DNA of 32,037 bases from Bacteroidales bacterium. Lineage in GTDB: Bacteria; Bacteroidota; Bacteroidia; Bacteroidales; UBA932. Under the pieces are notes generated by a model. The model did no database searches, was not told where the DNA came from, and was given only the letters and a program-made list of their open reading frames with translations. The stretch covers positions 1 through 32,037 of the forward strand of contig JAKSJO010000027.1 in the NCBI GenBank assembly GCA_024398125.1, written 5' to 3'. Position 1 is the stretch's first letter. Each line of letters opens with the position of its first letter. This document shows, piece by piece, positions 1-32,037 of this stretch. A program made the position numbers and the translations under genes.

Positions 1-77
1 GTGATGAACACTTCCTCGTTTGACATATCCTTGAAAGCTACAAGACGGTAGGTTTCGGGATGAATTGCGTTCTTCAT
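1..77 (-). CDS. rpmE2: Ribosomal protein L31 type B, 5' part only
   Basis: The reverse strand from 77 reads MKNAIHPETYRLVAFKDMSN and continues EEVFI to the window edge: 25 codons of the start of a protein. The pattern 'M-K-x-x-I-H-P-E-x-Y-R-x-V-x-F-K-D-M-S-N' is the hallmark N-terminus of L31 type B, the zinc-free form lacking the CxxC pair of type A. L31 sits in the large ribosomal subunit at the intersubunit bridge. The rest of the gene lies outside the window. A good Bacteroidota promoter lies 39 to 69 bases upstream. Confidence 0.9.
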   Translation of the reverse strand, partial: MKNAIHPETYRLVAFKDMSNEEVFI

Positions 78-115
78 TTCTTTAAATATTTAAAGTACTT
101 TGTTTAAACAGTCCA

Positions 116-146
116 CAAATATAGGAATTATTTCCATAATGACAAT
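116..146 (-). promoter_or_regulatory. Promoter of the L31 gene
   Basis: On the minus strand there is ATTG, 19 bases, then TATATTTG (116-123). This fits the Bacteroidota housekeeping consensus TTTG-N19-21-TAnnTTTG with one mismatch in the -33 box. It lies between the end of the DUF1343 gene and the L31 start codon and predicts a leader of about 35 bases. Confidence 0.65.
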
Positions 147-153
147 GGATTAC

Positions 154-1224
154 CTATTTAAATCTGTACGGAGAGTCATCATAGAGCGCAAATCGCTTAG
201 CCTTGCGCACCCATTTCTGTTCCTCAAGCTTCACATGCTCCTGTACCACATCGAATGTGATGCTTCCCTTAAGGTAGGCCTCGATGACCGGATCCGCCAG
301 TTTCCTGAAGAAGCCCTCGTCATAGCGGAACTCGGGATAGCGCTCCGAGAAGTAATGCATGAGCTGGAGTGTATGCAGCAGCGAATGATACTCCACACCC
401 GGACTCAGCAGTATCTGATAACCCTGGCATCGCTTTCCGGCATATCGGCCAGCCGCAGGCGTGAACGAGCATGGACGCATGTAGACACCCTCCGGGGCAG
501 GCAGACGATCCGACGATGAAGTAGCTATGAACGGAGCTCCTATATACTCGTATGGACGCGCAGTACCGATACCCGGGCATATTGTGGTATTGTTCCACAG
601 TCCTCCACCGCTGTACATGTCGCAGGTGAACATTCCAGGGATGTCAGATGCAGGGGCGATAGCCCAAGGAACGAGCTGACGGGTTGAATCGCTTGCCAGC
701 GCAGAAATGATATGAAGCGCATACTTGGCTCCAATCTCATTATAATAAAGGTGCGCAAGCTCGCCAAGGGTCAGTCCATGGCGATGCGCAACCCTCGGAA
801 CCCAAACCTCGGGATCGACAGCCGGAATGGTACCTTCCACTACCCTGCCTGCAGGATTGATATGGTCGACCACATACAGCGACGGGCACTCCTCGACATC
901 AAGTTCAGCCATTGCGCTCATGAGATGGAACACATCACGGGTGAAATTGAAATACCTTGAGCCAACATCCTGGATTTCCACAACCACCGCATCAAGGCCA
1001 CGGATGATTTCCATGTCGAACTCGATATGGTTGGTCTCAGGTGTCAGTTCAGCCCCGACAGGACAGAAGATCCGCACAAGATTGCCACGCTCGCTGAAAA
1101 GATCATACATATAGCGCCTGCGAGCCGTATCGTAGCAGTTCTGGGTACAGAAACAGCCGACCTTGCCCTCTCGCAAAGCCTTGTCCATCTGGTCCTCCAG
1201 CGGAGTGGTCCTGAATGAAAACAT
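154..1224 (-). CDS. DUF1343 / NamZ-like exo-beta-N-acetylmuramidase family protein
   Basis: This 356-residue protein has the core of the DUF1343 (YbbC/NamZ) family: a segment 'VVVEIQDVGSRYFNFTRDVF' near residues 80-99 and 'VVDHINPAGRVVEGTIP' near 118-134, matching the family's 'Q-D-x-G-x-R' and 'D-x-x-N-P-x-G-x-x-V-E-G' signatures. Characterised members release MurNAc from the non-reducing end of peptidoglycan fragments. No signal peptide is visible, and the protein is shorter than the secreted members I know, so it may act in the cytoplasm on recycled wall fragments. The start codon lies 3 bases after the glmM stop, so the two are almost certainly cotranscribed; both concern wall amino sugars. 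The family is well supported, the exact substrate is inferred. Confidence 0.8.
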   Translation of the reverse strand: MFSFRTTPLEDQMDKALREGKVGCFCTQNCYDTARRRYMYDLFSERGNLVRIFCPVGAELTPETNHIEFDMEIIRGLDAVVVEIQDVGSRYFNFTRDVFHLMSAMAELDVEECPSLYVVDHINPAGRVVEGTIPAVDPEVWVPRVAHRHGLTLGELAHLYYNEIGAKYALHIISALASDSTRQLVPWAIAPASDIPGMFTCDMYSGGGLWNNTTICPGIGTARPYEYIGAPFIATSSSDRLPAPEGVYMRPCSFTPAAGRYAGKRCQGYQILLSPGVEYHSLLHTLQLMHYFSERYPEFRYDEGFFRKLADPVIEAYLKGSITFDVVQEHVKLEEQKWVRKAKRFALYDDSPYRFK

Positions 1225-1227
1225 AGA

Positions 1228-2646
1228 CTACGCCCCCATGATTCCGTTTGCAATCGCAATTACCTGCTCGGCGAGAGCCTCTGCCTCGGCCATGGCTGGA
1301 GCCTCGGCATAGATGCGGATGATAGGCTCGGTGTTCGAACGACGAAGATGTACCCACTTGCGTTCAGCCTCGAAACTGATCTTCACGCCATCGATGGTAT
1401 TGATATCCTCCTTTGCGAAGACGTTCTTCATCTCCTCGAGAATCTTGTCGATGAGAGCGCTGTCCGAAAGCTGGATCTTGTTCTTGGCAATATGATACTC
1501 TGGATAGGTCTTCTTAAGTTCGCTTACCTTCATGTTCTTGTGAGCGAGGTTTGAAAGGAACAGGGCAACACCAACCATAGCATCACGTCCACTGTGGATT
1601 GCAGGATAGATCACACCTCCATTACCCTCGCCACCTATGATGGCACCCTTGTCATGCATGAGGGTAGTGACATTCACCTCGCCGACAGCGGCAGCATGAT
1701 AAACTCCACCGTGCCTCTCGGTCACATCACGAAGCGCACGCGAAGAAGAAAGATTGCTTACTGTACAGATATCCTTTACACCCTCCTTCTCGGCAAGCTC
1801 CAGGAGATAGTCAGCGACACTCACAAGAGTATACTCCTCAACGAAAGGATCGCCATTTTCACAGATAAGAGCGAGACGGTCCACATCAGGATCGACACTG
1901 ATACCGAAATCAGCATTGTTTGCAACGACAGCTGCGCTCAGATCTACAAGGTTTGCAGGAAGCGGCTCAGGATTATGTGCAAAGTTGCCGGTTGGCTCAC
2001 AGTTCAGCTTAACGCACTCTACGCCCATTCTCTCAAGCATGCGGGGCATGATGAGACCGCCGACTGAATTGACTGCATCAAGAACAACCTTGAAGCCGGC
2101 ATTGCGAACTGCCTCAAGATCCACGGCAGGAAGTTCGAGAACCTTGTCGAGATGCTCCTCGGTAAAATCATGCTCGGTCATCTTTCCAAGCTCATCTACA
2201 GGAGCGAAATCGAAATCCTCGCTCTCGGCACAGTCAAGGATAGCCTGACCCTCCGCAGCATTGAGGAACTCGCCTTTCTCGTTAAGGAGCTTGAGAGCAT
2301 TCCACTGACGAGGATTATGTGAAGCTGTAAGGATGATACCGCCATCGGCACCGCTGAGGATAACAGCCATCTCTGTGGTAGGGGTAGAAGCGAAACCAGC
2401 CTTGATCACGTCAACTCCACAGGCAACGAGGGTACCGCAAACCAGCTGCTCAACCATCTCGCCGCTGAGACGGGCATCCTTGCCGACAACGACACGGTAA
2501 CGCTCCCCTGCCTCATGAGGACGACGCTCGCGAAGCTTGGCACAATATGCGTATGTGAATTTAACAATATCCATAGGGGTCAGACCCTCACCTACTGGAC
2601 CTCCGATGGTACCACGTATACCTGAAATTGACTTGATAAGTGACAT
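1228..2646 (-). CDS. glmM: Phosphoglucosamine mutase (phosphohexomutase family)
   Basis: The enzyme converts glucosamine-6-phosphate to glucosamine-1-phosphate on the way to UDP-GlcNAc. At 472 residues it has the four alpha-D-phosphohexomutase domains: the N-terminal 'SISGIRGTIGG', the phosphoserine loop TASHNPRQWNALK (Ser109), the Mg-binding loop DPDVDRL (Asp251, 253, 255), the sugar loop GGEGNGGV (about 338-344) and the C-terminal phosphate-binding RRSNTEPIIRIYAE. The start SISGIRG and the E-G-N-G sugar loop favour GlmM over a general phosphoglucomutase, though the family is promiscuous. It is the first gene of a two-gene unit with the NamZ-like gene, and has its own promoter divergent from the tRNA promoter. 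Confidence 0.88.
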   Translation of the reverse strand: MSLIKSISGIRGTIGGPVGEGLTPMDIVKFTYAYCAKLRERRPHEAGERYRVVVGKDARLSGEMVEQLVCGTLVACGVDVIKAGFASTPTTEMAVILSGADGGIILTASHNPRQWNALKLLNEKGEFLNAAEGQAILDCAESEDFDFAPVDELGKMTEHDFTEEHLDKVLELPAVDLEAVRNAGFKVVLDAVNSVGGLIMPRMLERMGVECVKLNCEPTGNFAHNPEPLPANLVDLSAAVVANNADFGISVDPDVDRLALICENGDPFVEEYTLVSVADYLLELAEKEGVKDICTVSNLSSSRALRDVTERHGGVYHAAAVGEVNVTTLMHDKGAIIGGEGNGGVIYPAIHSGRDAMVGVALFLSNLAHKNMKVSELKKTYPEYHIAKNKIQLSDSALIDKILEEMKNVFAKEDINTIDGVKISFEAERKWVHLRRSNTEPIIRIYAEAPAMAEAEALAEQVIAIANGIMGA

Positions 2647-2662
2647 GTTGCTTTATTTTTTA

Positions 2663-2694
2663 CAAAAATAGTTAAATAGATTTGCAGATTCAAG
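2663..2694 (-). promoter_or_regulatory. Promoter of glmM
   Basis: The minus strand has CTTG, 20 bases, then a perfect -7 box TATTTTTG (2663-2670), giving a short leader before the glmM ATG at 2646. It overlaps the divergent tRNA promoter: both sets of boxes lie within about 50 bp. Confidence 0.6.
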
Positions 2695-2711
2695 AATTCT
2701 TACTACCTTTG
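2681..2711 (+). promoter_or_regulatory. Promoter of tRNA-Glu
   Basis: TTTG (2681-2684), exactly 19 bases, then TACCTTTG (2704-2711): a full match to the Bacteroidota consensus. Transcription would begin about 13 bases before the mature tRNA. Confidence 0.85.
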
Positions 2712-2728
2712 TAAAACCAAACAGAAAT

Positions 2729-2803
2729 GCTCGGTTCGTATAACGGTTAGTACCCAAGATTCTCAATCTTGTAATAGGAGTTCGATTCTCCTACCGAGTA
2801 CCA
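2729..2803 (+). tRNA. tRNA-Glu (anticodon CTC)
   Basis: The 75-base cloverleaf folds completely. The acceptor stem is GCTCGGT (2729-2735) with ACCGAGT (2793-2799), the first pair being G-U. The D arm is GTA/TAC. The anticodon stem CAAGA/TCTTG encloses loop TTCTCAA with anticodon CTC at 2762-2764. The T arm is AGGAG/CTCCT with loop TTCGATT. The discriminator is A and the CCA end is encoded (2801-2803). CTC reads GAG, hence glutamate. It is a stand-alone gene with its own promoter and terminator. Confidence 0.96.
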
Positions 2804-2809
2804 CAAAAG

Positions 2810-2834
2810 AGGATGACGCAAGTCATCCTTTTTT
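2810..2834 (+). terminator. Intrinsic terminator of tRNA-Glu
   Basis: An 8-bp stem AGGATGAC / GTCATCCT closed by a GCAA tetraloop and followed by six T residues, six bases after the tRNA CCA end. Confidence 0.88.
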
Positions 2835-2856
2835 CGTATTCATAGCTGGAATACAA

Positions 2857-2886
2857 AAAGAGAGTGGCCGTATGACCACTCTCTTT
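2857..2886 (-). terminator. Intrinsic terminator of the DUF4332 gene
   Basis: An 11-bp perfect stem (2857-2867 with 2876-2886) and an 8-base loop. Read on the minus strand it ends in a T-run (the complement of AAAAA at 2855-2859). It lies 20 bases past the DUF4332 stop. Confidence 0.85.
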
Positions 2887-2905
2887 ATATTTGGTATATG
2901 ACAGA

Positions 2906-3313
2906 CTAGTAGGTGATGACTCCTGGGAGCTCCTTAGCCTGATCAACCATACGCTGAACCTCGATGACAGCAGGAACGCGGCCACAAATGTGCTTTGCCT
3001 CGTTAACCTCAGCGCACTTTGCAGCGAGATTGGCAGGAACACGATGAGCAAGTTCCTTAACAGTATCAACACCGGCAGCCTCAAGAAGTTCTGCGAACTG
3101 AGGGCCGATACCCTTGATTCTATAAAGGTCTGCGTGATTTGTCCAGGTAAGAATAAGCTTGCCGCTGATTCCGGTAGCCTCCTCAAGAGCTTTGCGGCCA
3201 GCAGGAGCCTTGCACTTCTCAAGAAGCTGATCTGAGTTTTCAATACCAGCAGCGATGAGTTTCTCTGCATAAACAGGGCCGATGCCCTCAACGTCGATAA
3301 TCTTGTATGCCAT
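2906..3313 (-). CDS. DUF4332 helix-hairpin-helix protein
   Basis: A 135-residue protein built from two helix-hairpin-helix units: 'DVEGIGPVYAEKLIAAGI' (about residues 6-23) and 'RIKGIGPQFAELLEAAGV' (about 65-82). The G-I-G-P hairpins resemble those that bind the DNA backbone non-specifically, so a nucleic-acid-binding role is likely but not shown. The open frame extends upstream to 3370, but a good promoter at 3341-3371 lies inside that extension, so I place the start at 3313 (MAYKII). It is a single-gene unit between its own promoter and terminator. Confidence 0.82.
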   Translation of the reverse strand: MAYKIIDVEGIGPVYAEKLIAAGIENSDQLLEKCKAPAGRKALEEATGISGKLILTWTNHADLYRIKGIGPQFAELLEAAGVDTVKELAHRVPANLAAKCAEVNEAKHICGRVPAVIEVQRMVDQAKELPGVITY

Positions 3314-3340
3314 AGTTATGATGATTAGTTTCCGTATCCG

Positions 3341-3371
3341 CAAGTATACGCATAAATAATGAATAATCAAA
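3341..3371 (-). promoter_or_regulatory. Promoter of the DUF4332 gene
   Basis: The minus strand has TTTG (3368-3371), exactly 19 bases, then TATACTTG (3341-3348), one mismatch from the -7 consensus. It decides the start codon at 3313 rather than 3370. Confidence 0.75.
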
Positions 3372-3386
3372 TGTTAACAACAAAAA

Positions 3387-3410
3387 ACGGCCGGAGTTTT
3401 CTCCGGCCGT
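3387..3410 (-). terminator. Intrinsic terminator of the TPR-yebC unit
   Basis: A 10-bp GC-rich stem ACGGCCGGAG / CTCCGGCCGT with a TTTT loop. On the minus strand it is followed by a T-run (complement of AAAAAA at 3382-3387). It lies 20 bases beyond the yebC stop. Confidence 0.9.
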
Positions 3411-3429
3411 ACATATGTCATTGAAGCGA

Positions 3430-4182
3430 TTACTCAGCAGCTGGCATAAGGTTGGTGTAAACGTTGGTAACGTCCTCATCATCCTCGAGAAGATTGGTAA
3501 GCTTGTCGAGAGCCGCTCTCTGCTCATCAGAGACCTCCTTGAGGTCAACGTTAGGAATACGCTCGAAACCTCCGGATACGAGCTCGTAGCCAGCCTCCTC
3601 GATATACTTCTGGAGTGAACCGTAAGACTCGTATGCACCGTAGATGACGATCTCCTTGGTAACGTCACCGTTCTGATCCTCATTCTCCTGCTCGAAGATT
3701 TCCTCAGCACCGTAGTCGATCATCTCAAGCTCAAGCTCCTCAAGATCGATAGGCTCGTTCTCCTTGATACGGAAAACGCACTTGTGATCGAACATGAAGC
3801 TTACGCTGCCGCTGGTTCCGAGAGTACCACCGCACTTGTTGAAGTAGCTGCGCACGTTTGCAACGGTACGGGTGTTGTTGTCGGTAGCGGTCTCTACGAG
3901 ATAAGCGATACCATGAGGGCCATATCCTTCGTAAAGAATCTCCTTGAAATCACCGAGAGTCTTATCGGTAGCCTTCTTGATGGCACGCTCGATGTTCTCC
4001 TTAGGCATCTGCTCAGAACGAGCCTCAGCGATGAGAGCACGGAGACGTGGGTTGCCGGTAACATCAGAACCGCCGTTCTTCACAGCGATGGTGATTTCCT
4101 TTCCAAGCTTGGTAAATACGCGGGCCATGTGGCCCCATCTCTTCATCTTTCTTTCCTTACGGAACTCAAATGCTCTTCCCAT
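3430..4182 (-). CDS. yebC: YebC/PmpR family protein
   Basis: At 250 residues it is the usual length of the YebC/TACO1 family. The N-terminus MGRAFEFRKERKMKRWGHMA, the 'GNPRLRALIAEARSEQMPKENIERAIKKA' helix region and 'YEGYGPHGIAYLVETATDNNTRT' are family signatures. Members were first described as DNA-binding regulators; more recent work ties the family to ribosomal translation of difficult proline-rich stretches. The C-terminal third is very acidic (E-E-I-F-E-Q-E-N-E-D). It follows the TPR gene by 12 bases and ends at a strong terminator, forming a two-gene operon. Confidence 0.92.
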   Translation of the reverse strand: MGRAFEFRKERKMKRWGHMARVFTKLGKEITIAVKNGGSDVTGNPRLRALIAEARSEQMPKENIERAIKKATDKTLGDFKEILYEGYGPHGIAYLVETATDNNTRTVANVRSYFNKCGGTLGTSGSVSFMFDHKCVFRIKENEPIDLEELELEMIDYGAEEIFEQENEDQNGDVTKEIVIYGAYESYGSLQKYIEEAGYELVSGGFERIPNVDLKEVSDEQRAALDKLTNLLEDDEDVTNVYTNLMPAAE

Positions 4183-4194
4183 GATCCAATATGA

Positions 4195-4875
4195 TTACTT
4201 TGCCTCGATTCTGCTGATGTACTTTTCGATATCGTATGCCTCGATTGAAGTAGGATATGACTCCTTGATCTTGTTGTAGCAAGCAAGTGCCTGTGCATCG
4301 TTACCCATCTCCTCGTAAGCTACGCCAGCCTTGAGAAGATAGTCAGCCGAGAACATGTTGTCGCTCATTGAAGCAGCCTTCTCGAAGCACTTTACAGCCT
4401 CTGCATAGTTCTCGAGACCTACATATGCGTCACCGATGTTTGCAGTAGCGCGGGCAGCGAGGATCTTGTCCTTGCCATTGTACTTCTTGAGGTAGTCGAT
4501 AGCAGCCTGCCAGTTGCCAGCCTGAAGCTCGCAGATACCTGCGTAGAAGTTCACAGCTGCACCAGCCTTGTTGCCATACTTCTTTGCGATGTCGGCAAAA
4601 CCGAGATTGTTTCCGTCACCTTCGAGTGCAAGAGCATACTCACCTGCAGCGAAGCTGGCCTCAGCCTTGTACATCTGCTCCATTGCATCCCTCTGCTGTG
4701 GCTTGAGGATGAACTGGGTGTATGCGAGAACGCCGAGACCGATCACGAGAGCCGCGATCAGCACACCATAGATAGTCTTCTTGTTTTCATCGAGGAACTG
4801 CTCGGTCTTTGAAACTGTCTCCTGGATAGCCTCCTGACGAGCTGCCTCCTGCTCTGTAAGTTTTGTATTAGCCAT
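4195..4875 (-). CDS. Inner-membrane TPR protein (YfgM-like layout)
   Basis: A 226-residue protein with a cytoplasmic N-tail, one membrane segment at about residues 36-56 (IYGVLIAALVIGLGVLAYTQ) and a long C-terminal part of tetratricopeptide repeats (for example 'GNWQAAIDYLKKY', 'ENYAEAVKCFEKAASM', 'GNDAQALACYNKIKESYP'). The layout of a single anchor plus exported TPRs resembles YfgM-type proteins that assist envelope chaperones, but orthology is not established here. It is the first gene of the unit with yebC and has a recognisable promoter. Confidence 0.8.
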   Translation of the reverse strand: MANTKLTEQEAARQEAIQETVSKTEQFLDENKKTIYGVLIAALVIGLGVLAYTQFILKPQQRDAMEQMYKAEASFAAGEYALALEGDGNNLGFADIAKKYGNKAGAAVNFYAGICELQAGNWQAAIDYLKKYNGKDKILAARATANIGDAYVGLENYAEAVKCFEKAASMSDNMFSADYLLKAGVAYEEMGNDAQALACYNKIKESYPTSIEAYDIEKYISRIEAK

Positions 4876-4911
4876 ATTGTTTTAAATTTTATATTATCGC
4901 GTAATAGCTGA

Positions 4912-4943
4912 CAAAGATACATTTTTTCAACGAATGATACAAT
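4912..4943 (-). promoter_or_regulatory. Promoter of the TPR-yebC operon
   Basis: The minus strand has ATTG, 20 bases, then a perfect -7 box TATCTTTG (4912-4919), 37 bases upstream of the TPR start codon. Confidence 0.7.
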
Positions 4944-4962
4944 ATATATGGCCGAGAAAGAC

Positions 4963-4991
4963 AAGGTCCGGACAGAATATGCCCGGACCTT
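4963..4991 (-). terminator. Probable terminator of the folE-DUF4301 run
   Basis: A 9-bp stem AAGGTCCGG (4963-4971) / CCGGACCTT (4983-4991) with an 11-base loop. It lies between the DUF4301 stop (5044) and the TPR promoter. The following T-run on the minus strand is poor, so confidence is moderate. Confidence 0.55.
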
Positions 4992-5043
4992 TCAATTGTA
5001 TTATCTCAGGAGTCCCCGGAAAAGGGACGCTCCACTATCAGCC

Positions 5044-6528
5044 CTATGCCTGATGTGCAGGACGGAGAAGGTCGAGAACGACCTTGACAGGGTTGAAAGT
5101 CTCGACAGGGACCTCGATGAAGCTGGTGTTCCAGTCGCTCATCGCACCGTTCCAAAGACCTGGAAGCTCGAGAGCCTTAAGCTCGCGGCCCTGGAAGCTC
5201 TTTGAACTGATGAAGCCGGCATTGTCATCCACATGCTCGATAAGATTGAAGCTGTTGCCATCCTTGTCCTTGAGGCAGCAGACGATGTCTACCGGGTTGA
5301 AATGGGTAGCCTCAGAGAGCATCTTTGAAGCGGCTGCATCAGCCTTGTTGATCTGTACGCTCTCGAGAATCTGGAGTGAGGTTGCACCCTCAGCGTCACG
5401 TACGATGAAAGGACCGCCGCCCGGCTCACCGAGATTGCGGACCATACCGCAGACACGGATAGGACGGTTGAGCTTATCGCGGAGAGCTGCAGCCTTGTCG
5501 GCACAAGCTGGAAGAGTCACGCAGAACTCCTTCTTCATGAATGCCTCAACCTCAGTGCAGAGAGCCTCTGAAGCGCCATTGTCAAGAGCCTCGATATACT
5601 TGAAGATCTGGTCTCTGAGCATAAGGCACTTGCCCATGAGAGCCTTCTTGTACTGTGCTGTAATCGGGAGAAGACGCTCGTAAGCGACGTTGTCGATGTT
5701 CTTGATGGATACAAGTTCCTCCTCTACCTTGTTAAGGTTATGGATAAGTGCACCGTGACCGGCAGGTCTGAAGAGCAGACTGCCCTCGGCGGTACGGAAA
5801 GGCTCGTTGTTCATATCAACAGCGATGGTGTCGGTAGCCTTGTCCTGATATGTGAAGCGGATGTTGTACTTCACGCCGTACTTTGCCTCATACTTTTCCT
5901 TGACCTCAGCGTATGCAGCCTCGAAAAGCTCCTTGTGCTCCGGTGAGATGGTAACGGTAAGATTGACGCTTCCGTCTGCGTTGCGCATGTAGTCCTGGCC
6001 CTCTACGAGGTGCTCTGCGAAAGCGGTTCTGCACTCGCCGTCAGCATAGCGGTGGAAACGGATAACGCCCTTAGGCTTGCTGCCGTAACCGAGACCCTTG
6101 TCGGTAAGGACCTTCTGGGTGACGCCGAGCTTGTATTCGTCGCTGTCCTCAGGCTCGCCGAACATTTCATCGGTATAGAAAGCGAAATCCTTGATCTTTG
6201 CAGCGAGCTTGGAAGCTGGAGCGTCCGAATCAAGCGACGAGCCTTCCTCAAGCTTTGCCATGCCGGCAAAAATGTCCTTGAACATACGTGAAGCCGCTCC
6301 TGATGCAGGGACGAACTTGCACTTTCCGGCAACCTTTGCGCTGTCCGCGTATGCTACAGCCTCTGCGAGAGCCTTCTCGTCAAGAACGTTGATACCTGCT
6401 TCCGGTGTGGCAGCAGCCACGATGTCAAGCCAAGGGAAGCCCTTTGCAAAGCGTTCAACCTGAGCCTCTACTGTCTGCATAGATGTTCCTCTCTCCTCAA
6501 TCTGTCTGATGTCTTCCTGGGTGTACAT
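5044..6528 (-). CDS. DUF4301 family protein
   Basis: A 494-residue soluble protein of the Bacteroidota family DUF4301. The family-typical opening 'D-I-R-Q-I-E-x-R-G', 'VERFAKGFPWLDIVAAATPEAGI' and 'KFVPASGAASRMFKDIF' are all present, followed by 'KGVIRFHRYADGECRTAFAEHL' and 'LLFRPAGHGALIHNLN'. The G-x-A-S-R-M and F-R-P-A-G-H-G-A-L blocks look like phosphate- or nucleotide-binding loops, so an enzyme acting on phosphorylated sugars or nucleotides is possible; no activity is known to me. It lies 20 bases after pdxB and ends the operon. Confidence 0.85.
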   Translation of the reverse strand: MYTQEDIRQIEERGTSMQTVEAQVERFAKGFPWLDIVAAATPEAGINVLDEKALAEAVAYADSAKVAGKCKFVPASGAASRMFKDIFAGMAKLEEGSSLDSDAPASKLAAKIKDFAFYTDEMFGEPEDSDEYKLGVTQKVLTDKGLGYGSKPKGVIRFHRYADGECRTAFAEHLVEGQDYMRNADGSVNLTVTISPEHKELFEAAYAEVKEKYEAKYGVKYNIRFTYQDKATDTIAVDMNNEPFRTAEGSLLFRPAGHGALIHNLNKVEEELVSIKNIDNVAYERLLPITAQYKKALMGKCLMLRDQIFKYIEALDNGASEALCTEVEAFMKKEFCVTLPACADKAAALRDKLNRPIRVCGMVRNLGEPGGGPFIVRDAEGATSLQILESVQINKADAAASKMLSEATHFNPVDIVCCLKDKDGNSFNLIEHVDDNAGFISSKSFQGRELKALELPGLWNGAMSDWNTSFIEVPVETFNPVKVVLDLLRPAHQA

Positions 6529-6548
6529 AGGTTATCTGGTTTTAATGT

Positions 6549-7586
6549 TTATTCAAGATAGAACTCCCTGCGGAAATTATACTCCGAACGAAGCCTTTCG
6601 AAATCTTCAGGATGCATCCTGAACATGAAATCATCCGTAAATATAGGATAATTATATTGAATTATCGATGCAATCTCGCCTTGTGTCTTTCCTCTCAGAT
6701 CGAGGACAACAGCCTCCTTGTCCTGAGTCTCCACTGAAGGGAAGTATTCAAAGAGCTCCGAGATACCGAAAAAGCGAGCGACAGCCCTGACCGCGGCAGC
6801 CGTACCGTTCTGCTTGCCCTGATACGAATACCCGGCGATGTGCGGGGTTGCGATGTTGACAAGTTCTATCAGCTCAGGATCAGGATGAGGTTCGTTGCAC
6901 CATGTATCAAGGATGACCGGACCAAGCTTGTCCATATAAGACTTGAGAGCCACCTCGTCGACCACCTCGCCACGCGATGCATTGACAAAGAAGGCGCCCG
7001 GCTTCATCTTCATGAAAAAAGACTCGTCAGCCATGCCGCGGGTTTCCGGACTCAGCGGAACATGCATCGTGACGATGTCCGAGGCTGCAAGCAGTTCGTC
7101 AAGGGAACAGAAGCCATGCTGTCCCTCAGCTTCGGCACGCGGCGGATCGTTGCGCATCACGTTGAAGCCGAGAAGCCGGGCAAAGTTCTCGACCCTGCGG
7201 CCGACATTGCCGACTCCGACTATTCCAAGCGTCGCACCGTCAAGCTTGATTCCACGCCTTGCGGCCAGTCCGTACAGCGCCGAGAACACGTAGTTCGCAA
7301 CTCCTCCGGCATTGCATCCGGCTGCATTGCGTACAAGGATGTCGTTGTCATGACACCAGTCGAGATCGATATGATCGGTTCCGATTGTCGCTGTCGCGAT
7401 CAGTCGGACCTTGCTGCCCGAGAGCAGTGCCTCGTTGCAGCGTGTACGGGTTCGTATCACAAGAGCATCTGCATCCAGCACGTCCTCGCGGCCTATCTCG
7501 AGGCCAGGCTTGTAAACAACCTCGTCGACATAGGGTTCGAAGACTCCCTGGATAAACGGAATGGCTTTATCAACTATGATTTTCAT
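6549..7586 (-). CDS. pdxB: Erythronate-4-phosphate dehydrogenase
   Basis: This NAD-dependent 2-hydroxyacid dehydrogenase oxidises 4-phosphoerythronate in the DXP-dependent route to pyridoxal 5'-phosphate. It has 345 residues, with the Rossmann motif GIVGVGNVGRRV (about 121-132), the catalytic Arg in NASRGEVVDE, and 'ATPHIAGYSYQGKQNGT' carrying the catalytic His; the H-I-A-G-Y-S-x-x-G-K sequence is typical of PdxB rather than SerA or other relatives. The C-terminal 70 residues match the PdxB dimerisation tail in position. The start overlaps the stop of the upstream DUF721 gene (ATGA), showing translational coupling. Confidence 0.93.
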   Translation of the reverse strand: MKIIVDKAIPFIQGVFEPYVDEVVYKPGLEIGREDVLDADALVIRTRTRCNEALLSGSKVRLIATATIGTDHIDLDWCHDNDILVRNAAGCNAGGVANYVFSALYGLAARRGIKLDGATLGIVGVGNVGRRVENFARLLGFNVMRNDPPRAEAEGQHGFCSLDELLAASDIVTMHVPLSPETRGMADESFFMKMKPGAFFVNASRGEVVDEVALKSYMDKLGPVILDTWCNEPHPDPELIELVNIATPHIAGYSYQGKQNGTAAAVRAVARFFGISELFEYFPSVETQDKEAVVLDLRGKTQGEIASIIQYNYPIFTDDFMFRMHPEDFERLRSEYNFRREFYLE

Positions 7587-7915
7587 TTCAAAACTAATTC
7601 ATTGATGAGTCCGACATTGGGATCATCCTTTACAAACAGGCTGTCAGACTCGAGACGGGCATTCATAGAGCGCACCAGGGCATCCTTCTGGAAAGAAAGA
7701 CGATTGCGCACGACAGATGAATCAAGGGTTATGAACAGCGTCCCGTTGCGGTAGAAGCGTCCTATGGTATGGATTGAAGCGCCCGAAACCTCATCCCACG
7801 CATCGAAAACGAGCTGGGTGTTCAGTCCGGCAGCAATCTTCATCTCGCGGATGTACTCGCCTATGAGTTCATCCATAGAAGCTGCCTTCTTGCGCTGAAT
7901 CCTGTTTTTCTCCAT
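7583..7915 (-). CDS. DUF721 protein, DciA-like
   Basis: A 110-residue protein with the DUF721 core: 'LIGEYIREMKIAAGLNTQLVFDAWDEVSG' followed by 'ASIHTIGRFYRNGTLFITLDSSVVRNRLSFQKDALVRSMN'. DUF721 proteins include DciA, which helps load the replicative helicase DnaB in bacteria lacking DnaC. The position directly after recF (2-base gap) matches the recF-DUF721 pairing common in this phylum and supports a replication role. It overlaps pdxB by 4 bases. Confidence 0.85.
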   Translation of the reverse strand: MEKNRIQRKKAASMDELIGEYIREMKIAAGLNTQLVFDAWDEVSGASIHTIGRFYRNGTLFITLDSSVVRNRLSFQKDALVRSMNARLESDSLFVKDDPNVGLINELVLK

Positions 7916-7917
7916 TT

Positions 7918-9015
7918 CTAGATGGTTTTGAAGGTGCCTTCGGATGTCTCGTAGTACATCCTGTCCTTTGTCAGGCCGTCGACGATACCTGCGATACGGA
8001 CCTTGTTGCTGTCCGTAAGGAATATCTGGCCGAAGTCCGAGCCCGCCACCATCGCGAGCAGGTTGGACACGCGGTTCATGTCAAGCTTGTCGAACAGGTC
8101 GTCGAGAAGCAGGATAGGCGCAAAACCGTACCTGTTCTTCATTATCTCGTACTGCGCGAACTTGAGCGACACGAGGAAAGACTTCTGCTGGCCCTGGGAG
8201 CCGCAGCGACGTATAGGATGTCCCTCCATCGTGAACGAAATGTCGTCGCGCTGGATGCCGACACTGGTGTATCTGAGCGCCAGGTCGCGGTTGCGGTTCT
8301 CCGCCAGAAGTGTGTCAAGAGGGCCTCTGTCGAGGTCAGTCTCATACTGAAGGCAGACCTGTTCTCCCCCACCCGACAGCGCCGAGTAGTATTCCTGGAC
8401 TTTTGGAGTCAGTGCCTCGCAGAGCTCGCGGCGGCGGGCTGCAATCGGCTCCGCAAGCGACGCCATCTTCATGTCGAAGACCTCGAGAAGCGAGATGTCG
8501 CAGCTGTGGTCCTTGAGCATTTTGTTGCGCTGCTGGAGCAGCCTGTTGTACTGCTGAACCGCGTCAAGGTACTCCTGATCCGTCTGGGAAAGGACTGCAT
8601 TCATGAATCGGCGGCGTTCCTCGCCTGACTCGCTTACCATCGAACTGTCCGCAGGCGACACCATGACGATAGGCAGGACGCCCATGTGCTCGGAAACGCG
8701 TTTGTATGGCTTGTCATCGCGCTTCAGGACCTTCTTGCCGTCATCGCTGACCTGAATGGCGAAGCGCGACTCAAGTCCGCCCTCCATCTTGTATGTTCCG
8801 GCGATGGCAAACTCGCTGCAGCCATGGCGGAAATTGAACTTCTCGATCGAAGATGCAGAGCTCTTGGTCATCGAGAGATAGTGAATGGCCTCGAGCAGAT
8901 TGGTCTTGCCGCTGCCGTTGTTGCCGGATATGCAGTTGACATTCGGCGAGAAAGCGAGATCCTGCAGCACGATGTTGCGGAAATCGCGTATCACTATCTT
9001 TTCGAGTATCGGCAT
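7918..9015 (-). CDS. recF: DNA replication and repair protein RecF
   Basis: RecF is an SMC-like ATPase that acts with RecO and RecR to load RecA at single-strand gaps. The 365-residue protein has Walker A GNNGSGKT (31-38), the ABC signature region 'GSQGQQKSFLVSLKFAQ' and Walker B 'ILLLDDLFDKLD' (about 302-313). Length and start (MPILEKIVIRDFRN) are standard. It lies 27 bases after folE and 2 bases before the DUF721 gene. The 353-codon frame on the opposite strand over recF and folE is a codon-bias shadow. Confidence 0.96.
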   Translation of the reverse strand: MPILEKIVIRDFRNIVLQDLAFSPNVNCISGNNGSGKTNLLEAIHYLSMTKSSASSIEKFNFRHGCSEFAIAGTYKMEGGLESRFAIQVSDDGKKVLKRDDKPYKRVSEHMGVLPIVMVSPADSSMVSESGEERRRFMNAVLSQTDQEYLDAVQQYNRLLQQRNKMLKDHSCDISLLEVFDMKMASLAEPIAARRRELCEALTPKVQEYYSALSGGGEQVCLQYETDLDRGPLDTLLAENRNRDLALRYTSVGIQRDDISFTMEGHPIRRCGSQGQQKSFLVSLKFAQYEIMKNRYGFAPILLLDDLFDKLDMNRVSNLLAMVAGSDFGQIFLTDSNKVRIAGIVDGLTKDRMYYETSEGTFKTI

Positions 9016-9042
9016 AGATGTCTGTTGTATTGGGAATCCGTC

Positions 9043-9630
9043 CTACTTGATCAGGTTAAGGAACTCGTTCCTTGTGCGGGACGAGGTCATGAAGATACCC
9101 GAGAATGCGGATGTGGTTGTCACGGCATTGGACTTCTGGACTCCGCGGATCTGCATGCAGGTATGTGTCGCCTCGATGACGACTGCCACTCCGAGCGGGT
9201 CGAGGGCTTCCTGGATGCAGTCACGGATCTGTTCGGTAAGGCGTTCCTGGACCTGGAGACGGCGTGCGAAAGTCTCGACCACGCGCGCGATCTTCGACAG
9301 TCCGGTAATGCGGCCCTTAGGGATATATGCGACATGGCACTTGCCGAGGAACGGCAGCATGTGGTGCTCGCAGACGGAGTACATTTCGATGTCCTTGACC
9401 AGAACCATCTGGCTGTACTTTTCCTCGAATATGGCCTTGTGGATTATCTCCGTGCCGTTCTGGGTGTAGCCCTGGGTCAGGAACTGCATGGCCTTGGCGA
9501 CTCTTTCGGGGGTCTTCACAAGGCCCTCGCGCTCAACGTCTTCGCCCAGAAGACGAAGTATCTCCTTGACATGGACGGCAATCTCGGCCGTCACCTTTTC
9601 GTCGTATATCTCCTCTTTCTCGTATGCCAT
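9043..9630 (-). CDS. folE: GTP cyclohydrolase I
   Basis: It catalyses the first step from GTP to 7,8-dihydroneopterin triphosphate, leading to tetrahydrofolate and queuosine. The 195-residue protein has the zinc ligands Cys87 in [10 protein letters not shown] and Cys158 in [10 protein letters not shown], with catalytic His89/His90, plus '[12 protein letters not shown]', which carries the conserved Q-x-Q-E-R-L-T-x-Q motif. It is apparently the first gene of the folE-recF-DUF721-pdxB-DUF4301 run. I did not find a convincing promoter in the 195 bp upstream. Confidence 0.96.
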
Positions 9631-9825
9631 GTTCTTTTCTTCTTTTTACGGGCGGCTTTCTCATGCAGCGACTTTCTTTCATGCCATCGGCGGGAAACTG
9701 CTTCCCTCGGTACGAAACTTGATAGCAAGCCACCATGGCAAAAATAAGCAAAAAAAAGCCATTAATTGGTGATTTTTCCTATATTCGCGCCAAATAACGA
9801 ATACTAACCAAAACTTTATTAGAAT

Positions 9826-10047
9826 ATGTATTGGACACTTGAACTCGCAAGCTCCCTTGACGATGCACCATGGCCAGCATCAAAGGACGAACTCATCGAC
9901 TACGCAAACCGTTCCGGTGCGCCTGAGGAGGTAATCGAGAACCTTCAGGAACTTGAGGACGACGGCGAGGTATACGAATCTATCGAAGACATCTGGCCAG
10001 ATTATCCGACCAAGGACGATTTCTTTTTTAATGAGGAAGAGTATTAG
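9826..10047 (+). CDS. DUF2795 small acidic protein
   Basis: A 73-residue, strongly acidic protein beginning MYWTLELASSLDDAPWPASK and ending 'WPDYPTKDDFFFNEEEY', highly characteristic of the small DUF2795 proteins conserved in Bacteroidota. The middle 'DELIDYANRSGAPEEVIENLQELEDDGEVYESIEDIW' forms the helical domain. The function is unknown. It is a single-gene unit, divergent from folE, ending at a strong terminator. Confidence 0.9.
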   Translation: MYWTLELASSLDDAPWPASKDELIDYANRSGAPEEVIENLQELEDDGEVYESIEDIWPDYPTKDDFFFNEEEY

Positions 10048-10090
10048 TCTGATTATCAAGCAGTTACGGTTGATTTTTCGGCCATATACA

Positions 10091-10122
10091 AAAAGGCATC
10101 GGGTAGTCCCGATGCCTTTTTT
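10091..10122. terminator. Bidirectional terminator between DUF2795 and lipoprotein genes
   Basis: A 13-bp perfect stem AAAAGGCATCGGG / CCCGATGCCTTTT with loop TAGT, with T-runs on both strands. It sits between two converging genes. Confidence 0.92.
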
Positions 10123-10164
10123 CAGCCCATTCCGGCTCTATCTTGTATCAAGATTATCCGGTTA

Positions 10165-11688
10165 TCAATAATCCTTTACAGGGCGGATGCAATTGCCATA
10201 TCGCCTGTCCATTCCCACCATTGCAACCTCTGTCGAATTAAAGTTCAAAATCATCGCGTGCAGAGGGAAGTTATACCTATAAATGTTGCTGTAGACTTCC
10301 AGTTCGTTGGTCCAGTATCTTCCATGGCCCTCGCCCTCAATATCATATCCACCACGACTTGCGGTAAACGGGAAGAATATCGTATTGCCGTTTCTGCCTA
10401 CCACTTCATATCCTATTCCGACTTCTCGATCGTAATATGGATAAGGGTACCAGCATTTTCTCCATTCACAGCTATACAGTTCATGCATTTCTCTAAAGGT
10501 AGGCATACGCCAGCCATCGCCCCATACCTGGACAGCTGCATCATCTTCAGGATCCAGTACAGTCTTTCCGTCCTCGCCATTGTATTTTGTAATATTCTTC
10601 TCACATTCTTCCCTTTCTATTCCTTCCGAGAATATATATGTGTAAATAGAATAATGGGTCTTGACTGTGCTGCCCCAAATGGCATTATGCAGATTTTCCG
10701 GATAGTCCTCTCCATATGCCTTGGTCTCACCCCAAGCAAAGTAGTCACCTTCTTCGCCGGGTCTGTTTGCGCCCATGTTGAGTGAAGACCATTTCACCGA
10801 AAGGCCAAGATCGACCGCCTCAGCATTTATATATCTGAAAGCAGGCATTTTGAGTATTCCTGATCGCTGAATGACCTGCGCCCTTGTGGTTGTCTTCTCC
10901 ATTTGACCACCATATATGTCTGTAATGACAATGGAGAAGCCATTTGCCATGGTCACAGGAGGAAGCGCCAGGACAAACACAGTTGGAGTGGCCTTGTTAA
11001 GCTGTACACCACTCGGGCCGCAATCCAATGTGACCGTCTTGGCATCGGAATCCGACAAAGCGATTACCGGCGTCGTGGACGATGAGCCCGTCACGACTGC
11101 CGGACCATAAAGAATCTCATCGCTGTTTCCTGTCACTGAAATAGAGGCAATGGCAGCAGTGCCTGTCAGCTGAAGTTTCAGGCATCCGAGGACATTCTTG
11201 AATTTGAGGTTGCGGTCATCAGCATCCGACGTAACGGCAACCATTGGGAAACTGCCGTTCCCAAAGGTTCCTTCAACATACTGCTGGGTCTGCGGAAGAT
11301 CCACTGCAAGGTCGAAGCCATCTACCGCGGTCTGCACGGCGACCGACGCCGAATAAGGGTAGTACGCGATATTAGCCTCCAAAGGCTCGCCTGAGCCTGG
11401 GTCACCAGAATCAACAAGTTCCAACTCAGCCGAAGTGCTTCCTGCGGATTCATCCTTTACCTGATACTGTTCGTTGACTGTGCTTGCCTCGAAAATTGAA
11501 ATCAGATCACCTGCGTTCCAAAGAATGTTGCCCTCCTCATCGGAATAGGTTTTCGTGCCGTAACTTTCAGTTCCGGCCGTAAACGTGCGTACAGGTTCCT
11601 GTTCATCGATGTCGACAACCAGTATGTCATTCTGGCACGACGAGAACAGGACAAGAGACGCAAACGCTATTGACTTGATGTATCTCAT
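10165..11688 (-). CDS. Surface lipoprotein, fimbrillin-like plus C-terminal FISUMP/DUF1566-like domain
   Basis: The signal peptide MRYIKSIAFASLVLFSSC ends in a lipobox with the lipidated Cys. Residues about 30-280 are a fimbrillin-like region (TKTYSD..., WNAGDLISIFEA, YYPYS, LPQTQQYVEGTFGNGSFPM, FKNVLGCLKLQL). Residues about 290-507 hold a second domain with VDLGLSVKWSSLNMG, YFAWGETK, DDAAVQVWGDGWRMPTFREM and the terminal NCIRPV, as in Bacteroidota surface proteins of the FISUMP/DUF1566 type. I chose the third Met because its ATG overlaps the stop of the upstream small ORF (TAATG); a start at 11694 adds only two residues. It is a paralogue of the gene at 11849-13450. The ligand or role is unknown; adhesion or matrix building is plausible. 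Confidence 0.8.
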   Translation of the reverse strand: MRYIKSIAFASLVLFSSCQNDILVVDIDEQEPVRTFTAGTESYGTKTYSDEEGNILWNAGDLISIFEASTVNEQYQVKDESAGSTSAELELVDSGDPGSGEPLEANIAYYPYSASVAVQTAVDGFDLAVDLPQTQQYVEGTFGNGSFPMVAVTSDADDRNLKFKNVLGCLKLQLTGTAAIASISVTGNSDEILYGPAVVTGSSSTTPVIALSDSDAKTVTLDCGPSGVQLNKATPTVFVLALPPVTMANGFSIVITDIYGGQMEKTTTRAQVIQRSGILKMPAFRYINAEAVDLGLSVKWSSLNMGANRPGEEGDYFAWGETKAYGEDYPENLHNAIWGSTVKTHYSIYTYIFSEGIEREECEKNITKYNGEDGKTVLDPEDDAAVQVWGDGWRMPTFREMHELYSCEWRKCWYPYPYYDREVGIGYEVVGRNGNTIFFPFTASRGGYDIEGEGHGRYWTNELEVYSNIYRYNFPLHAMILNFNSTEVAMVGMDRRYGNCIRPVKDY

Positions 11689-11819
11689 TACCATTCTCCC
11701 GGAGTTTCCTCAAGCTTTTCTGTGTTGCTAAGCGCGCAGATCGAGTTCTGGTCCAATGACAACTCAATTATCTTAACCTGTGGCACCTCGTACTGAGCCT
11801 TGATTTCCTTGCTTTCCAT
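11688..11819 (-). CDS. Small ORF (43 aa) between the two lipoprotein genes
   Basis: A 43-codon frame starts at 11819 with MESKEIKAQYEVPQVKIIEL and ends with L-E-E-T-P-G-E-W before TAA at 11690-11688. It lies 29 bases after the upstream lipoprotein stop and its stop overlaps the next start codon (TAATG), so it fills the gap exactly. It resembles in length, charge and central 'K-I-I-E-L-S...I-C-A-L-S' strand the short ORFs often found beside fimbrillin-like genes in Bacteroidales (from memory). No signal peptide or membrane segment is visible. The function is unknown; it may be a real microprotein or a translational coupler. Confidence 0.6.
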   Translation of the reverse strand: MESKEIKAQYEVPQVKIIELSLDQNSICALSNTEKLEETPGEW

Positions 11820-11848
11820 AATATATCCTTTAATGTGTTAATCAATAA

Positions 11849-13450
11849 TTAGTTATTCCTTACAGGACGGATAGGAAGACCTACATATCGCTGATATAGA
11901 TGTACTCTATTGACAGATGACGTCAGATTTAGAAAGGCCGCCTGATATGAATAGGCAGCAAATGATTCACCGTTCTTTATAAACAGTGAAGAGCTCCATA
12001 TTCCGTAACCACTGCCGTAACCGCCTGACACTGCCGTATTGGACATATAACCTCCTGCAGGAATAATGATGCTGTTGCCATTGATTCTGGATGTAAATTC
12101 GCAAGCAAGGACATCTCCGCGTACGGTTTTTGTAATATCACAGTTATCCAGCAGTTCCTGTATCTCCGCACGGGTAGGCATCCTCCAGCCATTACCCCAG
12201 TTAACAGCAGCAGCGTCATCCTCAGGATCGAGTTCCGTCTTTCCGTCTCCGACAAACGTATCGCCCATATACCATAATGAGGTAAACGAGCCATCTGCCC
12301 ATGTATATTTGGTAATATTTGAATTAGCAGTACTATTAGTTGCACCTGCCTTCAGGAACTTATAAGTGACTGCCTGGAATGCATGTTTAACATATGGGCT
12401 GTCGGGATATTGAGTCGAGTTGTAATTATAGTTTATGGTGTTGCTCATATCCACCTCTCCCATTGTCTTCGTTTCTCCCCACGCATAGAAATTACCACGA
12501 TCTTCCGGGCGGAAAGCTCCCATATTGTGAGTCGCCCACTTTGTACCGCTAGGAAGTCCAAGATCCACACTCTGTATGTTCGGCTGCATAACCACCAGCT
12601 CCGGCATGACCAGAATTTTCGAACGCTCGATTACCTGTAATTTTGACGTGGTTTTGGTCATATGATTACCGCTTATGTCTGCAATTTCGATCGAGAATCC
12701 AGAAGTCAGACGAGCAGGCGGAAGTGCTATCATGAAAGAAGTTGCAGTTTCGTTGTTCAGCTGCACACCGGCGCCGCAATCCAAAGTGACTGTCTTAACA
12801 GAACCCGACTGCGGTGCAACTGTTGGAAGAACAGTATTTGAAGCACTCACTTTTACCGGACCACTCATAGGATAAGTTTTGTTTGTCACCGTTATCGACT
12901 TGATGACGGCGTCACCCTTGAGCTGGATCTTGAGGCATCCGAGGACATTCTTGAATCTGAGATTCTTGTCATCGGAATCTGCAGTAACAGCAACCATAGG
13001 AAAGCTTCCGTTTCCAAAGCTTCCCGCAACATACTGCTGGGTCTGCGGCAGAGTCACACTGATTTCGAACTTATCTCCGTTCTGACGAACAGAGTTTGAC
13101 GACGAGTAAGGATAGTATGCGATGTTGGCACCGAGTTCGGTACCTGCAACGAAACCACCACCAGCAACACGGACGAGCTCTGCGGATGTACTTCCGGCAG
13201 ACTCGTTTGACACCTCATATTGTCCATTTGAACCGCTACCCTCAAAAACAGATACGCGGTCACCAGCGTTCCACAGGATATATCCTGCCGGATCGGAATA
13301 GGTCTTGGTTGCGTAGGACTCAGTCTCCGCTTTGAAAACTCTGACCACGTCATCAGAACCGACTGCCTCCTGATTGTCCAAAGAAGCTTCTTTCTGGCAT
13401 GAGATACAAGCTAGAGCCAGAAGAAATGCAGTAAATTTGATTTGCTTCAT
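11849..13450 (-). CDS. Surface lipoprotein, fimbrillin-like plus C-terminal FISUMP/DUF1566-like domain (paralogue)
   Basis: The 533-residue protein begins MKQIKFTAFLLALACISC, a lipoprotein signal with Cys near residue 18. The N-terminal region (TKTYSDPAGYILWNAGDRVS, LPQTQQYVAGSFGNGSFPMV, RFKNVLGCLKIQLKG) is nearly motif-for-motif the same as in the downstream gene. The C-terminal domain starts 'VDLGLPSGTKWATHNMGAFRP', includes FYAWGETK and DDAAAVNWGNGWRMPT, and ends GLPIRPVRNN. The Gly/Tyr-rich loop near 'GGYMSNTAVSGGYGSGYGIW' differs between the copies. It is first in the lipoprotein operon with a leader of about 150 bases and an AT-repeat promoter. Confidence 0.8.
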   Translation of the reverse strand: MKQIKFTAFLLALACISCQKEASLDNQEAVGSDDVVRVFKAETESYATKTYSDPAGYILWNAGDRVSVFEGSGSNGQYEVSNESAGSTSAELVRVAGGGFVAGTELGANIAYYPYSSSNSVRQNGDKFEISVTLPQTQQYVAGSFGNGSFPMVAVTADSDDKNLRFKNVLGCLKIQLKGDAVIKSITVTNKTYPMSGPVKVSASNTVLPTVAPQSGSVKTVTLDCGAGVQLNNETATSFMIALPPARLTSGFSIEIADISGNHMTKTTSKLQVIERSKILVMPELVVMQPNIQSVDLGLPSGTKWATHNMGAFRPEDRGNFYAWGETKTMGEVDMSNTINYNYNSTQYPDSPYVKHAFQAVTYKFLKAGATNSTANSNITKYTWADGSFTSLWYMGDTFVGDGKTELDPEDDAAAVNWGNGWRMPTRAEIQELLDNCDITKTVRGDVLACEFTSRINGNSIIIPAGGYMSNTAVSGGYGSGYGIWSSSLFIKNGESFAAYSYQAAFLNLTSSVNRVHLYQRYVGLPIRPVRNN

Positions 13451-13875
13451 ATTGTATGATATTATTTAATCCCTTGTAGTTTTTCTCAGTATCAGCCACA
13501 CAACGATAACAACCTGACTTATCAGCCCGGCCGCCTACATACTCTGATTTCGGTATTCCCTTGTGAAAAAAACTGACGCTGATTCACACTACTAAAACCG
13601 GCGCGAATATATATATATATATATATAAATTTCCAAATTTTTGGCCAGGAATTTAACACATAATTGCCTGATATGTCGATGCATAGAAATAAAAAAACAT
13701 AACATAAGAATTCCCGGTCTCAGTAAAGACTGGAACCGGGATCGGTATAGGTTTAGTCAAGGGGCAGGCACCATGTTTCGGCCTTGAATAGATTCAGGAA
13801 ATAGCTTCTAGAAGTCAATCAACCAACTGTTAAGATGTCGATTTTCTGCGTGAAAAATACTACCTTCGCCGTAAG
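13451..13875. other. Intergenic region between divergent lipoprotein operon and DUF2207 gene
   Basis: This 425-bp gap holds the lipoprotein leader and promoter, an AT microsatellite, and a hairpin at 13712-13741 (stem TCCCGGT/ACCGGGA with an inner CAGT/ACTG stem and AAAG loop) of unknown role. Just before the DUF2207 start there is a box TACCTTCG (13861-13868), close to TAnnTTTG, but with no clear -33 partner; if used, the mRNA would be almost leaderless. I see no further gene. Confidence 0.6.
13604..13637 (-). promoter_or_regulatory. Candidate lipoprotein-operon promoter with an (AT)10 spacer
   Basis: The minus strand carries TTTG (13634-13637), a 22-base spacer, then TATATTCG (13604-13611), one mismatch from TAnnTTTG. 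Most of the spacer is a run of ten AT repeats (13607-13626) that also runs into the -7 box. The spacing is 1-3 bases over the usual 19-21, so gain or loss of a repeat would change promoter strength. Confidence 0.5.
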
Positions 13876-15648
13876 ATGAAAAGACTTATTGCCGGCATTT
13901 TTATACTTGTCATGTCCATGAGCCATGCGCTCGCGGGCAACACAGTCCGGTCGGTGGACGTGAAGGCCATGCTCGACAGCCTCGGAAACGCGAGAATATG
14001 CGAGACATGGTCCGTCAACATCGACAGCAGCGACTCTGAATGGTACCTGAGCCTGTCGAACCTCGGAAACGGCAGGATAAGCAACCTGGGCGTCCGCGAC
14101 CTCGTCGACGGCAGCGTCTACCTTACCGAAGACAGCTGGGACGTCGACCGGACCCGCTCGCTGAAGGCTGGAAAGTGCGGAATAGTCAGAAAAGGGAGCG
14201 ACAGCTACGAACTATGCTGGGGCGTCACCTCGAACGGCGAGCACCTGTGGGAGGTGAGCTATGATTTCGAAAACCTCGTCACCGCATTCAGCGACAGCTG
14301 CGCATTCAACCATATGTTCATCAGCGACGGACTGGCAAGCCCGCCACGATCCGCCCGCGTGGAGATCAGCTTCCCCGGGAAGGAAATCACCGACAACATA
14401 GCTTCGATCTGGAGTTTCGGATATGACGGCGAGATCGCCTACCGCGACGGCTGCATCGTGGCTGAAAGCGGCGGAGCCCTCAGGAACGATGAGGGAGTCA
14501 TCGTGATGGCGGCATTCGACAAGAGCCTTTTCTCCACCTCCAACACAAGCGAAGACAGTTTCAGCGTGATGAAAAACCGCGCCTTCGAAGGCAGCGACTA
14601 CATAACTGAAAAAAGCAGGACCTCCCCTCTCGAAGGGCTTCTGGTCATCGTGGTGCTGCTCTTCGCCGCCGTGGCGCTGATCATCATCTACTGCATGGGA
14701 CAGGTCATCGCCTCGCTCGGACTGACGTTCCTCATCTTCTTCGTCATCCCGATCGCCTGGTCGACAGTCACCCTGTTCCCGCTTAGAATGTACCTGAAGA
14801 GACGGAAGCTGCTCAGAGGCAGGCCATATTCACGAGACATCCCTGAAGGCAGGAATCTCACACGCGTTCCTTACATACTCGACCGCTACAGCTACAACAT
14901 TCTCGCGACCCCTGAAGACTGGGACAACAAGCTGACAGCCGCATACCTCGTGCGCCTGATCGAACAGGACGCCATCTATATAGACAAGACGGCCGTGGAT
15001 AAGGGACAGATAAAGCCTCTGCTCCATGTACGCAAGGGCTGGACCCTGCAGCCGGGCGTCTACAGCGAAGCCGACTCCGAGGCCATGACAGACCTCTACA
15101 AGATCATCAAGGAGGCCTCAGGCAGCGACTTCATCCTCCAGGACGGGGAGCTGAAGGCTTTCAAGAAACAGGAAGGCCTCAAGCTCGTCAAGGACTATTA
15201 CCAGAGGCGCAAGCTGGACGGCTTCGGCTCAGGAGCCGACGAGGACGCAGGCATAATGGGACTGGAAGCCTATCTCAAGGACTTCACCATCATGCCGGAA
15301 CGCGACATCCCCGAAGTGGCGCTGTGGGGTGAATACCTCGCTTACGCGACAGTCTTCGGCATCGCCGACAAGGTCATGGGCTCGATGAGACAAATGGCGC
15401 CGGACTACCCTCTCCTCGACAAGGTCTGCGACGAGGACGGCGAATACATCCTCCGCGGACAGCTCCTCGACGAGGTCTGCCACGGCATATACAAGCTCAA
15501 GAATGAAGCTGTCAAGAAAGAGAAGGCGGCAAGCAGCAGCGGAAACGGCTATGGCGGCTACTCGTCGCGATCCTCTGGAGGTGGCGGACGTTCGTCCCAC
15601 AGCGGCGGACATGGCCATTCCGGCGGTGGTGGAGGCGGCGGACGATAG
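13876..15648 (+). CDS. DUF2207 domain membrane protein
   Basis: The 590-residue protein has a signal peptide (MKRLIAGIFILVMSMSHALA), an exported beta-rich DUF2207 region (about residues 22-235) starting 'VDVKAMLDSLGNARICETWSVNI', two adjacent membrane segments (about 253-275 and 280-303), then a cytoplasmic part of about 250 residues. The last 40 residues are a Gly/Ser/His-rich low-complexity tail (GGHGHSGGGGGGGR), common in this family. The function of DUF2207 proteins is unknown. GC content looks higher than the neighbouring lipoprotein genes. It is a single gene ending at a bidirectional terminator. Confidence 0.85.
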   Translation: MKRLIAGIFILVMSMSHALAGNTVRSVDVKAMLDSLGNARICETWSVNIDSSDSEWYLSLSNLGNGRISNLGVRDLVDGSVYLTEDSWDVDRTRSLKAGKCGIVRKGSDSYELCWGVTSNGEHLWEVSYDFENLVTAFSDSCAFNHMFISDGLASPPRSARVEISFPGKEITDNIASIWSFGYDGEIAYRDGCIVAESGGALRNDEGVIVMAAFDKSLFSTSNTSEDSFSVMKNRAFEGSDYITEKSRTSPLEGLLVIVVLLFAAVALIIIYCMGQVIASLGLTFLIFFVIPIAWSTVTLFPLRMYLKRRKLLRGRPYSRDIPEGRNLTRVPYILDRYSYNILATPEDWDNKLTAAYLVRLIEQDAIYIDKTAVDKGQIKPLLHVRKGWTLQPGVYSEADSEAMTDLYKIIKEASGSDFILQDGELKAFKKQEGLKLVKDYYQRRKLDGFGSGADEDAGIMGLEAYLKDFTIMPERDIPEVALWGEYLAYATVFGIADKVMGSMRQMAPDYPLLDKVCDEDGEYILRGQLLDEVCHGIYKLKNEAVKKEKAASSSGNGYGGYSSRSSGGGGRSSHSGGHGHSGGGGGGGR

Positions 15649-15650
15649 AA

Positions 15651-15683
15651 AAACGAGGTTGACTTTTCGGGTCAACCTCGTTT
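15651..15683. terminator. Bidirectional terminator between DUF2207 and alcohol dehydrogenase genes
   Basis: A 13-bp perfect stem AAACGAGGTTGAC / GTCAACCTCGTTT with a 7-base loop and T-rich tails on both strands, between converging genes. Confidence 0.9.
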
Positions 15684-15741
15684 AATTTTATGGAAGTCAT
15701 CCATGAGCCTGAATCTTCAAGCTTCCGGGCGACCTTCTCAA

Positions 15742-16923
15742 TTATTTTGCCATGTTGTAGATAGCGATGATGTCAGCCTTCTTGAGCACCTTGAGAACGC
15801 CAAGAGTGTGAGTGTCGCCGTGCGATGCGATGTCTGCCATCTTCTCGATCTCGGCGTCGCTGACTTCCTTGCCGAGCAGGTCATGGATGTTGGTAGGCAT
15901 TCCGATAGACTCGAAATAGCGCTCCATTGCCTGGATACCTGCCTCTGCAGCCTCGAGATCGCTCATGCCTGTGATGTCGATACCCATGACATTCTTTGCG
16001 AAACGTGCGAAGCGTGGCATGTTCTCCTCGCGTGCATAGCGTGCCCAGCTTCCCCAAACGGCAGCAAGACCTGCACCGTGGCTGATGTCGAACATACCTG
16101 AAAGCTCGTGCTCGATATGATGGGTAGCCCAGTCGCCGATAGTACCGCAGCCGGTAAGGTCGTTATGCGCAAGGCTGCCTGCCCACATGATGTTGGCGCG
16201 AGCCTCGTAGTTCTCAGGCTCTGCGAGTGCCTTGGTTCCCTCGGTCATACAGGTACGGATGAGACCCTCTGCGAGTGCATCTGTGATCTCCATGTCATCC
16301 TCCTTGCTGAAGTAGCGCTCCATGGTGTGCATCATCATGTCGGTCACACCGCACGCGGTCTGCCATGCAGGAAGGGTGAAGGTGCGGGTAGGATCCATGA
16401 TCGCGAACTTGCAGCGGCAGAGGTTGCTGCTGAAACCGATCTTGATGTCGCCGTTGTCATTGGTGATCACGCTTGAGTCGCTCATCTCGCTGCCTGCAGC
16501 AGGGATGGTAAGGATGGTTCCGATAGGAAGACATGACTGTGGCTCATACTTGCGTGTATAGACATCCCATACGTCGCCGTCATAACCTACTCCGTAGCCG
16601 ATGGCCTTGCTGGAATCGATCACGCTGCCGCCGCCGATTGCAAGGATGAAATCGACACCCTCCTTGCGGCAAAGCTCGATACCCTCGTGTACAAGGCTCA
16701 GACGTGGATTTGGAACAACTCCACCAAGCTTCACATAAGCGATGCCTGCACCGGTGAGCATATCCTCAACCTTCTGGAGAAGGCCTGACTTGATTGCGCT
16801 CTTGCCGCCATAATGAACGAGCACCTTGGTTCCGCCATATTTATTGATGAGACATGGAAGATTGTCTTCCGCACCACGACCGAACACAACCTGTGTCGGA
16901 GCGTAATAATTGAAATTTACCAT
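15742..16923 (-). CDS. Iron-containing alcohol dehydrogenase (butanol-dehydrogenase type)
   Basis: This 393-residue group III dehydrogenase has the N-terminal 'NFNYYAPTQVVFGRGAEDNLP', the NAD(P)-binding 'FILAIGGGSVIDSSKAIGYG' (about 93-112) and the metal-binding region with 'TDMMMHTMERYF' and 'HHIEHELSGMFDISHGAGLA'. The last block carries the family His residues for Fe2+ or Zn2+. It resembles YqhD/BdhA-type NADPH aldehyde reductases, acting on short aldehydes in fermentation or detoxification; the substrate is not predictable. A box TATCTTTA (16951-16958, minus) 28 bases upstream may be its -7 element. Confidence 0.9.
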   Translation of the reverse strand: MVNFNYYAPTQVVFGRGAEDNLPCLINKYGGTKVLVHYGGKSAIKSGLLQKVEDMLTGAGIAYVKLGGVVPNPRLSLVHEGIELCRKEGVDFILAIGGGSVIDSSKAIGYGVGYDGDVWDVYTRKYEPQSCLPIGTILTIPAAGSEMSDSSVITNDNGDIKIGFSSNLCRCKFAIMDPTRTFTLPAWQTACGVTDMMMHTMERYFSKEDDMEITDALAEGLIRTCMTEGTKALAEPENYEARANIMWAGSLAHNDLTGCGTIGDWATHHIEHELSGMFDISHGAGLAAVWGSWARYAREENMPRFARFAKNVMGIDITGMSDLEAAEAGIQAMERYFESIGMPTNIHDLLGKEVSDAEIEKMADIASHGDTHTLGVLKVLKKADIIAIYNMAK

Positions 16924-16968
16924 TTGAGTTCCTATTTGTTATGCTGTTGGTAAAGATATAACGAATAC

Positions 16969-17000
16969 TTTGAATATGAAAAAAGACTGTTTATCTTTAC
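16969..17000 (+). promoter_or_regulatory. Promoter of the SulP transporter gene
   Basis: TTTG (16969-16972), 20 bases, then TATCTTTA (16993-17000), one base from the -7 consensus. The start codon follows at 17054. The divergent dehydrogenase has the same TATCTTTA box on the other strand. Confidence 0.65.
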
Positions 17001-17053
17001 ATTCATTATCAAAGCTCACGCATCAAGAGCGATTTAGTTAGTAGAACAACAAA

Positions 17054-18754
17054 ATGAATTTGAAAAACATCAAGGGAGACCTATTCGGCGGCATAACCGC
17101 CGGCATCGTGGCTCTTCCTCTCGCCCTGGCCTTCGGAATCCAGGCTTTCAGCGGAATTGATGACCCATCCGCTAGTTCTCTCGGCGCACTTGCAGGTCTT
17201 GTAGGAGCGACATTCCTGGGCTTCTTCGCCTCGCTCTTTGGCGGCACCCACTCCCAGATCAGCGGTCCTACCGGTCCTATGACTGTCATCACCGCCAGCC
17301 TTATCGGCGGCACCTGGGCTATGTCAGGCGGCAGCCTGTCGACTGTCCTTGTGACAATGTCTCTTGCCGGCATCTGCTGTGGACTGTTCCAGATCCTCTT
17401 CGGCGTACTGAAGATTGGAAAGTATATCAGATACATACCCTATCCTGTGCTGTCGGGCTTCATGAGCGGCATCGGTGTGATCATCATGCTCCAGCAGATC
17501 TACCCTATCGTCGGTCTGAAGGCTCCCGTGAAGGTACTTGACATGCTGATCAAATATCCCGGAGCTGTCGCCGGCGGCATCTCGCTGACCGCCCTTCTAC
17601 TGGGTCTCGGCACCATCCTGATCATCTGGCTGCTTCCAAGATTCACCAAGGCTGTGCCTGCGACCCTGGTTGCGCTGATCGTGATGACTGTGATTTCCCT
17701 TTTCCTCGATCTGGACGACACGCTGACGATCGGATCCATTCCGGCCGGCCTTCCGATGCCGTTCTTCGCAAAGAGCGGTATCTCTCTCGGCAGCATCGAC
17801 TGGGGCACAGCGATTTCATCGGCCATTTCTCCTGGACTTACGCTCGCCTGTCTCGGATCCATCGACACGCTTTTGACCTCCGTCGTGGCTGACAACATAA
17901 CCAAGACCAGACACAACAGCAATAAGGAACTCATAGGTCAGGGTATCGGAAATACGGTGGCAGGTATTTTCTGCGGCATAGCCGGCGCCGGCGCGACCAT
18001 GCGTACAGTAGTCAACGTCAAGTCAGGCGGCCGCACCCAGATAAGCGGAATGGTTCACGCCTTGCTTCTCCTCGCCATCCTGCTCGGTCTCGGCTCGCTC
18101 GTCAAGTATGTGCCGCTCTCCGTGCTCGCGGGCATCCTCATCACCGTGGGCTTCGGCATCATCGACTTCAAGGGTTTCAAGGATCTTCTCAAGGTGACGA
18201 GGGAGGACGCATTCGTACTTCTCGTGGTGTTCGTCATCACTGTCTTCGTCGACCTGCTGACAGCCGTCGGTATCGGCATGGTGGCGGCCTGCGTGCTTTT
18301 CATGAAGCGCATCGGTGACTTGGTGGAAGACCAGGAGCAGGTGTACACGATCAATTCCAATGACCGCGAGGCTCCATGGAGCGATGACGCACTCATTCCA
18401 GAGGAGATCAGAAACTCGACATACATCATGCACCTGTCCGGTCCTCTCTTCTTCGGTTCAGTGACCAAGTTTAACGAGATGGTCAAGACGGTCCCGGAGA
18501 CGGCCAGCATAGTCATCATCAGGATGAAGAAGACCGGCTACATCGACCAGTCCGGCCTGTACGCCATCGAGACAGCGGTCAGCGACCTTGCCGCGAAGGG
18601 CATAGATGTATACTTCTCGATGGTTGCAAAGCAGCCGATGGACATGCTCAAGTCCATCAGACTGGTTCCTGACATAATACCGGAAGACCATATCTTCGCC
18701 ACATTCTCGGCCTGCGCCGAATTCCTTGGATCAAGGGAAGGCTCTAACCTTTGA
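17054..18754 (+). CDS. SulP family anion transporter with STAS domain
   Basis: The 566-residue protein begins 'NLKNIKGDLFGGITAGIVALPLALAFGIQ', the SulP entry signature, and has about 10-14 membrane segments to residue ~420 including 'GGTHSQISGPTGPMTVI' and 'GLTLACLGSIDTLLTSVVAD'. A C-terminal STAS domain follows (about 440-560), with the loop 'KKTGYIDQSGLYAIETA'. SulP members carry sulfate, bicarbonate or other anions, often with H+ or Na+; the substrate cannot be read from sequence. It is a single gene; its stop lies at the start of a GATC-rich repeat block. Confidence 0.92.
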   Translation: MNLKNIKGDLFGGITAGIVALPLALAFGIQAFSGIDDPSASSLGALAGLVGATFLGFFASLFGGTHSQISGPTGPMTVITASLIGGTWAMSGGSLSTVLVTMSLAGICCGLFQILFGVLKIGKYIRYIPYPVLSGFMSGIGVIIMLQQIYPIVGLKAPVKVLDMLIKYPGAVAGGISLTALLLGLGTILIIWLLPRFTKAVPATLVALIVMTVISLFLDLDDTLTIGSIPAGLPMPFFAKSGISLGSIDWGTAISSAISPGLTLACLGSIDTLLTSVVADNITKTRHNSNKELIGQGIGNTVAGIFCGIAGAGATMRTVVNVKSGGRTQISGMVHALLLLAILLGLGSLVKYVPLSVLAGILITVGFGIIDFKGFKDLLKVTREDAFVLLVVFVITVFVDLLTAVGIGMVAACVLFMKRIGDLVEDQEQVYTINSNDREAPWSDDALIPEEIRNSTYIMHLSGPLFFGSVTKFNEMVKTVPETASIVIIRMKKTGYIDQSGLYAIETAVSDLAAKGIDVYFSMVAKQPMDMLKSIRLVPDIIPEDHIFATFSACAEFLGSREGSNL

Positions 18755-18812
18755 TCAGGTTTGGATCAGTTTTGATCAGGCTTGGATCAGGTTTGGATCA
18801 GAGGGACAGACC
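18750..18812. repeat. Imperfect tandem repeat of TTTGGATCAGG-like units
   Basis: About five to six copies of a 10-11 base unit (C/T-T-T-G-G-A-T-C-A-G-G) run from the sulP stop codon at 18752. Units begin near 18750, 18760, 18770, 18781 and 18792. The block continues into an inverted repeat. A related TTGGATCAAGGG also occurs just inside the sulP 3' end (18725-18736). Confidence 0.8.
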
Positions 18813-18813
18813 T

Positions 18814-18842
18814 TGGATCAGGGGGTCAGACCCCTTGATCCA
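18814..18842. repeat. REP-like palindrome, possible terminator
   Basis: Arms TGGATCAGGGGGTC (18814-18827) and GACCCCTTGATCCA (18829-18842) pair over 14 positions with one G-U wobble around a single A. The core GGGGTCAGACCCC resembles REP-type repeats. It lies between two converging genes and could stop transcription, though T-runs are absent. A diverged relative lies at 20062-20081. Confidence 0.7.
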
Positions 18843-18850
18843 GATCCACC

Positions 18851-19582
18851 TTATGGGAGGCGGTAGAGCCAGCCTGGAGGAGGAGCCTGAGACTGACTGG
18901 AGTTGATGTAGAAGGAGACTTCATACTGACCACCTTTGAGAACTCCCCTGCCGGCGAATGGCTTGACACCTGGGTTGTCTACCAGGGCCGCGATCTTGCA
19001 GTCTCCGTTCGGGACCGTGATGGTGGCGGTTCCACCTCTGATGATATATAGATCCCTGCTTTCAAGACCACTGTACAGGATGTGAAGAACCACTCCTGTG
19101 TTGTTCGTGATGACGATGGTACTGTATTCCGAGTCCTCGTCAAGCTTGGTGAGCTTGAAGCCAGGGAGGCTGTTGTGCGGATGATTCAGGACGTCCTCGA
19201 CATCTATGTCTATGATCTTCTGGGTAGCCTCGGCGACATGCGCGCCGTATGGATACATCGCAATATATTTCTGGTAGGCGTCCCTGTTGCCGATGGCACA
19301 GGCCTTCTCCCATGCGGTGTCCTCGCTGCCCCATTTTCTCTCTTCCAGCTTGTTCTGGAGGTCTTTCAGGGTCGAATCCTCATATCCGTCCTTGCGGATA
19401 GGAGCCGAGCCGGGAGCGTTTGCAGGGAGCGCCACCTTGCCGGGATCGATCATGATCTTTCCCGCTTTCAGGCTGCCTGATGAGCTTCTCTCGACCGCCC
19501 TCCTATTGGTGGTCGACGACTGTGCACCGGCGCTCAAAGCGAACACCAGGACGCAAAGAAGTATCGTCAGCCACTTTCTCAT
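18851..19582 (-). CDS. Secreted protein of unknown function
   Basis: The 243-residue protein has a signal peptide (MRKWLTILLCVLVFALSAGA). The middle holds 'AWEKACAIGNRDAYQKYIAMYPYGAHVAEA' (about 90-119), a Sel1/TPR-like motif seen in several Bacteroidota secreted proteins. The C-terminal 90 residues are beta-rich ('TIVITNNTGVVLHILYSG', 'TATITVPNGDCKIAALVDNPG', 'GQYEVSFYI'), suggesting a small immunoglobulin-like fold. It follows the FKBP gene by 2 bases and is probably cotranscribed with it. I do not recognise the family. Confidence 0.7.
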   Translation of the reverse strand: MRKWLTILLCVLVFALSAGAQSSTTNRRAVERSSSGSLKAGKIMIDPGKVALPANAPGSAPIRKDGYEDSTLKDLQNKLEERKWGSEDTAWEKACAIGNRDAYQKYIAMYPYGAHVAEATQKIIDIDVEDVLNHPHNSLPGFKLTKLDEDSEYSTIVITNNTGVVLHILYSGLESRDLYIIRGGTATITVPNGDCKIAALVDNPGVKPFAGRGVLKGGQYEVSFYINSSQSQAPPPGWLYRLP

Positions 19583-19584
19583 TT

Positions 19585-19995
19585 CTAATTTATCTTTATC
19601 AGCTCTATCTCAAAGATCAGCGTGCTGTGCGCCGGGATGTCAGGCTGGCTGAAGGAGCCATATCCATACTTGGCAGGTATTATGACCTCATATCTGTCGC
19701 CCTCGACCATCCTCAGCAGCGCCGCCTGCCATCCGACAATGAGCTCGCGAAGCCTGAATACGGGAGGCAGATCCATGCCCTCGGTTGTATCGAAAACCGT
19801 ACCATCTATCAGGCGTCCTGTGTAGTTGCAGAAGATTACGTCACTCAGGGCCGGCCTGCGGCGTCCATGTCCTTCCTCGAGGCGTTTCAGGAGGATGCCG
19901 CTCTCAAGCACCAGGTACTCGCCCGTCGCGGCCTTGGTCTTGAGGAACTCCTCGTTTGCAATCTTATATTGGTTAGGCTTTTTTGGTTTTCTCAT
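19585..19995 (-). CDS. FKBP-type peptidyl-prolyl isomerase
   Basis: The protein has about 136 residues from MRKPKKPNQYKIANEEF. The FKBP core is evident: 'SDVIFCNYTGRLIDGTVFDTT', 'PPVFRLRELIVGWQAALLRMVEGDRYEVIIPAKYGYGSF' and 'IPAHSTLIFEIELIKI'. Several aromatic pocket positions are kept (Y, F-D, V-I, W). There is no signal peptide, so it is likely cytoplasmic. The frame extends upstream to 20082, but a -7 box TATTTTTG at 20014-20021 (minus) lies inside that extension, so I place the start at 19995. It is cotranscribed with the secreted protein gene 2 bases downstream. Confidence 0.87.
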   Translation of the reverse strand: MRKPKKPNQYKIANEEFLKTKAATGEYLVLESGILLKRLEEGHGRRRPALSDVIFCNYTGRLIDGTVFDTTEGMDLPPVFRLRELIVGWQAALLRMVEGDRYEVIIPAKYGYGSFSQPDIPAHSTLIFEIELIKIN

Positions 19996-20013
19996 AATCG
20001 GATGTTCTTGTGA

Positions 20014-20021
20014 CAAAAATA
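20014..20021 (-). promoter_or_regulatory. -7 box of the FKBP gene
   Basis: A perfect TATTTTTG on the minus strand 18 bases upstream of the start codon at 19995. A matching -33 box is not clear. It supports the shorter FKBP start. Confidence 0.5.
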
Positions 20022-20087
20022 CCACTTTTTTTCGATTCGGGTGAATCAAGGGATGAATGAAGGGTCCGCCCCCTTGATCCATTTTTG

Positions 20088-20095
20088 TATATTTG
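20088..20095 (+). promoter_or_regulatory. -7 box of the AlkZ-like gene
   Basis: A perfect TATATTTG four bases before the ATG at 20100. The -33 region is instead occupied by the REP-like GGATCAAG sequence. If used, the mRNA would be leaderless or nearly so. Confidence 0.4.
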
Positions 20096-20099
20096 TGTC

Positions 20100-20963
20100 A
20101 TGGATAATTGGAAAGGAAAGATTGACTGCCCCGAGAGCATGATGGAGGCGATACGGCATTATGGGATAGTGCCGTTCTTCAAATGCGGCATCCCCGGATG
20201 GTCGATCGAGGAAATGACACCGCGGGAATCATGGTTTTTCACGTCAGACGTGCTTGGACCATGGGACTGGAAGATTGATGTCATCCAGAGCGGAGAGATA
20301 GCCTACGGCAAGTTCATCCGCAGGAAGGCCGGCTTCGCGACAGCGGAGTATTACGGGCATCTTTTGAACTGGAGGCGCGCCCAGGAGAAGTACAAGCTAT
20401 CCGGTTCCATGCCATTACGCACAGTCGACGGCAGGTTGAACGCCATTCTGGCTCCAGTCGTGATGGATGCCATCCGGGAGAATGGGTCCGTCGAATCAGG
20501 CGAACTCAGGAAGATGCTGGATGGAACAGTATCCATCGATGACCGAAAGAAGATTGGCGGCCACATGGAGAAATACCTGGTACCGAAGGTGAAGAAACAG
20601 GCGCTGGATTTCATTCTCGGTTATCTTGAAATGGGCTGTTGGGTGGTCACAGGCGACGTCAGACGCGTTTTCCGCGGTCCCAACAACGAATACAACGGCT
20701 GGCAGCGATCATCCCTGACGGCCCCGGAAGCGCTTTTCGGGAAGGTTGTCGAAAGCGAGCCAGAGGTCGCAATTGGGCCATTCTGGGCGAAGAACATCGA
20801 GGGCTTCGGGGCGAAGGCTAAACCGACAGAAAAAGTTGTCGGGAAGGGCGCATGTCTGTTTCCAGACTGCACTCCGGAAGAATCATACAGATTTCTGGAA
20901 GCCAGGATCAGCAGATTCTTTCCAGGCTGCGAGAAACAGTTGGAAAAGTTGCTGAAAGTCTAG
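20100..20963 (+). CDS. AlkZ-related winged-helix-type protein (uncertain)
   Basis: The protein has 287 residues. The N-terminal part 'HYGIVPFFKCGIPGWSIEEM', 'ESWFFTSDVLGPWDWKID' and 'IAYGKFIRRKAGFATAEYYGHLLNWRR' matches my memory of Bacteroidota proteins labelled AlkZ-related; AlkZ/YcaQ proteins are DNA glycosylases for crosslinks and alkylated bases. The AlkZ catalytic Q-x-Q/D motif is not evident, so enzymatic activity is uncertain. The middle (about 105-165) looks like a winged-helix segment. I start at the second Met because the first (20085) overlaps a -7 box. Confidence 0.6.
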   Translation: MDNWKGKIDCPESMMEAIRHYGIVPFFKCGIPGWSIEEMTPRESWFFTSDVLGPWDWKIDVIQSGEIAYGKFIRRKAGFATAEYYGHLLNWRRAQEKYKLSGSMPLRTVDGRLNAILAPVVMDAIRENGSVESGELRKMLDGTVSIDDRKKIGGHMEKYLVPKVKKQALDFILGYLEMGCWVVTGDVRRVFRGPNNEYNGWQRSSLTAPEALFGKVVESEPEVAIGPFWAKNIEGFGAKAKPTEKVVGKGACLFPDCTPEESYRFLEARISRFFPGCEKQLEKLLKV

Positions 20964-21052
20964 TCTTTCCGGGCAATCCGAGGCATTGGTTCATCAATAA
21001 TACCTATTGAAAAATACAATCAAAAACCGATAGTCGGTCAGCGGCATGGACA

Positions 21053-21060
21053 TACCTTTG
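21053..21060 (+). promoter_or_regulatory. -7 box of the ferritin gene
   Basis: A perfect TACCTTTG lies 24 bases before the ATG at 21085, with no consensus -33 box 19-21 bases upstream, as expected for a gene that may need an activator. It lies inside the longer open frame starting at 21046, so it supports the 21085 start. Confidence 0.6.
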
Positions 21061-21084
21061 CGAAAACCTTTAAATGCAAAAGCT

Positions 21085-21576
21085 ATGATAAGCACAAACC
21101 TCCATGCTGCCTTCAACAGACAGATCAACGCAGAACTCTGGTCTGCATATCTCTACCTATCAATGTCGATGGACGCCCAGGACAAGGGCTATCCTGGAAT
21201 CGCGCAGTGGTTCTTTATCCAATGGAAAGAAGAACAGCAGCACGCTGAAAAATTCGCCAGACACCTGACGGACCGCATGTCAAAGGTGTACCTGGAAGAA
21301 CTGGACGGAGTTAAACAGGAGTGGAGCTCCCCTATGGAGATGTTCCAGGACGCCTCGGCACACGAACGCAAGGTAACAAAGCTGATCTACCAGCTCATGG
21401 ACCTGGCAATCTCCGACAAGGACTACGCAAGCGTGAGCTTCCTGCAGTGGTTCGTAGACGAGCAGGTTGAAGAAGAAAAGAGCGTTGACGACATCATCAC
21501 AATACTTGAGCAGATAGATGACAATCCGGACGCAATGCTCAGCATAGACCACGAGCTCGGGAAGCGGGAGCTCTAA
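21085..21576 (+). CDS. ftnA: Non-haem ferritin
   Basis: Ferritin oxidises Fe2+ and stores iron in a 24-subunit shell. With the start at 21085 (MISTNLHAAFNRQINAELWS) the protein has 163 residues, and the expected ferroxidase residues fall at Glu17, Glu50, His53, Glu94, Gln127 and Glu130, the same numbering as E. coli FtnA. The frame allows a 13-residue extension (MDIPLRKPLNAKA) that would include the -7 promoter box and is rejected. It is a single gene followed by a strong terminator. The lack of haem-ligand context argues against bacterioferritin. Confidence 0.94.
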   Translation: MISTNLHAAFNRQINAELWSAYLYLSMSMDAQDKGYPGIAQWFFIQWKEEQQHAEKFARHLTDRMSKVYLEELDGVKQEWSSPMEMFQDASAHERKVTKLIYQLMDLAISDKDYASVSFLQWFVDEQVEEEKSVDDIITILEQIDDNPDAMLSIDHELGKREL

Positions 21577-21602
21577 GGGCCCGTTTCGGCGGGGATGATA
21601 CG

Positions 21603-21635
21603 TCAGGAGCCGGTCAGATTGTGACCGGCTCCTGA
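21603..21635. terminator. Bidirectional terminator between ferritin and epimerase genes
   Basis: A 14-bp perfect stem TCAGGAGCCGGTCA / TGACCGGCTCCTGA with loop GATTG, between converging genes. The T-run is short on both strands. Confidence 0.8.
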
Positions 21636-21644
21636 TTTAATGAA

Positions 21645-22706
21645 TCAGCTGATTCCATAGTATTTTGCATACCACTGTGCAAAGGCGCGCAATCCATCAC
21701 GAAGAGGAGTTGCCGGTTTGAAACCGAAATCCTCCTCAAGAGGAGTTGTGTCCGCATAGGTGATAGGAACATCACCGGCCTGCATAGGCACCAATTCCTT
21801 GTGTGCGTCGAAATCGTAGTCGGCCGGCAGAATCTTGGCCGCCATCAGTTCTTCCTGAAGTATGGTTACGAAATCCAGCAGGTTCTCCGGGCTGTTGTTT
21901 CCGATATTGTAAACCTTGTAAGGTGGAACCGGCAAGCCATCTTCTCCATTCAATTTCTCAGGAGCATGACACATCACTCTCACTACACCCTCGACGATAT
22001 CGTCAATGTATGTGAAGTCACGCTTGCAGTTGCCATAGTTGAAAATCTGGATGGTCTTGCCTTCGCGCAGCTTGTTTGTAAAGCCGAAATAAGCCATATC
22101 GGGACGGCCAGCAGGGCCATAGACTGTAAAGAAGCGAAGACCTGTAGAAGGGATATTGTAAAGCTTGCTGTAGGCATGTGCCATCAGCTCATTGCTTTTC
22201 TTGGTTGCAGCATAAAGCGATACAGGGTTATCCACCTTATCATCCGTTGAATATGGCACCTTCTTGTTGGAACCATACACAGACGAAGATGACGCATAGA
22301 CAAGATGCTCCACCTCGTGATGACGGCAAGCCTCAAGTATGTTGTAGAAACCTATCAGATTGCTCTCGATATAGGAACCTGGATTGGTAATAGAATAGCG
22401 GACACCAGCCTGTGCCGCAAGGTTTACAACCACAGCGAACTTTTCCTCTTCGAAGAGAGCATCAACAGCGGCCTTGTCTGCAAGGTTTGCCTTTACAAAC
22501 CTCCAATCGCGGCCAAGCGCCTCAATCTCATTAAGTCTCTCGTACTTGAGATTCACATCGTAATAATCAGTAATGGAATCAAGACCGACGACGCGGATAT
22601 TCTCAACGTCCTTAAAAAGGCGTTTTACAAGGTTGCTTCCTATAAATCCAGCTGCGCCGGTAACGAGGACGGTCTTACCTTCCAAAGAAACATTATACTG
22701 CAACAT
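21645..22706 (-). CDS. UDP-glucuronate 4-epimerase type NAD-dependent epimerase
   Basis: The 353-residue short-chain dehydrogenase has the NAD loop 'VTGAAGFIGSNLVKRL' (about 14-30), 'VVGLDSITDYYDVNLKYERL' typical of UDP-GlcA epimerases, 'NLAAQAGVRYSITNP', the catalytic Ser/Tyr/Lys in 'ASSSSVYGSNKKVPYS' and 'YAATKKSNELMAHAY', and 'RFFTVYGPAGRPDMAYFGF'. It would interconvert UDP-glucuronate and UDP-galacturonate, precursors of acidic capsule or LPS sugars. The gene lies 3 bases after the UDP-glucose dehydrogenase gene, whose product is its substrate. Confidence 0.9.
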   Translation of the reverse strand: MLQYNVSLEGKTVLVTGAAGFIGSNLVKRLFKDVENIRVVGLDSITDYYDVNLKYERLNEIEALGRDWRFVKANLADKAAVDALFEEEKFAVVVNLAAQAGVRYSITNPGSYIESNLIGFYNILEACRHHEVEHLVYASSSSVYGSNKKVPYSTDDKVDNPVSLYAATKKSNELMAHAYSKLYNIPSTGLRFFTVYGPAGRPDMAYFGFTNKLREGKTIQIFNYGNCKRDFTYIDDIVEGVVRVMCHAPEKLNGEDGLPVPPYKVYNIGNNSPENLLDFVTILQEELMAAKILPADYDFDAHKELVPMQAGDVPITYADTTPLEEDFGFKPATPLRDGLRAFAQWYAKYYGIS

Positions 22707-22709
22707 AAG

Positions 22710-24056
22710 CTAATCTCTTCTAAATATATCTCTTGTATAAACCTTGTCTTTAACATCATTCAGGCAATCGTCAAAGCGATTTGCGATGATGGCATTGCTC
22801 ATAGCCTTGAATTTCGCAAGGTCATTTACCACGGCTGAACCGAAGAATGACTCGCCATCACCAAGAGTAGGCTCATATATGATAACTGTCGCGCCTTTTG
22901 CCTTTATTCGCTTCATGATGCCCTGGATAGCACTCTGGCGGAAGTTATCGGAATTAGACTTCATGGTAAGACGGAATACGCCGATCACGCACTCCTTCTC
23001 CCTGCTTGCATCCCATGATGCATTGTCATTATAGTAGCCTGCCCTGCGGAGAACCGCATCGGCAATGTAATCCTTGCGGGTTCTGTTTGACTGAACGATG
23101 GCAGTCATCATATCCTGTGGGACATCGGCATAGTTTGCAAGCAGCTGCTTTGTGTCTTTCGGCAGACAGTAGCCACCGTAACCGAAAGAAGGATTGTTAT
23201 AATGTGTGCCGATTCGCGGATCAAGACCGACACCGGAAATGATCGCAGAAGAATCCAGACCCTTGACTTCCGCATATGTATCCAGCTCGTTGAAATAGGA
23301 AACACGAAGTGCCAGATAAGTGTTTGCGAAAAGCTTCACAGCCTCAGCCTCCTTCATACCCATGAACAAGGTATCGATATCAGGCTTTTCCGCACCCTCC
23401 TGGAGCAACGCCGCAAAAATCTTTGCATACTCTTCCGCCTTAGGATTGCCTATTGCTCCGATTGCCGCATTCTCCTCATCCCACTTGCGGTCTGTGCCTG
23501 TAGGGAGGTTCTTTGGATAGCCGACAATGATACGGCTCGGGTAAAGATTGTCATACAAAGCCTTGCTCTCACGAAGGAACTCAGGAGAGAAAAGCAGGTT
23601 GAAATGCTTGCCGGTCATTGACGGATCAGTCAAGAACTTCAAAGCGTATTTCACATATAGCGAACGGGTATAACCAACCGGAATCGTCGACTTGATAACC
23701 ATGACTGCATCAGGATTGACCGACAGCACCAGGTCGATCACATCCTCGATATGATGTGTATCGAAGAAATTCTTTACCGGATCATAGTTAGTAGGGGCAG
23801 CAATCACCACGAAATCGGCATCCTTGTATGCGGATGCACCATCAAGTGTTGCAGTAAGATCCAAGTCCTTCTCGGCAAAGTACTTCTCGATGTATTCATC
23901 CTGGATAGGCGAAATCCTGTTATTGATCTTTTCGACCTTCTCAGGAATCACATCCACCGCAGTTACCTTATGATGCTGTGCCAACAGGGTGGCTATGGAC
24001 AGACCCACGTAACCAGTTCCCGCAACTGCGATTCTCAAATCATTAAAACTATTCAT
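22710..24056 (-). CDS. ugd: UDP-glucose 6-dehydrogenase
   Basis: The 448-residue enzyme oxidises UDP-glucose to UDP-glucuronate with 2 NAD+. It has '[19 protein letters not shown]' (about 9-27), '[12 protein letters not shown]', '[25 protein letters not shown]' and the catalytic Cys in '[16 protein letters not shown]' (about 288-303). The last third carries the UDP-binding domain. It is cotranscribed with the epimerase 3 bases downstream and lies 46 bases after the Wzi gene. Confidence 0.93.
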
Positions 24057-24102
24057 TATATAGTTGATTTATATTTATTTACTATAGACAAATCATATCA
24101 AC

Positions 24103-25590
24103 CTACAGCGTATATCTAAGGCCAAGGGAAACGCCCCAGCTGTCGGTGTACAGCTGACCGCGGTCTGCATATATGCCGTAGAGGAGCTGGAAACAGCCTC
24201 GATGTGACGCGAGGGGTTTAAGCACGTGCGCCAAATCAACCTCACCGACAAAGGCGGCTGAGACCTGCTTCAGACCGATTTCGTCAACAGTGCCCCACTC
24301 GTGATTCCACTGCGATTCGCCGAGATATGGCTCAATGTAGCGGCCATAGTTGTCGCTGTATGTCAGCATCAGCTTGTACGGATGCTTGCGAAACAACTTG
24401 CCGCCAAGAGCGAAATGATGCGACTTCAACCTGTTGTTTTCAATACCCTCGCTTGTAAGCGCCGATGTCCAGGTCCCTTTATAGATGCCGCCTGGCAGGA
24501 TCAGCGGATCGCAGATCGTACGTCCATGATGAGTCCAGCCTGAACGGTAGTAGCCATTGCCGAAATAGTTGTCGCCGCCGATCGTGGACGCTCCGGGAGG
24601 CGTGATGTTGTTGCCGTCCTCATCAAACTGTTCATCATTGAATGTTCCTGACTGAAACATTGTATACTGATGTTCATAAAGGATATCGCTGACCCAGCGG
24701 TTCTTGTCTTTCCAGCCGAAGTAAAGAGTGTTGACGCCGTCAGGGAAGTTCGCGAAGCCCATGCCCGAGCCGTCGGCGTAAGGAATGTCATGCTGAGCCG
24801 TGAAGGTCCAATCGTCCGCACGATACTCTGCCTTGAAGATCTCGCTGCCGCCCTGATCGCCGATGACATTCATTCTGTCACTCATGGTGCCGCTTGAACC
24901 TGCATGCGAGCCTGTCACGACGCGAAAATAGTTCTCAAAGGTAACTGGAATCTGCTCCATTTCCGGGTCTGGATGCGTTCCGGCCCACATTGCGTAGTGG
25001 TCAAGGGTTGCAGACACAGAGAAGCGATCCGTAATCGCACCATGGAAACCAAGCTTCATACGATGAACCAACGCGCCCTTGACATAGCGGTTGTCCGTTG
25101 TTGCATAGTCACCATACGCGCCGCTAAGAAGGAAATGACCGCCGGTGAACGGCACTGCCACAGGCTCCATGGTGACAAGGTAACCCGGCAGGGTGCGCGC
25201 ATTTCCGCTCTCGACGAGATGGCCTCCGGTCACGGAAAGCGAGCCCAGTCCCTCAGACGCGCCAATGAACTCGTTCTCGCGATGCTTCATTCCCATATCA
25301 AGCGTGAACTTGCTCCACCTCAACGAGCCGTACAGCTGGTCCAGCATAGGATGCACAGGGCTTGAGCCCGGATCCAGAGGATTGTCGAAGCTGTTGACAG
25401 CCATGGATGTTCCCCAACGCCACTGCAACGTCTTCTCATCATCAAACTCAGAATGAGCCTGGAAAAGAGCCATGCTGCCGTTGCGCTCCGGCATCAGTCC
25501 ATACTGATTCGTCGTCATCCAATACGGCAGATACGCATCCGACGACGACATCGCTCCAAGAAGCATCAAAGAAACTATGAAATCATTCAT
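24103..25590 (-). CDS. Capsule assembly Wzi family outer-membrane protein
   Basis: The 495-residue protein has a short hydrophobic N-terminus (MNDFIVSLMLLGAMSSSDA), then a beta-strand-rich barrel. The opening 'YLPYWMTTNQYGLMPERNGSMALFQAHSEF' and 'DGVNTLYFGWKDKNRWVSDILYEHQYT...' match Bacteroidota Wzi-family proteins, and the protein ends in an aromatic-rich final strand 'WGVSLGLRYTL' typical of outer-membrane barrels. Wzi in E. coli anchors capsule to the cell surface. Its place ahead of ugd and the epimerase supports a surface-polysaccharide role. A perfect -7 box TAACTTTG lies 25 bases upstream. Confidence 0.82.
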   Translation of the reverse strand: MNDFIVSLMLLGAMSSSDAYLPYWMTTNQYGLMPERNGSMALFQAHSEFDDEKTLQWRWGTSMAVNSFDNPLDPGSSPVHPMLDQLYGSLRWSKFTLDMGMKHRENEFIGASEGLGSLSVTGGHLVESGNARTLPGYLVTMEPVAVPFTGGHFLLSGAYGDYATTDNRYVKGALVHRMKLGFHGAITDRFSVSATLDHYAMWAGTHPDPEMEQIPVTFENYFRVVTGSHAGSSGTMSDRMNVIGDQGGSEIFKAEYRADDWTFTAQHDIPYADGSGMGFANFPDGVNTLYFGWKDKNRWVSDILYEHQYTMFQSGTFNDEQFDEDGNNITPPGASTIGGDNYFGNGYYRSGWTHHGRTICDPLILPGGIYKGTWTSALTSEGIENNRLKSHHFALGGKLFRKHPYKLMLTYSDNYGRYIEPYLGESQWNHEWGTVDEIGLKQVSAAFVGEVDLAHVLKPLASHRGCFQLLYGIYADRGQLYTDSWGVSLGLRYTL

Positions 25591-25614
25591 TTTCTTCCGT
25601 TCACATCAAAGACA

Positions 25615-25622
25615 CAAAGTTA
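25615..25622 (-). promoter_or_regulatory. -7 box of the wzi-ugd-epimerase operon
   Basis: A perfect TAACTTTG on the minus strand 25 bases upstream of the Wzi start codon. No good -33 box at 19-21 bases. Confidence 0.5.
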
Positions 25623-25654
25623 GCGATTCTTCTGGAGAAAAATAAATCAATGGA

Positions 25655-25981
25655 TTACCTATGCTGTTTCTCCTGTTGCAGGAGCTGCCGCTTGCGCTCG
25701 ATTTCAGGGCCATCGCGATGGCCGTAGTAGCCGCCAAGACTGCCGTCGCTGCCCACGACACGGTGACAGGGCACGTCCGGAGCAAATGGATTTCTTTTGA
25801 GCGCCTGACCCACCGCCTGTGCCGAACGGCATCCGATTCTCCGGGCCAGTTCGCCATAGGTAATGGTCTCCCCTGCCGGAACCTTAAGAAGTTCCAGATA
25901 CACCCTTCGCTGGAAGGGCGTTATTTCCGTGGATTCACGGACGATTGTCTCAACATCGTTTGGATTTGAAGGCTGCATCAC
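25655..25981 (-). CDS. MGMT-type methylated-DNA methyltransferase, short form
   Basis: The 108-residue protein contains only the DNA-binding and active-site domain of O6-alkylguanine-DNA alkyltransferases: 'TPFQRRVYLELLKVPAGETITYGELARRIG', then 'RNPFAPDVPCHRVVGSDGSLGGYYG' with the nucleophilic Cys72 in PCHRV. Because the Cys is kept (it is Trp or another residue in ATL proteins), direct alkyl transfer is possible. The N-terminal domain of Ogt/Ada-C is missing, as is common for such short proteins. It lies 23 bases after the PanE-like gene and may share its transcript. Confidence 0.87.
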   Translation of the reverse strand: MMQPSNPNDVETIVRESTEITPFQRRVYLELLKVPAGETITYGELARRIGCRSAQAVGQALKRNPFAPDVPCHRVVGSDGSLGGYYGHRDGPEIERKRQLLQQEKQHR

Positions 25982-26004
25982 ATGGGATTCGATAGCGCTG
26001 GTCT

Positions 26005-27006
26005 CTAGAATTCCGCAACGTTGTGGAAGCCGGGCTTCTTCAGACCCTTTTCAAATGCATGTACCAATTCCACAACCTTGTCGTTGAGCGGAGTTGGAAC
26101 ACCGACTTTTCGCCCCATGGCACAAACTGCCCCATTTATTGAATCCACCTCAGTAAGCTTGCCCTTCTCCAGATCCTGTAACATGGATGCCTTGAGCAGG
26201 GCATGCTTCTTTATTGCAATAGGGATGATGACATAGGAGAGGAACTTCTTTATCGGGCCGCTGTAGTCCAGAAGTTTCACGATATCCTTGCCCTGGACGG
26301 GCTCAATGCGTATTCCGGCCTTGGCGCAAACGTCAATGCATTCCTTGATGATGCCCTGGACAACCCTGCGAGACTGTTTATCTGCGGCTGCCTGACCGAA
26401 GGTACTGCCGCATACGGCACTCATCCCACTGAAAGAGGCGTTGATGAGGAGCTTGCTCCAACGGCTGCCGATGAAGTTGTCATCAAGCACCACAGTGCCC
26501 ATTTTCTCCAACAGGACCTTTACGTCCTGGGCATGGTTAGGCTCCTGAGTCGATAAATAGCCCATGCTGAAGCTGAGACTGTCCGGCTCCGACGTAAGCT
26601 CACTGACGCCCGGACCGAGCAATGTGGCACCCCACGCCACTGTGCAGCCTATGACACGCTGCTCCCCCACTATCTCGGCGATCTCCGGCTCCGGAAGGCC
26701 GTTCTGAAGGGTGACGATGACGCCATCATCGGCAAGATGCTCCTTGAGCATGCTTACCACCTGGCGGTTCTGCTGCTGCTTGGTCATCAGAAGAATTATG
26801 TCGTACAGACCTGACATCTCGTCAGGGAACAGGACATTAACCTTCTGTGTGAATTCCACTGTGCCGGTGACATGCGCGCCATTGGCTCTCAAAGCCTCCA
26901 CATGAGCCTTGTTGCGGTTCACGAGGTCTATGGCTTCGCCCGCTCTGGTGATGTATGCTCCCAGGATGGTTCCCAAAGAACCCGCTCCATAAATTGCCGA
27001 TCTCAT
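26005..27006 (-). CDS. 2-dehydropantoate 2-reductase family (PanE/ApbA)
   Basis: The 333-residue protein has 'AIYGAGSLGTILGAYITRAG' (NADP-binding GxGxxG near 7-12), 'IILLMTKQQQNRQVVSMLKEHL' and 'VIVTLQNGLPEPEIAEIVG'. The C-terminal domain has 'GSRWSKLLINASFSGMSAVCG' with the catalytic Lys and 'VDSINGAVCAMGRKVGVPTPLND'. PanE reduces ketopantoate to pantoate in CoA synthesis; paralogues act on other 2-keto acids, so panE itself is not certain. A -7-like box TAAATTTG lies at 27093-27100 (minus), giving a leader of about 85 bases. Confidence 0.85.
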   Translation of the reverse strand: MRSAIYGAGSLGTILGAYITRAGEAIDLVNRNKAHVEALRANGAHVTGTVEFTQKVNVLFPDEMSGLYDIILLMTKQQQNRQVVSMLKEHLADDGVIVTLQNGLPEPEIAEIVGEQRVIGCTVAWGATLLGPGVSELTSEPDSLSFSMGYLSTQEPNHAQDVKVLLEKMGTVVLDDNFIGSRWSKLLINASFSGMSAVCGSTFGQAAADKQSRRVVQGIIKECIDVCAKAGIRIEPVQGKDIVKLLDYSGPIKKFLSYVIIPIAIKKHALLKASMLQDLEKGKLTEVDSINGAVCAMGRKVGVPTPLNDKVVELVHAFEKGLKKPGFHNVAEF

Positions 27007-27263
27007 AAATATTCTTATTACTGTATTTGCTCAGGACCTTATACTATTTGAACCAGACATCTTCGTGGGTCATGAGTTAATCCAACATCGAACAAATTTA
27101 AGAAAAATTTTTCACTGCCGACAGCCGCATTGACCGAGCAAGCGCCTGTAGAACTCCATGCTCCACCTTGCCTTCGGCGGAGGGAAACTCCCCAGAAACA
27201 GCACTCTTGCATTCGCCGGGAGAAAAGGTTCCAATGGATGGTTTTCAATAGTCATTCTCAGAC
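27007..27263. other. Intergenic region between XRE regulator and PanE-like genes
   Basis: This gap of 257 bp holds the PanE-side -7 box at 27093-27100 and a GC-rich, hairpin-forming stretch (about 27120-27240) on the 3' side of the XRE gene. On the minus strand CTCCGCC pairs with GGTGGAG around an 8-base loop. No convincing gene is seen; the 69-codon frame here has no recognisable features. Confidence 0.5.
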
Positions 27264-27977
27264 TTATATTCCTGATTCGATTGCAGTGATACAGTACTGG
27301 ACCTTGGTATTGTCGCTTCGCCTTACACCAACTGTAAGCTTTACACGGCCGATTCCTACAATATAGTGCTCCATAAGTATAATCTTTGTGAACATCCTCT
27401 GATTATGTGTAGCACCTTTGACATGTTTCTCGCTTACAAGTTTGGCATTCTGGAGAATCTGGTCAAGTTGAAGAACCGCCAGAGTCGAGAGATATGTCAG
27501 TGACGCGTGACCAGATGTTTCTTCAATGGAGATATGCCTGATATTAATGTTTTCCTTTATGCTGTTATTGTATACAGAAAGTTCAGGATGTTCCGTCTTC
27601 CATTGCTCATAGAAGCGCCAGATCAGCTTTTTACGTGTACGCATCTCCTCAACAGAATTCCCTGTTGGAATATCCTCAGGTCGTATATGGAGCGATTCGT
27701 CACTTTCAGCATCACCAATGTACTGGAAATCCGGTTCGCAGATAACGTTGGAAAACGGTTCTTCATCAAAATCAACAGGATTTACATATCCTATCAGATA
27801 TTCAAGCGGCAGATTCAAGACAATAGCAGTCCTCTGGACGGTCTCCAATTTAGGAGAGCGGAATAACGACTTCACGTTTTGTCTCTGTATCCCCATCCTT
27901 CGGGCGAACTCCGCCTTTGTCATTCCTGCACGAGCAATCAGTTCCTCTCCATGCGCCTCAAATACCGTCCTATTCAT
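27264..27977 (-). CDS. XRE-type helix-turn-helix regulator with a C-terminal domain of unknown function
   Basis: This 237-residue protein has an N-terminal XRE/Cro helix-turn-helix at about residues 10-63 ('GMTKAEFARRMGIQRQNVKSLFRSPKLETVQRTAIVLNLPLEYLIG'-type pattern, shown here in part), an acidic linker (64-105) and a C-terminal domain of about 125 residues. The latter contains 'WRFYEQWKTEHPELSVYNNS', 'HISIEETSGHASLTYLSTLA' and a beta-rich end 'GIGRVKLTVGVRRSDNTKVQ' then Y-C-I-T. I remember similar tails in Bacteroidota mobile-element proteins and suspect, without proof, a BECR-type RNase-like fold. The start at 27977 (MNRTVFEAHG) lies 20 bases below its -7 box. It is likely autoregulated through the GTAAT-N8-ATTAC dyad. 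Confidence 0.72.
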   Translation of the reverse strand: MNRTVFEAHGEELIARAGMTKAEFARRMGIQRQNVKSLFRSPKLETVQRTAIVLNLPLEYLIGYVNPVDFDEEPFSNVICEPDFQYIGDAESDESLHIRPEDIPTGNSVEEMRTRKKLIWRFYEQWKTEHPELSVYNNSIKENINIRHISIEETSGHASLTYLSTLAVLQLDQILQNAKLVSEKHVKGATHNQRMFTKIILMEHYIVGIGRVKLTVGVRRSDNTKVQYCITAIESGI

Positions 27978-27995
27978 ATTATCAATCTTCTTAAT

Positions 27996-28023
27996 GCAAA
28001 TCTAGTAATAAATTTTCATTACT
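27996..28023 (-). promoter_or_regulatory. Promoter-operator of the XRE regulator
   Basis: On the minus strand a dyad AGTAAT-N8-ATTACT (28004-28023) runs directly into a perfect -7 box TAGATTTG (27997-28004). The dyad fills the spacer where -33 to -7 contacts are made, as a repressor operator would. The same block occurs upstream of the sigma-factor gene (29022-29049), identical at 23 of 28 positions. Confidence 0.7.
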
Positions 28024-28026
28024 TTT

Positions 28027-28057
28027 ATTGCTTATCAAGAAAAAAGCTATAACTTTG
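28027..28057 (+). promoter_or_regulatory. Promoter of a predicted small RNA
   Basis: ATTG (28027-28030), 19 bases, then a perfect -7 box TAACTTTG (28050-28057) on the plus strand. Transcription would start near 28062. The -33 box begins 4 bases after the end of the XRE dyad, so the regulator could affect this promoter too. Confidence 0.7.
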
Positions 28058-28061
28058 CAAT

Positions 28062-28190
28062 ACAAATCGTGAGAGTGGTTGGGCTTACGATGAAAGCGCG
28101 AAGTCCCGCATACGTTGCCCTGGCACACCAAAGCAATTCCGCTCACGTGGGCAAATCTACAAAGCAGTCTCTAACAGAGGCTGCTTTGTA
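28062..28190 (+). ncRNA. Predicted structured small RNA with terminal hairpin
   Basis: Downstream of the promoter the sequence folds by eye into a three-way junction. The outer stem is CGTGAG (28068-28073) with CTCACG (28142-28147). Helix 2 is GGGCTT (28081-28086) with AAG-T-CCC (28101-28107, one bulged T). Helix 3 is TTGC (28115-28118) with GCAA (28133-28136), containing TGG/CCA around a CACA loop. A 15-bp hairpin (28158-28190) then ends the unit, but with only a short T-rich tail. The 3' part is antisense to the last codons of the sigma gene. A 63-codon frame starting with GTG at 28069 overlaps it, so a small protein is an alternative. I do not recognise a known RNA family. Confidence 0.5.
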
Positions 28191-29003
28191 TGTATATATC
28201 CAGTCAGACACTCCTCCATCGTGCAGAATCATATCCGAAGAATCCGAGCCACAACGGTAACGCAGGGAATTAATCTCCTCTGCCTGAGTGAACTGATCAA
28301 TCGTTTCGGCATAATAGCATGACAATAGGTCATACCAGCCGCTGAAATCCGCATCCAGTCTGCTTCTCATCTCAAGAGCCTCCCTGGTCAGCAGCAACTG
28401 TTCACCCCTGAATATGCGTTCTTTCACCTGCATTGCAAAACTCTTCACCCTGTTGCACAAAACCCTGTAATAAATATGGCTTAGCCCCAGAACCAAGGCC
28501 ACATCTTTCTGCGGAAGTGCGCGATTCTTGTCAAGATACGTCAGAATCATACGCATGAAAACGAAACGTTGGACAAGAGGCAGTTCCTGGCAGCAATACG
28601 CAATCATGGTGGAGAGCACCTTTTGCATTTCGTTCTGCTGCCACAAGGATAGATCCGACAAATTGGACAAATCCATGGCAACGGCATGCATTCCATAACG
28701 CGTCTTCTTACTTACGAAATTCCTGAACGTTACAAGCAGCCAGACATCAGCCGCTGATACATCCTTGATCTCTCTGAATTTGGAATAAGCATTGTCCTCA
28801 TCACCCCTCAGATACAGGAAATACTCCTGCAATGCATCCTCAAACGCGAAAGGAGCCTTCCTTTCATACTGCCGGAACCGCCTTTGAAGCCTTGGCCTCA
28901 AAGCCTCCGTCAGCACCCTGTAAAGAGCACTGTCACGAGACTCGATATCTGCTTCTTCATCCAGAACAAGCGCCACCACCTCTGCATACTCAACGTTAAC
29001 CAT
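28143..29003 (-). CDS. Sigma-70 family RNA polymerase sigma factor (ECF-like)
   Basis: The 286-residue protein has a region-2-like part at about 30-110 ('LRPRLQRRFRQYERKAPFAF', E-D-A-L-Q-E-Y-F, 'SAADVWLLVTFRNFVSKKTR') and a region-4-like helix-turn-helix at about 140-195 ('LPLVQRFVFMRMILTYLDKN', then 'LPQKDVALVLGLSHIYYRVL', 'CNRVKSFAMQVKERIF'). Region 3 is missing, as in ECF factors, but an extra C-terminal 90 residues follow, which may sense a signal. No anti-sigma gene is adjacent. It is divergent from the phosphoesterase-RNA ligase operon, and its promoter block shares the dyad of the XRE gene. The sigma call rests on fold pattern and context. Confidence 0.7.
   Translation of the reverse strand: MVNVEYAEVVALVLDEEADIESRDSALYRVLTEALRPRLQRRFRQYERKAPFAFEDALQEYFLYLRGDEDNAYSKFREIKDVSAADVWLLVTFRNFVSKKTRYGMHAVAMDLSNLSDLSLWQQNEMQKVLSTMIAYCCQELPLVQRFVFMRMILTYLDKNRALPQKDVALVLGLSHIYYRVLCNRVKSFAMQVKERIFRGEQLLLTREALEMRSRLDADFSGWYDLLSCYYAETIDQFTQAEEINSLRYRCGSDSSDMILHDGGVSDWIYTYKAASVRDCFVDLPT
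28158..28190 (+). terminator. Strong hairpin at the end of the small RNA and of the sigma gene
   Basis: TACAAAGCAGTCTCT pairs with AGAGGCTGCTTTGTA over 15 positions (one G-U) around AAC. On the plus strand it is followed by TGTATATATC, on the minus strand by GATTTGCCC, so T-runs are weak. It overlaps the last 16 codons of the converging sigma-factor gene. Confidence 0.55.
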
Positions 29004-29021
29004 AAACTCAATCTTTCGAAA

Positions 29022-29049
29022 GCGAATATAGTAATATATTTTTATTACG
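29022..29049 (-). promoter_or_regulatory. Promoter-operator of the sigma-factor gene
   Basis: On the minus strand: dyad GTAAT-N8-ATTAC (29031-29048) next to a -7-like box TATATTCG (29023-29030), with TTTC at N20 as a possible -33. It is identical to the XRE promoter block at 23 of 28 positions, including both dyad arms and their spacing, which suggests control by the XRE protein. Confidence 0.65.
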
Positions 29050-29064
29050 AGAAATTCGCAAAAG

Positions 29065-29105
29065 CTGTAACATTTCGGCTTTCGCCGGTACTATAGGGTG
29101 AAACG
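29065..29105 (+). promoter_or_regulatory. Alternative-sigma type promoter element, copy 1
   Basis: TGTAAC (29066-29071), exactly 16 bases, then GTACTATA (29088-29095), GGGTGAAACG. There is no TAnnTTTG box here. The spacer carries a small dyad CGG...CCG. It resembles ECF promoters (TGTAAC as -35). A second copy lies at 31249-31290. It precedes the phosphoesterase start codon by 10 bases. Confidence 0.7.
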
Positions 29106-29114
29106 TATAACAAT

Positions 29115-29765
29115 ATGAACAGGATATTTTTCACTGCCGACTTGCATTTCGGCCACAGAAACATACTCAGGCACGAATCCAACAGGCCATTTGCCGCAGA
29201 AGGGCTAATCAAAGAGCATGACGAATGGCTATTGAATCTCTGGAAATCGACTGCGGACAAGAAGGACGACATCTACATTCTTGGAGACCTGACCTTCTAC
29301 AAGAATGACGATGCCAGAAAACTGCTCGAGAAACTGCCGGGGCGAAAGCATCTCATAACAGGAAACCATGATGGAAGTGTCAAGACATATTCAAGCTATT
29401 TCGCGAGCATCGTTCCTCTTCGAACTATTGTCATAAAGCCGACAAGATGCCCGTTTCTGGAAAGAGACCTACGGATTGTATTGTGCCACTACCCGCTGAT
29501 CACATGGAATTACAAGCCCTATGGCAGCCTCATGCTCCATGGCCATTGCCATGGCAAATTAGACGAGTACAACTCAAAATCTCCAGACCTCCGGTTTGAC
29601 GTTGGAATAGATGGGAGTCTGTCACGACAGCTTGGGGAAAGATCGATTGATTATGACCATGCCCTCATCAGCATCGAGGACATCTACGAGGCGGCCGTCC
29701 AGAAGGCCGGCTCGAACGACTTTCTCTCCTATGCGATGCAGAATTATCGGCAGGAGGTGAGGTAA
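29115..29765 (+). CDS. Calcineurin-like metallophosphoesterase
   Basis: The 216-residue phosphoesterase has every metal-binding motif of the family in order: DLHFGH (9-14), GDLTF (about 57-61), GNHDG (about 82-86), LCHYPL (about 122-127) and HGHCHG (about 141-146). It is the compact single-domain form also found in phages and beside RNA-processing genes. Possible substrates are 2',3'-cyclic phosphates or phosphorylated RNA ends that must be trimmed before ligation (inferred from the RNA ligase 45 bases downstream), but other phosphodiesters are equally possible from sequence. It is the first gene of the operon under the TGTAAC-N16 element. Confidence 0.88.
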   Translation: MNRIFFTADLHFGHRNILRHESNRPFAAEGLIKEHDEWLLNLWKSTADKKDDIYILGDLTFYKNDDARKLLEKLPGRKHLITGNHDGSVKTYSSYFASIVPLRTIVIKPTRCPFLERDLRIVLCHYPLITWNYKPYGSLMLHGHCHGKLDEYNSKSPDLRFDVGIDGSLSRQLGERSIDYDHALISIEDIYEAAVQKAGSNDFLSYAMQNYRQEVR

Positions 29766-29810
29766 TAGTGGTAAAAATGATAATGGTAAAAACAACACAA
29801 AACGAAGAAT

Positions 29811-31211
29811 ATGAACGAGTTAATATCTAAATCAGAAAATTTCAAGCAGGAGTACTGCTGTACGATTGTGCGAATCGGCGAAGTGCAACCCATCGAGGGC
29901 TCAGACTTCCTGGGACAGGTGATGATAGAGGGCCGCACCATTGTGGTGCGAAAGGATCAGGTGATGGAAGGGAATGTGATGTTCTACGTGTCGAACGAAT
30001 GTCAGATCAATGGAGACTTCCTAAGCATCAACAGTTTCTATGAGGACAAGACGATGAATGCCGATCCGGAGCAGAAGGGATATATCAATAAATACGGGCG
30101 CATACGCATGGTGAAGCTGCGAGGTGTTTTGTCAATGGGTATCCTGTTTTCAGAAGAGAACTTCGTGAAATGGTGTCCGAAGATGAGCGAGCTGAATGTG
30201 GAAGAGCATGTTGGCGAGGACTTCGATACCATTGCAGGTGAACTCTTCGTAAAGGCGTATGTACCTATGCGAAAAGAGAATACACATCATACTGGTACGG
30301 GCAAACACAAGATAGAGCCGAGGTTCGACCGTCTAATCCCTGGTGAGTTTCTTTTCCACTACGAGACACAGCAACTGAATCGTGAAATTGGTCGTTTGAG
30401 ACCAACCGATGTGGTGAGCATCAGTTGCAAGATGCATGGAACCAGTTTCGTGATTGGCAATGTACGCACGCTCCAACCTCGTTGGGGAGGCTTGTATGCG
30501 AGGTGTTTCACGCATCTGCCAAAGTTGCTGCAGTTCACGAAGACTGCCTACGATGTGGTATATTCCTCCCGAACAGTTGTCAAGAATAAGTACTACAACG
30601 ACAAGGTTCGCCCTGGATATTACGAAACCGATGTTTGGGGAGAATACTATGCATTGTTGGCCAAATACATCCCCAAGGGATACACGCTCTATGGCGAAAT
30701 TGTGGGATATGTTGGCGGTCTCAGCCAGATGATTCAAAAGGGTTATGACTATGGCTGTCAGCCAGGAGAAAACCGTCTGATGATCTATCGTGTCAGCATA
30801 GATGAGGGTGGAAGGAAGCGCGAACTCAATATTTCTGAGGTGCAGGACTTCTCTGACGGCCTGGTTACGCGAATGAAAGCCGATGGCAATGAAGGTGCGA
30901 CCCGTATCATACCTCTTCCGATTCTATATCATGGCACATTGCCAGAACTTTATCCATCGCTCGACACCACTGACCATTGGCATGAGAACCTTCTTGAAGT
31001 CATGAAAAACGACATCATGCATTTCGGCATGGAACAGAACGAGCCCCTTTGCCACAACAAAGTCCCTCGCGAAGGCATATGTCTCCGAATCGACAACGAT
31101 CCAATAAACGAATGCTTCAAGCTCAAGACTCTCCGTTTCCTTGGGAAAGAAGCCGAACTGATGGACAAGGGTGAGGCGGATATGGAGATGCAGGATGGAT
31201 ATGGGGAGTAA
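29811..31211 (+). CDS. ATP-dependent RNA ligase, Rnl5-like
   Basis: The 466-residue ligase has all nucleotidyltransferase motifs: I (Lys207 in SCKMHGTS, the AMP-accepting lysine), Ia (SSRTVVKN, 252-259), III (YGEIVGY, 294-300), IIIa (RLMIYRVSI, 322-330), IV (EGICLRI, 421-427) and V (FKLK, 436-439). The N-terminal 115 residues ('CTIVRIGEVQPIEGSDFLGQ', 'GRTIVVRKDQVMEGNVMFYV', 'IRMVKLRGVLSMGIL') form an OB-fold-like module, the order OB then NTase being that of the Naegleria/phage Rnl5 group. Such enzymes join 3'-OH and 5'-phosphate RNA ends. It lies 45 bases after the phosphoesterase gene, with no promoter in between. Confidence 0.88.
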   Translation: MNELISKSENFKQEYCCTIVRIGEVQPIEGSDFLGQVMIEGRTIVVRKDQVMEGNVMFYVSNECQINGDFLSINSFYEDKTMNADPEQKGYINKYGRIRMVKLRGVLSMGILFSEENFVKWCPKMSELNVEEHVGEDFDTIAGELFVKAYVPMRKENTHHTGTGKHKIEPRFDRLIPGEFLFHYETQQLNREIGRLRPTDVVSISCKMHGTSFVIGNVRTLQPRWGGLYARCFTHLPKLLQFTKTAYDVVYSSRTVVKNKYYNDKVRPGYYETDVWGEYYALLAKYIPKGYTLYGEIVGYVGGLSQMIQKGYDYGCQPGENRLMIYRVSIDEGGRKRELNISEVQDFSDGLVTRMKADGNEGATRIIPLPILYHGTLPELYPSLDTTDHWHENLLEVMKNDIMHFGMEQNEPLCHNKVPREGICLRIDNDPINECFKLKTLRFLGKEAELMDKGEADMEMQDGYGE

Positions 31212-31248
31212 TTGCACAGAACTAATTATGAAAAAAAATCCTTCCATA

Positions 31249-31290
31249 CTGTAACATTTCAGCTTTACCTGGTACTATAAGGGTGAAACG
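31249..31290 (+). promoter_or_regulatory. Alternative-sigma type promoter element, copy 2
   Basis: TGTAAC (31250-31255), exactly 16 bases, then GTACTATA (31272-31279), and GGGTGAAACG after one extra A. It is identical to copy 1 at 37 of 41 positions. In the spacer dyad the pair G-C of copy 1 is replaced by A-T, so the pairing is kept by a double change. It precedes the start codon at 31310 by about 20 bases. Confidence 0.7.
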
Positions 31291-31309
31291 ATCATACTTT
31301 AGCATCATC

Positions 31310-32037
31310 ATGAAAAAATTGAACGCAATGCTCGCAGTGGTCGAGCAAAGTGCATCGCAATGCACAAAAAGTCTGAAGGAACTTGCCACCTGCTTCAAGA
31401 AGTGCTCGAGCGATTTCCTTGGAGTGAAGAAAACCTACACCGCGCGTGAAGGATATGCAGACGACCCTTCCAAAAGAGGTTACAAACGAGTCGTATCTAC
31501 AGTTGATGAGAAGATTGAAGCTCTGCAAAAGGAACTCTCAGCTCATCTCAACGATCTGTTCACCATCGAACGCACCAATAGCATTGGAGCAGCCAAGGTG
31601 CCGCTCGTTGTCGAGGGACATAATTTTGGCGAGCTGACCGCCATAGAGCTTATGCGCCTGAAGTCGTTCCTTATGCGAGAGGAGTTCGAGCAGATATTCA
31701 ATGCCATTCCTGTTCGTTCAGATGCTGAGGAATGGACTCGCACTACGGACTCCGATTACGAAGGGCGCGAGATTTGGGAAACACCTTTGATAAAGGGTGT
31801 AGCAAAGACTTCAGAGAACGAGGAGGTTATCCTCAAAGATCCGAACCTGAATCCTGAGAATCTTCCTGCCAATTATGTTGCAAAGACGACCATAAAGCGC
31901 AAGACTGTGGAAGTGGGAGACTATACTGCTCAGAGCTTCTCAGGAGAATGGAACCAGCGCCAACGCTCTGAACTTCTTCGTCGCCGAACGACTTTGCTCA
32001 AGGCCGTTATTGAGGCACTCAAAGTGGTGAATGACGT
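31310..32037 (+). CDS. Uncharacterised protein, partial (runs off the window)
   Basis: An open frame from ATG at 31310 continues without a stop to the window end: 242 codons are visible. It begins MKKLNAMLAVVEQSASQCTK; the middle contains 'SIGAAKVPLVVEGHNFGELT' and 'LMREEFEQIFNAIPVRSDAEEW', and the visible end is helical 'QRQRSELLRRRTTLLKAVIE'. The layout (MKKLN start, a central 'V-x-V-x-G' strand, then a leucine-rich helix and 'L-P/I-P-V-x-x-A-x-x-W') resembles a family I associate with DUF7873, from memory only. There is no signal peptide or membrane segment. It has its own copy of the TGTAAC-N16 element and so belongs to the same regulon as the RNA ligase. Confidence 0.7.
   Translation, partial: MKKLNAMLAVVEQSASQCTKSLKELATCFKKCSSDFLGVKKTYTAREGYADDPSKRGYKRVVSTVDEKIEALQKELSAHLNDLFTIERTNSIGAAKVPLVVEGHNFGELTAIELMRLKSFLMREEFEQIFNAIPVRSDAEEWTRTTDSDYEGREIWETPLIKGVAKTSENEEVILKDPNLNPENLPANYVAKTTIKRKTVEVGDYTAQSFSGEWNQRQRSELLRRRTTLLKAVIEALKVVND

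Follow-up and report, generated by a model that had tools for sequence, protein, structure and literature searches.

A 32,037-nt stretch of Bacteroidales DNA (the window) ends in a compact circuit, an RNA-linked repressor with a sigma-like protein, that appears to switch on phage-type RNA-repair genes. On comparison with related genomes, the core of the locus is the repressor, the RNA, the sigma-like gene, a promoter-like element (element B) and a DUF7873 gene, and the ligase and phosphoesterase look like exchangeable cargo whose relatives are mostly phage-borne. The preliminary description, which saw here a sigma-controlled RNA-repair locus of six features joined by two kinds of shared element, was right that all of these are present, but its sigma-70-family label is weakly supported. 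The features are as follows.

27264..27977 (-): XRE-type repressor with LPD3-like C-terminal domain (P0001), from profiles and comparison of relatives
28005..28022 (no strand): operator (element A) copy 1, GTAAT-N8-ATTAC, adjoining the -7 box of the XRE promoter
28028..28057 (+): RNA promoter of Bacteroidota type, TTG-N19-TAACTTTG, read from the sequence
28064..28156 (+): structured small RNA of a ~97-nt family absent from Rfam, from cmsearch and comparison
28160..28188 (+): strong terminator-like hairpin at the RNA 3' end, conserved in position
28143..29003 (-): sigma-like divergent regulator (P0002), from a weak profile match
29031..29048 (no strand): operator (element A) copy 2, at the sigma-like gene's promoter
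29066..29105 (+): element B copy 1, TGTAAC-N17-TACTATA, which the sigma-like factor is proposed to use as a promoter
29115..29765 (+): calcineurin-like metallophosphoesterase (PF00149, phrog_547), variable cargo
29811..31211 (+): RNA ligase of the ATP-grasp type with an OB domain at its N-terminus, Rnl5-like in architecture (PF09414, PF21189), variable cargo
31250..31290 (+): element B copy 2, preceding DUF7873
31310..32037 (+): DUF7873 gene (PF25283), its 3' end truncated by the contig end

The XRE-LPD3 regulator and its operator

The early reading of P0001 as an XRE-type regulator agrees with PHROG transcriptional-regulator families, which match it at 2.6e-6 and 3.6e-6; Pfam HTH_3 falls just short of its cut-off (22.1 bits vs 23), and HTH_26 reaches 19.2 bits (cut-off 22). 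The C-terminal domain resembles Pfam LPD3 (PF18798; 23.1 bits, just short of the cut-off of 27). Among five other members of the family one exceeds the LPD3 cut-off (34.6) and three lie below it (21.6, 18.4 and 16.1), and protein P0006 of G615, a second genome of the genus, has no LPD3 match up to E 0.1 in the Pfam scan. The LPD3-like domain also stands alone, and one such protein exceeds the Pfam cut-off. No solved relative of the XRE-LPD3 family was convincing by sequence, and the structure model of P0001, of very low confidence (mean pLDDT 40.2), has no PDB fold match at E 0.001.

Judged from sequence, a dyad operator is present at the promoters of the P0001 family, to which the XRE protein putatively binds. 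The exact GTAAT-N8-ATTAC stands at the gene's own promoter in all 15 full-length XRE relatives examined, against 1 of 2000 in base-shuffled sequence, and the window holds two copies (none in 100 shuffles). Copy 1 lies beside the -7 box of the XRE promoter, TAGATTTG on the minus strand, and copy 2 lies at the promoter of the sigma-like gene, which reads GTAATAAAAATATATTAC and next TATATTCG on the minus strand. The same 18-mer operator occurs upstream of the sigma-like gene both in the window and in G615; it is absent from the sigma-like homologue of Candidatus Liminaster caballi (L011).

A structured RNA paired with LPD3-type proteins

The structured RNA is, on comparative evidence, real, and within the bacterial family its relatives form pairs with LPD3-type proteins; it is the most conserved novelty of the locus, which the first reading overlooked. 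A structured RNA had been predicted here, and compensatory double changes now occur in 17 of the 20 pairs of the family, with a covariation score of 0.409 against 0.188 when shuffled and at most 0.113 when slid, in an alignment whose fitting to the structure biases it in favour of covariation. A CCCC/GGGG pseudoknot (94% paired) is only suggested, because its near invariance leaves one double change and 33 of 500 shuffles score as high. Against the family covariance model R1 the window RNA is marginal in cmsearch (17.7 bits, E 0.035) and the G615 copy reaches E 5.5e-8; the two are identical at 71 of 94 aligned positions. A stricter scan of its own genome missed the window RNA, and this RNA is placed 5' of the XRE gene, not convergent with the gene at its 3' end. 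The -7 box TAACTTTG sits 14 nt upstream of the RNA, in a promoter read against what we take to be the Bacteroidota consensus, and 25 of 27 members of the RNA family carry TAnnTTTG in the 60 nt ahead of them (5% in shuffles).

The family adjoins 27 of the 31 LPD3-type genes examined and has no match in 37 other loci (693 kb). An RNA-only search of 104 genomes of the order added one copy, in another family, and the ORF convergent with it matches a profile of the LPD3-type protein family at 23.9 bits. A DNA search of 299 family genomes matched three, the window's own and G027 included, the third in the promoter part only. Membership of Rfam was ruled out: at gathering score the window and nine relatives yielded only tRNA, and permissive scans of two RNA copies gave matches that all lie far below gathering scores.

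Such a pair could be toxin-antitoxin-like, with the RNA neutralising an RNase-like LPD3 domain, the XRE fusion regulating itself and a later sigma regulon repairing the damage done by LPD3. Headless domains stand beside the RNA in 11 of 15 such loci, with in-frame stops in three of the 11, and the predicted domain order, helix-strand-helix-helix-three strands, is presumably that of RelE-type nucleases; yet no catalytic residues were identified in the LPD3 domain, the model (pLDDT 40.2) has no significant fold match, and the RNA is convergent and not tandem-repeated. We consider this reading improbable, even with LPD3 having been named, in Helicobacter (pro)phage polyvalent proteins, alongside PBECR RNase domains in passages of PMC5512222, which give the domain no function.

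The sigma-like protein and element B

The assignment of P0002 to the sigma-70 family is not retained. Because Pfam, NCBIfam, PHROGs and PDB sequences hold no sigma-family match for it, we term it sigma-like, itself a weak designation drawn from an hhalign match over the sigma-2 region (E 9e-4, probability 23%) to two proteins classed as ECF sigmas by eye. Its model is all-helical and of low confidence (pLDDT 43.6), with no PDB fold match at E 0.001. Relatives were found only in G615 (75%), in L011 (30%) and, as fragments, in G188.

Element B, TGTAAC-N16/17-TACTATA, stands once upstream of the phosphoesterase-ligase pair and once before DUF7873; with the operator at the XRE and sigma-like genes, it agrees with the original view that shared elements bind these genes together. 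The exact pattern has two copies in the 2.34-Mb genome, both at this locus, and none when run backwards as a control; a rigid 40-base pattern misses copy 2, which has one extra base, and matches copy 1 alone. Three of 398 family genomes, the window's own included, carry element B, and in those three and L011 it lies within about 2.5 kb of an intact or broken sigma-like gene on the same contig. Fifty viral stretches also contain the exact pattern; none has the conserved flanks (GGTACTATA then GGGTGAAA) or relatives of P0001-P0005 at E 0.01, and we discard the idea of a common phage promoter and attribute these matches to chance.

It is conceivable that P0002, instead of being a sigma factor, is a helical activator of some unrelated kind, able to bind element B and aid the housekeeping polymerase, the remaining circuit working as proposed. 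A protein with neither a family match nor a significant structural match would fit that description, but element B is laid out like a promoter of two hexamers spaced 16-17 nt apart, without the TAnnTTTG box present at the XRE and RNA promoters, and P0002 has its weak sigma-2 profile match. We rate the activator as unlikely, if credible.

Cargo genes

Both enzymes are what they were first taken to be. The metallophosphoesterase exceeds the PF00149 cut-off (24.0 bits vs 21.5), matches phrog_547 at 5e-42 and carries its metal motifs; its relatives in phages number 1900 records, the best of them from uncultured phages cr50_1, cr1_1 and cr55_1. The ligase matches PF09414 (28.4 bits vs a cut-off of 27) and phrog_968 (1.7e-45), with an OB domain at residues 17-113 (PF21189, 35.2 bits vs 27) and a weak phmmer match of its N-terminus to the Naegleria ligase (E 0.055). 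Its motifs are complete—K207-x-H-G, YGEIVG at 294-299 (E296), EG at 421-422 and K437-x-K439, blocks that we take to be nucleotidyltransferase motifs I, III, IV and V—and K207, H209, G210, E296, E421, G422, K437 and K439 are each retained in 50-52 of the 51-52 segments aligned, which come from 52 loci, near-duplicates among them. We file it as Rnl5-like rather than Rnl5 because it misses the cut-off of the TIGR02306 equivalog by far (24.7 bits vs 151.15). Relatives occur in L011 (91%) and two MAG contigs (67% and 60%); the remainder, at most 57% identical, are mostly in viral contigs. In all, 360 phage records and 42 viral contigs hold ligase relatives, with a phosphoesterase relative within 10 kb in 13 of the 42 viral loci.

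The gene at 31310, at first uncharacterised, is DUF7873 (PF25283, 109.5 bits vs 27, 3e-31), incomplete since the window is the entire contig. A complete homologue in G615 has 263 aa and is 92% identical over the 242 residues compared. Fifteen phage records contain DUF7873, every one of them Lak; the gene lies within a stretch of 31 tRNA genes in one jumbo viral contig and ahead of 9 in a further contig, and the two Lak loci read have no tRNA array within 6 kb of it. A plasmid link of the cargo was rejected, the ligase being in one of 72,556 plasmid records and DUF7873 in none.

Recurrence in related genomes

The circuit recurs in G615 (locus L138), where it precedes DUF7873, which is followed by a tRNA-Thr gene, and, behind a second element B, an ORF6N-domain gene; ligase and phosphoesterase are absent from this circuit. 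We exclude the two from the core because the G615 switch stands before other genes, and the earlier naming of an RNA-repair locus, right in that its circuit recurs, was for the same reason too narrow. Recurrence of the neighbours had been proposed as a check, and its outcome is divided: the circuit is found in G615, partly in L011 and, decayed, in G188 (L066), but in G019, G155 and L007 the relatives of the ligase stand without these neighbours, for which reason we treat the ligase as mobile cargo and not as a defining part. A single complete ligase-bearing copy of the locus was found, its 3' end missing; a DNA search of the Liminaster genome recovered neither the remainder of its ligase nor any DUF7873.

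This sporadic distribution, with one copy decayed, is what might be expected of the regulatory end of an element that derives from phages or parasitises them, in which the XRE protein would be an immunity repressor, the sigma-like protein a late activator and the cargo would serve the element; ligase, DUF7873 and phosphoesterase all have phage relatives, and G615 adds its ORF6N domain. Against it, two scans of the viral collection, seeded from short exact peptides and so able to detect mainly near relatives, returned none for the XRE or sigma-like gene, and within that sensitivity a viral origin of either was set aside. Around the G615 copy no integrase, capsid or packaging gene was seen in a reading of the listed ORFs by eye, backed by profile scans for a minority of them. 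The G615 and G188 copies, moreover, share a neighbouring gene (AlkD-like, judged by eye), and the site is therefore stable. We find such an element rather improbable.

Proposed mechanism

We propose, tentatively and at somewhat below even probability, that the locus is an RNA-linked, XRE-gated, sigma-driven inducible regulon for emergency RNA repair and tRNA supply, with a putative trigger, putative binding of the RNA and putative sigma activity. XRE-LPD3 would bind GTAAT-N8-ATTAC, an operator identified by comparison, at the -7 boxes of its own and the sigma-like promoters, and once bound would keep both genes off. The ~97-nt RNA, made from its own promoter, is observed in the neighbourhood of the LPD3 domain and may physically partner it, setting the activity of the repressor; cleavage or loss of the RNA under RNase or phage attack would free the repressor. 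The sigma-like protein would then be made and may steer RNA polymerase to the observed element B, which would turn on a few phage-type genes for repairing or replacing damaged RNAs of translation. In the window these would be a phosphoesterase to clear blocked ends, a ligase to seal them, and DUF7873; in the sister genome G615, DUF7873 with the downstream tRNA-Thr gene. The locus may even represent a new class of RNA-sensing switch, in which XRE-LPD3 reads the integrity of a sentinel RNA and an RNase cut leads through repressor release and the sigma-like factor to a phage-derived kit for repair and tRNA replacement, a proposal that we hold to be doubtful. Independently of it, the RNA family and its LPD3-type partner form a recurrent conserved pair that is directly testable.

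Comparison with known systems

RNA-repair systems have reportedly been surveyed by Burroughs and Aravind, and to our knowledge RtcR-RtcBA is the inducible bacterial RNA-repair operon known. ECF sigma factors have a paired regulator and are controlled by anti-sigma factors; the sigma-like gene resembles them in being small and divergent and in having a short promoter element to itself, its membership putative, but control is proposed here via a DNA-binding repressor and an RNA partner. Type III toxin-antitoxin systems encode a structured RNA beside the toxic RNase that it neutralises, and here too a structured RNA adjoins the gene of a small protein with a possible action on RNA; this RNA, however, is convergent, single-copy and unrepeated, and its protein partner resembles LPD3 and in many cases carries a fused repressor head. 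With the Rnl5 ligases (Deinococcus DRB0094, Naegleria Rnl5) the window ligase shares an N-terminal OB followed by a nucleotidyltransferase domain and weak sequence matches, but it scores far below the family cut-off and its relatives beyond L011 and the two MAG contigs are mostly viral.

Jumbo phages, according to PMC7824862, use ATP-grasp ligases, phosphatases (few of them calcineurin-like) and tRNA genes to undo attacks on tRNA. An ATP-grasp ligase and a calcineurin-like phosphatase are also combined here; those sets lie in phage genomes, whereas the genes of this locus, on a bacterial contig, are placed under a switch of repressor and sigma-like protein. A literature search, over titles and the starts of abstracts and mostly outside subscription journals, returned neither a ligase locus controlled by a sigma factor or an XRE protein nor an RNA associated with LPD3. 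RtcR-RtcBA likewise places RNA-ligase genes under a dedicated regulator (PMC7790460 and PMC9879122), and the title of PMC7790460 describes the operon as regulated by damaged tRNAs. In RtcR-RtcBA the ligase is of RtcB type and the regulator is a sigma-54 activator carrying a CARF domain; the present locus combines an ATP-grasp ligase, an XRE repressor and an LPD3-like domain with a sigma-like factor of its own and a structured RNA dedicated to it. If our proposal is true, it would be a second, unrelated coupling of RNA damage to RNA repair, working through a sigma-like factor and captured phage genes.

Gene content of the locus

The circuit at this locus is a real and recurrent regulatory unit, with a core composed of a putative XRE-LPD3 repressor, a new RNA, a sigma-like factor, element B and DUF7873, to which phage-type repair genes are attached as exchangeable cargo. 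The window is one whole contig (32,037 bases) of a 2.34-Mb genome, whose place in the order Bacteroidales is deduced from its closest named relative, Candidatus Liminaster caballi, and from its type of promoter. From 27264 to the end of the window the following features are found:

27264 to 27977, minus strand: XRE-type gene with a C-terminal LPD3-like domain
intergenic, plus strand: structured RNA
28143 to 29003, minus strand: sigma-like gene
29115 to 29765, plus strand: metallophosphoesterase
29811 to 31211, plus strand: RNA ligase
31310 to 32037, plus strand: DUF7873 gene, truncated at the contig end

The XRE-type regulator, structured RNA and metallophosphoesterase of the preliminary description are all present, and its uncharacterized gene is DUF7873. 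The phosphoesterase has its metal motifs. The ligase, correctly described as motif-complete, carries an OB domain at its N terminus together with the full set of nucleotidyltransferase motifs, which are kept in relatives from 52 loci; since it scores 24.7 bits against an Rnl5 family model that requires 151, we call it Rnl5-like only. The assignment of the remaining regulator to the sigma-70 family is not confirmed: there is a weak profile match but no family match, and the sigma-like label is tentatively suggested by this match, by co-occurrence and by the resemblance of element B's layout to a promoter. Structure models of the sigma-like and XRE proteins were too poor in quality for use.

Elsewhere in the window, a tRNA-Glu(CTC) gene lies at 2729-2803, and five of six further ORFs scanned in 1-27006 belong to ordinary chromosomal families (ketopantoate reductase, UDP-glucose dehydrogenase, epimerase, sulfate permease and DUF2207); ORF 24103-25590 has no Pfam match. 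At 27152-27255 (minus strand) is the 5' remnant of a gene whose reading frame is open in the Candidatus Liminaster caballi locus L011 (7133-7738, minus strand; 81% identity over 105 alignment columns), flanked there by the sigma-like gene and the ligase. On visual inspection the gene resembles a DNA glycosylase; a Pfam scan returned no match.

The XRE operator

The first of two shared regulatory elements proposed earlier, GTAAT-N8-ATTAC, was recovered, its two copies in the window lying at the XRE and sigma-like promoters. With up to two mismatches, the longer operator pattern finds just these two copies in the whole genome; the backwards pattern is equally frequent (two), so rarity by itself is no proof and the support is comparative. 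The XRE-family profile matches 80 rows spread over 58 of the 299 family genomes searched, and for 30 of them a locus was retrieved, a single one from each genome and including the window's own. In all 15 full-length XRE members examined (the window, the second genome of the genus, G615, and loci L141-L153) the exact motif adjoins a -7 box, which is TAnnTTTG in 14 and TACCTTCG in L144, whereas base-shuffled upstream sequence yielded the motif in 1 of 2000 trials. In both the window and G615 the identical operator 18-mer lies upstream of the sigma-like gene, adjoining a -7-like box (TATATTCG, TATCTTCG), and by sequence the sigma-like gene is therefore a target of the XRE protein. L011 has no operator ahead of its more distant sigma-like homologue.

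Element B and recurrence of the circuit

Element B (TGTAAC-N16/17-TACTATA), the proposed promoter for the sigma-like factor, likewise proved to be a shared element: both copies in the window's genome are at this locus, and it recurs elsewhere. Among 398 family genomes it occurs in three (the window's own, G188 and G615), and the Candidatus Liminaster caballi genome has one copy immediately ahead of a ligase with 91% identity to the window's over the first 187 residues, with a sigma-like homologue 1 kb away. A 374-aa ORF with no Pfam match (L011 4721-5845, minus strand) adjoins that homologue.

On a 538-kb contig, G615 carries a relative of the circuit in the order sigma-like gene (75% identity), operator, variant element B (TACTATT), DUF7873 (92%), tRNA-Thr(TGT), RNA and XRE gene (55%), followed by a second element B, an ORF6N-domain gene and another ORF. 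Ligase and phosphoesterase are both absent from it, and the earlier reading as an RNA-repair locus describes the circuit too narrowly. The decayed G188 copy consists of part of the sigma-like gene, element B and ~30 bases similar to the beginning of DUF7873, and shares with G615 a neighboring gene (AlkD-like by eye), placing both copies at the same chromosomal site. A second sigma-like C-terminal fragment (74% identity over 46 residues) lies elsewhere in G188, on contig 9 (L067 7342-7479). Protein searches, with G615 outside the sample, gave 2 of 299 family genomes for the sigma-like protein (the window's own and G188) and 6 of 299 for the ligase, in three of which just ~110 N-terminal residues matched; for DUF7873, the window's own genome was the single one matched among 295 of the order.

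A structured RNA encoded beside LPD3-type genes

The small RNA belongs to a family not found in Rfam. A covariance model built from ten copies and run over 34 sources matched 27 at E up to 1, of which 25 were below 1e-4; the two weak matches are L164 (E 0.033) and the window (E 0.035), whose copy was missed by the stricter scan of order genomes. The window RNA is identical at 71 of 94 aligned positions to that of G615, which matches the model at 5.5e-8. The model found nothing in 37 further loci totaling 693 kb. In the alignment of 27 sequences 86.5% of cells pair, double changes occur in 17 of 20 pairs and the covariation score is 0.409 versus 0.188 shuffled and at most 0.113 slid; this alignment was fitted to the structure, which tilts it in the structure's favor.

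The RNA is present in 27 of 31 sources with an LPD3-type gene: in 16/16 beside an XRE-type protein (partial L154 included) and in 11/15 where the C-terminal domain alone was matched. Three of these 11 (L155, L158, L161) have stops within the matched stretch, and their LPD3-type genes may be broken. The proteins of the four sources without a model match (L166-L169) are missing a short loop (GIG loop) of the domain, and these sources may carry a diverged or different RNA; none was recognized at the 3' end of the gene. In 26/27 the RNA and the protein gene are convergent, with the RNA at the gene's 3' end; the exception is the window, where the RNA is found on the 5' side. Each copy inspected (16 XRE-type and L161) has a terminator-like hairpin downstream, and a TAnnTTTG box lies within 60 nt upstream of 25/27 copies versus 5% in shuffles. 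In the box-less L146 and L147 the RNA directly follows tRNA sequence, with no TAnnTTTG between, which suggests that processing of a tRNA transcript can release it.

An RNA-only search of 104 order genomes gave one match at E 0.001, to a genome of a different bacterial family. A convergent ORF beside that RNA is matched by the protein-family profile (23.9 bits, E 3.5e-8 within the ORFs of the locus); tblastn with the protein family and Pfam were both empty there. G188 keeps an LPD3-type gene and its RNA on contig 33 (L165), apart from its decayed circuit, which shows the pair persisting in the absence of the sigma regulon.

Origin of the cargo

Among phage records, 360 contain a ligase relative; 15 of these are from Prevotella phages, and the 11 of the 15 among the matches listed are all Lak. 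Further ligase relatives are present in 42 viral contigs of up to 412 kb and 10 contigs of the genome collection. In 13 of the 42 viral loci, some of them near-duplicates, a phosphoesterase relative is encoded no more than 10 kb from the ligase. The window's phosphoesterase finds its best phage matches (43% identity) in the uncultured phages cr50_1, cr1_1 and cr55_1, which we take to be crAss-like. DUF7873 relatives occur in 15 Lak records and 4 viral contigs. In L060, a 269-kb viral contig, DUF7873 is among 31 tRNA genes (L060 5197-19679) in the 20.7-kb stretch read; nine tRNA genes follow it in L084, and L082, L083 and the two Lak loci read have one tRNA gene or none. ARAGORN places a tmRNA gene at 1443-1777 of L019, a 161-kb viral contig that also has the ligase. 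Ligase relatives lacking these neighbors, the refuting condition named earlier, do exist: those in G019, G155 and L007 are not accompanied by the circuit.

Proposed mechanism and comparison with known systems

We propose that the XRE protein would repress its targets, that the RNA would bind the LPD3 domain and that the circuit would answer some trigger. The repair function of the locus is drawn from known families, the phage ligases and phosphatases that are thought to reverse tRNA cleavage (PMC7824862). New here are the RNA-LPD3 pair and a dedicated sigma-like switch for phage-type repair cargo.
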